Shown here: piece by piece, positions 1-57,857 of the stretch | Layout of the letters: each line of letters opens with the position of its first letter | Numbering within the stretch: the first letter of the stretch is position 1 | From: Sulfurovum sp. | Lineage (GTDB): Bacteria; Campylobacterota; Campylobacteria; Campylobacterales; Sulfurovaceae | Reading direction: 5' to 3' | DNA: 57,857 nt | Assembly: GCA_027068485.1 (NCBI GenBank) | Contig: JAMOSB010000015.1 | Coordinates: forward strand, 1 to 57,857 | The notes under the pieces: model-generated | What the model saw: the letters and a program-made list of their open reading frames with translations, nothing else | Told to the model about the DNA's origin: nothing | Database searches by the model: none | Made by a program: the position numbers and the translations under genes

Positions 1-618
1 TTCAACAACCTCCCAACTCTCAGGTATCTTTCCAAGCTCACTATCCTTAAACTTACTGTGTCCTATACCCTCACTTAGTAGCTTTTGTAGTAGCCCTTTT
101 TTAAGTGTTTCAGCCTTTTGAATTTGTTCTTCAATAGCATCTATCTTTTCATCAGCAGTTGAGAGAATATCAGCTATTTTCTCTTGTTCTTTTAGTGGTG
201 GAAAAGGTATTTTTAAATCTTCTATTAGTGGCTTTCTTAATGACTGAACAGTAGAACCAACAGAAGTTGAAATTAATTTATTTACTTTCGGTTGAATAGC
301 ATTAAGCAAGAATTTCATATTAGCATCTTTTATTGAAGTAAGCATATAAGTTCGTTGGTGTAAATTAAACTTTCCATTGTAATATTTAACTTTAAAATTA
401 CCTTCACCAGCGATAAATAAAGCTTCTGTATCATAAGCGAATGTGTCTATTGTTTGAACATCAACAGAACGAGTAAAAAAAGGATACTTTCCATTTTCTA
501 CTTGGTCTTGGGCATTCATTTTTCCAGTTTGCACATTTAGTATATCGCCAACTTTCACAACTTCCCACTCAACAGGAATAACCCCAATCTCAGTTTCTTT
601 ATAACCCTCTGCCACCAT
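1..618 (-). CDS. hsdS: Type I restriction-modification specificity subunit HsdS (partial)
   Basis: This is the DNA-recognition subunit of a type I restriction-modification complex; it picks the bipartite target for HsdM and HsdR. The first 206 codons are present and the 3' end runs off the left edge. The protein opens with ETEIGVIPVEWEVVKVGDI and near residue 190 a similar phrase returns (DSELGKIPESWEVVE), which is the usual internal repeat marking the start of the second target-recognition domain. PFPPLKEQEKIADIL is the typical conserved spacer helix region. The ATG at 616-618 lies one base after the hsdM stop, so the two are translationally coupled. The second recognition domain and hsdR are outside the window. 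Confidence 0.9.
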   Translation of the reverse strand, partial: MVAEGYKETEIGVIPVEWEVVKVGDILNVQTGKMNAQDQVENGKYPFFTRSVDVQTIDTFAYDTEALFIAGEGNFKVKYYNGKFNLHQRTYMLTSIKDANMKFLLNAIQPKVNKLISTSVGSTVQSLRKPLIEDLKIPFPPLKEQEKIADILSTADEKIDAIEEQIQKAETLKKGLLQKLLSEGIGHSKFKDSELGKIPESWEVVE

Positions 619-619
619 C

Positions 620-2167
620 TTAAAAACCTAAACTTGTAAGATAATCATTTAGCTTTTTATCTATGCCTTGCTCTTTTGTTTCAAGCTCTTTTATATCTTC
701 TCTTACAGCTTGTATATCTATGATTATCTCTTCTTCACTTGTATCAATATATCGTGAGATATTAAGATTGTAGTCATTTTCAACTATCTCACTCATCTCT
801 ACAACTCTCATAAACTTATCAATCGTTTCAAGTCCGTCATAACCATCAATTATTTTTTTGATATTTTCTTCACTCAGAGTGTTTTGATTTTTGCCGTCTT
901 TATATTCACTTGAAGCATCTATAAATACTACTTTGTTTTTTAGATTAGGTGTTTTACTTTTGTTGATTATGATTATACTCGCTGGTATGCCCGTGTTATA
1001 AAACAGTTTCTCAGGAAGTCCAACTATCGCTTCTATTATGTCATCGTTTAGTAAGCCTTGTCTTATTTTCCCCTCAGTGCCACCACGAAATAAAATACCG
1101 TGAGGAAGAACAACACCCATACGACCATCATTTTTAAGAACACTTACCATATGCTGAACAAATGCTAAATCTCCATAACCCCTTGGAGGTATGCCATACT
1201 TAAATCTTCCATACTCATCACTTACAACACTATTATATTTTGGTGCTATCTCTTTACCATTTTCATCTGTTTTTATATCTATCTCTGCTGGATGCCACCA
1301 CTTTTTAAGTGAAAAAGGTGGATTTGCTATAACTCTGTCAAAAGTCATAAGTTCGCCATTTTCTAAGTGTTTTGGACTTGATAAAGTATCGCCTTTTCGT
1401 ATATCACTATCTTTAAAGTTATGAACAATCATATTGATTTTACATATAGCCCAAGTGCCAAGGTTTTTCTCTTGACCGTAAAGTTTGGCATCTACATACT
1501 TACCAACTACACCACCATTTGCTTTAATATGGTTAGCACTCTGTATGAGCATACCACCACTTCCACAAGTAGGGTCATATATACTATTTCCTGCTTCTGG
1601 TTTGATAAGATTTACGACCAATTTGACTACCTCTTTTGGAGTGTAAAACTCTCCACCTTTTTTTCCACCATCATCAGCAAACTCACGGATTAAATACTCA
1701 TAAGCACTTCCTAAAATATCTGGATTATCTAAGTGTTCATTAGCAAGAGAGTATTTGTTGAAGTGTTGTAGAAGTCGTGCTAAAAGTTCATCAGGAAGTT
1801 TTTCAGTATCTCCAAAATGAACAGCAGTCATAACACCTTCAAGTTGTGGATTGTTTTCTTCTATAAGAGAAAAAGCTTTATCAAGAGCTTGACCAATGTT
1901 CTCAGTCTTTTTTGCTAACTCAGACCAATAGGCATCAAAAGGGATAAAAAATTGGTGGTAATCTTCATCTTCAAGGGCTTCTTCTAAACTTACACCATCA
2001 ACACTTACAGCTATGTTTGCTTCTTCAACAAACTGGTCATTGGCTCTTTTAAGAAAAAGCAAACCAAAGATATAGTTCTTAAAATCAGAACTATCAATAT
2101 GTCCTCTCATTAAATCAGCACTATCCCATAACCATCTCTCTAATGTTTCAAGTGTAAGTTTATTCAT
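620..2167 (-). CDS. hsdM: Type I restriction-modification DNA methyltransferase HsdM
   Basis: N6-adenine methyltransferase subunit of a type I system, 515 residues, the usual length. An N-terminal helical domain (about 1-140) precedes the catalytic domain with FYTP at 174-177, the S-adenosylmethionine motif DPTCGSGG at 198-205 and the catalytic NPPF at 282-285. The C-terminal tail (from about 480) is rich in charged residues and probably coiled coil, as expected for contact with HsdS. The gene is intact and followed after one base by hsdS. A TATAAT-like -10 sits about 30 bases upstream of the ATG. The A+T-rich composition and its place in the tRNA-Leu island suggest recent transfer. Confidence 0.96.
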   Translation of the reverse strand: MNKLTLETLERWLWDSADLMRGHIDSSDFKNYIFGLLFLKRANDQFVEEANIAVSVDGVSLEEALEDEDYHQFFIPFDAYWSELAKKTENIGQALDKAFSLIEENNPQLEGVMTAVHFGDTEKLPDELLARLLQHFNKYSLANEHLDNPDILGSAYEYLIREFADDGGKKGGEFYTPKEVVKLVVNLIKPEAGNSIYDPTCGSGGMLIQSANHIKANGGVVGKYVDAKLYGQEKNLGTWAICKINMIVHNFKDSDIRKGDTLSSPKHLENGELMTFDRVIANPPFSLKKWWHPAEIDIKTDENGKEIAPKYNSVVSDEYGRFKYGIPPRGYGDLAFVQHMVSVLKNDGRMGVVLPHGILFRGGTEGKIRQGLLNDDIIEAIVGLPEKLFYNTGIPASIIIINKSKTPNLKNKVVFIDASSEYKDGKNQNTLSEENIKKIIDGYDGLETIDKFMRVVEMSEIVENDYNLNISRYIDTSEEEIIIDIQAVREDIKELETKEQGIDKKLNDYLTSLGF

Positions 2168-2545
2168 ATATGTAAATCCTATAAATTATAATTTGTCTAT
2201 TATACAAAAAATTGAGAAAATATACCAAAGTATAACACTATAAATAAAACAATATGTTAAAATATATCTAAATGAATTATTAATGATAAGAATGTATGAA
2301 TAAAAAAATGTGAATTTTATATAACACAAAAAAATATGTTCAGATAAGATGCCGTAGGCATAGAAGCGATAGCTTCGTGTTTCACGAAGTGAAAACAACA
2401 AAACAAGTCGTATTTTATTAGTTATGATAGTATATATTTATTTGATTTTCAAATTAATTATTTCTGATTACAACTTATTTATATCAAGTTTCACAATATT
2501 TTTATTTGGAGATTTTTTTGTAAAATAGATGAGGAAAGGGATAAA
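2168..2545. other. A+T-rich intergenic region of the island
   Basis: No convincing gene is visible here. A 71-codon minus-strand frame (2186-2401) has a low-complexity F/Y/I-rich product and no clear ribosome site, so I do not call it. The region holds the hsdM upstream sequence on its left side, the tandem hairpin element at 2349-2396, and the upstream region of the Rep-like gene on its right side, where a GGAAAGGGAT stretch just before the ATG can act as ribosome site. Confidence 0.6.
2349..2396. repeat. Three tandem short hairpins
   Basis: Three perfect inverted repeats follow one another with almost no spacing. ATGCC/GGCAT has a GTA loop (2349-2361), GAAGC/GCTTC has a GATA loop (2363-2376), and TTTCAC/GTGAAA has a GAA loop (2380-2394). 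A string of compact stems with 3-4 base loops is not an intrinsic terminator, since no U-tract follows. It may be a dispersed repeat unit, a structured RNA or a recombination substrate. Function unknown; only the structure is seen. Confidence 0.6.
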
Positions 2546-3121
2546 ATGAAACAAATTAAAAATATACCAAATTGGATGTGTCATACCAATTTCAATAATT
2601 TAAAATTAAATGGTAGTGATATAAATTTATTTTATATATTAATCTATATCACAAGTAAAACATATAATGATTACAAAGTTACAACTGCTAACTATTCAGT
2701 TAAAGAAATCAAAGAAGCTCTAAATAGTAGTGCTGATATAAAACAGAGTTTACTAAAATTAAATAATCTTCAAATCAATGTTAATATCCTAAAAAGCTAT
2801 ACCATAGAAAATATGAAGGAAGAAAAAACAATAACACCATTTTCTATTGTATGCCAAAAAAATGATAGCAATAAGATTACCTATATAGAAATTACTGTTG
2901 ATAGAGATTTTATCATAGCATTTGAAAACCCAAATCCAAAATTTACATTATCTTTTAGATATTTAAAGAATATTAAAAATATACAAGCACAATTATTGTA
3001 CATATTTCTGGCTGATAGAATAGCAAAAATGGAGATGAGAACAAGATATATAGATTTGATACTCCACCCCATGAATGAGGTGGAGTATCAACTCCAAGCT
3101 TACACGCTTTGCACAGAATGA
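2546..3121 (+). CDS. Rep-like plasmid replication initiator, probably truncated
   Basis: The 191-residue product resembles the first winged-helix domain of Rep_3/RepB-type plasmid initiators. It has an early helix-rich segment (NGSDINLFYILIYIT), a helix-turn-helix-like stretch with SVKEIKEALN, then a strand and helix pattern ending in FRYLKNIKNIQAQLLYIF, which is where these proteins carry their long DNA-contacting helix. Usual family members are near 300 residues with a second winged helix. Here the likeness ends at about residue 172 and the last 18 residues run through an inverted repeat (3061-3086) into another gene's frame. I therefore read it as a 3'-truncated initiator. The assignment rests on fold-like pattern and is moderate to weak; it could be an intact small protein of unknown function. 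Confidence 0.4.
   Translation: MKQIKNIPNWMCHTNFNNLKLNGSDINLFYILIYITSKTYNDYKVTTANYSVKEIKEALNSSADIKQSLLKLNNLQINVNILKSYTIENMKEEKTITPFSIVCQKNDSNKITYIEITVDRDFIIAFENPNPKFTLSFRYLKNIKNIQAQLLYIFLADRIAKMEMRTRYIDLILHPMNEVEYQLQAYTLCTE
3061..3086. repeat. Inverted repeat at a gene-fragment junction
   Basis: ACTCCACC (3061-3068) and GGTGGAGT (3079-3086) form a perfect 8-base-pair stem around a 10-base loop. It sits exactly where the Rep-like reading frame stops resembling its family and just before the nucleotidyltransferase-like fragment begins. This suggests a recombination or deletion junction. Confidence 0.6.
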
Positions 3122-3278
3122 TGAAGAGGATATAGCCAATATCATTAAGACAGGCAAAATAGATAAAGATGAGTTGTTTGAACTTGCAACAGATGCTATC
3201 AATCTAGGTGTTGGTTTTCAGAAGAGCTTTGTAGAGATAAATTTACAACATATTATAGAGATGTTTGAAGATTTGTAA
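3075..3278 (+). pseudogene. 3' remnant of a nucleotidyltransferase-like (DUF6036/AbiEii-type) gene
   Basis: This frame encodes 67 residues. From about residue 8 it reads KLTRFAQNDEEDIANII followed by GKIDKDELFELATDAI, a pattern typical of the C-terminal end of DUF6036 or AbiEii-type nucleotidyltransferases, where a KLxRxxxKDxxDI segment precedes the last helices. The catalytic N-terminal domain is absent. The preceding bases belong to the 3061-3086 inverted repeat and a frame shared with the Rep-like ORF. I infer that a deletion joined two unrelated genes. The frame may still be translated from the ATG at 3075, but no good ribosome site is present. Family assignment is tentative. Confidence 0.4.
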
Positions 3279-3473
3279 CCAATCTATGTTACCCATCTAT
3301 ACAAATCTGTAAAATACATAAAAATTTAAAAAGTACAAAATATCAAGGTATAAAGATAAGAACCTAACTCTTATTTTGGGTAGCAATAGGGTAGCAAAAA
3401 GAAAAATTGTAAAACTTAAAAGTATCTCTGTTATCGGTGTAGTCGATATTTAAAAGGGATTATACAAAGTAGA
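3279..3473. other. Candidate island attachment flank next to tRNA-Leu
   Basis: Non-coding stretch between the last island gene fragment and the 3' end of tRNA-Leu. It holds two copies of GGGTAGCAA at 3378-3386 and 3389-3397, 11 bases apart, that is one helical turn. Direct repeats of this kind beside a tRNA 3' end fit integrase arm-type sites. No integrase gene is present in the window, so the island would have to extend to the left. This is an inference from position, composition and repeats. Confidence 0.4.
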
Positions 3474-3558
3474 TGGTGCGGATGAGAGGACTCGAACCTC
3501 CACGCCGTGAAGCACCAGATCCTAAGTCTGGCGTGTATACCAATTTCACCACATCCGC
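3474..3558 (-). tRNA. tRNA-Leu (UAG)
   Basis: A cloverleaf with a long variable arm can be drawn. The acceptor stem pairs GCGGATG with CATCCGC, the anticodon stem is CCAGA/TCTGG and the loop is CTTAGGA, giving anticodon UAG. The discriminator is A and CCA is encoded (3474-3476). It is the last gene of the five-tRNA operon, and its 3' end faces the A+T-rich island, so it is the likely integration target. Confidence 0.97.
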
Positions 3559-3591
3559 ATGTGATTGTTTTACAAAACAATAAAAAGTAGG

Positions 3592-3668
3592 TGGTACACC
3601 CGTCAGGATTCGAACCTGAGACCGCCCGCTTAGAAGGCGGGTGCTCTATCCAGCTGAGCTACGAGTGC
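3592..3668 (-). tRNA. tRNA-Arg (UCU)
   Basis: 77 bases including an encoded CCA. The acceptor stem GCACTCG pairs with CGGGTGT and includes G-U pairs. The anticodon stem is CCGCC/GGCGG-like, with loop TTCTAAG giving anticodon UCU, and the T-arm has GTTCGAATC. It lies 23 bases downstream of the other tRNA-Arg in the same transcription unit. Confidence 0.96.
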
Positions 3669-3687
3669 AAATAGTCATAATGTTATA

Positions 3688-3764
3688 TGGTACGCCAGAG
3701 AGGACTCGAACCCCTAACCCTCAGATCCGAAGTCTGATGCTCTATCCAGTTGAGCCACTAGCGC
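3688..3764 (-). tRNA. tRNA-Arg (UCG)
   Basis: 77 bases including CCA. The acceptor stem is GCGCTAG/CTGGCGT. The anticodon stem TCAGA/TCTGA encloses loop CTTCGGA, so the anticodon is UCG. The T-arm carries GTTCGAGTC. Second arginine tRNA in the same operon. Confidence 0.96.
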
Positions 3765-3800
3765 TTCTTCTTGTTGGGTGTTCCCAATCTAAAGTATCAA

Positions 3801-3877
3801 TGGGGTGGACGACGGGGCTCGAACCCGCGACAACCTGTGCCACAAACAGGTGCTCTACCAACTGAACTACGTCCACC
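3801..3877 (-). tRNA. tRNA-His (GUG)
   Basis: The anticodon stem CCTGT/ACAGG encloses loop TTGTGGC, giving anticodon GUG. The acceptor stem GTGGACG pairs with CGTCCAC, the discriminator is C and CCA is encoded. An extra G at the 5' end (position 3877) faces the discriminator C, which is the identity element of histidine tRNAs. Confidence 0.96.
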
Positions 3878-3925
3878 ATACTCTTTTATAAAAACATTAT
3901 ACTATTAAGTTAAATAACTAAAAAA

Positions 3926-4002
3926 TGGTCGGAGTGAAAGGACTCGAACCTTCGACCCCCTGGTCCCAAACCAGGTGCGCTACCAGACTGCGCTACACTC
4001 CG
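3926..4002 (-). tRNA. tRNA-Pro (UGG)
   Basis: First gene of the tRNA operon. The acceptor stem is CGGAGTG/CACTCCG, and the anticodon stem CCTGG/CCAGG encloses TTTGGGA, giving anticodon UGG. CCA is encoded. The 5' end lies about 40 bases downstream of a perfect consensus promoter. Confidence 0.97.
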
Positions 4003-4043
4003 AAACAATAATTTCGATAAACTCTATCTGAAATTGGAGTGCA

Positions 4044-4072
4044 ATTATAGGAAAAAAAAATCTATTTGTCAA
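4044..4072 (-). promoter_or_regulatory. Consensus sigma-70 promoter of the tRNA operon
   Basis: Read on the minus strand, TTGACA (4067-4072) and TATAAT (4044-4049) are separated by exactly 17 bases that include a run of nine T. Both hexamers match the consensus perfectly. The predicted start is near 4037, about 35 bases before tRNA-Pro, which fits a strong stable-RNA promoter. Confidence 0.9.
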
Positions 4073-4191
4073 GAGTATTTGTAAAAACTTTTTAAAAAGA
4101 TCAAAAAATCTCCCTATCTCCTAAATACTCTCGGCTCCAATATAAGCTATTTTCTATACAATAAGAGAGATTTATACCAAGGAGAGAGAGA

Positions 4192-5640
4192 ATGAATGAA
4201 CTGTTTAGCCATATCAATAGCTTTTTAGAGAGCCTACTTTTTTTTGATATACTATTTGGACAGATAGAGGGGAGTCGGATCCCCTTTTTGGTTGCGTGGC
4301 TCATTGTTGGGGGTGTCTATCTCACCCTCAAGATGGGATTTGTCAATATCAAGATGCTTCGACACGCCTACCGCATTATCAAAGGGGAGTATACCACACC
4401 TGATGATAGGGGGACGATTACCCCTTTCCAGTCTCTTACCACCGCACTCTCTGCCACTGTGGGGCTTGGCAATATCGCAGGGGTTGCCCTCGCTATTGCT
4501 ATTGGAGGAGCAGGGGCTACTTTTTGGATGATTGTGGCAGGGTTTTTAGGGATGTCATTGAAGTTTACCGAGGTGACACTCTCCTTGAAGTATCGAGAGT
4601 TTCTCTCGGATGGTACGATTATGGGTGGAGGGATGGAGTACCTCTCTCGGGGGCTATCCCAAAAAGGGATGCCTCAGTTTGGTAAGATACTCGCGATTGT
4701 CTTTGCTCTGTTTATGATTATGGGGGCGATTGGTGGGGGTAACACCTTTCAGGTCTCACAAGCACTCGGTGCCATTGGGGCAGAAGTACCCTTTATCGCT
4801 CAAAATCCGTGGGTCTTTGGGGTTATCCTCGCTACCCTCACAGGGACAGTGATCTTAGGGGGGATTACCCGCATTGCCGATACCACCTCCAAGATCGTTC
4901 CCTTTATGGTGACACTCTATATCGGTGCATCTCTCTGGATACTCATACTCCATGCCTCTCATATCCCTGATGCCTTTGGGCTTATCCTCTCTGAAGCGTT
5001 TGCCCCTATGGCAGTTGCGGGGGGGATGGTAGGGGTCATCACCCAAGGGTTTCAGCGTGCGGTATTCTCCTCTGAAGCAGGCTTAGGATCTGCTCCTATT
5101 GCCCATGCCCCCGCCAAAGTGAAGTACCCAGTTAGACAAGGAATGGTCGCCCTCTATGAGCCGTTTATCGATACTATCATCGTCTGTACCATGACTGCTC
5201 TTGTCATCATCATCACAGGGGTCTACGACCCTGCCAATGGCTATGGAGCCTTGATAGAAGCCAAAGAGGGAGCAGCACTCACCGCAGCGGCGTATGGTAC
5301 AGTGATTAGCTGGTTTCCCACTGTACTCTCTTTTTCTATTTTCCTCTTTGCCTTTAGCACTATGATCTCATGGTCCTACTATGGTGAGCGTGCATGGGTC
5401 TACCTCTTTGGTAGCCGTACTTCACTCCTCTATAAGTTTATCTTTTTAGGGTTTATTATTATGGCAAGTATTGTCGATACGGGGATTATGGTGGACTTTA
5501 GCTTTATGCTTATCTTGGCGATGGCACTACCCAATATCTTGGGACTCTATCTCTTGAGCGGAGAGGTGCAGAGGGATCTCAAACACTATCTTAAACAGTT
5601 AAAATCAGGGGAGTTAGATAAGGAGGCGATAAGAGAGTAA
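4192..5640 (+). CDS. Sodium:alanine symporter family protein (AGCS family)
   Basis: Secondary transporter of the alanine or glycine:cation symporter family (TC 2.A.25) that imports small amino acids with Na+ across the inner membrane. It is 482 residues, typical for the family, with about ten or eleven hydrophobic segments. The family signature ALSATVGLGNIAGVA lies at about 85-99 and a second conserved element GLGSAPIAHA in the middle. The ATG at 4192 follows AAGGAGAG. The gene stands alone between the tRNA operon promoter, which it diverges from, and a convergent hairpin shared with purM. The exact substrate cannot be read from the sequence; alanine or glycine is the family norm. Confidence 0.93.
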   Translation: MNELFSHINSFLESLLFFDILFGQIEGSRIPFLVAWLIVGGVYLTLKMGFVNIKMLRHAYRIIKGEYTTPDDRGTITPFQSLTTALSATVGLGNIAGVALAIAIGGAGATFWMIVAGFLGMSLKFTEVTLSLKYREFLSDGTIMGGGMEYLSRGLSQKGMPQFGKILAIVFALFMIMGAIGGGNTFQVSQALGAIGAEVPFIAQNPWVFGVILATLTGTVILGGITRIADTTSKIVPFMVTLYIGASLWILILHASHIPDAFGLILSEAFAPMAVAGGMVGVITQGFQRAVFSSEAGLGSAPIAHAPAKVKYPVRQGMVALYEPFIDTIIVCTMTALVIIITGVYDPANGYGALIEAKEGAALTAAAYGTVISWFPTVLSFSIFLFAFSTMISWSYYGERAWVYLFGSRTSLLYKFIFLGFIIMASIVDTGIMVDFSFMLILAMALPNILGLYLLSGEVQRDLKHYLKQLKSGELDKEAIRE

Positions 5641-5673
5641 CCCCTCTTATCGATGAAGCGTGCAGAGGGGTTA
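5638..5673. terminator. Shared convergent hairpin whose ends are both stop codons
   Basis: TAACCCCTCT (5638-5647) and AGAGGGGTTA (5664-5673) form a perfect 10-base-pair stem around a 16-base loop. The outer three bases on each side are the stop codons of the symporter gene (plus) and purM (minus). No U-tract follows on either side. A bidirectional transcript end or 3'-end protection is likely. Confidence 0.65.
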
Positions 5674-6666
5674 GACCATCTCCACCCCACGCTCACCACT
5701 CACAAGCTCACCAATCACATAGCCATCCGTCTTAGCAAGGACTGCCTCGACATCTTCAGGCTCAACCACCCATACCATACCCACACCCATATTGAAGGCA
5801 CGGTACATCTCCTCCTCTTCGACATGCTGACCAATCAGCTCAAAGATAGGAAGTGGACGGATAGAGGCTTTGGTCACAACCGCACGAATCCCCTCAGGCA
5901 AGACACGAGGCAGGTTCTCCACGATCCCACCCCCCGTGATATGTGCCAAGGCTTTAACCTCTGCTTTATTGGCTTTGTACTCTTTGACATAGATGCGTGT
6001 AGGCTCAAGAAGCGTCTCAACCAGAGGCTTCCCATCAAATGGAGTCTCAAGTGTCATTCCTAGCTTCTCAAGTAGCAGTTTGCGTACGAGTGAATAGCCA
6101 TTGGAGTGGATACCCGAGCTTGGCATAGCAATCAGTGTCTGTCCCGCTTTGACATTGGCAATGGTATCCATCTCTCGACGCTCCGCAATCCCCACAGCAA
6201 ATCCTGCAAGGTCAAAATCTTTTTCACTATACATCCCTGGCATCTCAGCAGTCTCACCACCCACCAAGGCACACTCAGAGCGTCTACACCCCTCAGCGAT
6301 CCCTGCTACAACATCTTTGGCATTTTGAGGCAAGAGCTTCCCTGTAGCGTAGTAGTCGAGAAAAAACATCGGTGTTCCGTTGTTACAGATTAGGTCATTG
6401 ACACACATCGCAACAAGGTCAATCCCGACCGTATCGAGCTTTCCGCTCTCAATGGCGATACGCAGTTTCGTACCGACTCCATCGGTCGCAGAGAGGATCA
6501 CAGGCTCATCATAGCCTGTAGGCAACGCATACGCACCTGCAAACGACCCAATCCCTCCGATTACATTTTTATCAAATGTTGACTTTACATCACTCTTAAT
6601 CGCCTCAACAAATGCATTTCCCGCATCGATATCGACACCCGCATCTTTATATGAAATCGTTGACAT
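5671..6666 (-). CDS. purM: Phosphoribosylformylglycinamidine cyclo-ligase PurM
   Basis: AIR synthetase of de novo purine synthesis. It closes the imidazole ring of FGAM with ATP to give AIR. The length is 331 residues, close to the usual 340-350. Visible family motifs are DAGVDIDAGN near the start, ATDGVGTKL at 60-68 (nucleotide and substrate loop) and GGETAEMPG at 136-144. The ATG at 6666 follows AAAGGGGTG. The upstream small membrane protein gene ends 9 bases before it, so the two are cotranscribed, probably from the -10 TATAAT (minus strand, 6913-6918). Confidence 0.97.
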   Translation of the reverse strand: MSTISYKDAGVDIDAGNAFVEAIKSDVKSTFDKNVIGGIGSFAGAYALPTGYDEPVILSATDGVGTKLRIAIESGKLDTVGIDLVAMCVNDLICNNGTPMFFLDYYATGKLLPQNAKDVVAGIAEGCRRSECALVGGETAEMPGMYSEKDFDLAGFAVGIAERREMDTIANVKAGQTLIAMPSSGIHSNGYSLVRKLLLEKLGMTLETPFDGKPLVETLLEPTRIYVKEYKANKAEVKALAHITGGGIVENLPRVLPEGIRAVVTKASIRPLPIFELIGQHVEEEEMYRAFNMGVGMVWVVEPEDVEAVLAKTDGYVIGELVSGERGVEMV

Positions 6667-6675
6667 TACACCCCT

Positions 6676-6885
6676 TTAATTTTTGCTATTTTCACAAGAA
6701 GGAAAGATCTTCTTGAGGATTATCAAACCAGGACAAAATCCTGTCATACCAGCTACAAAAAGCATCATCATCATCGCAAACATCACCACAAATGCGATCT
6801 TAAACATCTGTGCACCCGCCAATCCCATAATCAGTCCTAGGAGCATTGCTTGTATAACTCTTTGCATTCTTTCAGCACATAACAT
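6676..6885 (-). CDS. Small inner membrane protein, DUF2892 (YgaP-like) family
   Basis: A 69-residue protein with two hydrophobic segments (about 8-28 and 30-52) and the family ending TGFCPGL, where the CP pair is the common mark of DUF2892 proteins. The domain is often found alone or joined to rhodanese domains. Its role is not established; it may shape or bind the membrane near sulfur-handling enzymes. It lies directly before purM in the same direction with a 9-base gap. The -10 TATAAT at 6913-6918 (minus) probably starts this two-gene unit. The start ATG at 6885 follows AAGGATTTTTC. Confidence 0.75.
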   Translation of the reverse strand: MLCAERMQRVIQAMLLGLIMGLAGAQMFKIAFVVMFAMMMMLFVAGMTGFCPGLIILKKIFPSCENSKN

Positions 6886-6925
6886 GAAAAATCCTTACGA
6901 AAGTTTGGCGTTATTATAACAAAAG

Positions 6926-7240
6926 TTAACTGTTTAACTTCCGCCCAAGCTTCGCCTCTACAGAGCCTACTTTTCTCTCTAACCTCCCTATCGCCCCCTC
7001 TCTCCAATCGATCTTGATCGAGCTATAGACCCGTCCACAATCCCGCTGAAGCTCCTCATAGGCACGGTTAATTACCGCTAAGACCTCCTCCACACTCTCC
7101 CCCTCAATAATCGTCCCCATGGGTGTCAACTGATAGGGGAGTCCACTCTGATCAACAATATCTAAAACCCGTGCGACAAAGGCACTCTTACTCTGTGTTG
7201 CCTCGGTGGGAAACATACTAAACTCGACTAATGCTGACAT
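6926..7240 (-). CDS. Thiamine-binding family protein (MTH1187/YkoF-like, DUF77)
   Basis: A 104-residue protein of the MTH1187 or YqgV family, small ferredoxin-like folds that bind thiamine or a related ligand. The family opening SALVEFSMFPT is followed by PYQLTPMGTIIEGE, the conserved ligand-side loop, and a closing helix with the IGRLERKVGSVEAKLG heptad pattern. A longer frame starts at 7255, but AAGGATAACC stands just before the ATG at 7240, and family members begin with M-S/K-x-L-V-E-F, so I choose 7240. It diverges from the flavoprotein gene, with only 36 bases between the starts. Confidence 0.8.
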   Translation of the reverse strand: MSALVEFSMFPTEATQSKSAFVARVLDIVDQSGLPYQLTPMGTIIEGESVEEVLAVINRAYEELQRDCGRVYSSIKIDWREGAIGRLERKVGSVEAKLGRKLNS

Positions 7241-7265
7241 GGTTATCCTTCTCATACTTTTGGGC

Positions 7266-7271
7266 TATAAT
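7266..7271 (+). promoter_or_regulatory. -10 element giving a near-leaderless transcript
   Basis: TATAAT ends five bases before the ATG at 7277 and there is no Shine-Dalgarno sequence between them. The expected transcript start falls on or within a base of the start codon. The -35 region is poor, as is common in Campylobacterota promoters. Confidence 0.5.
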
Positions 7272-7276
7272 ATCGT

Positions 7277-8494
7277 ATGAATAATGAAACATTGATAATC
7301 ATCGGAGCGGGCGCTTCAGGACTCGTCGCAAGTATCGTGGCATCACGCAGAGGCAAATCGGTCACTATACTCGAACAACAGACCAAAGTGGGTAGAAAAA
7401 TCCTCGCCTCAGGCAATGGCAAGTGCAATATCACCAACCGCACCATTAGCCCCACTCGTTACCACTCACACAACCCTACCTTTATCTCAGAGGTACTCAA
7501 AGAGTACCCCTATGCTATCGTAGAGAAGTTTTTCACATCCATTGGTCTTCCGCTTGTAGAGACCCAAGAGGGGAAGGTCTTTCCACTCTCTATGCAAGCC
7601 TCATCAGTCGTGGAGCTACTACTCTATGAAGCCCAATCCCTAGGGGTAGAGATTATCTGTGATACCAAGGTGACAGATATCTGCCAAACCTCCAGACACT
7701 TTCAGCTAGAGACAACGCAGGGGGACTATCGTGCATCAAAAATACTCTTGGCTACGGGGAGTGTGGCTGCTCCACAGCTAGGAGGCTCCAATGATGGCTA
7801 TGCCCTTGCCACCAAACTAGGGCATAGCCTCATCAAACGCCACCCTAGCCTTGTACAACTCTGCTCTCAAGAGCCATGGGTCAAGCAGTGTGCAGGGGTC
7901 AAGATCACAGGGGTAGCCACACTCTATGCCAATGGTGTCTATATCACCCAAAAACAGGGGGATCTACTCTTCACCCCGTATGGTATCAGTGGCTTGGCTA
8001 TCTTGGATCTGAGTCGTGAGGTGAGTAGCCGACTCGCCCAGTATGACTACTGTGAACTGAGCCTCGATCTGATGCCCACATACACCAAAGAGCAACTCAC
8101 CACCCTACTGCTCTCACAGATACACCCCACCAGCCACAAACCCCTCACGCTATGGCTCCAAGGATTTCTCAACAAAAAACTTATTCACACCATTCTCTCC
8201 CATGCCAAAACCAAAGTCACCACAGAGGGAGAACTCAACCGCAAAGCAATCAATCAACTCGTCCATACGATTAAAAACCTCAAACTCTCACTCTCCGATA
8301 CCAAGGGGTTTAGGGGGGCAGAGGTGGCAACAGGGGGGATAGATACAACAGAGGTCACTCCTCAGACAATGGAATCTAAGCTTATACCAAACCTATTCTT
8401 CTCAGGAGAGATACTGGATGTTGATGGGGATAGAGGGGGATTTAACTTCCACTTTGCGTGGGTATGTGGATTGCGTGTAGGGGGTGTAGCGTAA
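7277..8494 (+). CDS. NAD(P)/FAD-dependent oxidoreductase, HI0933/YhiN (BaiN-like) family
   Basis: A cytoplasmic flavoprotein of 405 residues in the HI0933 family (named BaiN in bile-acid bacteria), whose natural substrate in most bacteria is unknown. The dinucleotide-binding GAGASG lies at 10-15, followed by VGRKILASGNGKCNITN, the diagnostic family phrase. Near the C-terminus GGIDTTEVTPQTMESK and the FAD-contacting GEILDVDGDRGGFNFHFAW complete the family pattern. The start is the ATG at 7277 with no ribosome site and a -10 directly before it, so it may be translated from a leaderless mRNA. The 3' end is a hairpin shared in position with convergent typA. Confidence 0.9.
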   Translation: MNNETLIIIGAGASGLVASIVASRRGKSVTILEQQTKVGRKILASGNGKCNITNRTISPTRYHSHNPTFISEVLKEYPYAIVEKFFTSIGLPLVETQEGKVFPLSMQASSVVELLLYEAQSLGVEIICDTKVTDICQTSRHFQLETTQGDYRASKILLATGSVAAPQLGGSNDGYALATKLGHSLIKRHPSLVQLCSQEPWVKQCAGVKITGVATLYANGVYITQKQGDLLFTPYGISGLAILDLSREVSSRLAQYDYCELSLDLMPTYTKEQLTTLLLSQIHPTSHKPLTLWLQGFLNKKLIHTILSHAKTKVTTEGELNRKAINQLVHTIKNLKLSLSDTKGFRGAEVATGGIDTTEVTPQTMESKLIPNLFFSGEILDVDGDRGGFNFHFAWVCGLRVGGVA

Positions 8495-8512
8495 GCTGAG
8501 CCTACGCTACAC
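8484..8512. terminator. Convergent hairpin between the flavoprotein gene and typA
   Basis: GTGTAGCGTA (8484-8493) pairs perfectly with TACGCTACAC (8503-8512) around a 9-base loop. The left arm contains the stop codon of the plus-strand gene. A run of six T occurs only later, inside the end of typA. Confidence 0.6.
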
Positions 8513-8520
8513 AAAAGTAG

Positions 8521-10341
8521 CTATTTTTTAGCGTTTTTCTTATCTCTTGCGGCTCTTTTTCTCACCACAGGGTCGAGGGATTTCTTACGAATTCTTACAG
8601 ACTCTGGGGTAATCTCTACAAGTTCATCATCCTCAATCCACTCCATAGCAGACTCTAGCGTGATAGTTCTTGGTGTAACAAGCTTAATCGCATCATCCGC
8701 ACCAGAGGTTCTCATATTGGTCAAGGCTTTTCCTTTGAGTGGATTGACATCCAAGTCACCTGGGCGTGCAGACTCACCAATGACCATCCCTGAGTAGACC
8801 TTATCTTGTGGTTTGATAAACATCACACCACGCGACTGAAGGTTGAAGATAGAGAACGCGACCGCCTCGCCATCATCCATACTCACCAACGCACCTGGTG
8901 TTCGAGACTCAACGGTTCCTGAGTAGGGTCTATACTCTAGGTAGGAGTGGTTCATAATCCCCTCCCCTTTAGTATCAGTCAAGAACTCATTTCTAAACCC
9001 GATCAATCCTCTAGCAGGGATCTCAAACTCTAAGCGTACCGTCCCATCAGGCATCGGAGCAAGAGAGGTCATATTGGCTTTTCGTTTACCCAATTTTTCG
9101 ATCGCTACCCCTTGGAACTCCTCAGGTACATCTACAACCAAATGCTCAAATGGCTCCATCTTGACCCCATTCTCCTCTTTGGTTACAACCTCAGGTCTTG
9201 CTAACATAAACTCAAACCCTTCGCGTCTCATGTTCTCCGCCAAGATACCAATCTGAAGCTCACCACGACCCGATACTTTAAATGACGCATCTCCCATAGG
9301 CTCCATACGCATAGCGATATTGGTCTCCATCTCTTTTTCAAGACGCTCTTTAATCTTGTTAGAGGTGACATGTTTCCCCTCTTGTCCTGCGAGTGGTCCA
9401 TTGTTAACAGACATAATAACAGAGAGTGTAGGCTCTTCAACATGCATTGGATCAAGGGCTACAGGGTTGAGAGGGTCACAGATAGAGTCCCCTACATCAA
9501 TATCATTAAATCCAGCAATCGCCACGATATCACCCGCTTCAGCCTCTTGGATCTCGATACGCTCAAGCCCTTTAAATCCAATCAATTTAGAGATACGAGA
9601 TTTAGATTTGCTACCACACGCTTTGACAAGAAGATACTCATCTCCCTTTTTGACTTTACCATTGAAGATACGCGTAATACCGATACGCCCAACAAAGTTG
9701 TCACTATCAAGCGTAAAGACTTGTGCTTGTGTATCATTCTCTGGTGATCCTTTTGGATACGGTACTTTGGTCAAGATCGCTTCAAAGAGTGGAGTCATAT
9801 CTTTGCTCTCATCCTCCATCTCCCACTTCGCATACCCATCTCTCGCCGCCGCGTAGAGTACAGGGAACTCAAGCTGTTCCTCATTGGCATCAAGAGCAAC
9901 AAGTAGATCAAATACTTCATCCATAACACGGTCTGGCTCCGCACCAAACTTATCGATTTTATTGATAACAACAACAGGGATTAGACCAAATGCAATCGCT
10001 TTTTTGAGTACAAACTTAGTCTGAGGCATAACACCCTCTTGGGCATCAACCAAGAGGAGTACCCCATCAACCATCTTAAGTACACGCTCAACCTCACCAC
10101 CAAAGTCGGCGTGACCTGGAGTGTCGATGATATTGATCTTGTGATCCCCATAGGTGATAGCGGTGTTTTTAGAGAGAATTGTAATCCCTCTCTCTTTCTC
10201 GATCGCATCCGAGTCCATCGCACGCTCTTCTACCTCTTGGTGGGCTTCAAAAGTCCCTGATTGTTGTAAGAGTTCATCGACGAGTGTGGTCTTACCATGG
10301 TCAACGTGAGCGATAACGGCAATGTTTTTGATTTTTTGCAT
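8521..10341 (-). CDS. typA: Ribosome-associated translational GTPase TypA/BipA
   Basis: An EF-G-like GTPase that binds the ribosome and supports subunit assembly and stress adaptation. It is 606 residues, the family length. The G domain shows AHVDHGKT at 11-18, RGITI at 51-55 (switch I), DTPGHADF at 73-80 and NKID at 127-130. EF-G domains III and V follow, then the TypA-specific C-terminal domain with [12 protein letters not shown] and the [10 protein letters not shown] stretch, ending in a basic lysine-rich tail. The ATG at 10341 follows AGGACACTTTT. It diverges from thyX across 141 bases. Confidence 0.97.
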
Positions 10342-10452
10342 AAAAGTGTCCTAAAAGGAGGGGGGGGACTTGGCACCCTACCCTCGTGTGATTTTTGCGG
10401 ATTATATCGAAAAGTTACTATATAAGAGATTTTTCTCTTCTTTGGTATATGT

Positions 10453-10458
10453 TATAAT
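10453..10458 (+). promoter_or_regulatory. thyX -10 element
   Basis: TATAAT lies 24 bases before the thyX ATG in the TATATG-TTATAATGG context, with a T-rich upstream stretch and no clear -35. An AAAGG further on can serve as ribosome site. This probably drives thyX and the overlapping L,D-transpeptidase gene. Confidence 0.5.
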
Positions 10459-10482
10459 GGTATAAAAAAAGGTTCTTTTATA

Positions 10483-11115
10483 ATGCAAGTAACACTAATG
10501 CACCATACACCCCTTGCGGTGTGTGCCCACGCCATACGCACCTGTTGGCAGAGTTTTGAGAAGAGTGATGAGGGGGGAGAACAAGACAAGGCACTCATCA
10601 ATAGAGTGGGCAATAAGTTCAAACATGCCTCAACCCTAGAGCATCTGGTCTACACCTTCTATATTGCAGGCGTGAGTCGCGCCCTACTCCAAGAGCTAGC
10701 ACGCCACCGCATCGCAAGCCCAAGTGTCAAGAGTACACGCTACACCCTCAAAGAGCTCAAAGCATCTACCCCCTTTGCGGAGGATGCGTATGAGGAGGCA
10801 TCACGCTTTATCGTACTCACAGGCAACCACGCCGTCGATCGTGCGAGTATCCAAGCCCTCAATAACCTCCAAGCGATTCTTCAAAGTGGTGTGAGTAATG
10901 ATATCGCCAAGTTCTGTCTACCTGAGAGCTATAAGACCGAACTGACATGGACGATCAATGCACGCAGTCTCCAAAACTTTCTCACCCTGCGAAGCAATAA
11001 AGCAGCCCTTTGGGAGATCCAAGCACTCAGCCATGCACTCTATGATGCGATCCCCACCACACATCAGTATCTCTTTGAAGCCTCTATCACCCCACCCAAA
11101 AAGGAGATCACTTGA
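10483..11115 (+). CDS. thyX: Flavin-dependent thymidylate synthase ThyX
   Basis: Makes dTMP from dUMP using methylene-tetrahydrofolate and reduced FAD, replacing ThyA in many Campylobacterota. The length is 210 residues. The ThyX signature RHR-X7-S is complete: R74, H75, R76 and S84 in ARHRIASPSVKSTRYT. Conserved LEH (52-54) and the C-terminal LRSNKAALWEIQ, carrying the arginine and dUMP-binding residues, are also visible. The stop overlaps the TTG start of the next gene (TTGA), so translation of the two is coupled although their functions differ. Confidence 0.97.
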   Translation: MQVTLMHHTPLAVCAHAIRTCWQSFEKSDEGGEQDKALINRVGNKFKHASTLEHLVYTFYIAGVSRALLQELARHRIASPSVKSTRYTLKELKASTPFAEDAYEEASRFIVLTGNHAVDRASIQALNNLQAILQSGVSNDIAKFCLPESYKTELTWTINARSLQNFLTLRSNKAALWEIQALSHALYDAIPTTHQYLFEASITPPKKEIT

Positions 11116-12830
11116 GACGACTACTTCTTCTTGGGCTACTCCTTATTCACACCACGCTACTAGCACAATCACTCTCACTAGAGAGTATCAGTAGCAATAT
11201 CCAACACTCGCTCAATACCCACCTCAAAGGAGAGAATCGTACCATTGTATCCTATCTCTATAGCCAAAATGGCAACCGACCCCTCTGGGTAGGTAACGCA
11301 AATCAATCTCAAATGACGCAACTGATTCAGGCACTCAAAAACCCACTCTTTAACTACAAAGATAAGCCCTTTGACCAACCTGCTATACAGAAGCTCTTCT
11401 TTCTACTCGACAACAACCAAATCACACGAGCCAAACAAGCTGCGGTCTACGCACGACTCGATCTACTCCTGACCAACTCCTTTGTGCGGTTGGTACGATT
11501 TGTGGTACAAGGGGATGTGGATTGGGGGTTGGTACAGCAAAAACTCCGAGGATTAGAGCAGAGTGATGATATCAAGGCACACTGGGAGATGATGCCAAAA
11601 GCCTTCCCACCACATGCTCAACTCTTCACAGCAATCAAACAGCACCATATCACACGCTACCTCACCTCACTTCTACCTATGGAGAGACGCTATCGCAAAC
11701 TCATCCAGATGCTACACAACTACCGCATGATGGATCGGTTTCCCAAGGTCAAATACACCCACGCAGCCCTCAAGCTAGGCGACACGGCTCCTCGCATCGC
11801 CAATATCAAACGACGACTACAGATCTCAGGTGACTACCCCAAGCGTGCCACTATCGATGAAAAGTTTGATAAGCGACTCCGTCAAGCTGTCATCAACTAC
11901 CAAAAACGCTACAACCTCAAAGTCAACGGAATGGTCGATAAGATCATGACCTACTATCTCAACCAACCTGTCAAGAGCAATATCCAAAGTATCCTCACCA
12001 ATCTCGATAAGACCAAACTCTACCCTAAGCATTTTGAGTCGGAGTATGTAGAGGTCAATATCCCTGACTTTCAGCTACGCTACTATCAGGGGGGACAAAC
12101 CAAGCTCAAAATGGGTGTGGTTGTAGGACGCATCGACCGCCCCACCCCACTCTTTCATGACAGCATTGAGTTTATGGTACTCAATCCCACTTGGACGATC
12201 CCTGACAATCTCATCAAACGCGACCTCATCCCCGTCTTACGAGATCACCCCGAGTACCTCGAAGAGAACAATATCCATGTCTTCTCAGGTACTAAAGAGA
12301 TCACAATCACCCAAGAGAAGCTCGATCCCTATGAGGGGAGTAGCCGACGGGTTCCCTACCGTTTTGTACAGTTTCCAGGAGAGAACAACGCCCTAGGGCG
12401 GGTGAAGTTTATGTTTCCCAATAAGTATGCGGTCTATCTACATGACACCGATAACAAATCACTGCTCTCACGACGCTACAAGATCTACAGCTCAGGGTGT
12501 ATGCGTGTAGAGAAGCCCTTTGCCTTGATGCAACGCCTCCTTCAACATGCCCGTGGAAGCTACTCTGCGAGCAAGATCGAATCAATACTCCAGAGCAACA
12601 AGCCCACGACCATTAAGCTTCGCAAACATATCCCCGTCCATATCCTCTACTTTACCGTCTATGAGGAGGGGGGCGTTGCCTACTTCAAAAATGATATCTA
12701 CCTCTACGATAAGATCATTGAGGAGTCCGCAGGGAACCACAAGAAGTCCACCTTCGAACTCCCCAGCAACCGTATGATCTCCGTACGCAAAAACGGACAG
12801 CTCAAAAAGGGTGAAAACCTACGCCCCTAA
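11112..12830 (+). CDS. Secreted L,D-transpeptidase (YcbB-like)
   Basis: A periplasmic enzyme that makes 3-3 peptidoglycan cross-links or attaches proteins to the wall. The 572-residue protein has a signal peptide (1-19, [19 protein letters not shown]), a helical N-terminal domain, a peptidoglycan-binding repeat around 220-285 ([17 protein letters not shown], then [13 protein letters not shown]) and a YkuD catalytic domain around 310-475. The catalytic Cys463 sits in SSGCMRV and His444 in YLHDT. The start is TTG at 11112, overlapping the thyX stop, with AAGGAG five bases upstream. The 3' end overlaps ruvC by four bases head-on. This layout (helical domain, PG-binding, YkuD) is that of YcbB/LdtD. 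Confidence 0.92.
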
Positions 12831-13309
12831 GTAGGCTTACGCATCTTCACCCGCTGAAGGTGTGTTATCGCAATCGCCATGGCATCCGTGATGTCGAGTG
12901 GCTTAATCTCCTTCTTGATCCCCAACAACCGCTTCACCATAAACGCCACCTGCTCTTTGGTCGCCTTACCATTGCCTGTCACCGCCTTTTTGACCTGTAG
13001 TGGGGTGTACTCATAGAAGTAGCCCACCTCTTGCAGAATCTTCAAGGAGAGCGCCCCTCTAAACTGTGCGAGCTTCAACACGGTCTTAGGATTATAGGCA
13101 AAAAAGATATCCTCGATAGCAACCTCATCGATCTCATGGCTCTGGAGGATGATATCAAACCCCTCCACCAACTCTACAATCTGCTCTTGAAGCTCTTTGG
13201 TCTTAATCTTGAGCAATCCAGCCTCCACCAGTGAAAAACTTTTGCCACTCCAATGAAGGATACAGTAGCCGAGATTACGGCTTCCAGGGTCTATGCCTAA
13301 AATATTCAT
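12827..13309 (-). CDS. ruvC: Holliday junction resolvase RuvC
   Basis: An endonuclease that cuts Holliday junctions made by RuvAB during recombinational repair. It is 160 residues, the normal size. The RNase H-like fold shows [12 protein letters not shown] at the start (Asp7), [11 protein letters not shown] (Glu66), [10 protein letters not shown], and [13 protein letters not shown] at 138-150 with the last acidic residues (Asp139, Asp142). The ATG at 13309 is embedded in a DnaA box (13306-13314), so transcription of ruvC starts inside the origin region. Convergent with the L,D-transpeptidase gene, overlapping by four bases. Confidence 0.96.
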
Positions 13310-13404
13310 TCACACCTTTGTTCACAGGGTGAATAACTCAATTCACCCTCTGTTGTTTTCGCTATTTTAGCTCAAGTTGGCTAAAATAGCAAAAGTTATT
13401 CACA
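13306..13404. other. Upstream half of the replication origin (oriC1): DnaA boxes
   Basis: The ruvC-dnaA gap carries several 9-base sites close to TTATTCACA. They are TCATTCACA (13306-13314), TTGTTCACA (13318-13326), TTATTCACC on the minus strand (13328-13336) and TTATTCACA (13396-13404); a weaker CAATTCACC is at 13339-13347. The first four sites are 10-12 bases apart, so they face one side of the helix. Two perfect inverted repeats are included: 13326-13334 with 13341-13349, and 13361-13371 with 13380-13390. The boxes and the position beside dnaA fit the upstream part of a bipartite Campylobacterota origin and dnaA autoregulation. Confidence 0.75.
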
Positions 13405-13418
13405 TAAGGGAAGAGAGA

Positions 13419-14741
13419 ATGAATGTTGGGCAAAAAGTACTGTTTGAACTTAAAAAAGAGATAAGTCAGACAGAGTATGAACGCTATATTAAGAAACTCG
13501 TCTACAATGCCAAACGCTCACGCAGTAATATCGTCTACTTTGCTGCCCCCAATATGCTCATCGCCAAATGGGTCAAGACCAAATATATCGACAAGATCGC
13601 ACACCTCTTCGAGCTACAAAATGAGATCAAGCCCACCATAGAGATCACCGTTGGGGTGCGTGAAAAAGAGACCCCCACCCCTCAAAGTAAACCTGCACTC
13701 CAAGAGAAAAGTAACACCAAAAGCACCTATCTCAACCCCTCTCTCACCTTTGAGAGCTTTATCGTAGGGGACTCCAACCAATTTGCCTTCACCACTGCCA
13801 AGTCCGTAGCAGAGAAGCCTGGTAGACAGTACAATCCCCTCTTCATCTATGGTGGGGTGGGACTAGGCAAGACCCACCTACTCCAAGCGATAGGAAACTA
13901 CCATATCGAACTAGGACGCACCGTCATCTACACCACTTTAGAGCAGTTTATGAACTCCTTTACTTCACATCTTCGTTCACAAACTATGGATCGCTTCCGT
14001 GATAAATACCGTGAGTGTGACCTACTACTCATTGATGATATACAGTTTCTTAGCCGTAAAGAGCAGACCCAAGAGGAGTTTTTTCACACCTTTAATGAAC
14101 TCTACAATGCCAATAAACAGATTGTCATCACCTCCGATAGACAGCCCAATAAGATAGCAGGACTCGTCGATAGGCTTAAGAGTCGCTTTGAGTGGGGCTT
14201 GATGGCCGATATACAACCCCCTGGACTAGAGACAAAAATCGCCATTATCCAGAAGAAGTGTGAACTCGACGGGATTCGTCTGGACTTAGAGATTGTCAAC
14301 TTCATCGCAACCAATATGGGGGACAATATCCGTGAGATCGAAGGAACCATCATCAAACTCAATGCCCTCTCCTCTATGCTCAACCAAGAGATCACCCTCG
14401 ATTTTGCACAAAATGCGATCCGTGACCAACTCAAAGAGAAAAAAGAGAATATCACCATCGATGATATCGTCAAGATCGTCTCACGAGAGCTAAATATCAA
14501 ACCCTCAGATATCACCTCTAAAAAACGAACCAAAAATATCGTCAATGCACGCCGAACTGCAATCTATCTCGCACGCAACCTCACCCCAAACTCCATGCCT
14601 CAAATCGCCCTCTACTTCGGAATGAAGGACCACACTGCCATCTCCCATGCAATGAAAAAGATCAATGAGATTATCGACAATGATGAGAACTTCAAAGTAC
14701 TCCTCGACGAACTCTCCAATAAAGTCCATACAGACAGCTAA
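13419..14741 (+). CDS. dnaA: Chromosomal replication initiator protein DnaA
   Basis: An AAA+ initiator that binds DnaA boxes and melts the origin. The 440-residue protein has a short N-terminal domain I, a linker rich in T, P and K (about 80-105), the AAA+ domain with GGVGLGKTHL (Walker A) and LLLIDDIQF (Walker B), and a C-terminal helix-turn-helix domain with KDHTAISHAMKKI, the DnaA signature that reads the box. A longer frame begins with TTG at 13377 inside an inverted repeat. I choose the ATG at 13419 because AAGGGAAGAGAG stands just before it and MNVGQKVLFELK matches the usual start of family members. Confidence 0.97.
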   Translation: MNVGQKVLFELKKEISQTEYERYIKKLVYNAKRSRSNIVYFAAPNMLIAKWVKTKYIDKIAHLFELQNEIKPTIEITVGVREKETPTPQSKPALQEKSNTKSTYLNPSLTFESFIVGDSNQFAFTTAKSVAEKPGRQYNPLFIYGGVGLGKTHLLQAIGNYHIELGRTVIYTTLEQFMNSFTSHLRSQTMDRFRDKYRECDLLLIDDIQFLSRKEQTQEEFFHTFNELYNANKQIVITSDRQPNKIAGLVDRLKSRFEWGLMADIQPPGLETKIAIIQKKCELDGIRLDLEIVNFIATNMGDNIREIEGTIIKLNALSSMLNQEITLDFAQNAIRDQLKEKKENITIDDIVKIVSRELNIKPSDITSKKRTKNIVNARRTAIYLARNLTPNSMPQIALYFGMKDHTAISHAMKKINEIIDNDENFKVLLDELSNKVHTDS

Positions 14742-14787
14742 AGTTGCCTTGTAAAACTTGAATGAAAAAAAAGATATAATTTTAAAA

Positions 14788-14915
14788 GTGAATAGATGTG
14801 AAGAGTCCAAAACCTTTTGGATACGCCTCAACAATCGACTACAAAAGCAATGCGTGAGTTTTTCACATATTCATGTCAAACTACTACTACATACTAAATT
14901 ATTAAAAAATAAGGG
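14788..14915. other. Downstream half of the origin (oriC2): DnaA boxes, trio-like run and A+T-rich element
   Basis: The 180-base dnaA-dnaN gap carries a minus-strand box-like CTATTCACT (14787-14795) and TTTTTCACA (14859-14867, one mismatch to TTATTCACA). A palindrome TCCAAAA-CC-TTTTGGA lies at 14806-14821. Thirteen bases after the second box comes CTACTACTACATACTA (14881-14896). Its complement reads 3'-GAT repeats, the form of the DnaA-trio that guides DnaA onto single strands. A block of A and T (14897-14911) follows and is the natural melting site. The ribosome site of dnaN follows directly. Confidence 0.65.
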
Positions 14916-14921
14916 AAGTCT

Positions 14922-15989
14922 ATGAAGATCAAAGCGACCAAGCAGATCATAGAGTCACTACTCATCAATCTGCAACCTTTTTTGGAAAAAAAAGATGCCA
15001 GTCAAATTACATCACACATACTCTTCAACTCTCACGAAGGCAACTGTACGATAAAAGCTACAGATGGTGAGATCGGTCTAGAGATCGTCACCGATCATAT
15101 CGCCATAGAGTCAGAGGGAGCATTTACCGCCAATGGTAAAAAACTACTCGATATTATCCGTATCCTCAAAGAGGATGAGATCACCCTAGAGCTTATCGAT
15201 AACACACTTATTATCAAACAGAGGCACTCTAAGTTCAAACTCCCCACTTTTGATCCCCACTCCTATCCAGACTTTCCTACCATAGAGAACAAACCACAAA
15301 TCTCCCTAGACTCACTTAGTCTTATCCAAAACCTAAGAAAGATCTCACCTGCTATCGATACAAACAATCCAAAGTTTGAACTCAATGGTGCACTTATCAA
15401 TATCAAAAATAGTGCGACAGATTTAGTCGGTACGGATACTAGACGCTTAGCGATCGCTACAATCCCGAGTGCTAATACCCAAGAACTCTCTCTTATCGTA
15501 CCTAAAAAAGCGATCCTAGAGATACAAAAACTCTTCCTCGATCGTATCAATATCTTTTTTGATGAGACCAATCTTATCATTGCCAATGAAAACTACTTCT
15601 TCTACTCACGACTGATTAATGGAAAATTTCCAGACTACCAACGCATTATTCCTGCCTCTATCAAACACACCGTCAGCCTCCCCAAAAAAGAGATGATCGA
15701 TGCAATTAAGATGATTACAACAATCTCGCAAGAGATTAAGATGACACTCAACCCTGATCATATCCTCTTCAACTCGCTCTCTGCGGACAATGTAGAAGCC
15801 AAGACACAACTTGAACTCACTACCACCTTGGAGGAGTCCTTTGAACTCTCCTTTAATAGTCGCTATATTCTTGACTTTATCTCTCAGATAGATAGTAGTA
15901 CCTTTACCATTGAGTTTAATGAACCAACCCTGCCCTTTATTGTACGAGACAATAATTTTATGACAATCATTATGCCTATTGTTGCATAA
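14922..15989 (+). CDS. dnaN: DNA polymerase III subunit beta (sliding clamp) DnaN
   Basis: A ring-shaped processivity clamp of 355 residues with three repeats of the clamp fold. Recognisable elements are the opening MKIKATKQIIESLLINLQPF, the centre VGTDTRRLAIATI (the conserved TDGHRLA-like turn) and the C-terminal NNNPTLPFIV-like strand ending in TIIMPIVA, where the family has its hydrophobic M-P-[VIM] terminus that forms the partner-binding pocket. The ATG at 14922 follows AAGGGAAG. It is separated from dnaA by the origin element and followed 18 bases later by pyrG rather than by recF or gyrB. Confidence 0.96.
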   Translation: MKIKATKQIIESLLINLQPFLEKKDASQITSHILFNSHEGNCTIKATDGEIGLEIVTDHIAIESEGAFTANGKKLLDIIRILKEDEITLELIDNTLIIKQRHSKFKLPTFDPHSYPDFPTIENKPQISLDSLSLIQNLRKISPAIDTNNPKFELNGALINIKNSATDLVGTDTRRLAIATIPSANTQELSLIVPKKAILEIQKLFLDRINIFFDETNLIIANENYFFYSRLINGKFPDYQRIIPASIKHTVSLPKKEMIDAIKMITTISQEIKMTLNPDHILFNSLSADNVEAKTQLELTTTLEESFELSFNSRYILDFISQIDSSTFTIEFNEPTLPFIVRDNNFMTIIMPIVA

Positions 15990-16007
15990 CTTAAAAGGAA
16001 ATTTTAT

Positions 16008-17642
16008 ATGAGTGAAAAAAAGACAAAATATATCTTTGTAACGGGTGGTGTACTAAGCTCTTTGGGTAAAGGGATCACTGCTGCGAGTATCGGAACACTG
16101 CTTAAGCATACAGGTCAACGCGTCGGTGTACTCAAACTCGACCCCTATATCAATGTCGACCCTGGTACTATGTCTCCTCTAGAGCATGGAGAGGTATTTG
16201 TCACTAAAGATGGTGCTGAGACCGACCTTGACCTTGGGCATTATGAGCGTTTTTTAGATACCTCTTTGACCCAAAACAACAACTTCACGACAGGACAGAT
16301 CTACAAAACAGTCATTGAGAATGAACGCAAAGGAGACTATCTAGGAAAAACGATCCAAGTCGTCCCCCATATTGTTAATGAGATCAAAGACCGTATCGTA
16401 CTTGCAGGTGAGGGGAAAGATATCCTTATTGTTGAGCTAGGGGGTACCACGGGTGATATTGAGGGACTTCCTTTCCTTGAGACGATTCGACAGATGAAGC
16501 ATGAGTTGGGGCGTAGCCATGTGATGAATGTCCATGTCACACTCCTCCCCTATATCAAAGCAGCAGGAGAGCTAAAGACCAAGCCAACACAACACTCTGT
16601 ACAGGAGCTTCGTCGTATCGGTATCGCACCCCATATGCTCGTCTTGAGAGCAGAAGTCCCCGTCACCGCAGAGATCAAACGCAAAATCGCCTTCAATTGT
16701 GATGTGGAGGAGGATTCAGTCATCGTGGCAGAGGATGCCGCGACTATCTACAAAGTCCCTCTTAACTTCCTTGCTCAAGATATCCTTTCCCCCATCTGCA
16801 AACAGCTAGAGCTTGATAACTGTGAGCCGAAGATGGATGAGTGGTCACACCTCGTCAACCGTATCATTAAACCAACCGATGAACTCAAAATCGCCTTTGT
16901 AGGGAAATACCTTGATCTTAAAGAGTCCTACAAATCACTCACGGAGGCACTTATTCACTGTGGTGCTCACCTCGATAGTCGTGTCAATATCAAATGGATT
17001 GACTCTGAGAAGATAGAGGAGGATGGTGCTGAGAAGTTTCTCAATGACTGTGATGGTGTCCTTGTCGCGGGTGGATTTGGTGAACGAGGGGTTGAGGGTA
17101 AAATTGCAGCGATTACATATGCCCGAGAGCATGCAGTACCGTTCCTTGGTATCTGCCTTGGGATGCAGTTGGCGATGGTAGAGTTCGCTCGTAATGTCTT
17201 GGGGTTGAGTGATGCCAACTCTGTAGAGTTTAACAAAGAGACCTCTGCTCCCATTATCTATCTGATCGATGAGTTTATCGATGCAAGTGGTGCCAAGCAG
17301 ATACGCACCTCGACTACGGCGATGGGTGGGACACTCCGCCTTGGGGAGTATGAGTGTGAGACCAAAGAGGGTTCTCACCTGCGTGAAGCGTATGACGCGC
17401 CGATGATTTTTGAGCGTCATAGACACCGTTATGAGGCAAATCCTGCCTATAGAGCAGAGTTTGAAGCCAATGGTATGGAGATTACTGGGGAGTCTCATGG
17501 GTTGATTGAAGCGGTTGAAGTGCCTAATCACCCATGGTTCTTAGGGGTACAGTTTCACCCTGAGTTTACCTCTCGACTCCAAAATGCCAACCCTGCTATT
17601 TTGGCATTTGTCAATGCCTCACATCAGCATAAACAGCAGTAG
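16008..17642 (+). CDS. pyrG: CTP synthase PyrG
   Basis: Converts UTP to CTP using ATP and glutamine. It is 544 residues, the standard length. The N-terminal amidoligase domain has [14 protein letters not shown] at 10-23 (P-loop) and [13 protein letters not shown]. The C-terminal class I glutaminase domain has the catalytic Cys in [10 protein letters not shown] and the His and Glu in [11 protein letters not shown]. The ATG follows AAAAGGAAATTTT. Its TAG stop shares the final G with the GTG start of recJ, so the two genes are coupled; the pyrG-recJ pair also occurs in other Campylobacterota. Confidence 0.97.
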
Positions 17643-19249
17643 TGAAACAGACCGCCTACCCCTCTGTGACCCGCGAGGTGTTGGAGCGGATACTTGATGC
17701 TCGCTTTGAGGCGGAGGGGTTTCTCTCGCTCAAAGACCTTCCTCACCCCTCACAGTTCAAAGATATGGAGCGTGCAACAGCACGCATTGTTACCGCGATA
17801 GAGCAGGGTGAGAAGATCACCATTATTGGGGATTATGATGTCGATGGGGTCACTGCTACAACCCTGATGCACCGTTTTTTTGGGGCGATAGCCTACCCTG
17901 TGGCGTGGATTATCCCCAACCGCTTTCGTGATGGGTATGGACTCTCACTTACTCTGCTTGAGCAACTCCCCCCTACCGATCTCATTATCACAGTAGATAA
18001 CGGTATCGCAGCGGTAGAGGCGGGACGAGCTGTGGAGGCGTTGGGGATCGATCTGATTATCACCGATCACCATCTCCTCCCAGATACCCTTCCACCCGCG
18101 TATGCGATTATCAATCCTAAACAGCCTGAGTGTCCCTTCCCCTATGAGGAGGTGTGTGGCGCTCAAATCGCATGGTACCTGATCGCCTCATTAAAAAATG
18201 CACTGGGTATTCGCCTTGATATGATGGGGTATATGGAACTGGTTTCGTTGGCGATTATCGCAGATATGATGCCCCTTCAGCATATCAACCGTGCAATGGT
18301 CATCGCAGGACTACGCCATCTCAGTGGGAGTCAACACCCTGCAATCACATGCTATAAAGAGCATGTGAATAAGTCACACTTTACCGAGGAGGATATCGGC
18401 TTCTTCCTCGCACCCCTACTCAATAGTGCGGGGCGTATGGATGATGCGTCACATGCGGTTGCCTTCTTGGGGGCGACGACACACCATGAGGCACGCATAG
18501 GACTCGATCGTCTACTTGCCTTTAATGACCTACGCAAGGAGACAGAGAGTGCCTTGACGCAAGAGGCATTGGCTCAAGTCACGGGTGAGGATGAGGTTCT
18601 GGTACTTGTGGGAGAGGGATGGCATGAGGGGGTGGTGGGGATTGTTGCAGCACGGGTGGCACGCATCCACCAAAAGCCGACAATTATTCTTTCACAAAGT
18701 CCAAACGGGCTATGTAAGGGAAGTGGACGGAGCTTTGATGCGTGTGATCTCTTTGCCATTACGAGTCACTGTCGTGCGTTGCTTGAGAAGTTTGGGGGGC
18801 ATGAAGCTGCGATAGGACTCAGCCTCAAAGTAGAGAACCTCCCCGCCTTTAGAGAGGCGATTAACCACGCCTACACCCACTCCTCTTACCCTACTCAGCA
18901 GTGTGATCCTGAGATTGTAGGGGTGGTGGAACTGCGTGAACTCTCCTTTGAGATGACGACTCTTATGAAGCGGTATGAACCCTACGGGATGGCAAACCCC
19001 CGTCCGAAGTTTCTCAGTTGTGTGGTGCGTATCTGTGAGGTGGCAACGATGGGAAGTGAGGGGAACCATCTACGCTTTACCCTAGAGCAGGGTGGGGTGC
19101 GATTGCGTGGGGTGAAGTTTAAGACCTATGAGCAGTTTGAAGTGGGAGCGTGGATCGATGTGAGCTATCACCTGAGTGAAAATCACTTTCAAGGCTCAGT
19201 AACATTACAACTTGTTATAGATACAATAAGCATTAGTAATATTGAATAA
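17642..19249 (+). CDS. recJ: Single-stranded-DNA-specific exonuclease RecJ
   Basis: A 5'-3' single-strand exonuclease of the DHH phosphoesterase superfamily, used in mismatch and recombination repair. It has 535 residues. The metal-binding motifs are DYDVDG at 64-69, VDNGI at 118-122, DHH at 142-144 and the NPKQ motif that follows. The DHHA1 domain shows GSGRSFDACDLF and GGHEAAIGLS, and the last 120 residues form the OB-like C-terminal domain. The start is GTG at 17642, overlapping the pyrG stop by one base; it has no alternative start nearby with a better site. Confidence 0.95.
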   Translation: MKQTAYPSVTREVLERILDARFEAEGFLSLKDLPHPSQFKDMERATARIVTAIEQGEKITIIGDYDVDGVTATTLMHRFFGAIAYPVAWIIPNRFRDGYGLSLTLLEQLPPTDLIITVDNGIAAVEAGRAVEALGIDLIITDHHLLPDTLPPAYAIINPKQPECPFPYEEVCGAQIAWYLIASLKNALGIRLDMMGYMELVSLAIIADMMPLQHINRAMVIAGLRHLSGSQHPAITCYKEHVNKSHFTEEDIGFFLAPLLNSAGRMDDASHAVAFLGATTHHEARIGLDRLLAFNDLRKETESALTQEALAQVTGEDEVLVLVGEGWHEGVVGIVAARVARIHQKPTIILSQSPNGLCKGSGRSFDACDLFAITSHCRALLEKFGGHEAAIGLSLKVENLPAFREAINHAYTHSSYPTQQCDPEIVGVVELRELSFEMTTLMKRYEPYGMANPRPKFLSCVVRICEVATMGSEGNHLRFTLEQGGVRLRGVKFKTYEQFEVGAWIDVSYHLSENHFQGSVTLQLVIDTISISNIE

Positions 19250-19325
19250 CTTTATAAAGATAATCATTAAAATTTTATGAAAAACGATGTAGAATATAGA
19301 ATTGACAAAAATAGAAGGAGATGTT

Positions 19326-20789
19326 TTGGATAATAAAATGATGAAAGAGGGCATGGAGCTCATTGACGCACACTTTAAAGGTGAAGGTGTCTCTCGCCGT
19401 GATGCCATGAAGATGTTTGGTGCGGGTGGTGCTGCTATGCTTATGGGTAGTGGTGTTGCAACAGAAGCGAGTGCAAGTAGCTCCGCAGTCAAAGCAAAGA
19501 TTGTAATCATCGGTGGTGGTTTGGCAGGTATGTCAACAGCGGCACGATTGACTAACTCACTTGATAATCCAGATATTACCGTGATTGAGCCAGGTGACTT
19601 GGCAACTTCTTATCAGCCTGGTCAGACACTTGTAGGTGCTGGGATCTGGGAAAAAGATGCTGTTATGTACAATACCAAAGATTTTATCCCTAGTGGTGTG
19701 ACTGTTATCAAAGAGAAAGCGGTTGAGTTTGATCCAGATAACAATAGTGTAACAACTTCAGGGGGTAAAACACTTAAGTATGACTATATGGTTGTTGCTG
19801 CGGGATTGAAGCTTGATTATGCGCGTATCCAAGGATTGGGTATCGAGGGGACTATCACCTCTACAGGGGCGCATGACAATGTGAGTAGAGTGATCGGTAA
19901 AAATGGTATCGCATCTATCTACTTCCAACAAGGGTCGGCAGATACATGGAGAGAGATGCAGAAGTTTATTGCGGATGCTAAGAGCGGTAAGAGAGTCAAA
20001 GGTATCTTTACACACCCTAATACCCCTATCAAATGTGGTGGTGCCCCAAAGAAGATTATGTATCTAACCGATGCACGATTGAGAGAAGCGGGTGCTAGAG
20101 AGAATGCTGAACTTAGCTTCTACCCCAATGGTAGTAAGATGTTTGGTGTACAAGAGTATCATGATGCGATTGTCAACCAGTTTGAAGCAAGAGATATGAA
20201 GTGGAACTATAGACACAACCTTGTAGGTGTCGATCCTAAAGAGAAAGTGGCTACCTTCACAAGACACTGGCAAGAGAAGGGTGAATGGGATGAGGATCTT
20301 GAAGAGTACTCAATCGTCATGAGAGCAGAGACAGTCAAAAAAGAGTTTGACTTCTTGCATATCACACCACCAATGAAAGCAGCTGAAGAGATTGGTAACT
20401 CACCTATTGGGTCATCTAAAGGGTGGGTACCTGTCAACAAAGAGTCACTTCAACATGTTAAGTATCCTAATGTCTTTGCTCTAGGTGATATCGCTGCGGT
20501 ACCTATGGGTAAGACAGGTGGATCAGCAAGAAAGCAGTATAAAGTTGTCGTAGACAATATTATTGCGATGATGGAGGGGCAAGAGCTTACCGCAAAATAT
20601 GCTGGATATACGGTCTGTCCATTGATTACAAGTATCGGTACGGTTATGCTTGCTGAGTTTAACTGGACGAAGAAACCTACGCCATCATTCCCACTTGACC
20701 CAACACAAGAGCGATGGATTTGGTGGTTGCTTAAAGTCTATGCACTTAAGCCAATGACACAATATGGTATGCTTTCTGGTAGAGCATAG
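19326..20789 (+). CDS. Tat-exported sulfide:quinone oxidoreductase-like flavoprotein (type II SQR-like)
   Basis: A FAD enzyme of the SQR/flavocytochrome c family expected to oxidise sulfide to zero-valent sulfur. From the TTG at 19326 it has 487 residues. I choose this start because AAGGAG lies five bases before it; a longer frame begins at 19302. A twin-arginine motif SRRDAMK (23-29) and a hydrophobic, Gly/Ala-rich stretch predict export in folded form. The FAD motif IIGGGLAG is at 61-68. Two cysteines in TPIKCGGAPKKIMYL and GYTVCPLITS sit where type II (human SQOR-like) enzymes have their redox pair, and the tail with PLDPTQERWIWWLLK matches that type. The following cytochrome c gene suggests that electrons may go to a cytochrome instead of, or besides, quinone. 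A gene symbol sqr would be premature. Confidence 0.85.
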   Translation: MDNKMMKEGMELIDAHFKGEGVSRRDAMKMFGAGGAAMLMGSGVATEASASSSAVKAKIVIIGGGLAGMSTAARLTNSLDNPDITVIEPGDLATSYQPGQTLVGAGIWEKDAVMYNTKDFIPSGVTVIKEKAVEFDPDNNSVTTSGGKTLKYDYMVVAAGLKLDYARIQGLGIEGTITSTGAHDNVSRVIGKNGIASIYFQQGSADTWREMQKFIADAKSGKRVKGIFTHPNTPIKCGGAPKKIMYLTDARLREAGARENAELSFYPNGSKMFGVQEYHDAIVNQFEARDMKWNYRHNLVGVDPKEKVATFTRHWQEKGEWDEDLEEYSIVMRAETVKKEFDFLHITPPMKAAEEIGNSPIGSSKGWVPVNKESLQHVKYPNVFALGDIAAVPMGKTGGSARKQYKVVVDNIIAMMEGQELTAKYAGYTVCPLITSIGTVMLAEFNWTKKPTPSFPLDPTQERWIWWLLKVYALKPMTQYGMLSGRA

Positions 20790-20814
20790 AAGATAGAGAA
20801 GAAGGAGAAACTTA

Positions 20815-21270
20815 ATGAAAAAAACAGTGATAACAACACTTGCCCTAGCAGCAATCTTTGGACTCAATGGATGTGGTAATGCACCAGAGAGTTCATCTGA
20901 AGCAAAAACTTATAGCAAAACCCCTCAGCAGGTATGGGAAGGTAAATGTTTTAAGTGTCATGGTAAAAATGCAGAAGGTCTGACTGAGAAGAAGACACCC
21001 GCGATGAATGATAGACAAGCGGGTGAGCTTGAACTTGATCTCTATGATGTTAAAAATGATGGTCTTAACCAATCTTCAGGTACAGAACATGATAAGATGG
21101 CACACAATATGAAAAAACTTATGGAGCAAGGGTGGGATTATGATCCTAAAGCGATGGCTCAATTTATCGAGAAGAGTTTCTATAAAATGCCTAGTAAAAC
21201 AGCCCAAGAGCCTGCGGTAGAAGAGGCACCAGCGGTGGAAGTAGCACCTGAAGCACACCAAGCGTCTTAG
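20815..21270 (+). CDS. Monoheme c-type cytochrome lipoprotein
   Basis: A 151-residue periplasmic electron carrier. The signal sequence MKKTVITTLALAAIFGLNGC ends in a lipobox (LNG-C20), so the mature protein is a membrane-anchored lipoprotein. One heme c site CFKCH is at 45-49, and a later KMPSK supplies a plausible Met ligand. The C-terminal 25 residues are a Pro/Glu/Ala-rich tail. The gene starts 25 bases after the SQR-like gene with AAGGAG before its ATG. The pairing copies flavocytochrome c sulfide dehydrogenase (FccB plus FccA), so it is probably the electron acceptor of the flavoprotein. Confidence 0.88.
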   Translation: MKKTVITTLALAAIFGLNGCGNAPESSSEAKTYSKTPQQVWEGKCFKCHGKNAEGLTEKKTPAMNDRQAGELELDLYDVKNDGLNQSSGTEHDKMAHNMKKLMEQGWDYDPKAMAQFIEKSFYKMPSKTAQEPAVEEAPAVEVAPEAHQAS

Positions 21271-21276
21271 ACGCAC

Positions 21277-21307
21277 CACGCCAGAGAGAACTTCTCTCTG
21301 TAGCGTG
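21277..21307 (+). terminator. Hairpin after the SQR-cytochrome pair
   Basis: CAGAGAGA (21282-21289) and TCTCTCTG (21293-21300) pair around a 3-base loop. An outer CACGC (21277-21281) and GCGTG (21303-21307) extend the stem past a TA bulge. A run of seven T occurs about 27 bases later. Likely transcript end of the two-gene unit. Confidence 0.6.
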
Positions 21308-21468
21308 ACTCTCTAGCACCTATCTCTACTCCTTTTTTTATATTTTTTCCCCATCTCTTGCTACCCTAAGCCTTTCGAATTCTCCTACAAGCCATACTAT
21401 AATATATATTTATTGAGCTTATAGTGAAAAGTTATGATAAAATAGGGAATTTTATCGTAAGGAGGAGT

Positions 21469-22605
21469 ATGAAGATGAATAGAAAAGAGGGGAAGGTTTA
21501 TGTCTGGAACTGGAGTGCACGCATTATCCATTGGATGATTGCACTCTCCTTTACGAGTGCCTTTATCACTTCATTTTTTGAGAATAGACTCGATAGTCAT
21601 GTAGCATTGGGGTTTATCTTTGGGATGATTATCTGTTACCGAATTATTTGGGGGTTTATTGGTCCAGAGTATGCGAAGTTTAAAAACTTCAAACTCTCCC
21701 TCTCTCAACTGATTGGGTACTTTCGAGAGAAGATACAGAACCGATGGCGTGCCATTCCTGCGGGACACAACCCCGCATCGAGTTGGTTTACGATCTGGGC
21801 AATGGGGATGGGGACGATCATTGTAGTCTCGGGGGTGCTACTCCTTGGGATACAAGAGTCACGAGGGTTTCTCTCCTATCTCAACGATGACTATAGCCAA
21901 TTTGCTCCCCAACTCGCACGCGTACACCAATACGCCTCCTATATCTTTGCGGGGTGGGTGGTGTTGCATATCACAGGGGTACTTATCGAGCAGTTTTGGC
22001 ACAAAACCCATATGGTCTTTGCGATGATTACGGGCTACAAGAAGACCCAAGGGGAGGATACACGGGTGAGTAGACCCTTGACGCTCTTCTCCTTTTTTGT
22101 CATTGCTATCTCTGTGTTGACCTACATTTTTGTGGTGAGTAGTGACTACAACTTCTTGACAAGTAAGAAGTATGCCAATATCCACTATGATGAGCTTAAT
22201 CCACTCTACTACGACAAGTGTGGAGAGTGTCACAAGACCTATCCGCCTCATCTCCTTCCCAAAGAGTCATGGATCAAGATTATGGGGAGTTTGGAGAATC
22301 ACCGTGGAGAGAAGATCACCGATGAGAATATCTCCAAGAGTCAACGGCAGAGTATTGTCAAGTTTTTAGTAGAGAATGCAGCTCAAAACAGTACACGAGA
22401 GGTGGCGGTCAAGATGATGGCAACACTAGGCAAACGCCGTCCAAAGTCGATTACCAAGACACCTTTCTGGCGTGAAGTACACAAAGATATCCCACGAGGG
22501 GTGTTCAAAAGTAAAGCGGTCAAAGATAAGTCCAACTGTTTTGCCTGTCACCGTTACGCAGAGTATGGTAACTTTGATGATGTTAATATCAAGCAGACTT
22601 ATTAG
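21469..22605 (+). CDS. Cytochrome b561-type membrane protein fused to a diheme cytochrome c (DHC) domain
   Basis: A 378-residue fusion. The first about 210 residues are a b561/Ni-Fe-hydrogenase-type cytochrome b with four or five membrane segments and heme-ligand histidines, for example in WSARIIHW and HQYASYIFAGWVVLHITG. The periplasmic tail has CGECHKTYPPHLLP, PFWREVHKDIP and CFACHRYAEYG, the pattern of the DHC family (diheme cytochrome c) with two CxxCH sites. The protein could move electrons between the quinone pool and periplasmic cytochromes. GGAGG precedes both the ATG at 21469 and the one at 21475; an earlier GTG frame (21424) lacks a ribosome site. It lies between the SQR pair and the psr operon in the same direction. 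Confidence 0.85.
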   Translation: MKMNRKEGKVYVWNWSARIIHWMIALSFTSAFITSFFENRLDSHVALGFIFGMIICYRIIWGFIGPEYAKFKNFKLSLSQLIGYFREKIQNRWRAIPAGHNPASSWFTIWAMGMGTIIVVSGVLLLGIQESRGFLSYLNDDYSQFAPQLARVHQYASYIFAGWVVLHITGVLIEQFWHKTHMVFAMITGYKKTQGEDTRVSRPLTLFSFFVIAISVLTYIFVVSSDYNFLTSKKYANIHYDELNPLYYDKCGECHKTYPPHLLPKESWIKIMGSLENHRGEKITDENISKSQRQSIVKFLVENAAQNSTREVAVKMMATLGKRRPKSITKTPFWREVHKDIPRGVFKSKAVKDKSNCFACHRYAEYGNFDDVNIKQTY

Positions 22606-22620
22606 GAAGATAAAAGCTTA

Positions 22621-22691
22621 TTATAAGTCACACTTTTATAATATATAAAACAGACTTATAATTAAGAGTAAATCTCTCTTAATTATAAGTC
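22621..22691. promoter_or_regulatory. Long inverted repeat and half-site copies upstream of psrA
   Basis: GACTTATAATTAAGAG (22653-22668) and its exact complement (22676-22691) form a 16-base-pair palindrome around a 7-base spacer. A third copy of the outer half-site, TTATAAGTC, stands at 22621-22629. The palindrome ends 24 bases before the psrA ATG, and an AAGGAGG follows it. It may be an operator for a dimeric regulator, a processing hairpin or an attenuator. It is A+T-rich and has no U-tract, so it is a poor terminator. Confidence 0.6.
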
Positions 22692-22715
22692 GATAATTTT
22701 AAGGAGGAGAGCTAA

Positions 22716-25124
22716 ATGCAAATTGAAGTTTCAAGACGAAAATTTCTTCAAGGAACCGTTGCAATGAGTGTCGCTGGTGGTAGTGCACTTTCTGTTACCA
22801 ATCTTTTTGCGAGTCACGAGCATGAGTCACATGCCATAGCAAAATCGATTACAACCAAAACAGGCGAAGCAAAAGAGGTCAAACATATCCCAACACTGTG
22901 TGAGATGTGTGTCAATAAGTGTGCAGCGATTGCACGCGTAGAGGATGGTATCGTAACCAAACTTGACCCCAACCCAATGTTTCCCAAATCAAGAAATATG
23001 TTGTGTCCTAGAGGAAATGCAGGGATACAAGCCCTCTATGACCCCGATAGATTGAAGTACCCGATGATTCGTACGGGTGAGAAGGGCGAAGGGAAGTTTA
23101 AACGCGTCACATGGGACGAAGCATTTAAATATATCACAGAGAAGACAACCAAGATACTCGATGAAGAGCAAGATAACCGCTCCTCATTTCTCTTCTGTGC
23201 AGGAGAGGGGATGGCTGAGCATACTTTCAAGACCTTCTATCAAGCATTTGGATCATCTAACTGGCTTAACCACGCCTCTATCTGTCTTCAGACGGTAGCG
23301 TCAGGGTATGGTGTGACCATTGGTGCCTATCCTCAAGCAGACTTAGAGAATGCAGAGTATATCATCATGGCGGGTGCCAACAGAGCAGAAGCGATTGTAA
23401 CACCTGATACAATGGATGCTTTTAAGCGTACCAAAGGTAGAGGAGCGAAGCTTATCTGTGTCGATCCTCGCTTTACCAATACCGCAGCGAAGTCGGATAA
23501 GTGGTTGGCGATCAAACCAGGGACTGACTTGGCATTTGTCTTGGCACTCACCTATGTTGTCCTCACTGAAGAGCTTTATGATAAAGCCTATGTTGAGAAG
23601 TACTTTGCAGGATTTGAAGCGTATAAAAAACATGTGGTAACCAACAGCTATACACCACTGTGGGCTTCAGAGATTACAGGGATTAAGGCAAAAGATATTA
23701 CTACTATCGCTAGAGAGTTTATGGCACACGCTCCTAAAGCAGTCTACTACCCTGGAAGACGAAGTACTTTTGCACAAAATGACTTCCAATTGCGTCGTGC
23801 AATGGCGATCTTCCAAGGACTAGGTGGAGGGATTGATACCAAAGGTGGATTGATCTTTGGAGACAAAATCTCACTCAAGGGGCATGAGTCTCTTATCCCT
23901 ATGTATGACAAAGCCAAATCAAGAGCGGTTACTAAAAAAGCCAATCACAAAGAGGGTGAAGCAGGGTATGATGACTGTGCGGTAATCTCTGGTGGTGGAT
24001 CTTGGCTTGGGTGGAGAAACCGTTTCTTAGAGGGGAAAATGCCCTACAAAGTACGCGGTATGTTCTGCTACAAGCATAACCCAATGATGAATATGCCAAA
24101 TACAGCCAAAACAGCCAAGATGCTCAAAGCGATGGAACTCGTCGTCTGTATCGATACTATGCCAAGTGATACGGTGATGTATGCGGATGTGGTTCTGCCT
24201 GAGTGTACTTATCTTGAGCGAACGGATCCTGTTAAGACCTTTGGTGGTGTAGAGCCTTCGATTGCACAGCGTAACCGTGTTGTAGATCCTCTCTTTGAGA
24301 CCAAACCTGTCAATGAGATCCTTCGTGGACTCACCGCTCAGCTCTCTAGACCACTCTTTGATATCACTAAAAAGTATGATGAAGAGGTACAAGACTCGAT
24401 TGCTGATGGGAATGAAGAGGAGTTCTATAAAGAGGAGTATGATATGACCAAAATCTACGCATACGACCAAGAGGAACTCAATGAACACGCCGTCCATAAG
24501 TACCATGGTGCAGCCGAAGCCCTTGAGAAGCATGGGGTATTCTATCCTAAGATGGATCTCTACTTCAAGCAACTCTCTGTCAATGAGCATCAGTACTACC
24601 CAGAGAAAGAGAAGTCCTACTCTGTGGGCGGTGGTAAGCCCAAGACACCAAGTGGTAAACTTGAGTGTAACCTCGCCAACCTCGCAAGTAAAGGGATCGA
24701 CCCGATGCCAACATGGAAAGATGAGTTTAACTTTAGTGTCCCTCAAGGGAAGTTTAGACTTCTTACAGGAAGACATGCACAGTTTACGCAGAGTGGTACC
24801 TCAAACAATGCGGTACTACGAGACTTGATGCCTGAGAACTACATCTGGATCAATAAGCGTGAAGCGAAGAAGCAAGGGATTGAGTTTGGGGATAAAGTCG
24901 AGGTCTCTAGCCGTACAGGCTCTACGATTATTCGTGCCTATCCTACAGAGAAAATCGCTCCAGATCAGGTCTTCTTTGTGCATGGATTTGGTGAGGAGAG
25001 TTCGGCTCTAACATGGGCATTTAAGAACGGTGGTAATGACAATGCCGTGATTGAAGATGTGCTTGAGCCTGTCTATGGTGCTGCAGCAATGCATGAAACA
25101 AATGTCGAAATAAGAAAGGTGTAA
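22716..25124 (+). CDS. psrA: Molybdopterin oxidoreductase catalytic subunit, polysulfide/thiosulfate reductase-like PsrA
   Basis: The periplasmic bis-MGD molybdoenzyme of the PsrA/PhsA branch of the DMSO reductase family, 802 residues. The Tat signal SRRKFLQ is at 6-12. One [4Fe-4S] site C62-x2-C65-x3-C69-x27-C97 is followed by the Mo domain, where C190 in HASICLQT is the likely Mo ligand. The C-terminal MGD-binding domain is present (LLTGRHAQFTQSGTSNN). The enzyme reduces polysulfide or thiosulfate, or runs in the oxidative direction in sulfur oxidisers; the sequence alone does not decide. The order psrA-psrB-psrC with gaps of 2 and 10 bases shows one complex. MobA for the cofactor is encoded at 39510-40088. 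Confidence 0.92.
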   Translation: MQIEVSRRKFLQGTVAMSVAGGSALSVTNLFASHEHESHAIAKSITTKTGEAKEVKHIPTLCEMCVNKCAAIARVEDGIVTKLDPNPMFPKSRNMLCPRGNAGIQALYDPDRLKYPMIRTGEKGEGKFKRVTWDEAFKYITEKTTKILDEEQDNRSSFLFCAGEGMAEHTFKTFYQAFGSSNWLNHASICLQTVASGYGVTIGAYPQADLENAEYIIMAGANRAEAIVTPDTMDAFKRTKGRGAKLICVDPRFTNTAAKSDKWLAIKPGTDLAFVLALTYVVLTEELYDKAYVEKYFAGFEAYKKHVVTNSYTPLWASEITGIKAKDITTIAREFMAHAPKAVYYPGRRSTFAQNDFQLRRAMAIFQGLGGGIDTKGGLIFGDKISLKGHESLIPMYDKAKSRAVTKKANHKEGEAGYDDCAVISGGGSWLGWRNRFLEGKMPYKVRGMFCYKHNPMMNMPNTAKTAKMLKAMELVVCIDTMPSDTVMYADVVLPECTYLERTDPVKTFGGVEPSIAQRNRVVDPLFETKPVNEILRGLTAQLSRPLFDITKKYDEEVQDSIADGNEEEFYKEEYDMTKIYAYDQEELNEHAVHKYHGAAEALEKHGVFYPKMDLYFKQLSVNEHQYYPEKEKSYSVGGGKPKTPSGKLECNLANLASKGIDPMPTWKDEFNFSVPQGKFRLLTGRHAQFTQSGTSNNAVLRDLMPENYIWINKREAKKQGIEFGDKVEVSSRTGSTIIRAYPTEKIAPDQVFFVHGFGEESSALTWAFKNGGNDNAVIEDVLEPVYGAAAMHETNVEIRKV

Positions 25125-25126
25125 TC

Positions 25127-25690
25127 ATGGCAAGATATGGAATGGCTTTAGATTATAAAAACTGTATTAATTGTAAAGCGTGTGAAGTAGCCTGTAAGGA
25201 GGAGAATGGTGTCCTTATGGGTGCGGACAAGCATCGAATCTGGGTCGGAGTCAATGAGATATCAGGAGAGTATCCTCTCCTTGATATCGTCTCTCACTCG
25301 TTTCAGCCTAGTCAGTGTCAACACTGTGATGAGGCACCATGTCAGATGGTCTGCCCTACCAATGCGACCTACTATGATGAGTTTCATGTGGTACGCGTCG
25401 ATAGTGACAAGTGTATCCTCTGCTCCTATTGTATGAATGCGTGTCCGTATGATGCACGCTATGTGGATGATCGAACAATGACGGTAGATAAGTGTACTTT
25501 CTGTTCAGATACACGACTCGCACGCGGAGAGACGACCACAGCGTGTCAAAATACCTGTCCAACAAAGGTGAGAACCTTTGGTGACTTAGATGACCCTGAG
25601 AGTGAGATTAGCGAACTGCTTAGAACTAGAGAACACTTTAGTCTCAAAGCCAACCTTGGTACTAAACCAAAATTATTTTATCTAACATAA
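25127..25690 (+). CDS. psrB: 4Fe-4S ferredoxin-type electron transfer subunit PsrB
   Basis: The 187-residue iron-sulfur subunit that passes electrons between PsrA and PsrC. Four clusters are expected from the cysteine pattern. There is a first CINCKACEVAC group at 13-23, a CQHCDEAPCQMVC group, a CILCSYCMNAC group and a CTFC ... CQNTC group. It has no own signal sequence, as is usual for subunits carried out by the Tat signal of PsrA. It begins two bases after the psrA stop. Confidence 0.93.
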   Translation: MARYGMALDYKNCINCKACEVACKEENGVLMGADKHRIWVGVNEISGEYPLLDIVSHSFQPSQCQHCDEAPCQMVCPTNATYYDEFHVVRVDSDKCILCSYCMNACPYDARYVDDRTMTVDKCTFCSDTRLARGETTTACQNTCPTKVRTFGDLDDPESEISELLRTREHFSLKANLGTKPKLFYLT

Positions 25691-25700
25691 GGGGTAGAGA

Positions 25701-26891
25701 ATGAAAATTGGACCATTAAATATTCCATTACGAGAAGATTTTTCACTAAAATCAATTTTGAATTTTGAGAAAACTCCTGTCAATATGTTAGTAGCCGTCT
25801 CTGTGGTAGCGATGCTAGCGATGTTGGTGATTGGAGTCTCCCTCTATTTGATGCATGGACACCATGCCTATAATGTCACTAGAGAGCATCCATGGGGGCT
25901 TTTGATTGCGGTATATATCTTCTTTGTTGTGAGTTCAACAGGATTCTGTATCGTCGGTTCTTTGGGGGATGTCTTTGGGTTTAAAGACTTTACCATGATC
26001 TCAAAACGAGCGATCTTTGGCTCTATTGTGACGATTCTGGCAGGGTTTACGGTTATCGCCTTTGAGATTGGTCACCCTGTAACGATGATGATCTACAATG
26101 TCCTTAGCCCAGGGTTGACCTCTGCGATTTGGTGGATGGGAACACTCTATGGACTCTATCTTACCTTTATGATTATTGAGTTCTATTTCCTGCTCAACAA
26201 TGATATGAAAAAGGCAAAGATCTTTGGACTCACGGGGCTTCTTGTCGGGCTTGCAGCTCACTCCAACCTTGGGTCAGTCTTTGGGTTCTTGAACGCTAGA
26301 ACGATCTCACAAGGGGTCTTCTATCCGACCTACTTTATCCTTACTGCGTTTATCACGGGGATCTTCTTGTCGTTCATCATTATGGGCTTTAGATATAAGC
26401 TCAACTTCAATGAAAAAACGAAGAAGCTCTTAGAGGGATTGGCAAAGATTCAAGGACTCTTGATCTCTATCCTTATCTTCTTTGTGACTTGGAAACTCTT
26501 GACTGACATGTATGGTGGTATGCCAAACCGTGCAGAGGTAGCAGAGCATATTCTTGGTAGTGGTAGCTTCTGGACGGAGGTCATCTTGGCTATGGTACTT
26601 CCACTCCTTATCATCCTCAAAGATTTTGGTAAGAGTCCTGTCTTGATGTTCTGGGCATCACTTAGTGGTATGGTTGGTATCTTCTTTATGCGATACAACC
26701 TTGTCCATGATACACAGCTCAAACCACTTCAGATGATGAAAGTAAGAGAGTATCAGCTTCCACCAGAGTGGATTCACTACTTCCCAAGTGCTACAGAGAT
26801 CATGATCTCTCTTGGTGGCTTGGGTCTATGTGTCCTCCTCTACTATGTAGGGACAAAAGCCTTCAACCTCGATGAGGAAGAGGGACACTAA
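25701..26891 (+). CDS. psrC: NrfD-type membrane anchor subunit PsrC
   Basis: The 396-residue integral membrane quinone-reactive subunit of the polysulfide reductase family (NrfD). About eight to ten hydrophobic segments are visible, starting at about residue 30. The segment around GHPVTMMIYNVLSPGLTSAIWWMG is the family's conserved quinone-site helix region. It would connect PsrAB to menaquinone on the periplasmic side. The gene ends just before a strong hairpin (26899-26919) that probably closes the operon. The ATG at 25701 follows AAGGGGTAGAG. Confidence 0.92.
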   Translation: MKIGPLNIPLREDFSLKSILNFEKTPVNMLVAVSVVAMLAMLVIGVSLYLMHGHHAYNVTREHPWGLLIAVYIFFVVSSTGFCIVGSLGDVFGFKDFTMISKRAIFGSIVTILAGFTVIAFEIGHPVTMMIYNVLSPGLTSAIWWMGTLYGLYLTFMIIEFYFLLNNDMKKAKIFGLTGLLVGLAAHSNLGSVFGFLNARTISQGVFYPTYFILTAFITGIFLSFIIMGFRYKLNFNEKTKKLLEGLAKIQGLLISILIFFVTWKLLTDMYGGMPNRAEVAEHILGSGSFWTEVILAMVLPLLIILKDFGKSPVLMFWASLSGMVGIFFMRYNLVHDTQLKPLQMMKVREYQLPPEWIHYFPSATEIMISLGGLGLCVLLYYVGTKAFNLDEEEGH

Positions 26892-26898
26892 CCCCTAA

Positions 26899-26919
26899 GT
26901 GGGCGTATTGCACGCCCAC
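26899..26919. terminator. Hairpin between psrC and mrp (convergent)
   Basis: GTGGGCGT (26899-26906) pairs with ACGCCCAC (26912-26919) around ATTGC. It is very stable but not followed by a U-tract on either strand. Position between two convergent genes suggests a bidirectional transcript end. Confidence 0.65.
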
Positions 26920-26938
26920 ACTTCACAGCCTACACATC

Positions 26939-28024
26939 CTAAAAGATAGTAGGCTGTACCGCTTCATTACTCACTCCTCCTGATTCATTAACCTTTTGCA
27001 TACTACTCCATAGTGCTGTAGCCATCGCGTGATAGCGTTGTGAAGTTTCACAGTTGGGTGCGAGTATGGTGATGGGTAGACCACTATCACCCCCCTCTCG
27101 AATCGCAGGCTCTATCGGCACCTCACCTAGGACTTGGGTTGCGTAGGCATCGGCGAGTGGTTGGGTCGTCCCTTTGCCAAAGATATCATACGCTTTACCA
27201 CTCTCAGGACAGATAAATCCACTCATGTTCTCCACAATACCCGCGATAGGGATATGGAGTTGCGTGAACATATCCATACTACGGATGGTATCATCCAAGG
27301 CGACCTTTTGAGGGGTGGTGACACAGACTCCTGCGGTGACGGGGAGGCTTTGGGCTAGGGCGAGTTGGGCATCCCCTGTACCAGGAGGCATATCAAAGAG
27401 TAGTACATCTAACTCTCCCCACTCGATATCCTCTATCATCTGCTCAATCGCTTGGGTGACCATCGCCCCTTTCCAGATGAGAGAGGCACCTCGCTCCACG
27501 AGAGAGCCTATCGACATCACTTTGATCTGATGAGCCAAAATCGGCTTAATCGTCTTACCAAAAAAGAGAGGCTGTTGATCTTCTATCCCCATCATCCGTG
27601 GGATATTAGGTCCATAGATATCCACATCAAGTAGTCCGACTCGTTTGCCCTGCTGGGCAAGTGCGATCGCTAGATTGACCGTGGTGGTGGATTTGCCAAC
27701 CCCTCCTTTGCCTGAGCTGACCATTACAAAGTTCTGGATAGCAGGGAGGAGGTTTTTCCCTTGAGAGCTTGTCTCTTGAGGGAGTGTAGGCTGGCTGATC
27801 TCTACGGTGATGGTGTACTCTCCTTTTGGCGAGAGTCGTCGTGTGATCTCCTCTTTGAGCTGGTGAGCCACTTGGGGGGAAGCAGAGGGGATGGTGAGGT
27901 GGATCGTGATAGACTCCTCTTCTGTGGTGATTGATTTGACAAACTCAAACGAAACAATACTCTTGTTAAAACTAGGGTAGATAACTTTAGCTAGTTTTTG
28001 GCGAATCTCCTCTTGTGATATCAT
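26939..28024 (-). CDS. mrp: Mrp/ApbC-type Fe-S cluster carrier ATPase
   Basis: A P-loop ATPase of the Mrp/NBP35 family that carries and transfers [4Fe-4S] clusters to apoproteins. It is 361 residues. An N-terminal MIP18-like (FeS assembly P) domain covers about 1-80 and the deviant Walker A motif GKGGVGKST lies at 105-113. GDAQLALAQSLPVTAGVCVTTPQ is the conserved switch region. Most Mrp proteins have a CxxC after ENMSGF; here it reads ENMSGFICPESG with a single Cys, so the cluster ligand set may differ. It faces the psr operon head-on and stands near nifU and nifS. Confidence 0.93.
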   Translation of the reverse strand: MISQEEIRQKLAKVIYPSFNKSIVSFEFVKSITTEEESITIHLTIPSASPQVAHQLKEEITRRLSPKGEYTITVEISQPTLPQETSSQGKNLLPAIQNFVMVSSGKGGVGKSTTTVNLAIALAQQGKRVGLLDVDIYGPNIPRMMGIEDQQPLFFGKTIKPILAHQIKVMSIGSLVERGASLIWKGAMVTQAIEQMIEDIEWGELDVLLFDMPPGTGDAQLALAQSLPVTAGVCVTTPQKVALDDTIRSMDMFTQLHIPIAGIVENMSGFICPESGKAYDIFGKGTTQPLADAYATQVLGEVPIEPAIREGGDSGLPITILAPNCETSQRYHAMATALWSSMQKVNESGGVSNEAVQPTIF

Positions 28025-28147
28025 ATGTGTACTCTCCTTTAGTGGGGTAAATTAAGGCTATATTATAACGATTATAACCCCTACTCTTTATGTGGATTCG
28101 TGTTTATCTTTGCTAAGATTATAAAAATATTTTATCTAGGAGTTGAT

Positions 28148-28366
28148 ATGAAAAAAGAGCTAGGAGTCATGGTTGGGATTTTTCTCTTTTTGGCTATTGG
28201 TATGCACTTTAAGGAGTGGACAAGTCACCCCTTAGAGCATCTACTCGCACTGCCACACGCTGGGGCGTATGGGATTGGGATGGTTCATCCCTTGGTCTTT
28301 ACACTGATTGTCTATGGGGTGTTTGCTCTTGGGCGTGGAGTCGTAAGACTCTTTACCAAGAAGTAG
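28148..28366 (+). CDS. Small predicted membrane protein of unknown function
   Basis: I do not recognise the family. From the ATG at 28148 it has 72 residues; the frame could begin at 28100 but TAGGAG stands right before 28148. Two hydrophobic segments are visible (about 5-20 and 45-63), with a short HFKEWTSHPLEHLLALPHAGAYG link that is rich in histidine, followed by a basic tail RLFTKK. The histidine-rich link could bind a metal or heme, but this is only a suggestion. It diverges from mrp and converges on nifU. Confidence 0.7.
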   Translation: MKKELGVMVGIFLFLAIGMHFKEWTSHPLEHLLALPHAGAYGIGMVHPLVFTLIVYGVFALGRGVVRLFTKK

Positions 28367-28369
28367 ACT

Positions 28370-28389
28370 CCACGGAGGGGTCTCCGTGG
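28370..28389. terminator. Convergent hairpin before nifU end
   Basis: CCACGGAG (28370-28377) pairs with CTCCGTGG (28382-28389) around GGGT. It lies between the small membrane protein gene and the 3' end of nifU. There is no U-tract on either side. Confidence 0.6.
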
Positions 28390-28399
28390 GAGGTTGTGG

Positions 28400-29371
28400 T
28401 TAGATAGGGAGGACGCGGATATTTTGGTCGAGTTTCTCTTTGAGTACATTTTCGATCGCAAAGAGTGTCCCTGTACTCGAACTCGCACACCCACTACACG
28501 CACCAAGGTAGCGGATATAGATATCGAAGTTCTCACCATTCTCTTTGATGTCAAGTATCTCCATATCTCCCCCATCCATGATGAGCATCTGGCGGATATT
28601 GTTGTCGATGACACGATCGACTGCTTTGAGTTTCTGTACGACTGTCATAGCAGCAAAGGAGAGATCCTCACCTGAAGCAGAGGCATCGGCTGCTTGAGCC
28701 ATCTTCTCTTTTTCGTACTCTTCAAGAAGGTCTACAAGGTAGATATCTTTGGCCTCATGTCCACCAGGGCGGATACATGACTTACAGAATGCTCCCGCCT
28801 TGGTGTAGTCTGTGATCTCCTCAACGGTGGTGAGGTCATTGAGACGGATCACCTCTCGGAGTGTAGAGAGTGAGACTCTCGCACACTCACAGACGATAAC
28901 CTCCTCTTCGAAGCTCTCCATATCGACACCCTTATACTGTGCAGCTGCTTTTTTGATGACATCGTATGCCATCACGGAGCAGTGCATCTTTTGTGGGGGG
29001 ACAGCGGGGGTGTCTGGATTGTCACGCATCGCCATCTCGACATCGATATTGGTGATTTTGACTGCCTCATCGACTGTTTTACCTTTGCAGAGTTCTGCCA
29101 TAGTGTCTGAGCTAGCGATCGCCGTTCCACACCCAAAGCTCTTGAACTTTGAGAGCATAATCACATCACTTTTGGGGTGGACTGCCCAGTAGAGTCTGAC
29201 CGCATCGCCACAGCTCTCCGCTCCAAAATCAGCCACGATAAGGGTTGCCCCCATCGCATCTGCCTCCTCTTGTGTGATCTCTCCCATATTTTGTGGATTG
29301 TTCATCAAGTCGGTTACCTTTTGGCTATACTCATCCCAGATGGTACCACCAATCAAACTATCTATTCCCAT
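28400..29371 (-). CDS. nifU: NIF-type iron-sulfur cluster scaffold NifU
   Basis: A three-domain scaffold, 323 residues. The N-terminal IscU-like domain has Cys54, Cys81 and Cys131. A central BFD-type [2Fe-2S] domain has C161, C163, C196 and C199. The C-terminal Nfu domain has C292-x2-C295 (ACSGCASS). In Campylobacterota this NIF-type scaffold serves general Fe-S assembly and not only nitrogenase. The gene follows nifS with a 31-base gap in the same direction, so the pair makes sulfur available and builds clusters together. The ATG at 29371 follows AGGAGAGAAA. Confidence 0.95.
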   Translation of the reverse strand: MGIDSLIGGTIWDEYSQKVTDLMNNPQNMGEITQEEADAMGATLIVADFGAESCGDAVRLYWAVHPKSDVIMLSKFKSFGCGTAIASSDTMAELCKGKTVDEAVKITNIDVEMAMRDNPDTPAVPPQKMHCSVMAYDVIKKAAAQYKGVDMESFEEEVIVCECARVSLSTLREVIRLNDLTTVEEITDYTKAGAFCKSCIRPGGHEAKDIYLVDLLEEYEKEKMAQAADASASGEDLSFAAMTVVQKLKAVDRVIDNNIRQMLIMDGGDMEILDIKENGENFDIYIRYLGACSGCASSSTGTLFAIENVLKEKLDQNIRVLPI

Positions 29372-29402
29372 TTTCTCTCCTTATTTCTAAATACTACGCG
29401 AC

Positions 29403-30662
<1,260 letters not shown>

Positions 30663-30831
30663 TTAGGTGCATAGTACGCACTTTTTCTTAAAGCTACCTA
30701 AAAGGTGAGCCAAAGAGGAGAATTGTACTCCTGTTTGGATTAAGTGGTCTTGATTTGTAGCAACTTGTTTTGAGGAGAGTATATTGTGCTATAATGGATA
30801 AAGTTTTATATCAATTACTAAAGGAGTTATC

Positions 30832-31221
30832 ATGAAAACGGTTATCAAAGAGCATGGGATTGGACTCTCTATCAAACGAAGCAAAAAGCAACTCTTTATT
30901 GAGATTGCGATGTTGGGTAAGTTGACCCATGAGGATTATCAGACTTTTGTTCCTCTCATCGATAGCGCACTCAAGCAGACCAAAGGGCTAGAGGTCAACC
31001 TGCTTGTCGATATGCGATCGTTTCGTGGCTGGGAGCTACTAGCGGGCTGGGATGATCTGAAGTTTGGTGTCAAGCACCGCAATAGTTTTGATAAGCTCGC
31101 ACTCGTAGGGGATAAGCGGTGGGAGGAGATCTCTGTCGCGATGATGCAACACCTTATGCGTGGAGAGTGTAAATTCTTCAAGAAACGAGCCAAAGCACTC
31201 GATTGGCTCTTGGCAGACTAG
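30832..31221 (+). CDS. STAS/SpoIIAA-like protein
   Basis: A 129-residue cytoplasmic protein of the SpoIIAA-like superfamily (PF11964). The visible pattern is typical: [35 protein letters not shown] near the N-terminus, [23 protein letters not shown] in the middle, and a helical end with the [14 protein letters not shown] phrase. These proteins are often linked to lipid or stress responses but the role is not settled. It has its own promoter-like TATAAT (30790-30795) and an AAAGGAG ribosome site. Its last four bases overlap the end of folE on the opposite strand. Confidence 0.8.
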
Positions 31222-31796
31222 AAGTGTGAGGGGGCGGGGGTGTTGATGAGGTTGTAGAACTCATTGCGTGTTCGCTCATCTTTTTTGAAGAGTCCTCGTA
31301 GGGCAGAGCTAACGGTAGTGGAGTTGATCTTCTGTACCCCTCGCATCTCCATACACATATGACGCGCATGGACGACGACTGCGACCCCTTTGGGTTGGAT
31401 CGTCTCGACAATCGCATCGGCAATCTGCTCGGTCATCTGCTCTTGGATCTGAAGCCGTCTGGCATAGACATTGACGATGCGTGGGATCTTGGAGAGTCCG
31501 ACGACTTTACCATCAGGGATATAGGCGACATGGACCCGTCCGATGATAGGGAGCATATGGTGTTCACACATCGAGTAAAACTCAATATCCCTCACCAGTA
31601 CCATCTCATCATTACTACTCGTAAAGAGTGCTTGATTGAGTATCTCATGTGGATTTTGGTCATACCCCTCTGTGAGAAACTTAAGGGCTTTGGCGACACG
31701 GCTAGGTGTCTTGAGTAGCCCTTCTCGTTGAGGATCCTCTCCTAGAAGTTCTAGTATTTTTGTCACTGCTTGTTCAAACTCTGCTTCGTTGTTCAT
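31218..31796 (-). CDS. folE: GTP cyclohydrolase I FolE
   Basis: The first enzyme of tetrahydrofolate synthesis: GTP to 7,8-dihydroneopterin triphosphate. It is 192 residues. The zinc site is made by the Cys and His of SMCEHHMLP and the Cys in [27 protein letters not shown] is the family signature. The enzyme forms a decamer. It lies 20 bases downstream of mutY in the same direction, so the two are probably transcribed together. The 3' end overlaps the STAS gene by four bases. Confidence 0.97.
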
Positions 31797-31816
31797 AGGG
31801 GGTTACCTTAATTTTT

Positions 31817-32761
31817 TCATATTTTATCTAAAAAGAGTTTAACGATTTTGGCATCGACTTTGGAGAGGGCAAGTCTCTCAATCTCCTCGATGCTAAAATA
31901 GTGGCTCTGCGTGGGGGTGGACTCACGGCAGAGGTGGATCTGTGCGGTGAGTTTGAAGTGGGTGTAGCTCTGTGTAACCTCTCCGAGATAGAGGGTATCG
32001 CTAGGGAGCGTCTCACATGCCTCAAAGCCCCACAACCCATGAAGAAATCGCCCCGTGCGTTGGGTGAGGGCAAGGGTGTTTTGGTGGTTGTAGAGGAGGA
32101 GCTGTTGGTGGCGTGTGGGTGTCTGCTTCTTGATCTTGGTGGGGTAGCGTGTCGGCTCCTCTTTGCCTTGGCAGATCGCCTCAAAGGGGCAAGTGTGACA
32201 GTGTGGATTTTTGGGGAGGCAGACGGTGGAGCCGATATCCATCAACGCTTGGTTGTAGTCAAAGGGGTTGGTGTGGTCTACCATGCGGTAGGCGATCTCC
32301 CACAGCTCTTTGGGGGTAGGGGTGGTGAGGGTGTGAATACGGCAGAGTATCCGTTTGACATTGGCCTCCATGATCGGAACGGGTTTCTTGAAGGCGAAGA
32401 CAGCGATGGCGTGAGCGGTGTTTTTGCCAATACCAGGGAGCTTGATAAGGGCATCGATATCCTCTGGAAGTTGGGTGATTTGGGTTGCGGTCTTGTGGAG
32501 ATTTCTCGCACGGGTGTAGTAGCCTAGCCCCTCCCAGAGCTTGAGGACATCATCTAGTGGGGCTTCTCCTAGGCTCTGGAGGGTAGGGAACCGCTCCAAA
32601 AAAGGGAAGTAGTACCGCTCTAGTACGGTCTTGACTTGGGTCTGCTGGAGCATCACCTCTGAGAGGTAGATCGCGTAGGGGTCGTGGGTGGTACGCCATG
32701 GAAGCGTATGCCTTCCGTTGGCTTGGTACCATGCGTGTATCTTCATGTGAGTAGCTTTCAT
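31817..32761 (-). CDS. mutY: A/G-specific adenine glycosylase MutY
   Basis: Removes adenine mispaired with 8-oxoguanine. It is 314 residues. The helix-hairpin-helix motif is LPGIGKNTAHAI (108-119). The catalytic Glu35 is in SEVMLQQTQV. The [4Fe-4S] cluster is held by C181-x6-C188-x2-C191-x5-C197. The Asp that normally stands before GN(V/I)KR is Glu132 here (MEANVKRIL). The C-terminal MutT-like domain is short but present (FLHGLWGFEACETLP). The ATG at 32761 is near the GTG start of tig on the other strand. Confidence 0.94.
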   Translation of the reverse strand: MKATHMKIHAWYQANGRHTLPWRTTHDPYAIYLSEVMLQQTQVKTVLERYYFPFLERFPTLQSLGEAPLDDVLKLWEGLGYYTRARNLHKTATQITQLPEDIDALIKLPGIGKNTAHAIAVFAFKKPVPIMEANVKRILCRIHTLTTPTPKELWEIAYRMVDHTNPFDYNQALMDIGSTVCLPKNPHCHTCPFEAICQGKEEPTRYPTKIKKQTPTRHQQLLLYNHQNTLALTQRTGRFLHGLWGFEACETLPSDTLYLGEVTQSYTHFKLTAQIHLCRESTPTQSHYFSIEEIERLALSKVDAKIVKLFLDKI

Positions 32762-32841
32762 GGGTGCGATTGTAGCTAAAATATGCCTTTTATTAAACTT
32801 TAGATAAAATCACGCAATTTATAACATTTAAAAGGATTGTA

Positions 32842-34134
32842 GTGAATATTACAGTAAATAGAGCAGATGAAGCCAATGTCGTTGTCGGTGGTACAATTGA
32901 AAATAGCGTAATTGAAGCCAATATCGAGACGCTCGCAAAACAAGCGGGTAAAGAGCTTAAAGTCGATGGATTTAGAAAAGGGAAGGTTCCTGCACATGTT
33001 GTCAAAGCGATGCATGGTGAGAAACTCCAACAAGATGCTGAGGGTGATGCTCTTAGAGCGTTGATCGATGCGGGTGTGAAAGAGGCGGGTATCAACCCTG
33101 CGGATATCTTGGGTGAGCCAAGCTTCAAGAAGTATGAGAAGGGTGAGAGTGGTATCGAGGTAGAGGTAGAGATCTCTACGCGTCCTACTTTTGATCTTGA
33201 AGGGTATATGGATGTTGTTCCCGCATTTGAGAAGCCAACCGCTGAAGATGAAGCAGTAGACGCAAAGCTTCAAGAGATCGCTCAACAGCAAGCACCTTTT
33301 GAGAAGATCGAAGCTGATAGAGCTGTAGAAGATGGTGATATGACGCTGATTGACTTTGAAGGGTTTATCGATGGTGTCGCATTTGAGGGTGGTAAAGCTG
33401 AGAAGTTCAACCTCAAAGTGGGATCAAACCAGTTTATCCCAGGATTTGAGCCACAGCTTATCGGTATGGTAGCAGGTGAGCAAAAAAGTATCATGGTGAC
33501 ATTCCCCGAAGAGTATCAATCTGCTGACTTGGCAGGTAAAGAGGCTGAGTTTAAAGTCACACTTCATGAGATCCAAGAGAAAGTTACACCTGCGATTGAT
33601 GATGAGTTGGCAAAAAAACTTCTTCAAGGAGAAGAGGATGCAACCCTTGAGACACTCAAAGCTAAAGTCTCTGAGCAGATCGTATCTGAGAAGACTGCCA
33701 AAGTCTATAATGATGAGTTGAAGCCTAAGTTGATCGAAGCGTTGGTAGAGAAGTTTACCTTTGCTCTGCCTAATAACATCGTAGAGCAAGAGATTGATGC
33801 CAAAGTCAATGCTAAAGCACAAGAGATGAGTGAAGAGGAGATTGCAAGTTACAAAGAGAACCCAGAGAAAGTCGATACCCTTCGTGCTGAGGTAAAAGAG
33901 GATGCTATCAACTCTGTCAAAGCGACCTTTATCGTCGATGCATTAGCCAAAAAAGAGGAGATTGCAGTCGATGACCAAGAGGTATCTCAAGCGATCTACT
34001 ATGAGGCGATGATGAGTGGTCAAGATCCACAACAAGTGATCAAGTACTACCAAGACAATAACCTTCTTCCCGCAGTGAAGATGGGAATGATTGAAGATAA
34101 ACTCTTCGGTAAGATGCTTGGACTAGACAAGTAG
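32842..34134 (+). CDS. tig: Trigger factor chaperone Tig
   Basis: A ribosome-bound folding chaperone with peptidyl-prolyl isomerase activity, 430 residues. The N-terminal ribosome-binding domain includes the signature near GFRKGKVPAHVV. The FKBP-type PPIase domain spans about 150-240 (GDMTLIDFEGFIDGVAFEGG, then IPGFEPQLIGM). The rest is the long helical C-terminal domain. The start is GTG at 32842 with AAAAGGA upstream. A 9-base-pair hairpin follows the stop, then clpP, which is the common tig-clpP order. Confidence 0.96.
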   Translation: MNITVNRADEANVVVGGTIENSVIEANIETLAKQAGKELKVDGFRKGKVPAHVVKAMHGEKLQQDAEGDALRALIDAGVKEAGINPADILGEPSFKKYEKGESGIEVEVEISTRPTFDLEGYMDVVPAFEKPTAEDEAVDAKLQEIAQQQAPFEKIEADRAVEDGDMTLIDFEGFIDGVAFEGGKAEKFNLKVGSNQFIPGFEPQLIGMVAGEQKSIMVTFPEEYQSADLAGKEAEFKVTLHEIQEKVTPAIDDELAKKLLQGEEDATLETLKAKVSEQIVSEKTAKVYNDELKPKLIEALVEKFTFALPNNIVEQEIDAKVNAKAQEMSEEEIASYKENPEKVDTLRAEVKEDAINSVKATFIVDALAKKEEIAVDDQEVSQAIYYEAMMSGQDPQQVIKYYQDNNLLPAVKMGMIEDKLFGKMLGLDK

Positions 34135-34141
34135 AAGCAGT

Positions 34142-34162
34142 AGGTGCGTAGACTACGCACCT
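34142..34162 (+). terminator. Hairpin after tig
   Basis: AGGTGCGTA (34142-34150) pairs with TACGCACCT (34154-34162) around GAC. No U-tract follows, so it may attenuate or mark the 3' end of tig rather than act as a full terminator before clpP. Confidence 0.55.
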
Positions 34163-34232
34163 GTTGTTAACCAATTTAATGTATATTCAAGCAGATTGAA
34201 AATCTATTTTATTATATATTAAAGGTAAATTG

Positions 34233-34820
34233 ATGAGTTATATTCCCTATGTCGTAGAGCAGACTGGTAGAGGTGAGAGAAGTTATGATATCTACTCGCG
34301 TCTTTTAAAAGATCGTATTATTATGCTGAGTGGTGAGGTCAATGACCAAGTCGCTTCAACTGTGGTAGCACAGTTGCTCTTTTTGGAGGCGGAAGATCCT
34401 GATAAAGATATCTACTTCTATATCAACTCCCCTGGTGGGGTTATCACCTCTGGGTTGAGTATGTTTGATACGATGAACTACATCAAGCCCGATATCGTCA
34501 CCATCTGTATCGGACAAGCTGCCTCTATGGGGGCGTTTTTGTTGGCGTGTGGTACCAAGGGCAAACGCTACGCCCTCCCCCATGCTCGTATCATGATACA
34601 CCAACCCTCAGGAGGAGCGCAAGGGCAGTCGACCGATATCCAGATCCAAGCCCAAGAGATCCAACGCCTTAAAGATACGCTCAATGCGATCCTTGCGGAG
34701 CAGACAGGAAAGACCGCTAAGCGGATAGAGAAAGATACTGAGCGTGACTACTTTATGTCCTCTCAAGAGGCGATGAAGTATGGGCTGATTGACCAAGTCC
34801 TTGAAAAAAGTTTCAACTAG
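34233..34820 (+). CDS. clpP: ATP-dependent Clp protease proteolytic subunit ClpP
   Basis: The serine peptidase barrel used by ClpX and ClpA, 195 residues. The catalytic Ser98 is in [11 protein letters not shown], His123 in MIHQPSGG and Asp172 near KDTERDYFM. The frame could begin with TTG at 34230, but the ATG at 34233 is preferred: [26 protein letters not shown] is the normal start and AAAGG lies upstream. The gene stands between tig and def, seven to ten bases ahead of def. Confidence 0.97.
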
Positions 34821-34829
34821 GGTGGTGTG

Positions 34830-35345
34830 ATGATTAGAGATATCGTTGTATACCCAGACAAAAGACTCAAACTCATCTCCAAAACCGTAGAGGTGTTTGA
34901 TGCAACACTGCATACACTACTTGATGATATGTATGAGACGATGTGTGCCAAAAATGGTGTAGGACTCGCGGCGATCCAAGTGGGGGTACCACTACGGGTA
35001 CTTATCATCAATGTCCCTAGTGATGAGGGGGAGGGGGCGCAACCCAAGGAGAATACCCTTGAGATTATCAACCCTCAGATCCTCTGGAAAGAGGGGGTAG
35101 AGAAGTTCCAAGAGGGGTGCCTCTCTATCCCTGGTATCTACGAAGAGATTGAGCGATCCAAGCGGGTCAAGATCAGCTATGTTGATCGAGAGGGGACACC
35201 CCAAGAGATCGAAGATGATGACTTCCTAGCCATCGCCCTCCAACACGAAATCGACCATCTCGATGGCAAAGTCTTTATCGAGAAACTCTCCTATATCAAA
35301 CGCAAGAAGTTTGAAAAAGAGTGGAAAAAGCGAGAGAAGAAGTAG
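34830..35345 (+). CDS. def: Peptide deformylase Def
   Basis: Removes the formyl group from new proteins. It is 171 residues from the ATG at 34830; a GTG one codon earlier is less likely. The three family motifs are complete: GVGLAAIQVG (Gln), EGCLSIPG (metal Cys) and HEIDHLDG (two metal His and the catalytic Glu). The C-terminal end is strongly basic and helical (KRKKFEKEWKKREKK). It follows clpP by 9 bases and is probably cotranscribed with it. Confidence 0.97.
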   Translation: MIRDIVVYPDKRLKLISKTVEVFDATLHTLLDDMYETMCAKNGVGLAAIQVGVPLRVLIINVPSDEGEGAQPKENTLEIINPQILWKEGVEKFQEGCLSIPGIYEEIERSKRVKISYVDREGTPQEIEDDDFLAIALQHEIDHLDGKVFIEKLSYIKRKKFEKEWKKREKK

Positions 35346-35394
35346 CTTTTTCTCCTCTGGTGACATCTTTTGTATCCCTTTTTTTATTCTATGT

Positions 35395-35400
35395 TATACT
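35395..35400 (+). promoter_or_regulatory. comM -10 element, leaderless-like
   Basis: TATACT ends six bases before the comM ATG at 35407, so the predicted transcript start is the A of the ATG. There is no Shine-Dalgarno sequence. A T-rich run precedes it, with a weak TTGTAT -35 19 bases upstream. Confidence 0.5.
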
Positions 35401-35406
35401 ACCATT

Positions 35407-36981
35407 ATGAACGAACAGCACCATAGTGGTAACCCACCTAAAATCAAACAAAAATCCAAACCCAAGACAATCGTCAATAGCCTCACCTGTGCGACACTAG
35501 AGGGGGTAAGTGCCAAAGTGATATCGGTGGAGGCGACCTTTACCAAGGGGCTTCCAGGGTTTGCGGTGGTGGGGCTTGCGAGTAGTGATATCCAAGAGGC
35601 AAAAGAGCGTACCAAATCCGCACTACTGACCAATGACTTTGTCTTCCCTCCACTCAAAATTACCGTCAATCTCAGCCCCTCCGATATCAAAAAATCAGGC
35701 ACACACTTTGACCTCTCCTTGGCACTACTTATCGCACTCAACCGTGAGGTGATAGGGGAGGAGGGGCTATTTGTCTTTGGTGAGTTGGGGCTAGATGGTC
35801 GGGTCAAGAGTAGCTCGCTACTCTTTCCGCTGATCCTCTCACTCAAAGAGCAAGGACTAATCCAACGGGCAATCGTCCCCAAAGTAGCGATGGGGTCACT
35901 AGCTCATATCTCAGGGGTAGACTTTATCGCGGTGGAGAGTCTGGCTGAAGCGATAGCGATACTCAAGGCGAAGGATTTTGCCCCCTATACAGAGCTCTTC
36001 TCCTCCCCCTCTGAATCCCTTATGATTGCCAATACCTCCTACTACTTTGAGCAGGTTTATCGTTATGATTTTGGAGATGTGAAGGGGCAGGGGGTTGCCA
36101 AGCGTGCGGCACTTATCTGTGCGAGTGGTATGCACAACTTTCTGATGGAGGGAAACCCTGGATGTGGGAAGAGTATGATAGCCAAACGCCTACGCAGTAT
36201 ACTCCCGCCTGTGAGTGAGTCCGAGATCCTCTCTATAGCCAAGCATCAGTTTCTCGATGGAGTAGAGCCAGACTTTACCCCAAAACGCCCGATGCGTTCC
36301 CCGCACCACACCGCGACCTCTGCCTCTATCTTTGGGGGTGGGTCGCGTATAGCAAAGATAGGAGAGGTGGCACTTGCCCATCACGGGATACTCTTTTTTG
36401 ATGAGTTGCCACACTTTGGCAAGATGATACTTGAAGCCCTAAGAGAGCCACTCCAAGATAGACGGGTACACATCGCTCGGGTCAATACCAAGATTGAGTA
36501 TGAAGCGGATATTATGTTTGTTGCGGCACAAAACCCCTGCCCTTGTGGTAATCTCCTCTCCAAGGTGAATAGTTGTCGCTGTTCGGAGGTGGAGATACGA
36601 CGCTACCAAAACCGACTCTCTGATCCCTTTTTGGATCGGATCGATCTCTTTGTGGTGATGCAGGAGGTGGCAAGCAGTGACACCGCAGGGGTCACCTCAT
36701 CACAGATGCATCAGCAGGTACGCGATGCGTTTATCGCTCAGATGCGACGGGGACAGCGTACACTCAATGGAAAGCTCAGTGAGGAGGCGATAGAGCAGTA
36801 CTGTATCCTAAGCCCTGAAGCGACCCAGCTGTTGGAGGGGGCGATTGGGCGGTTTGGTCTTTCACATCGTCGTATCGCATCGGTGAAAAAGGTCGCCCGT
36901 ACGATTGCTGATCTGGAGGGGCATTGTGTGATTGAAAAAGCAGATCTCCTTGAAGCCCTCAGCTACCGACGCAGAAAGTAG
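35407..36981 (+). CDS. comM: ComM/YifB-type Mg chelatase-like AAA ATPase
   Basis: A helicase of the YifB/ComM family; in several bacteria ComM supports branch migration in natural transformation. It has 524 residues. An N-terminal Lon-like domain (GLPGFAVVGLASSDIQEAKERTKSAL) is followed by the AAA domain with GNPGCGKSMIAKRL (Walker A), ILFFDELPHF (Walker B) and a CPCG ... CRCS zinc-like motif, then a C-terminal Mg-chelatase helical domain. A longer frame begins inside def at 35263, but I choose the ATG at 35407, since no other start lies between it and the conserved domain. The first 23 residues are a basic extension. Confidence 0.9.
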   Translation: MNEQHHSGNPPKIKQKSKPKTIVNSLTCATLEGVSAKVISVEATFTKGLPGFAVVGLASSDIQEAKERTKSALLTNDFVFPPLKITVNLSPSDIKKSGTHFDLSLALLIALNREVIGEEGLFVFGELGLDGRVKSSSLLFPLILSLKEQGLIQRAIVPKVAMGSLAHISGVDFIAVESLAEAIAILKAKDFAPYTELFSSPSESLMIANTSYYFEQVYRYDFGDVKGQGVAKRAALICASGMHNFLMEGNPGCGKSMIAKRLRSILPPVSESEILSIAKHQFLDGVEPDFTPKRPMRSPHHTATSASIFGGGSRIAKIGEVALAHHGILFFDELPHFGKMILEALREPLQDRRVHIARVNTKIEYEADIMFVAAQNPCPCGNLLSKVNSCRCSEVEIRRYQNRLSDPFLDRIDLFVVMQEVASSDTAGVTSSQMHQQVRDAFIAQMRRGQRTLNGKLSEEAIEQYCILSPEATQLLEGAIGRFGLSHRRIASVKKVARTIADLEGHCVIEKADLLEALSYRRRK

Positions 36982-37048
36982 TGAATGTCTCTACAAGAGA
37001 GGGTATGTTATACTTTATCAGCTTGAATTAGTTGAAAAAGGATAACCT

Positions 37049-37387
37049 ATGAATAGAGAGAGTGATAGTCACAAACGAGACGACAGAGATATCTGGATCG
37101 ATAGAAAACCTGCCTCAGTGCGGGAGTCCTCTAAGATCTGTATGAATGATACACAAAAAGAGATGATACGCAAGGCACTTGAGCATGAGATTGTTGATAT
37201 CCGAAGTTATCGTGGGTATCGTGGTGATCTACTGATTGAAGTGGTCACACTCTCTAGCCAGTCGGTTGAAGAGATTGATCGTGAAGCCAAAGCGTTAGGG
37301 TTTGAGGTGGTCATACAGCAAGATGCGATCTTTGAGTATAAGATCTTCTGTATCTTAGCCGCAGACGATATCTACACCCTCAAGTAA
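37049..37387 (+). CDS. Small protein of unknown function
   Basis: I do not recognise the family. The 112-residue product is soluble and highly charged at the N-terminus (DSHKRDDRDIWIDRK). A second part has an alternating strand and helix pattern (VDIRSYRGYRGDLLIEVVTL, then SVEEIDREAKALGFEVVIQ), which could be a small ferredoxin-like fold. It has its own -10-like TTATACT (about 37009) and AAAGGATAACCT before the ATG. It stands between comM and yeiH with no operon partner. Conservation was not checked. Confidence 0.7.
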   Translation: MNRESDSHKRDDRDIWIDRKPASVRESSKICMNDTQKEMIRKALEHEIVDIRSYRGYRGDLLIEVVTLSSQSVEEIDREAKALGFEVVIQQDAIFEYKIFCILAADDIYTLK

Positions 37388-37412
37388 GCGAGGGGTGCGG
37401 TATGCTACACAC

Positions 37413-38477
37413 TTAGAGTACCGTACAGATCACCTTCGTAATCACAAACCCTCCCACAACCAACCAGACAAACATCGAGAGTGCCGTATAGATTGGGGCG
37501 AGTCCTAACCCTCGAAACTTCGCAAAGCGTGTCCCCATACCCAGTGCTGTCATCGCCATAGTGAGTAGGTAGGTATCGACTGTATTGATGGTCATGACAA
37601 GTGTCTCAGGGATAAGGTGTAGGGAGTTGAAGCCTGCAACAGCGATGAAGTAGACCGCAAACCATGGGATAACAAGCTTCACCCCCTCGCTACGCACCCC
37701 CTCTTGTTTGGCGGTGTAGCTAAGGTAGATACCTAGGATGATAAGCATCGGAGCGATCATAATCACCCGTGTCATCTTGACAATCACCGCAGCATTTGCC
37801 ATCTCTGCTGGAGAGTTGGGGACAGAGGCAGGCACAGCGACGACTTGGGCGACCTCATGGATCGTCCCCCCGACATAGATACCAAAAGTACGCGGATCCA
37901 TATGGAGGAAGCCCACGGCATCTTTGATGATCGTCTCATACATCACAGGGTAGAGAAACATCGAAATCGTACCAAAGAGTACGACCATCGAGACGGCAAT
38001 CGCGGTCTTATGCTCTTGGGCTTTTAGCACAGGCTCAGTCGCGAGTACCGCCGCTGCACCACACACCGCCGCACCTGAAGCGGTCAGCATCGAGGTGTCT
38101 CGCTCCATTCCAAAGACCTTGTAGCCTAACCATGTCCCCAAGATAAAGGTCGATGAGAGCATAATGAGTGAGACCAAGAACCCCTCTAGCCCCACCTCTC
38201 CAATCTGCTGAAAGGTGATCCTAAATCCATACAAGACAATGGCAAACCGCAAAATCTTCTTGGCAGAGAAGGTGATCCCTCCCTCCCACGCTTTGGGGAG
38301 TTGGTTGTGTAGGGTATTGGCGTAGAAGATACCCATCACGATACCAATCACCAAAGGAGAGAGTCCCAATGCTTGGATGGGGGCAAGTCCTGCGATAGAG
38401 GTCGCAGCTGCGGCGAAGATGGCTACAAATAGGATACCACTAAGGGTAGCATTACGATTTTTTTGGGAGAAAGCCAT
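37413..38477 (-). CDS. YeiH-family (UPF0324) predicted membrane transporter
   Basis: An integral membrane protein of 354 residues with about ten hydrophobic segments, in the family annotated as putative sulfate exporters (Cons_hypoth698). Family phrases are GIVMGIFYANTLHNQLP, the SGAAVCGAAAVLA glycine and cysteine-rich turn and GGTIHEVAQVVA. The divergent neighbour is a LysR regulator, as in the yeiH-yeiE layout of other bacteria, and a palindromic LysR-type site (38494-38508) lies just before its start. The transported ion is not proven; sulfate, sulfite or another oxyanion would make sense in a sulfur bacterium. Confidence 0.87.
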   Translation of the reverse strand: MAFSQKNRNATLSGILFVAIFAAAATSIAGLAPIQALGLSPLVIGIVMGIFYANTLHNQLPKAWEGGITFSAKKILRFAIVLYGFRITFQQIGEVGLEGFLVSLIMLSSTFILGTWLGYKVFGMERDTSMLTASGAAVCGAAAVLATEPVLKAQEHKTAIAVSMVVLFGTISMFLYPVMYETIIKDAVGFLHMDPRTFGIYVGGTIHEVAQVVAVPASVPNSPAEMANAAVIVKMTRVIMIAPMLIILGIYLSYTAKQEGVRSEGVKLVIPWFAVYFIAVAGFNSLHLIPETLVMTINTVDTYLLTMAMTALGMGTRFAKFRGLGLAPIYTALSMFVWLVVGGFVITKVICTVL

Positions 38478-38493
38478 AGTAAACCTTTTAGAT

Positions 38494-38508
38494 ATTCTTC
38501 AGAAGAAT
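38494..38508. promoter_or_regulatory. LysR-type palindrome (T-N11-A) between yeiH and its regulator
   Basis: ATTCTTC-A-GAAGAAT is a perfect 15-base palindrome containing the T-N11-A core of LysR-type operators. It is 17 bases upstream of the yeiH start and shares the divergent gap with the regulator. Another CTGAT-N10-ATCAG repeat overlaps the TATAAT (38543-38548) of the lysR gene. Confidence 0.5.
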
Positions 38509-38605
38509 TGATAATTGTTCCAAAATACTACTATAAATCTGATATAATAAAAAATCAGTAAAATGAAACGGTCTAATCAACAATATCGATAAAAGAGAGA
38601 GAAAG

Positions 38606-39523
38606 ATGAAACTTACCCTGCGACAGATGGAGATTTTTTTGAATGTGGTGTCAGAGGGACACCTAACCAATGTAGCCAAATCGATGAAGCTTAGCCAGTC
38701 TGCTATCTCGATGTCGATTAAGGAGATGGAGAATATCATCGGTCGTCCTGTCTTTGACCGTATCAATAAAAAGTTGGTACTCAATGAGGTGGGGCGTGCG
38801 TTTCATAAGGAGATCGATCCACTCTATAAGAAGCTCTCTGATATCGAGTATGAGTTTAAAAACTCTGAGAACAAAGGGATGATACGGGTTGGAGCGAGTA
38901 CCACGATTGTGGACTACCTAATGCCCTCTATCATCTGTAGCTATATGAGCTCCTATCCTGATGTGAAGATCACACTCAAAGAGGGGAACACCAAAGAGAT
39001 CAGCCAGATGATCGATGAGGGGAGTATCGATGTAGGATTTGTGGAGGGGTTTGTCTCCTCCTCCAATATCATCAAAGAGAAGGTCGGTGTCGATGAACTC
39101 GTCGTCATTACTGCCGATAAGAAGCTTGTGGCTCCATGCTATATCGATGCGTTGGCTCAGAAGAAGTGGGTACTGCGTGAAGAGGGGTCGGGGACACGGG
39201 AGATATTTTTAGACTATATCAAAGAGAAAGTGGAGGATCTCAATATCTTTTTTGAGTTGGGGCATACGGAGTCGATCAAGAGCATCTTGATGAACCGTGA
39301 GTGTCTCACCTGTATCTCCAAAATCTCAGTCGATACCGAACTCAAAGAGGGCAAACTCTACCAAGTGGGGGTTAAAAACTTCTCCTGTCGACGCGACTTT
39401 TTGATGATCTATCACAAAGATAAGTACCATAGTGCCCTCTTTGAGAAGTTTCTCTTCTTCTCTAAGAAGTTGATGTTTCAGATGCTTGATAGTGGGCAAA
39501 AAGTACAGTTTAAGGCACGCTAA
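38606..39523 (+). CDS. LysR-family transcriptional regulator
   Basis: A 305-residue LysR-type regulator. The N-terminal winged helix-turn-helix is clear (KLTLRQMEIFLNVVSEGHLTN, SQSAISMSIKEMENIIGRPVF, INKKLVLNEVGR). The effector-binding domain follows from about residue 88 (GASTTIVDYLMPSIICSY). The divergent YeiH-type transporter with a LysR palindrome in the gap is the probable target; regulation of other sulfur genes cannot be excluded. Its end overlaps mobA by 14 bases on the opposite strand. Confidence 0.93.
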   Translation: MKLTLRQMEIFLNVVSEGHLTNVAKSMKLSQSAISMSIKEMENIIGRPVFDRINKKLVLNEVGRAFHKEIDPLYKKLSDIEYEFKNSENKGMIRVGASTTIVDYLMPSIICSYMSSYPDVKITLKEGNTKEISQMIDEGSIDVGFVEGFVSSSNIIKEKVGVDELVVITADKKLVAPCYIDALAQKKWVLREEGSGTREIFLDYIKEKVEDLNIFFELGHTESIKSILMNRECLTCISKISVDTELKEGKLYQVGVKNFSCRRDFLMIYHKDKYHSALFEKFLFFSKKLMFQMLDSGQKVQFKAR

Positions 39524-40088
39524 CTGCTCTGAGTGCCTCTGTGTACTCCTCGGGGTAGTTGAGATTGGTGAAGTACTCTTGGCTCTCATAGGTGACAAAG
39601 TGTGTATGGCTCTGTGTGAGTAGGGTTGTGAGCTTATGTTGGTTGGCGTGGAGCTGTGCTTTGGCGTGTGGGAGTAGGGTGCGTCGGTAGCGTCCACATA
39701 GAGGCTGGATGCCGTGCGGACTCTTGGCGATGATAGCATCATACGCCCCCTCCACTGCCATAAGTGCATTGATGACCTCCTGCCCCACAAATGGAGCATC
39801 CACACTCAAGACAAACACCTCATCGATAGTAGGGAGATGCTCAAAGATCGAGATGATCCCTATCAGTGGAGAGCTATCAGGGTAGCGGTCATAGAGGATG
39901 GGTGCGGTAAAGGTGAACTTGTCACTACGAGCAGAGAGGTAGACACGGGCAAAGTAGCGTGTGAGTTTATCGTACTGAAACTCACTGAGTGTGGGGTAGC
40001 CTCCAAAGGGAAGCAGGGCTTTGTCTTGACCCATACGGGAGCTTTTGCCTCCTGCGAAGATGATAGCGGGGATAGGGTAGCGTCTCAT
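39510..40088 (-). CDS. mobA: Molybdenum cofactor guanylyltransferase MobA
   Basis: Attaches GMP to molybdopterin, making the MGD form used by PsrA. The 192-residue protein has the family start PAIIFAGGKSSRMGQDKALLPFGG (GTP-binding loop GGxSxRMGxDKA) and FVLSVDAPFVG in the middle. It overlaps the end of the MFS gene by four bases (ATGA) and is the last of four coupled genes gspF-RDD-MFS-mobA. Its end overlaps the LysR gene. Confidence 0.93.
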   Translation of the reverse strand: MRRYPIPAIIFAGGKSSRMGQDKALLPFGGYPTLSEFQYDKLTRYFARVYLSARSDKFTFTAPILYDRYPDSSPLIGIISIFEHLPTIDEVFVLSVDAPFVGQEVINALMAVEGAYDAIIAKSPHGIQPLCGRYRRTLLPHAKAQLHANQHKLTTLLTQSHTHFVTYESQEYFTNLNYPEEYTEALRAVSVP

Positions 40089-41197
40089 GGTGCGGTGATC
40101 CTCCTCTGGTGAAGGTGTAGAAAGAGTAGGGCGAGTAGGGTGATAATCGACTCAATTAAAAACATCGACTCCCCATAGATTCGCCCTGAGAGTAACGCCC
40201 CCATAGACCCCCCAAGCCCAAAGGCAATCCCCAAGAAAAACTGCTGTGCGAGCTTCTTTTGGGTGTAGAGTGAGAAGACATAGGTGATCGCTGCGGTGTG
40301 GTAGAGGGCGAAGCTAATCGCATGGAGTGATTGTGAGGCGAAGGTGAGGGTGATGGAGTCAGGAAAGAGGTGAAGCATCATCCAACGCCCCGCGGTGATA
40401 AGCGTGGCAAACTGTAGTATCTTCAAGAGGTTACGCTGTAGCAGTCCCCCTTGGAAGTAGAGCATCACCACCTCACAGATCACCCCAAAACTCCACATCC
40501 ATGAGGTCATCTCTAGTGAGATACCGTGAGCGGTCTCATAGATCGTAAAGAAGTTATAAAACCCCCCAAATCCCACCTGCATCAAGAAGACCGAGACCCA
40601 AAATGCCCAGTAGCGTTGGAGTGAAAAACTGGCGTTGTTTTGGATGAGGGTGTGAGGGGTAGTGTCGTAGCGTGAGAGGAGTACCCCAAAGAGTAGGGTG
40701 AAGAGTGCCATACTACTGAGATAGTAGAGTGCCTCATGGGGAGAGGAGAGTACCTGTCCCAACCATAGCGCAATCCCCATAAACCCTAGTGACCCCCACA
40801 GACGCACCTTGCCATAACGGCTCTTGGAGAGGCTATCGAGTGCGATGGTCTCGATATAGGGGAGTGAGACCCCCATCGATGCTCCAAAGAGGAGATTGGC
40901 ACCGAGGTAGACCCAAAAGCTCTCAATCGTTGCGATAAAGAGCAGTGTCCCTAAAAAGGTGAAAACCAAGGAGAGGAGATAGACACGGGGGGTGAGTGAG
41001 AGGTAGTGCCGAAAGAGAAACGGAAGCAGAAACCGCATAAAGGGAGCCGCGGCAAAAATCGTCCCGACCTCAAGAGTAGAGTACTCCAGCTCTAGAAGAG
41101 CCTTTGGCATAAAGATGACATAGACCCCAACCAGTGCAAAGTAGAAGAAGTAGTAGCCCCCAAGTAGTGGGGCGAAGTATCGTCTAGCGGTAGGCAT
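40085..41197 (-). CDS. MFS transporter (LacY/nucleoside-type, HcaT-like)
   Basis: An inner membrane transporter of 370 residues with eleven or twelve hydrophobic segments. The pattern GASMGVSLPYIETIALDSLSKSRYGKVRLWGSLGFM matches the MFS_1-like (PF12832) group, which includes NupG and HcaT. The substrate is unknown. It starts by sharing the last base of the RDD gene stop (TAATG) and ends over the mobA start, so the four genes from gspF to mobA are one unit. Confidence 0.85.
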   Translation of the reverse strand: MPTARRYFAPLLGGYYFFYFALVGVYVIFMPKALLELEYSTLEVGTIFAAAPFMRFLLPFLFRHYLSLTPRVYLLSLVFTFLGTLLFIATIESFWVYLGANLLFGASMGVSLPYIETIALDSLSKSRYGKVRLWGSLGFMGIALWLGQVLSSPHEALYYLSSMALFTLLFGVLLSRYDTTPHTLIQNNASFSLQRYWAFWVSVFLMQVGFGGFYNFFTIYETAHGISLEMTSWMWSFGVICEVVMLYFQGGLLQRNLLKILQFATLITAGRWMMLHLFPDSITLTFASQSLHAISFALYHTAAITYVFSLYTQKKLAQQFFLGIAFGLGGSMGALLSGRIYGESMFLIESIITLLALLFLHLHQRRITAP

Positions 41198-41688
41198 TAT
41201 GGTTTGGGAGGGGAGACGATGACTGCGGTGTTGCTCAGGAGGTCATGGAGGGTTTTGCTATCATTTCTAAAAAACATCATCACCCACCCAAAGAGTGTCA
41301 GGAGTGAGAGTACCGCCGAGAGGTTACGAAAGAGGATGATAAAGGGGGTTGGCTTCTCCCCTGTGGCAAGGTCAATAAGGGTGAGGTTGTAGGCACGGTA
41401 GCCTGGTGTCTGAGCGGTCTTGATCATAAAGAGTGTCTGCGTGATCACCAGTGGTACAAGGATATAGAGCCAGCCTAGAGCCTTGTGTTGGGCAAACCCT
41501 TCACGCCCTCCCATCACAAGATAGAAGACCACATACATAATAGGCATCACCAACATAAAGCTATCAGTGAGAAATGCTTTGACCTTGAGTCCTTTGGAGG
41601 CGTAGGGGAGCGGTGGTGTAGGCTCTGGTGTGCTAGATGGTTGGTGTGCGTGTGTCAGTTTTTTGATCGTACGAAAGCGTTTTTTCAT
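41197..41688 (-). CDS. RDD-domain membrane protein
   Basis: A 163-residue protein with an RDD domain. After a basic and proline-rich N-terminus it has three hydrophobic segments (about 38-60, 75-90 and 125-145). KTAQTPGYRAYNLTLID carries the conserved Arg, and an Asp appears in KVKAFLTDSFMLV. The function of the domain is not settled; some members affect ion transport. It is coupled by one-base overlaps to gspF before it and the MFS gene after it. Confidence 0.8.
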   Translation of the reverse strand: MKKRFRTIKKLTHAHQPSSTPEPTPPLPYASKGLKVKAFLTDSFMLVMPIMYVVFYLVMGGREGFAQHKALGWLYILVPLVITQTLFMIKTAQTPGYRAYNLTLIDLATGEKPTPFIILFRNLSAVLSLLTLFGWVMMFFRNDSKTLHDLLSNTAVIVSPPKP

Positions 41689-42902
41689 TAGTTTAACCCC
41701 TGTGTCATAGTAAAGATAGGTAGTAGCATCGCCGAGACAATCACCCCAACGACTACCCCGATAAAGAGCATCATAAAAGGCTCTAGGAGTCCAAGCAGAA
41801 GCTTAAGCTTATCCTCGTTCTCCTCTGCGTAGAGTTGAGAGATGTTGTCAAGGATATGGGCGACCTCACTCGACTCCTCTCCAAGGGCGAGTGACTGCAT
41901 AAAGTTGCGTTTGAGCTTGAAGCCTTTGGAGAGCTGTAGAGCATTGGAGAGTTTGTTCCCCTCCAAGACCTTCACCGAAGCACGCTCAAAGCGTGTGATG
42001 AGCTGGTAGTTGCTAAAGGATGCGGTTGAGAGTTTGACTGCTTGAGCATACGCAACACCTGAGCTGAGCATCAGTGAGAGGATATAGGAGAAGCGTCCTA
42101 GCTCATGGTTTTGGATCAGTGTGCCAAGTACAGGGACGCGAAGCAGTAGCCCATCGATCACTTGGTGAAAGCGTGAGAGGTGCTTGTAGGCGAGTTTGAA
42201 GAGGAGTACCCCACTTACCACCGCTACGATAAGGTGGATATAGTAAGCCGTCAAGAAGTCACTAATGCCCAAGACAAACTGGGTGATAGGGGGGAGTGAT
42301 TGGTCGGTATCTTCAAAAATCTCTGTGATTTTGGGGACGACAAAGGCGATGAGAAAAGAGGTCATTGCAATGGCAACGGTGAAGATAATGGTGGGGTAGA
42401 CCATCGCCCCTTTAACCTGCTTCTTGACCTTGTTTTGTGCGGAGAAAAACGCCCCCATATTGGTGAGGACTTCGACCATCTTACCACTCTGCCCTGCGAT
42501 ATTGAGACTCTGGATATAGAACTCAGGCATCGCATAGACCTTTTGGGTATTGAGGGCGTGAAAGAGGGATTTGCCCTCATCGATCATCGTCTTGATAGAG
42601 TTGAGAAAGGAGACATACCGCTTCTCCCCCTCGTGCTGATTTTCGAGGAGTTTAATTGCGGTGAGGATGGTCATTCCTGAGTTGAGGTAGGAGGAGAGTT
42701 CTTTGGAGAAGGAGGCGAGTAGCTCCCCTGGCATCTGTCGCTTGGAGAACGCCTCCAGTGAGAACTCCTTGGTTGGAGCAAGGGACTCATAGTAGATATT
42801 GCGTGTGCGAAGCTTTTGACCCGCCTCCTCTTGCGTGGTGGCAGTGACGGTTCCTTTGACGCTGTTTCCCGTGTTGTCGAACCCTTTATATTTGAAAAGC
42901 AT
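41688..42902 (-). CDS. gspF: Type II secretion inner membrane platform protein GspF
   Basis: The polytopic platform protein of type II secretion, 404 residues with three membrane segments (about 165-190, 220-240 and 375-397) and two repeated cytoplasmic T2SSF domains. MLFKYKGFDNTGNSVKGTV is the usual opening. LSLMLSSGVAYAQAVKLS and ARGEESS-like ALGEESSEVAHIL are conserved parts of the second domain. It leads an operon with RDD, MFS and mobA genes that has no obvious secretion link, and it is separated from the other gsp genes by the exosortase and pilin block. Confidence 0.93.
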   Translation of the reverse strand: MLFKYKGFDNTGNSVKGTVTATTQEEAGQKLRTRNIYYESLAPTKEFSLEAFSKRQMPGELLASFSKELSSYLNSGMTILTAIKLLENQHEGEKRYVSFLNSIKTMIDEGKSLFHALNTQKVYAMPEFYIQSLNIAGQSGKMVEVLTNMGAFFSAQNKVKKQVKGAMVYPTIIFTVAIAMTSFLIAFVVPKITEIFEDTDQSLPPITQFVLGISDFLTAYYIHLIVAVVSGVLLFKLAYKHLSRFHQVIDGLLLRVPVLGTLIQNHELGRFSYILSLMLSSGVAYAQAVKLSTASFSNYQLITRFERASVKVLEGNKLSNALQLSKGFKLKRNFMQSLALGEESSEVAHILDNISQLYAEENEDKLKLLLGLLEPFMMLFIGVVVGVIVSAMLLPIFTMTQGLN

Positions 42903-42962
42903 CTATGACTCTATCCTTGCTTTTAGATTGGGGGTATTATAACTTTTTTAGCTGTATCTTGC

Positions 42963-42968
42963 TATAGT
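42963..42968 (+). promoter_or_regulatory. -10 element directly before the exosortase start
   Basis: TATAGT ends five bases before the ATG at 42974 and no Shine-Dalgarno sequence is present. The predicted transcript begins at the start codon. Confidence 0.45.
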
Positions 42969-42973
42969 GGCTT

Positions 42974-43450
42974 ATGAAACACTTCACGCTGAAATATTTT
43001 CTCTTTTTGGGACTGCTCTTTGGACTACTCTACGCCCCACTCTTGCCTCTAGCGGGCTATCTCAACACCCTACAGACAGAGCTGATACTCTATGGACTCT
43101 CACACTTTTTGGAGGCTGGACAGCTAGAGGGGATTGATATCTGGATCACCCCTCACTACAAGATCATCATCACCCAAGCGTGTAATGGGATGATCCCACT
43201 ACTCTTCCTCTACGCCTCCTACCTCGCCTACCCCGCACCATGGTACTACAAACTCCGCTGGATGGGGATTGGGTATGTGAGTTTTTTGGTGGTCAATATC
43301 GGGCGGATTGTACTGGTGGTTAGGGCAGTGGAGCGTGAGGGGGGACAGGGGAACTTCTACTGGTCTCATGACCTTGTTGGCAATCTACTCCTCATGGGGG
43401 TGGGGTTGCTTCTCTTTGTGCGTTTTATACAGCGGGCTAGAGTGTACTGA
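42974..43450 (+). CDS. Exosortase/archaeosortase-family membrane protein (minimal)
   Basis: A polytopic membrane cysteine transpeptidase candidate, only 158 residues where many exosortases have 250-500. Five hydrophobic segments are visible. The three catalytic residues of the family are in order: Cys70 in TQACNGM, Arg111 in NIGRIVLVV and His132 in WSHDLVGN. Exosortases recognise C-terminal sorting signals such as PEP-CTERM and process them in the outer face of the membrane. No protein in the window has a clear PEP-CTERM-like tail, so the substrate is unknown. It lies between gspF and the pseudopilin genes on the opposite strand, which suggests a partnership with type II secretion. Confidence 0.8.
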   Translation: MKHFTLKYFLFLGLLFGLLYAPLLPLAGYLNTLQTELILYGLSHFLEAGQLEGIDIWITPHYKIIITQACNGMIPLLFLYASYLAYPAPWYYKLRWMGIGYVSFLVVNIGRIVLVVRAVEREGGQGNFYWSHDLVGNLLLMGVGLLLFVRFIQRARVY

Positions 43451-43856
43451 TCTTGAAGTGGAAGTAGATGGAGGAGTGTTTGCCTTTGAGCATCACCTCA
43501 TCAACAATCGCTGTAGGTCCTATGGAGTCTTGGGAGGGGCTGATCTTGAGGGGTTCGGGGATGAAGAAGTCCCGACTCTGTTTCTGGAGGATAGCACGAC
43601 TCTCAAAGTTTTTGATCTTGAAGTGCTTCTGGAGTATCTCATAGGCATCTTTGTTCTCTTTATGGTAGGTGGTGACATCCTCTGTGAGGAAGAGGGAGTC
43701 TTGCCATGAGAGTTTGTTGCGTTCGGAGATGTAGACAATCTGTGCGTGGTTTTGGCTATGGAGCTTGAGGACATAGATAATCGACACCGAGATGATAATG
43801 ACAGAGATGAGTATCTCGATAATGGTAAAGGCGGGACGCAAGGGTGTGGTTCTCAA
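43437..43856 (-). CDS. Minor pseudopilin of type II secretion (GspI/J-like)
   Basis: A 139-residue protein with a type IV prepilin N-terminus: RPA-FTIIEILISVIIISVSIIYVL, with E14 at +5 and Ala9 instead of Gly at -1. The start is TTG at 43856, which overlaps the stop of the previous pilin gene as TTGA; a longer frame at 43901 would lie inside that gene. The globular part has no recognised motif. It is the last gene of the three-gene minus-strand pilin block and ends over the exosortase gene by 14 bases. Which minor pilin (H, I or J) it is cannot be decided. Confidence 0.75.
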   Translation of the reverse strand: MRTTPLRPAFTIIEILISVIIISVSIIYVLKLHSQNHAQIVYISERNKLSWQDSLFLTEDVTTYHKENKDAYEILQKHFKIKNFESRAILQKQSRDFFIPEPLKISPSQDSIGPTAIVDEVMLKGKHSSIYFHFKISTL

Positions 43857-44404
43857 TAGAAATCTCCCGAATTGGCAACAAGCTGGGTGTTTTTGAGCCA
43901 TAGCTCTTGGGCATCCTCTAGGGTCTCTACTACTTGTGGCTCCCCAAAAAATGCGGGGAGGAAATAGACCCCTTTGGGGCTTTTGAGGATGAGTTGTGTG
44001 GAGCTTCCATTGCGATAGAAGTCGATCTTGAGACAGACTTTTTGATCATTGTAGCGTCCATACTCTAGGTGCCGTAAGGCATCATTGCTATCGAGGGTAT
44101 AGGGTTCTATTGCATTAAGATCAATGGCGTGTTTGTAGGGTACAAAGCTCCCCCCTTCCCCTCTGCGTAGGTAACAGGTGTGACACTTATCTACACAGAG
44201 GAGTGTCGCCTCTGCTCCGTGGAGTGCGTCGTGTTGTGTGATAGAGGATTTGAGGTTGAGTGGGGTGAGGGCTTTGGGTCGGCTCTCCCCGAGTGTCACC
44301 CCCTCAAACCCCAAAAAGTAGACGATGGAGATGATGAGGATAACAATGAGTAGCTCAATGAGTGAGAACCCATTGTGCATACGAGGGGGAGTGGTGTGAG
44401 GCAT
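43853..44404 (-). CDS. Minor pseudopilin of type II secretion (GspH/I-like)
   Basis: A 183-residue prepilin-type protein. NG-FSLIELLIVILIISIVYFLGF gives Gly12 at -1 and Glu17 at +5, the standard prepilin peptidase site. The globular domain includes an unusual three-cysteine group C70-x3-C74-H-T-C77, which looks like a metal or disulfide site and is followed by RRGEGG. The gene sits 8 bases after gspG. No good ribosome site is seen, so it is probably read by coupling from gspG. Confidence 0.78.
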   Translation of the reverse strand: MPHTTPPRMHNGFSLIELLIVILIISIVYFLGFEGVTLGESRPKALTPLNLKSSITQHDALHGAEATLLCVDKCHTCYLRRGEGGSFVPYKHAIDLNAIEPYTLDSNDALRHLEYGRYNDQKVCLKIDFYRNGSSTQLILKSPKGVYFLPAFFGEPQVVETLEDAQELWLKNTQLVANSGDFY

Positions 44405-44412
44405 CGTCTAGG

Positions 44413-44859
44413 CTATTTGTTACACTGGCTGAAGCGGATGTCACTATTACTCTCATCGCCTCCCTCTTTTCGGTCTGCTGCAAAGCTGATGATCTCCACG
44501 CCATCCCCTCGTTTGAGGTAGACAAATGGAGTCTTCCACGCATCTTTTGGAAGCTCTTTGAGGTAGGGTTTGGAGCGGTAGTTGGGGTAGCGGTCACTGT
44601 CGGGATTGCTTAGGAGTGCTTGGAACCCCTCTTCAGTTTCAGGAAAGACTCCATTGTCGAGCTTAAACATATCGAGGCGTTTTTTGAGATCATTCATCTT
44701 GAGGCAGGTGGTGTCTCGCTGTGCCTCATCGGCTGCGTCCATCAATCCTGGTGCTACAACGGCAACCAGCCCACCGAGTATCACGATAACTATCAGAAGC
44801 TCAATAAGAGAGAATCCTGCTCTCAATGGTGGGGTATGGGGTCTGCTTGGTTGGTTCAT
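44413..44859 (-). CDS. gspG: Major pseudopilin GspG
   Basis: The main subunit of the type II secretion pseudopilus, 148 residues. I choose the ATG at 44859 (MNQPSRP) because AAGGATTGAT precedes it; the frame extends eight codons further without a ribosome site. Cleavage is expected after Gly15 (RAG-FSLIELLIVIVILGGLVAVVAP). The GspG signature follows: LKKRLDMFKLDNGVFPETEEGFQALL and a C-terminal calcium-site-like region near RKEGGDESNSDI. It leads the minus-strand pilin block and diverges from gspK. Confidence 0.93.
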   Translation of the reverse strand: MNQPSRPHTPPLRAGFSLIELLIVIVILGGLVAVVAPGLMDAADEAQRDTTCLKMNDLKKRLDMFKLDNGVFPETEEGFQALLSNPDSDRYPNYRSKPYLKELPKDAWKTPFVYLKRGDGVEIISFAADRKEGGDESNSDIRFSQCNK

Positions 44860-44939
44860 ATCAATCCTTAGGGTGTTTTTCATTTGGTTTAGTTTGCTTT
44901 GGTATAATGATACAGATTTTACTTTAATAGAGCTTTTAG

Positions 44940-45857
44940 ATGGATAAACCCAACTGTACCATAGACCCTAGTGTTTCGCATCGCAAGGGGATAGCCCTGT
45001 TGATTACTCTCTCTGTTTTGGCGGTGATTATCGCCTTGACCGCGGTGCTTTTGAGCTACTTTGATGAAGCACGCAATGATGCACGACGCACCGAGGCACT
45101 CATACAGGGTAATCTCTACTATGGGGATATACAGAAGCTCTTTGATCAGTTTGGTAAGAAGCGAGAGACGCTCTACACGACACTCTACAATACCCCCATC
45201 CCGCTGAGTTCTCCTGATGGACGGTTTGCGTTGATGTTGACCTGTCGACCCTTGGCAAATGGGGTCAATATCAACTGGTTGGGATTGGTCAATAGCCACA
45301 CCTACAACCGACACTATACCGTAGCCCAAGAACTCTTTGATACCCTTGCTCAACGCTATGGGATAGAGGATGCGTCACGGCTCTTGGATATGCTCCTTGA
45401 GGAGATAGGAATCTCAGAGAAATTTGCCCAAAAAGAGTACAGTAGACTTCGTCAAAAAACGGGTATTATATCACTTCAACAGCTTCATAAAATCATCGAT
45501 CGCTATCAGTTAGAGGTCAATGATAAGCGTGTAGCTCGTATTCCGTGGGAGGAGTACTTTGTCTTTAGTCCAGACCTCAAGCAGATCGATGGGGACTACA
45601 TCTCAGCGAACCTGCTCTCGATACTTTTTGATATCGACCTAGCACTTGTCCGTGACTCGTGGATCGCAGGAGAGGAGTCACTCAAGGCTTTTGTTACGGA
45701 GTATGGTGCGAGTTATGATAAAGCACTTTTTGCCTCCAAATTTGTGGAAGCTGCACAGTGTGAAGTGGGCTATGGGAGTGGGGATGAACGATTTAGATTT
45801 ACATTTGATGATATCCAAGGAGAGGTGAAAAATTTTGAATTTTACGGGAAGCACTAG
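44940..45857 (+). CDS. gspK: Type II secretion minor pseudopilin GspK
   Basis: The 305-residue large minor pilin that caps the pseudopilus tip. The N-terminus RKG-IALLITLSVLAVIIALTAVLL lacks Glu at +5, which is characteristic of GspK. The protein then has the helical T2SSK repeats and the order of the family (SRLLDMLLEEIG, YQLEVNDKRVARIPW). A TATAAT (44903-44908) lies upstream. This is the first gene of a long plus-strand unit; its end overlaps the next gene by 23 bases. Confidence 0.85.
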   Translation: MDKPNCTIDPSVSHRKGIALLITLSVLAVIIALTAVLLSYFDEARNDARRTEALIQGNLYYGDIQKLFDQFGKKRETLYTTLYNTPIPLSSPDGRFALMLTCRPLANGVNINWLGLVNSHTYNRHYTVAQELFDTLAQRYGIEDASRLLDMLLEEIGISEKFAQKEYSRLRQKTGIISLQQLHKIIDRYQLEVNDKRVARIPWEEYFVFSPDLKQIDGDYISANLLSILFDIDLALVRDSWIAGEESLKAFVTEYGASYDKALFASKFVEAAQCEVGYGSGDERFRFTFDDIQGEVKNFEFYGKH

Positions 45858-46770
45858 AGAGCTACTCTTGATACATAAATCGATGCGTCCTGTGACGCTA
45901 ACCCATCGTGTTGATGTGATGGTAACACCAGAGTTTTATACCCTCAAACGAGAGGCGTTACCTGTGAAGTACCTTTATCAAGCTAGACGGATTGCTCCTT
46001 CACTCTTTGTGGGGTTGTTAGAGGAGGGGCGAAGCTATCGCTACTGGGTCAGCAAGGAGTTGGACTCGTGGCTCTTTATCGCTTATGATGTGAGAGCGAT
46101 TAGAGCGTTTTTGGCATCTGAGGGGATTGGGGTCGCACAGGTAGGGAAGCTCTTCTTTGCTCAGCAAGCACTTGAAGCGTTTGAACACCCTATTGTCCTA
46201 GGAACAGAGCAGGCACTCACCCGCCTCGGAGAGACGGTTGTCGTGGTACCGCAAGTAGCACTAGATGATCAGGATGGAGCGGGACGCTTTGATAGTCGCT
46301 TCAGACCACGCAGTGGAGGGGTGAGCCTTGAGGGAGGAGGTAGTATGCTATTGAGTAGCAAGCACGCCCTACTCTTGAGTACACTCCTCCTTATCCTCGC
46401 AGGTATATTTGTCGCTGAGGGGTGGCGGTATCATCAGAGTGGAGAGGGAAGTAAAGCGGTGATGGAGGAGCTACTCACAGCATACCCCGCACTCCAAAGT
46501 AGCCTTCAACGCGATAATATCGCACAGAAGTATCGCACGATCGATACCCTAGAGCGAAAGAAGCGAGAGCAGGTCAAAGCACTCGCAGGGATGATCTTCA
46601 AGGGGGTGGTACTCACCTCACTCACACTAGACAATAAACACCTCTTGGCGACCTTTGAGTGTAGTACACCTAAGGTATCTAAACGCCTCACAGCACTACT
46701 CAAAAAAGCTCAGTTTCGTGTGACACCCGTAGCAGGGACGCATGAGTTGAAAGTGGAGGGGGTACTATGA
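45835..46770 (+). CDS. GspL-like inner membrane protein of type II secretion
   Basis: A 311-residue protein with a cytoplasmic N-terminal domain (1-170), one membrane segment at 177-196 and a periplasmic C-terminal domain. This topology and its place after gspK match GspL, which ties the GspE ATPase to the inner membrane. Sequence motifs of GspL are weak. The start is TTG at 45835, with AAGGAGAGG about a dozen bases before it, overlapping gspK by 23 bases. Identity rests on position and topology. Confidence 0.65.
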   Translation: MNFTGSTRELLLIHKSMRPVTLTHRVDVMVTPEFYTLKREALPVKYLYQARRIAPSLFVGLLEEGRSYRYWVSKELDSWLFIAYDVRAIRAFLASEGIGVAQVGKLFFAQQALEAFEHPIVLGTEQALTRLGETVVVVPQVALDDQDGAGRFDSRFRPRSGGVSLEGGGSMLLSSKHALLLSTLLLILAGIFVAEGWRYHQSGEGSKAVMEELLTAYPALQSSLQRDNIAQKYRTIDTLERKKREQVKALAGMIFKGVVLTSLTLDNKHLLATFECSTPKVSKRLTALLKKAQFRVTPVAGTHELKVEGVL

Positions 46771-47168
46771 GTTGGAAGCGATACCAAAATGAGTTGATGG
46801 TGTTTGTGGGGGGGGTACTGCTTCTGCTAGCACTGCTCTATAAGCATCAAGGCTACCAGATACAACAGCGTGAGATGGCAACACGCCTCCAAGAGATCCA
46901 TGACTTCAAAGAGATCGTTGCACTTAAGCGTGTATGGGATGATAAGCAGATGACCAAACGGATCGAGAAGCTCAAGCAGGTTGTCCCTGCTAGCAAGGTG
47001 ATATGGCGTAAAAAGGGTAAAAAATTGACAGCAACCTATAGCAAGTTGAGTGCTAAAGAGCTCAATCAGCTGGTGAGTAAACTACTCACTTTGGCTGTGG
47101 AGATTACAAAGCTTGGTATCACCAAGCGTGATACGGAGTACCGTGTGGAGTTACGATGCAAGTGGTAA
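46767..47168 (+). CDS. GspM-like small membrane protein
   Basis: A 133-residue protein with a membrane segment at about 8-25 and a periplasmic part containing a coiled-coil stretch (about 30-75) and then a compact domain (SAKELNQLVSKLLTLAVEITKLGI). This is the layout of GspM, which partners GspL. It overlaps its neighbours by 4 and 13 bases. The family cannot be confirmed by motif, so the call depends on gene order. Confidence 0.6.
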   Translation: MSWKRYQNELMVFVGGVLLLLALLYKHQGYQIQQREMATRLQEIHDFKEIVALKRVWDDKQMTKRIEKLKQVVPASKVIWRKKGKKLTATYSKLSAKELNQLVSKLLTLAVEITKLGITKRDTEYRVELRCKW

Positions 47169-47671
47169 AACGAGTCATAATGGTACTGGTGGTACTTTGG
47201 TTTTCGTTGTTGCTCTTTATGCCCAAAGAGGCACTCTACTATCAGCTAGAGCAACGCTTAGCTACAGAGGGGATTGAGATCAATGAAGAGGCGATAGCCG
47301 TAGGAGCGTTTAGTTTGACACTCAAGGGTGTTGCGATCTATGTCAAGGGGATTGAGGTGGCAACGGTGGAGCAGATAGAACTCTTTAGTCTGCTCTTCTA
47401 TAGCCGTTTGACGATCGAGTCCTTGCGTGTCGATGATACACTCAAAGCGATGGTACCCCAAGAGACCTATCATGCGACAGTATACCACTCCCTACTTTTA
47501 CCGCTAGAGATACGACTCGATGCCAATGGAAGTTTTGGTACGCTTACAGGGCATGTTGATATATCACACCACAAGGTGCGTATAGATTTTCCTGAGGTCA
47601 AATCACTAGGGGTACTACGAACACAACTCAAACAGGGTGAGGAGGGGCTTTATTATGAAACCGCTTTTTAG
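47156..47671 (+). CDS. GspN-like protein of the type II secretion operon
   Basis: A 171-residue protein with an N-terminal membrane segment (about 5-22) and a beta-rich remainder. The phrase LYYQLEQRLATEGIEINEEAIAVGAFSLTLKGVAIYVKGIEVATVEQIEL resembles the start of GspN, which is an AsmA-like domain of about 250 residues. This version is shorter and sits ahead of gspC, not at the operon end. Function unknown in detail; it is a candidate lineage-specific GspN. Confidence 0.55.
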   Translation: MQVVKRVIMVLVVLWFSLLLFMPKEALYYQLEQRLATEGIEINEEAIAVGAFSLTLKGVAIYVKGIEVATVEQIELFSLLFYSRLTIESLRVDDTLKAMVPQETYHATVYHSLLLPLEIRLDANGSFGTLTGHVDISHHKVRIDFPEVKSLGVLRTQLKQGEEGLYYETAF

Positions 47672-48500
47672 TCCACAACGCCTTGAAGGGCTGATCCTTC
47701 TTGTTGGGGTGATGGTGTGTGTCAAAGTGGTATGGTTTGGTATTGCCATGGTGTGGTTGCCACGGGTCGGTGTCGATCATCTCCCAGAGGTGGAGAGTCG
47801 TGCGCTCTACTATCGTGTCAAGCTCTCTCCCAATACCGTCGCTCCACCCAAAAAACAGCCCAAACCAAGAGTGAAACGAGTCCCACAAGGTACGATTAAG
47901 AACCTCAAGCTCCTTGCACTCTATCATGCCTTTGATACGACGGTGATTACGGTCAAGTATAAAGGAAAAAGTAAGGTACTATCCCGAGGGGATGAGATCG
48001 CAGGCTTTAGACTCAAAGGGGGGGGGAGTAACTTTGCACTCTTTAGTCGAGGAGAGCAGGAGTATACCCTCTATATGGATAAGAGTAAAACCACTCCTAT
48101 CACACGCCACTCAACTCCCAAGCACCGCGTGGAGAAAGCCTCTGGTGAGATGAAGGTTGAGGGGGAGGTGATCGATGCAGGAGATCATAAGATTGTCGAT
48201 AAGGCACTGGTCACACACTATGCAAGCAATCTCAAAGAGGTGATGAAAAATATCGGGATTGTTGAGGTACGAGAGGGGACAAAGCTTGCAGGATTTCGGG
48301 TGAGCTTTATCCGTCGTGGGAGTCCCTTTGCCAAGCTTGGGCTACAGCGGGGTGATATAATTCGCTCGGTCAATGGTGAGGTGATCCAGAGCTATAGTGC
48401 TGCGATGCGTATCTATAAAAATATCAACACAATGGATAGTCTAAGTTTGACTATCACACGAGGAAAAAAAGAGATGGAGTTAGAGTATGAAGTTAATTAG
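47655..48500 (+). CDS. gspC: GspC-like protein with PDZ domain
   Basis: An inner membrane protein of 281 residues that bridges to the secretin. It has a membrane segment at about 11-34, a proline-rich linker, a homology region near 85-160 and a C-terminal PDZ domain at about 205-281 (AGFRVSFIRRGSPFAKLGLQRGDIIRSVNGEVI). I choose the ATG at 47655 because GGAGGGG stands nine bases before it; a frame six codons longer begins at 47637. The 3' end overlaps gspD by 14 bases. Confidence 0.85.
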   Translation: MKPLFSPQRLEGLILLVGVMVCVKVVWFGIAMVWLPRVGVDHLPEVESRALYYRVKLSPNTVAPPKKQPKPRVKRVPQGTIKNLKLLALYHAFDTTVITVKYKGKSKVLSRGDEIAGFRLKGGGSNFALFSRGEQEYTLYMDKSKTTPITRHSTPKHRVEKASGEMKVEGEVIDAGDHKIVDKALVTHYASNLKEVMKNIGIVEVREGTKLAGFRVSFIRRGSPFAKLGLQRGDIIRSVNGEVIQSYSAAMRIYKNINTMDSLSLTITRGKKEMELEYEVN

Positions 48501-50451
48501 AGTTATATGGGGTATTGCCTTGGTTTTGTCTGTGAGTCTGAATGCCCAAGATGAGCGTGTCGATGTCAATTTTAGAAACCTTAGTGTCAAAGATTTTATT
48601 GAGATGGTCTCTAAGATTACGCAGAAGAATATCTTGATAGAGGGGGATCTCAAAGGGAAGATCAACTTTGTCTCTCAAACACCTATCAAGAAGAGTGCCT
48701 TGATCCCCTTGGCAAACTCCATCCTCTCGGCGAAGAACTTGACCCTTATCGATCAGGGAGAGTACTACAAAGTCGTTAAGGTTAATGATGCCGCAGGTGA
48801 AGGACTCGATGTGGTGAGTCAGATAGAGGGGGATACCATGAAGACAGTAATGTTCCCACTCAAAAATACCAATGCTGCGGTTATTCGTGCCAAGATCAAA
48901 CCACTACTTCATAAGAGTGCTAAGGTGATCTCCTTTAAGGAGAATAATGTACTAGCAATCACAGCCAAGCCACGCACCTTGCGTGCTATTGCTAAGGTGA
49001 TTAAGGCCGTAGAGCAGAGAGGAGAGAAACAGTCGGTTGTCTTGAAGCTTCAAAACTCTAGTGTACGAGATATCTTTAGTAATGCTCAAAATATGGCAAA
49101 GAAGATTTTCCCTCAAACCATTGAGAGTGAGAAGATTGATATCCTTAAAGATGAAGCGACCAACTCCATCATCATGGTGGGGAAACGAGACAATATCAAC
49201 CGTATGATTAAGTATATTAAACAGCTAGATATCAAAGGGGAGAGTACGGTACAGAAGATGTATGTTATCCAGCTCAAAAACTCCAATGTTGAGGAGATGG
49301 AGAAGATATTGAGTCGTCTCATCTCTCAGCTCAACAGTATGACTCCCTCCAATAAACCTGTCCAGAAAGGGAAAAAAGCCCAAAAGGCGATGGTGGTCTC
49401 AGATATCGAGAGAAATGCCCTTATTGTATTGGCGACAGCAGAGCAGATGCGTAATATCCGAGAGACAGTGCGTAAGATTGATGTCCCCAAAGCACAGGTC
49501 TATGTCAAAGCGAGAATTGTTGAGATCAATACCAACCTAGCTGAGCAAATCGGGTTGAGTTATGGCTTTGAGGGAGGGAAGATCACCGATAAGGGACTCT
49601 TCTCAGCAGCAGCCAATATGGGTGCCTCCTCCCTGATGGTCTCTCCTACACTACTAGGCTTCCTCAACTCTCAGACTACACAGTATGATAGCAATGGAAA
49701 CCCCTACACTACAACCGATAGACCCTTTAAGTTTGATAGTGGTATCAGTGAGGTGTTTGCACTGGGTGCTAAACTTGACCTACTCAAGCAAAATGGGGCA
49801 GCTCATATCCTGAGTGAACCCTCTGTACTCTGTACCAATAACAAAGAGGCCTCTATCCAAGTAGGGCGTACCCAATCGATCTTGACACAGGCACAGCAGT
49901 CGACTCAAGGGCAAGGCAATATCGTAAACAACTATTCACGAGAGGATATCGGTATCACCCTCAAGGTCAAGCCCCGACTCTCTAGTAACAATAAAGTCAC
50001 CCTAGAGGTGGAGGCGGAGATAGAGGATGTCCTCCCTGGTTCGGGTGCCTCTGCGGATAGACCTATTACCACCAAACGCAAGGTGGTCACTAGTGCCATT
50101 GTGAATAATGGTGAGACAATTATTTTGGGTGGATTGATTAAGAGTGCATCAGGTAAAAGTGTGGTACGCGTACCGATACTAGGAGATATCCCTATCCTTG
50201 GAGAGCTCTTTACGACACGGGGAGAGGCGAAGACCAAGGTCAATGTCGTCATCTACCTTACCCCCTATATCGTACGCAATAGTACCGATCTACACCGTCT
50301 GCGTACGGCACTCTCTGAGCTAGAGGAGATACAGATGCGTTACAATGGTTTTGTTCATAAGGGACTCCAACAGCGTCTCAAACACACGCCAAGTCGACGG
50401 ATACGCACACTGCCCAAAAGTAATCTTGATATCTTAGAGAGCGGAGAGTAG
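48487..50451 (+). CDS. gspD: Type II secretion outer membrane secretin GspD
   Basis: The outer membrane gate, 654 residues. A signal peptide (1-20) is followed by the N0 domain (VDVNFRNLSVKDFIEMVSKIT), N1-N3 repeats and the C-terminal secretin domain, with the family mark VPILGDIPILGELF around 560-580. The C-terminal tail after the secretin domain is short and basic (QRLKHTPSRRIRT). It overlaps gspC and is two bases ahead of gspE. Confidence 0.95.
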   Translation: MKLIRVIWGIALVLSVSLNAQDERVDVNFRNLSVKDFIEMVSKITQKNILIEGDLKGKINFVSQTPIKKSALIPLANSILSAKNLTLIDQGEYYKVVKVNDAAGEGLDVVSQIEGDTMKTVMFPLKNTNAAVIRAKIKPLLHKSAKVISFKENNVLAITAKPRTLRAIAKVIKAVEQRGEKQSVVLKLQNSSVRDIFSNAQNMAKKIFPQTIESEKIDILKDEATNSIIMVGKRDNINRMIKYIKQLDIKGESTVQKMYVIQLKNSNVEEMEKILSRLISQLNSMTPSNKPVQKGKKAQKAMVVSDIERNALIVLATAEQMRNIRETVRKIDVPKAQVYVKARIVEINTNLAEQIGLSYGFEGGKITDKGLFSAAANMGASSLMVSPTLLGFLNSQTTQYDSNGNPYTTTDRPFKFDSGISEVFALGAKLDLLKQNGAAHILSEPSVLCTNNKEASIQVGRTQSILTQAQQSTQGQGNIVNNYSREDIGITLKVKPRLSSNNKVTLEVEAEIEDVLPGSGASADRPITTKRKVVTSAIVNNGETIILGGLIKSASGKSVVRVPILGDIPILGELFTTRGEAKTKVNVVIYLTPYIVRNSTDLHRLRTALSELEEIQMRYNGFVHKGLQQRLKHTPSRRIRTLPKSNLDILESGE

Positions 50452-50453
50452 GA

Positions 50454-51965
50454 ATGCACTTTGCTCGTCTAGAAGATGTCAATCTCGAACCACTCTGGGA
50501 GGAGGAGATTAACCATAAGGTTGCCCTCAAGCATATGCTTCTGTTTTCGCTCTATCGAGAGGAGAAGATCTGTGTCGTTGAGGAGAGTACCTTAGCTGAG
50601 GCACTCAACTACCTCTCTCAACTCTCATTGGCGTATCCTATCTATCTGGTAGATCTTCAGAGTTTTGAACGGCTCAAAAATAAGTTTCTTGAGATACAGA
50701 CGGGGTCTGATTTTGAGGAGATGAGTACGACTTCAGATGAGCTTATCGAAGTGGAGTCTGATCTCTTGGAGTTTATCCGTAACTCCCAAGACCTCCTCTC
50801 AAGTGAAGAGTCAGCCCCGATTATCAAGCTGGTTAACTCACTCTTTTTTCAAGCAATCAAGAAGGGGGCGAGTGATATTCACATCGAGAGTGCAGAACAC
50901 AAAGGGGAGGTACGCTTGCGTATGGATGGAGCACTCAAGAAGCATATCGATCTCGAGAAGAGCATTGTGACTTTGGTGATTAACCGTATCAAGGTTATCT
51001 CTAGCTTAGATATCTCAGAGAAGCGTATCCCCCAAGATGGACGGACACAGATTAGTATTTCAGGTAAGACACTCGATGTACGGGTTTCGGTACTCCCTAC
51101 CTACCATGGAGAGCGTGTGGTGATGCGTATCTTGGCACAAGGGGATCATATCCCTACTCTTGCCTCTTTGGGCTTTCAAGAGGATATCACCCAAAATCTT
51201 CACAAACTACTCAACCATGCTCACGGGATGATACTTGTGACAGGTCCTACGGGATCGGGTAAGTCAACGACACTCCATGCGTGTCTACAACACATTGCTA
51301 CCCCTGATAAAAATATTATTACCGTAGAGGATCCTATCGAGTATAACGCAGAGAATATCAGCCAGATACAGGTTAACAGTAAGGTGGGATTGACTTTTGC
51401 TGCGGGGTTGCGTTCGATTTTGAGACAGGACCCAGATATCATTATGGTGGGAGAGATTCGAGATAGTGAGACTGCAGAGATTGCACTACGCTCCGCACTC
51501 ACTGGGCATATCCTCCTCTCTACACTTCATACCAATGATGCGACCTCCTCTTTGAGTCGTCTAATGGATATGGGGATAGAGAACTTTTTGATCTCCTCTA
51601 CACTCCTTGGAGTACTTGCCCAACGCCTTACGCGTAAACTCTGTAGTGAGTGTAAGGAGCCAGTTTTTCTCTCTGCTTCAGTAGCAGAAGAGATTGGTGT
51701 GGCACGCGAAAAGAGCTATTTTGGAGCGGTAGGGTGTAAGGCGTGTGACTTTACAGGCTACCATGGACGGCAGGCGATTGGAGAGCTTTTTGTGATTGAT
51801 GATGCAGTCAAGGGGATGATGAAAGAGGGCTACAATGATCACCAGATACGCGAAGCGATGAAAAAAGAGGGAATGAAGACGATAGCCCATCGACTCAAAG
51901 AGATGCTAATTGCAGGTGAGACGAGCTATGAAGAGGCGATCCGTGTAGGATTGATGGATGGCTAA
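50454..51965 (+). CDS. gspE: Type II secretion ATPase GspE
   Basis: The cytoplasmic traffic ATPase that powers pseudopilus growth, 503 residues. The Walker A GPTGSGKST is at 264-272, the Asp box ITVEDPIEY follows, then Walker B IIMVGEIRD and the His box TGHILLSTLHTNDA. A four-cysteine zinc domain is near the C-terminus (CSECKEP ... CKACDFTG). The N-terminal domain is about 110 residues. It is followed, with an 8-base overlap, by a pilin gene. Confidence 0.95.
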   Translation: MHFARLEDVNLEPLWEEEINHKVALKHMLLFSLYREEKICVVEESTLAEALNYLSQLSLAYPIYLVDLQSFERLKNKFLEIQTGSDFEEMSTTSDELIEVESDLLEFIRNSQDLLSSEESAPIIKLVNSLFFQAIKKGASDIHIESAEHKGEVRLRMDGALKKHIDLEKSIVTLVINRIKVISSLDISEKRIPQDGRTQISISGKTLDVRVSVLPTYHGERVVMRILAQGDHIPTLASLGFQEDITQNLHKLLNHAHGMILVTGPTGSGKSTTLHACLQHIATPDKNIITVEDPIEYNAENISQIQVNSKVGLTFAAGLRSILRQDPDIIMVGEIRDSETAEIALRSALTGHILLSTLHTNDATSSLSRLMDMGIENFLISSTLLGVLAQRLTRKLCSECKEPVFLSASVAEEIGVAREKSYFGAVGCKACDFTGYHGRQAIGELFVIDDAVKGMMKEGYNDHQIREAMKKEGMKTIAHRLKEMLIAGETSYEEAIRVGLMDG

Positions 51966-52533
51966 ACGCAACGCCTTTACGCTGATGGAGGTACTTGTCT
52001 CTATCGCACTATTGGGGATTATCCTCCCTGCTCTCTATAGTAGTGTTCTACTTCTTCGTGACTCAAATCAGCATCTCTTTCACTATTTACAAAAAGCAAA
52101 AACCATTGGAAAAGCAACCGAACTCCTCTACTTGGATATCTTAAGCTCTGATGGTAACCTGACTATCACCAAAGAGGGGGTAAGTCGACTCTGTCTGGAG
52201 GAGACACGAAACACGCTGTATGGACTCCCTAGAGCCAAGGTCTGTTGGGTTGTGACCAAGGAGCGTGATCAGTTGGTGAGAGTAGAGGGGGGAGTGTATC
52301 ATCTACCCTTAAAATCAGAAGAGAGCGTCGCGGTAGATCCTGTGATGACGGGGATTGAGCTTTTTGATGTCTATTACCAAAAAGGGAAAGTCTTGGTCAT
52401 ACTTCAGTCAAGAGGCAAAGAGGCTATTACCTTTTTGGTACAGGGGATTCATCCACCCAAGAAAAAACCAAAAAAACCGAAAAAGCTAAAAAAACCTCTT
52501 CCACTTCTAGGTGATCAAAATAAGAGTAACTAA
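51958..52533 (+). CDS. Minor pseudopilin, GspJ/GspI-like, with lysine-proline tail
   Basis: A 191-residue prepilin-type protein. NA-FTLMEVLVSIALLGIILPALYSS gives Glu11 at +5 and Ala6 instead of Gly at -1. The C-terminus ends in a KKKPKKPKKLKKP tail, unlike the usual pseudopilins, which could bind nucleic acid or an acidic surface. It starts inside the end of gspE by 8 bases. Exact pilin type not decided. Confidence 0.75.
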   Translation: MAKRNAFTLMEVLVSIALLGIILPALYSSVLLLRDSNQHLFHYLQKAKTIGKATELLYLDILSSDGNLTITKEGVSRLCLEETRNTLYGLPRAKVCWVVTKERDQLVRVEGGVYHLPLKSEESVAVDPVMTGIELFDVYYQKGKVLVILQSRGKEAITFLVQGIHPPKKKPKKPKKLKKPLPLLGDQNKSN

Positions 52534-52562
52534 GCGTAGACTATCATACTAAAGGGGATTGA

Positions 52563-54896
52563 ATGAAAGAGATTTATGAAAAAGTTGGACTATTTTATAT
52601 GGGACGGGATGTTGATCCTAAGTCTAGAGCGGAGTTAGATCTCTTAACACTCCTCAAAAATAAAAACTTTACAACCCATGCTGCGATTATCGGTATGACA
52701 GGTTCGGGTAAGACAGGGCTTGGTATTGGGTTGATTGAGGAGGCAACACTTGATAATATCCCCTCTTTGATTATCGATCCTAAAGGGGATATGGGAAATC
52801 TACTCTTAACCGATCCGCACTTCTCTGCACACGCCTTTGAGCCATGGTTAGAGCATCAAGCCAAAGAGGGAGGTGAGGATACCTCTTCTCTTGCTCACGC
52901 CGTCGCAAGCCAGTGGGAAGCAGGGTTAGAGGCATCAGGGCAAGATAGGCAACGCGTTGAGCGATTTCATCAGGTAACCAAAACAATCTATACACCTGGT
53001 GGATCGGCTGGAGTGGGGATCAATATCCTCTCCTCCTTGGGGGTACCGAGTCTATCGGTGATGGAGGATCGTGAAGCCCTCAGTAGCTATCTGAAGAGTA
53101 CCGTGACCTCACTACTCTCATTTGTGGGGATTATGGTGGACTCTCTTGAGACCAAAGAGTATAGTCTACTCTCACAGATTATCTTAGCATCTTGGTTAAA
53201 GGATGAGGCGTTAAGTATTGAACAGCTCATTGGTAAGATTCTCAATCCTCCCTTTACGCGTATAGGTGTATTGGAGTTGGAACTCTTCTATCCTCAGCAG
53301 GCACGGTTTACATTTGCGACAAAGTTTAATGCCCTTCTTGCTAATCCGAGTTTCTCTCTGTGGATGCAGGGGGAGTCTTTGGATATTCAGAAACTTCTCT
53401 ATGATGAGCAGGGTAGGGCTAAGGTGGCTATCTTCTCTATTGCACACCTTAATGATCAAGAGCGTATGTTTTTTGTCACCCTTCTACTCAATCACTATAT
53501 CGCATGGATGCGTCAAGGAAGTGGAACAACGAGACTAAAAACCCTACTCTATATGGATGAGATCTATGGGTTCTTCCCTCCTACCAAAAATCCACCGAGT
53601 AAAGAGCCGATGCTTCTATTATTGAAGCAGGCAAGAGCATTTGGTGTGGGTGTGATTTTGAGTACACAAAACCCTATTGATTTGGACTATAAAGGACTCT
53701 CTAATATAGGAACTTGGTTTATCGGACGGCTTCAAACGACCCAAGATATTGATCGTGTCATTGAGGGGCTTGAGGGAAAGAGAGGCTCAACACTGAGTCG
53801 GCAGGAGATTAAAGAGATCTTATCTTCCTTGAAGAAACGAACTTTCCTACTCAAAAGTGTACATCTTGAGGATATTCGTCTCTTCTCTACTCGTTGGGTG
53901 ATGAGTTATCTCAAAGGTCCTTTAGGTAAAAGAGAGATTAGCACCCTTATGCAGTCTCAAAAATTGCAGGATAGAGATGTGCTAGAGCATAGAGAGAAGC
54001 AGAGTCTACAGCGTGAGTACTTTCAAGGGTATCAACTCTTAGATCGTAGTATCCCGCAATACTATGAGCTGGATACATTGGGGAGTAATCGATATCACGC
54101 AACACTAGGGGCTAAAGTGACGATGCACTTTATCAATCAACGAAAAGGGATAGATGAAAAACGCCATTTGACGCTTTCGTTACCTTTGGAGGCGACTGAG
54201 CAGTCTGTGAGATGGGAGAACGCCATCAGAGATGAGTTGGATTTTGAACGCTTCCCTCATACCATCCCTAGTGAGGCTCAGTTTTCGACACTCCCCTCTA
54301 TCGTTGTAGATGATAAGGGGTTACGAAGAGCGATACGAGAGCTTAAAGCTTCACTCTATCAAGAGGAGACGCTTAGTCTCTTTCGTTCAACCTCACCAAA
54401 GCTAGAGTCCCTACCTCATGAGTCCTATGCGGACTTTATGGTACGACTACAAGCCAAGATAGCAGAGCAGAAAGAGCAAGAGATAGCCAAACTGATGGTT
54501 CGGTATGAGACGAAAGAGCAGAGGCTTCTATCGAGACTTTCTCGTGCAAAAGAGCGTGTAGCGAAAGAGCGTTCAGATGCCACCTCTTCGATGTTAGAAG
54601 CAGGTATTGCTCTCCTTGGGGCACTTTTTGGACGGTCGAGTATCTCTAAAGTGGGGCGTGCTGTGAGTCGTGGTGGTCGTGTGCTTAAAGAGCGTCAAGA
54701 TATGAGTCGAGCAGAGGAGCGGATGGCAGAGATAGAAGAAGCGATTGAGGCACTACAGTATGAGTTAGAGGAGAAGTTAGAGTATGTGGATAGTCGCTAT
54801 AGTATAGAGAGGATAGCAGTTGATAAGTTCAATCTAAAAGCACGAAAAACGGATATAGATGTTGTTATCTGTGCGGTTGTGTGGAGAGTCTTTTAG
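52563..54896 (+). CDS. HerA-like ATPase (DUF87/DUF853-type) with coiled-coil tail
   Basis: A 777-residue hexameric-type P-loop ATPase. The Walker A GMTGSGKT is at 44-51, followed by IIDPKGD and DGNLLL-like DMGNLLL, and the Walker B LLYMDEIYGFFPP and the sensor STQNPIDLDYKG are further on. The C-terminal third is helical with repeated charged heptads (about 625-760), probably coiled coil, with a glycine-rich short hydrophobic segment (ALLGALFGRSS) in it. Such ATPases move DNA or protein; the target is unknown. It lies 29 bases after the pilin gene in the same direction, so it may share the secretion transcript. Confidence 0.8.
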   Translation: MKEIYEKVGLFYMGRDVDPKSRAELDLLTLLKNKNFTTHAAIIGMTGSGKTGLGIGLIEEATLDNIPSLIIDPKGDMGNLLLTDPHFSAHAFEPWLEHQAKEGGEDTSSLAHAVASQWEAGLEASGQDRQRVERFHQVTKTIYTPGGSAGVGINILSSLGVPSLSVMEDREALSSYLKSTVTSLLSFVGIMVDSLETKEYSLLSQIILASWLKDEALSIEQLIGKILNPPFTRIGVLELELFYPQQARFTFATKFNALLANPSFSLWMQGESLDIQKLLYDEQGRAKVAIFSIAHLNDQERMFFVTLLLNHYIAWMRQGSGTTRLKTLLYMDEIYGFFPPTKNPPSKEPMLLLLKQARAFGVGVILSTQNPIDLDYKGLSNIGTWFIGRLQTTQDIDRVIEGLEGKRGSTLSRQEIKEILSSLKKRTFLLKSVHLEDIRLFSTRWVMSYLKGPLGKREISTLMQSQKLQDRDVLEHREKQSLQREYFQGYQLLDRSIPQYYELDTLGSNRYHATLGAKVTMHFINQRKGIDEKRHLTLSLPLEATEQSVRWENAIRDELDFERFPHTIPSEAQFSTLPSIVVDDKGLRRAIRELKASLYQEETLSLFRSTSPKLESLPHESYADFMVRLQAKIAEQKEQEIAKLMVRYETKEQRLLSRLSRAKERVAKERSDATSSMLEAGIALLGALFGRSSISKVGRAVSRGGRVLKERQDMSRAEERMAEIEEAIEALQYELEEKLEYVDSRYSIERIAVDKFNLKARKTDIDVVICAVVWRVF

Positions 54897-54927
54897 AAGA
54901 GAGACACCAAGACCTCTTCTCTCTTCT
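54895..54927. terminator. Convergent hairpin between the HerA-like gene and pyrE
   Basis: AGAAGAGAGA (54895-54904) pairs with TCTCTCTTCT (54918-54927) around a 13-base loop. The left arm begins inside the last codon region of the ATPase gene. No clear U-tract. Confidence 0.6.
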
Positions 54928-54934
54928 TGGGTGA

Positions 54935-55540
54935 CTACCCTTTACTACCTGGTTTGATAGCAGTAGAGCCCTCTTGACACATGGGACACTCCTCTGGTGT
55001 ATACATCTCAAAGGTAAAATCATCTAGTGCAAAGAGTGGTATCCCCTCGGGTAATTTACAGGCAGGCTTTGCATTACTATTACCCTCTACACGCTTACAA
55101 AACCCCCTATTGGCAAGTGAGGCAAAAGCCACTACTTCACCACCTAGTGCTTCTATGGCTTGTGCTGCTTTGAGTGCTGAACCACCTGTTGTAATGATAT
55201 CTTCGCAGATGATAACCTTTTCACCTTTTGTTATCTCAAACCCACGACGAAGCTCCATACCACCCTCTTTTTTCTCTACAAATATAGATCGTACATCCAG
55301 TGAGCGAGCGAGTTCATAGCCTGCAAGAACCCCACCAAGGGCAGGTGCACAAACAGTATCTACCTCAATGCCATGGGTACGAATCATAGTGGCAAGTGCA
55401 TCTGTGAGTAGAGAGGCTTTCTTGGGATACTCTAATACTTTAGCACTCTGTAGGTACCGACGAGAGTGATTGCCACTGGCAAGAAGAAAATGACCATCAA
55501 GAAGTGCATTGGCATCTTTATAGACTTGTTCAATATTCAT
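54935..55540 (-). CDS. pyrE: Orotate phosphoribosyltransferase PyrE
   Basis: Converts orotate and PRPP to orotidine monophosphate. It is 201 residues. The PRPP-binding motif [18 protein letters not shown] and the dimer loop ([17 protein letters not shown]) are clear. The C-terminal part contains CPMCQEGS, a two-cysteine knuckle found in some family members. It starts two bases after the frr stop, so the two form an operon. Confidence 0.95.
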
Positions 55541-55542
55541 CG

Positions 55543-56100
55543 TTATACCTTTAGGATATCGGCTTCTTTTACCTTAAATGCTTCCTCTACTTTAACTACA
55601 TGTGTATCGGTTAGTTTCTGTACTTGCTCTTGAGCTTTTTTCGATTCATCTTCACTAATGTCTTTATTTTTCTCAAGTTTCTTTATTTTGTCATTACCAT
55701 CTTTTCGTACATTTCGAATAGAGATTTTGGCATGCTCTACCATCCCTTTGGCTTGCTTAACAATCTCTTGTCTTTGATCTGATGTCATAGGGGGAAAGAA
55801 GAGCTTAATAAAGTCACCATCATTATTGGGGTTGACTCCAATATTTGCCTCTTGAATGGCTTTTTCAATATCACTTAAAAGATTTTTTTCCCATGGAGTA
55901 ATTGCAATAGTTGTCGCATCGGTAGCAATAACACTACCTACTTGGTTTAGTGGTGTAGGGTTTCCATAATAGTCTACCATAATACTATCTACGATAGAGG
56001 TTGTAACCTTCCCTGTTCTCAGGGTTGAAAAGTCTCTTTTGAGAGCCTCTATACTCTTATCCATATTCTCTTCAGTATGTGCTAATACTTCATTTACCAT
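55543..56100 (-). CDS. frr: Ribosome recycling factor Frr
   Basis: Splits the post-termination ribosome together with EF-G, 185 residues. Family phrases are [33 protein letters not shown] and the signature [40 protein letters not shown]-like [17 protein letters not shown] frame two codons longer begins with TTG; I choose the ATG at 56100 because AGGAG is eight bases upstream. Cotranscribed with pyrE. Confidence 0.97.
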
Positions 56101-56193
56101 ATCCAAATCTCCTAAGGTGTATTTGAGAGAATTTTACCCTTTTTTACCTTGTATTAGTCAATAGTGATAGGGGGGGGAAGAGTATATTTAGAA

Positions 56194-56211
56194 AGAGGGA
56201 GAGTTCCCTCT
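56194..56211 (-). terminator. Hairpin after secG
   Basis: AGAGGGA (56194-56200) pairs with TCCCTCT (56205-56211) around GAGT. On the minus strand it is followed by a short TTTCT, so it may act as the secG transcript end before frr. Confidence 0.5.
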
Positions 56212-56230
56212 TATAAAATGGTTGAAAGTA

Positions 56231-56560
56231 TTAGTGTGTTACAGGTGCTTGAGGAGCACTTTTTGGTGTTGCTTCTCCTGCTGGAATTGCTGCATTATTC
56301 TGTGGTACGATAGTATCTGCAACAGAACTACTATTCTCAGAAGAGTAAAGATAGCCTAACGCCAAGGTATTTACAATAAAAAGAAATGCGAGAGAAAAGG
56401 TAAGCTTTGAGAGAAAACCTGTTGGTCCTTTAGCTCCAAATACTGATTCATTACTTCCACTATAGGCACCGAGTCCTATACTTGAGCTTTTTTGTAGTAG
56501 TACAGCAATCGTAATAGCAACTGCCAAGACAATCTGTACAATTAAAAGTGTTGATGTCAT
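56231..56560 (-). CDS. secG: Preprotein translocase subunit SecG
   Basis: A small SecYEG subunit with two membrane segments (about 4-20 and 52-70), 109 residues. LLQKSSSIGLGAYSGSNESVFGAKGPTGFLSKLTF is the conserved loop of SecG. The C-terminal 40 residues are a Ser, Ala and Pro-rich tail as in other Campylobacterota. The 5' leader carries a hairpin (56588-56610) below a TATAAT promoter element at about 56622-56627 (minus strand). Confidence 0.95.
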   Translation of the reverse strand: MTSTLLIVQIVLAVAITIAVLLQKSSSIGLGAYSGSNESVFGAKGPTGFLSKLTFSLAFLFIVNTLALGYLYSSENSSSVADTIVPQNNAAIPAGEATPKSAPQAPVTH

Positions 56561-56587
56561 TCATTCCTCTTTTTATATGAGTTGAGT

Positions 56588-56610
56588 CACCCAAACTAAG
56601 ACTTTGGGTG
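56588..56610 (-). promoter_or_regulatory. Hairpin in the secG 5' leader
   Basis: CACCCAAA (56588-56595) pairs with TTTGGGTG (56603-56610) around a 7-base loop. It lies between the promoter-like TATAAT and the secG ribosome site. The plus strand shows a T-run (TAATTTTTT) right after it, so it would work as a terminator only in the plus direction. Confidence 0.45.
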
Positions 56611-56677
56611 TAATTTTTTGGATTATACCCAAACTATATTGAAATAGTAATGAAGCTAGAGATAAGCTTCATGATTT

Positions 56678-57373
56678 TTAATCATCACCACCAAAAATAC
56701 CAAGTAGTTGAAGGAGAGCAGTAAACATATTGAGAAAATCAAGATAGAGAGAAACGGCTGCATCTACAGGTGAATCATAAGCACCATTTGCGATGTTTTG
56801 TGTATCATAAATCGTAAAAAGACTAAAGAGTAGTAGTATACCTGCTGTAATGATGACATGCATCATAGGGCTTTGTAGTAGGAACATATTTATAAGGGAT
56901 GCAACAATAATTACAATCATTGTAATAAAAAGTGGTTTCCCCCAGCTTGAGTAATCACTTTTACTATTAATGGCAAAGAGGCTTAATGCCCCAAAAAGTA
57001 CTGAAGTCATAAGAAAAGCATTACCAATAACAGCTCCATTACCCGCTCCAATGAGAGAGGCTAAGAGTGGTACAAGAGAGACACCTGTCAGGAATGTAAA
57101 GAGAAAGAGCATGGCAAGGTTGAGTCCTGCCTTACCCCGTGTCATGCTTAGTCCAAAAAAGAGTACAAGTAGTTCGATACCAAAAATAATCCATTTATAC
57201 TCTTGAATCATCTGTGCATAAGGCATCGTAACATATGCTCCTGCAGCTGCTGCAATCATACTTGCTGCTAAAAGTTGATAGGTTTGCTTCATAAAACTAA
57301 CAGAAGCTCCTTCTTGAGCTACATAGTCCATATTGCTATGTGTAGAGGTATAGTTTCGATCATAAAGTGCCAT
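56678..57373 (-). CDS. Bax inhibitor-1/YccA family membrane protein
   Basis: A 231-residue protein with about seven membrane segments from residue 25 on. NANGAYDSPVDAAVSLYLDFLNMFTALLQLLGIFGG is the family ending, where the Asp residues form the pH-sensing pair of BI-1 proteins. These proteins leak calcium or ions and aid membrane protein quality control; the exact role in this organism is unknown. The ATG at 57373 follows AAAGGAAAATC. It is expressed alone, with the small lipoprotein gene upstream in the same direction. Confidence 0.9.
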   Translation of the reverse strand: MALYDRNYTSTHSNMDYVAQEGASVSFMKQTYQLLAASMIAAAAGAYVTMPYAQMIQEYKWIIFGIELLVLFFGLSMTRGKAGLNLAMLFLFTFLTGVSLVPLLASLIGAGNGAVIGNAFLMTSVLFGALSLFAINSKSDYSSWGKPLFITMIVIIVASLINMFLLQSPMMHVIITAGILLLFSLFTIYDTQNIANGAYDSPVDAAVSLYLDFLNMFTALLQLLGIFGGDD

Positions 57374-57470
57374 GATTTTCCTTTAATTTGAATAGTAAGA
57401 CTTTTTCTCAAAAGCCTCGTGAAATTTGGGTATAAGTATAGTGTGGTGATATTAATCCAAGGTTAATACA

Positions 57471-57647
57471 CTATTCACCTTCTCGTTGTTTTTGAAGTGC
57501 AAGATACTCCTCTTGTGCTTTTTGGGCTTCGGTTTTATTAGATTTAATCTGCTCCTTGGCAATCTCCTCTTGTGTCGTTGAAAACTCTGGGGTCTCCATA
57601 CATCCTACGATTAAGAGTGCTATAATGATAAGAGAGTGTTGTTGCAT
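57471..57647 (-). CDS. Small lipoprotein
   Basis: A gene of 58 codons not long enough for usual ORF tracks. MQQHSLIIIALLIVGC is a short lipoprotein signal with a lipobox (IVG-C16). The mature part is short, charged and helical (EIAKEQIKSNKTEAQKAQEEYLALQ), probably coiled coil, like small outer membrane lipoproteins. AAAGGATTTAAA stands before the ATG. It is 97 bases upstream of the BI-1 gene in the same direction. No function is known; the frame is full length and the lipobox makes it credible. Confidence 0.75.
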   Translation of the reverse strand: MQQHSLIIIALLIVGCMETPEFSTTQEEIAKEQIKSNKTEAQKAQEEYLALQKQREGE

Positions 57648-57781
57648 TTTAAATCCTTTGTTTTTTTAAATGATTTTAGAAGAAATCAACTTAAGAGTAG
57701 TAGCATGAAGTCTATCTATAAAATATATAGAATATAAATTTTAGAGTAAAAAACATTTTTTCAAAAACTTTCAAAAACCTC

Positions 57782-57810
57782 TTGACATTAAGAGGGCTAG
57801 GTGCTATAAT
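57782..57810 (+). promoter_or_regulatory. Perfect sigma-70 promoter at the right edge, probably for an rRNA operon
   Basis: TTGACA (57782-57787) and TATAAT (57805-57810) are separated by 17 bases. An A+T-rich upstream stretch with runs of A and T (about 57720-57777) is like an UP element. Transcription points right, out of the window. Strong consensus promoters of this form are usual for rRNA and tRNA operons; the start of that gene is not in view. Confidence 0.85.
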
Positions 57811-57857
57811 ACGCGTCCAACAACACAGAGAGGTTTAACAAGTAGTTAAGCGGAGTG

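Follow-up and report, generated by a model that had tools for sequence, protein, structure and literature searches.

The product of a small gene in a type II secretion system (T2SS) locus of a Sulfurovum species is, judging from its sequence, a genuine exosortase of an unnamed subfamily. We refer to it as Xrt, and to the whole 57,857-nucleotide stretch of DNA that was analysed (contig JAMOSB010000015.1) as the window. Xrt is paired with a previously undescribed tripartite tail on giant proteins of the Sulfurovaceae, and the system that the two make up is linked to the T2SS and to client-specific outer-membrane barrels. We propose that this family has a dedicated system for surface display, with Xrt as its exosortase. 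As a whole, this proposal, which comprises export of the giant proteins, their retention by the tail, their processing by Xrt and some functional role for the T2SS link, is in our opinion likely. Most of what is known about exosortase systems comes from comparative genomics and from exopolysaccharide loci; our literature search found no paper that describes such a system in Sulfurovum.

The assignment of Xrt to the exosortase family, made in the initial annotation, is borne out by profile searches, in which the protein scored 45.4 bits against TIGR04178 (E 7e-12; cut-off 23) and 29.3 bits against PF09721 (cut-off 25.7). TIGR04178 was matched by all 63 of the Xrt sequences that were aligned, i.e. 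the window copy and 62 from relatives. The proposed catalytic set of Cys70, Arg111 and His132 is invariant in this alignment (63/63), and we retain these three as the predicted catalytic residues; N71, N108, F128, D133, G136 and N137 are also invariant (63/63). The sequence is hydrophobic and, together with an AlphaFold2 model (mean pLDDT 92.8, pTM 0.86) that features five helices and a two-strand hairpin before the Cys, is that of a multi-pass membrane protein. A comparison of the model to solved structures returned no match at E <= 0.001. The 63 relatives score with several subfamily models simultaneously. Among the nearest named models are XrtH and XrtX. The scores of Xrt against XrtX (NF046081; 32.8 bits, cut-off 170) and XrtH (TIGR04177; 32.6 bits, cut-off 86) are far under the cut-offs, and its identification as XrtH, XrtX or another named exosortase was therefore rejected. 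The size of the protein, which had been regarded as unusual, is not: 158 amino acids is ordinary for the exosortase family, in which curated subfamily models have 158 (XrtH), 159 (XrtP) or 168 (XrtX and XrtY) positions.

The coordinates confirm that xrt is located between gspF and three pseudopilin genes, on the opposite strand (Table 1). It is divergent from gspF, from which it is separated by 71 bases, and convergent with the last pilin gene, such that the 3' ends overlap by 14 bases. A consensus scan for promoter-like sites found none, although such a scan says little. The designation of the locus as GspDEFGK stands in part: models support GspG, GspD, GspF, GspE and a GspC relative, but not GspK. 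Indeed, a Pfam search of the ORFs at the gspK/L/M/N places yielded no match, and those at the gspK, gspL and gspM positions have no model support; the ORF at the gspN position weakly matches GspN_Lepto (18.5 bits, under cut-off). The gene at the place of the fourth pseudopilin, after gspE, adjoins Xrt in one genus. On the other side of the locus (window positions 39510-41688) are mobA-like, MFS-type transporter and RDD-family genes, which stay downstream of gspF in most relatives of the pilin-gspF type.

Table 1. Features of the T2SS locus in the window, and predicted substrates of Xrt encoded elsewhere in the same genome (G000)
Feature	Location	Strand	Remarks
gspF, T2SS inner-membrane platform, divergent neighbour of Xrt	41688..42902	-	PF00482 141.5 bits
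Xrt, exosortase-family protein, 158 aa	42974..43450	+	ATG start; TIGR04178, PF09721 over cut-off
Pseudopilin, 3' end overlaps Xrt gene	43437..43901	-	N-methylation motif weak, 16 bits, under cut-off
Second pseudopilin	43853..44404	-	PF07963 28.1 bits, over cut-off; TIGR02532
gspG, major pseudopilin	44413..44883	-	TIGR01710 129.4 bits (cut-off 88.85); PF08334
Four ORFs at gspK/L/M/N places	44940..47671	+	Named by position
gspC-like protein	47637..48500	+	NF041515 GspC_delta 109.7 bits, under cut-off 150
gspD secretin	48487..50451	+	TIGR02517 369.4 bits, over cut-off 351.35
gspE ATPase	50454..51965	+	TIGR02533 546.2 bits, E 6e-164, under cut-off 630
Fourth pseudopilin, after gspE	51958..52533	+	TIGR02532 over cut-off
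Predicted substrate 1, 2,012-aa frame, G000:C28	L131 10825-16863	-	Ends CGCEDAPIKSNGADALGLISMLSMMLMTLLTALFFVRKEEEQTH
Predicted substrate 2, 4,305-aa frame, G000:C11	L132 4295-17212	-	Ends CGCKDIESDSSDALSLMGVLGMMFITLFTGLYFIRREEEMRV

The adjacency of xrt to a pilin gene and the overlap between the two raise the question of whether Xrt processes a pseudopilin of the T2SS, one of two roles that the initial annotation had offered. We consider this highly improbable. None of the three neighbouring pseudopilins has a motif, transmembrane helix and basic tail at its C-terminus, and as Xrt substrates they were rejected. Further, the convergent orientation means that xrt and the pilin gene do not belong to the same transcription unit, and in many genomes Xrt is retained far from pilin genes, with the tail proteins discussed below still present.

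Xrt relatives are found in 89 of the 175 genomes of the window's family, the Sulfurovaceae; in a sample of 399 genomes from the whole order, 38 had a match. The records found by sequence are from Sulfurovum and related Campylobacterota, among them Sulfurovum sp. AR, in which Xrt adjoins a tailed protein of 958 aa (L046, L192). T2SS genes lie within about 10 kb of Xrt in 40 of 63 family copies, and they do so in two arrangements: pilin-Xrt-gspF (25 copies) and Xrt beyond gspD-gspE (15 copies). In 23 copies, a number that is an upper bound because of short contigs, Xrt is away from gsp genes, and its neighbours are glmS, nrdA, a zinc ABC transporter and others. The association with gsp genes thus recurs but is not obligatory. 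A match to exosortase models, retention of the Cys/Arg/His residues and linkage of homologues to gsp genes, on which the initial annotation stood or fell, were all found. The Xrt tree contains at least seven changes between the linked and unlinked states, and the linkage within the Sulfurovaceae may reflect one or two ancestral events.

Several peculiarities of individual loci were encountered. On a plasmid of Sulfurovum mangrovi (NZ_CP087125.1; L032 7877-8360), the Xrt relative next to a zinc ABC transporter gene appears to have been disrupted by a frameshift, and its annotation consists of two ORFs. Two different Xrt paralogues are in tandem beside the T2SS cluster in L069 (3830-5398) and L070 (9389-10546). 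In four loci (L035, L037, L041 and L042), a gene for a protein of 604-663 aa lies between Xrt and gspF; the predicted C-terminus of this protein looks like a mechanosensitive channel.

The vicinity of the T2SS could also be a historical accident, with Xrt acting on tail proteins that never leave the inner membrane or that use a different route to the surface. The 23 unlinked copies are in keeping with such an explanation. Further, GspD is present in 153 of the 175 family genomes and in all but one of the 89 that bear Xrt; given this near-universality, the co-occurrence of Xrt and the T2SS says little. However, a single accident would hardly account for two arrangements that flank the same T2SS cluster together with an additional one in another family (L177), where a tailed 1,077-aa protein, a distant Xrt, GspF, a GspE-like protein, GspD and GspC are encoded one after another. 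Also, genus g2, most of whose members are missing GspD, is missing Xrt as well. Finally, there are precedents: MYXO-CTERM proteins depend on the T2SS for their surface display (PMC11980579), and GlyGly-CTERM proteins both rely on the T2SS (PMC11980579) and co-occur with it (PMC3237569). An accidental vicinity therefore appears rather unlikely to us, and we favor a functional link between Xrt and the T2SS.

In agreement with the initial annotation, we found no protein with a sorting tail encoded within the window. Candidates emerged from genomes in which Xrt is outside the T2SS cluster, where it is often beside a gene for a very large secreted protein having a hydrophobic, basic C-terminus (L045, L046, L058, L066, L079). 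Our first tail model (A1) was built from five tails of proteins whose genes adjoin Xrt in genomes other than the window's, and it picked out two proteins of the window's genome. An enlarged version (A3) was used for the co-occurrence counts. A scan of the window's genome for tails of the motif-helix-Arg type, as the initial annotation had recommended, gave exactly two strong matches with A3 (E 3.5e-23 and 1.3e-20), and these are the predicted substrates of Table 1. For the larger frame, translation could plausibly begin, with a signal peptide, about 60 codons in, which would result in a protein of about 4,240 aa. This protein contains 25 SdrD_B matches; the 2,012-aa protein contains six. A family of putative substrates that co-occurs with Xrt is thus in hand, consistent with the other proposed role, the processing of a secreted protein, and the giant SdrD_B tail proteins are likely the clients of Xrt. 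One open frame with a tail has 7,099 aa (L139, G172:C59). There are also tiny frames of 73-83 aa (L303, L304 and L305; G128:C84, G084:C218 and G124:C134) in which a barrel-like signal peptide (AGGDIxPV) leads almost immediately into the Xrt tail.

The prevailing pattern among 41 tails consists of a Cys (usually CxC), SD[SG]xxA[LM][GN], a transmembrane helix and [RK][RK]EE (RREE). Genus g11 has the motif S[IV]PAMG, and PSLGTWG occurs in a single tail. There is no PEP motif before the helix in any of the 41 tails. Seven tails, including both from the window's genome, were compared with the NCBIfam CTERM models, and none matched, nor did any of the seven match the IPTL-CTERM model. The Cys is present in all 41 high-scoring tails and missing from several of the lower-scoring ones; the notion of an invariant Cys was consequently dropped.

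The pairing of Xrt and the tail is strong. Of 90 good genomes, 47 have both, two have only Xrt, seven have only the tail, and 34 have neither (p 1.5e-15, uncorrected for descent). The corresponding numbers in genomes that are at least 97% complete are 34, one, two and 23. The seven genomes with a tail in which no Xrt was found speak against our proposal. In one of the Xrt-only genomes (G012), the giant gene beside Xrt runs off the contig. Most of the tails on which the model was trained are from Xrt-bearing genomes, such that some bias is possible, but the search itself was blind to Xrt status. To account for descent, independent pairs of genomes were drawn on a GspD tree of 75 genomes, which served as a stand-in for the species tree. 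Eleven pairs differed in Xrt; the tail followed in 7.6 of them on average and opposed in 0.0 (median p 0.008). A search of 28 good genomes that have no close Xrt yielded SdrD_B matches at E <= 1e-10 in G121 and G122 only, and the SdrD_B protein of G121 (2,909 aa) does not have an Xrt-type tail. In G122, which is 99% complete, no exosortase was found, and the tail and barrel (L181, G122:C50) are both devoid of cysteines.

Elsewhere in the order, families other than the Sulfurovaceae have more distant Xrt genes, whose neighbours encode proteins with other kinds of hydrophobic, basic tail (L168, L170, L175, L176), and the same is true of a divergent Xrt in the window's own genus (G103, L182). This is as expected of dedicated enzyme-substrate pairs. 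In one of the other families (L170-L174), the gene after Xrt encodes a second membrane protein, about 200 aa long, and tails of the VPLSPLALGFL type are seen on proteins encoded nearby.

About 41 of 51 distinct tail genes (duplicates were removed by hand) have, immediately downstream, a gene for a small, OmpA-like outer-membrane barrel. Both substrate genes of the window's genome are followed by such a gene, and the encoded barrels match PF13505. The AlphaFold2 model of the barrel encoded next to the 2,012-aa protein (C28) has eight strands (mean pLDDT 84.8), and it matches OmpA, Ail and NspA in structure comparisons. Two cysteines of this barrel, C60 and C62, are located in loop 1, which connects strands 1 and 2 and which would be extracellular provided that the N- and C-termini face the periplasm, as in OmpA. 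In all 45 pairs that were compared, Cys is either present both in the tail and in loop 1 of the barrel (41 pairs) or missing from both (four pairs). Excluded from this count were L104, in which the model match is not C-terminal, and L102, whose tail is cut by a contig end; L182, whose divergence puts it beyond the reach of the tail model, was included manually. None of the 15 single-Cys tails has a CxC barrel partner, whereas 19 of the 26 CxC tails do. After phylogenetic correction, the correspondence of CxC and CnC patterns in tail and barrel had no significance. Loop-1 Cys presence changes twice on the barrel tree, neither time against the tail, and with about two independent changes a phylogenetically corrected proof of the covariation was not reached. 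Ten distinct Cys-bearing tail genes have no adjoining barrel gene (e.g., L133, L146, L147, L180).

What purpose might the tail Cys serve? By analogy to the proposal for MYXO-CTERM, it could be lipidated; the barrel would then be a mere neighbour, and its cysteines would form a separate, intramolecular disulfide. The Cys of MYXO-CTERM is invariant in a GCGC motif, cleavage requires it, and export is T2SS-dependent (PMC11980579); Sulfurovum tails often read CGC. However, Cys-less tails occur in four genomes that keep Xrt (G109, G120, G117 and G133), and thus not every client of Xrt needs the Cys. Where a barrel gene adjoins a Cys-less tail, loop 1 of the barrel is also devoid of Cys, a correspondence that lipidation alone does not predict. 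We therefore find lipidation with an uninvolved barrel doubtful. Because G109 and G120 keep Xrt while both tail and barrel are devoid of cysteines, the cysteines appear to serve the barrel rather than Xrt.

We thus return to our proposal of a dedicated display system, which can be put as follows. The giant proteins, which are of the SdrD_B, DUF11 and Ig-like kinds, would be exported by Sec, as suggested by their signal peptides. The C-terminal tail (SD[SG]xxA[LM][GN], helix and R-R/K-E-E) would then hold them in the inner membrane. Xrt, via C70, R111 and H132, very probably removes the helix, a prediction to which the co-occurrence data give good support, and the new C-terminus is probably transferred to another molecule, as sortases do. 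The freed protein may next be exported by the T2SS whose genes surround xrt; gene linkage and precedent lend moderate support to this step, and we lean slightly toward it. Finally, the Cys motif, which is just upstream of the cleaved tail, could engage the loop-1 cysteines of the eight-stranded barrel encoded directly downstream of the substrate and so fix the giant protein to the cell surface. We put forward this docking tentatively. Its most specific form, in which one or more tail cysteines form or exchange a disulfide with the loop-1 cysteines after Xrt cleavage and T2SS export, is speculative and on present evidence unlikely; if it were true, it would amount to covalent surface anchoring that combines an exosortase with a T2SS and with an outer-membrane receptor that bears thiols. 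With a single enzyme, just one giant client or a few of them, a barrel specific to the client and, in many cases, a T2SS nearby, the system is compact. It makes the crossing of the Gram-negative outer membrane by exosortase products directly testable in Sulfurovum, which is non-pathogenic, for example in Sulfurovum sp. AR.

Comparison to known systems helps to place Xrt. It shares with the exosortase/archaeosortase superfamily a profile match over the cut-offs, the invariant Cys/Arg/His, the build of a small multi-helix membrane protein, and co-occurrence with a tripartite C-terminal signal on large secreted proteins. It differs in that it falls under the cut-off of every named subfamily and in that the tails tested match no NCBIfam CTERM model. 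Regarding XrtH/IPTL-CTERM in particular, the seven tails compared gave no match to the IPTL-CTERM model (IPTLxxWG-type tail), and Xrt scored under the XrtH cut-off. The PEP-CTERM/EpsH system (PMC1569441) similarly pairs an exosortase with proteins having a signal peptide, motif, transmembrane helix and basic C-terminus; however, the Sulfurovum tails have no PEP motif, the locus is one for a T2SS rather than for exopolysaccharide, and the tail proteins of a genome number about one to six instead of twenty or more. MYXO-CTERM proteins resemble the clients of Xrt in having a GCGC-like Cys upstream of a transmembrane tail (PMC11980579), and their T2SS-dependent display has a parallel in the T2SS gene linkage seen here. 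Yet the Cys is invariant there, whereas here it is missing from some tails and tracks the barrel cysteines, and the myxosortase is treated apart from the exosortase family in that paper. Lastly, the GlyGly-CTERM/rhombosortase system (PMC3237569) also features a tripartite tail in T2SS-bearing species and dedicated enzyme-substrate pairs that are often adjacent. Rhombosortase, unlike Xrt, is a serine protease of the rhomboid family. Further, its authors reported no evidence of its being a marker for a particular T2SS subclass (PMC3237569), whereas the Xrt gene is often inside or beside the T2SS cluster itself.
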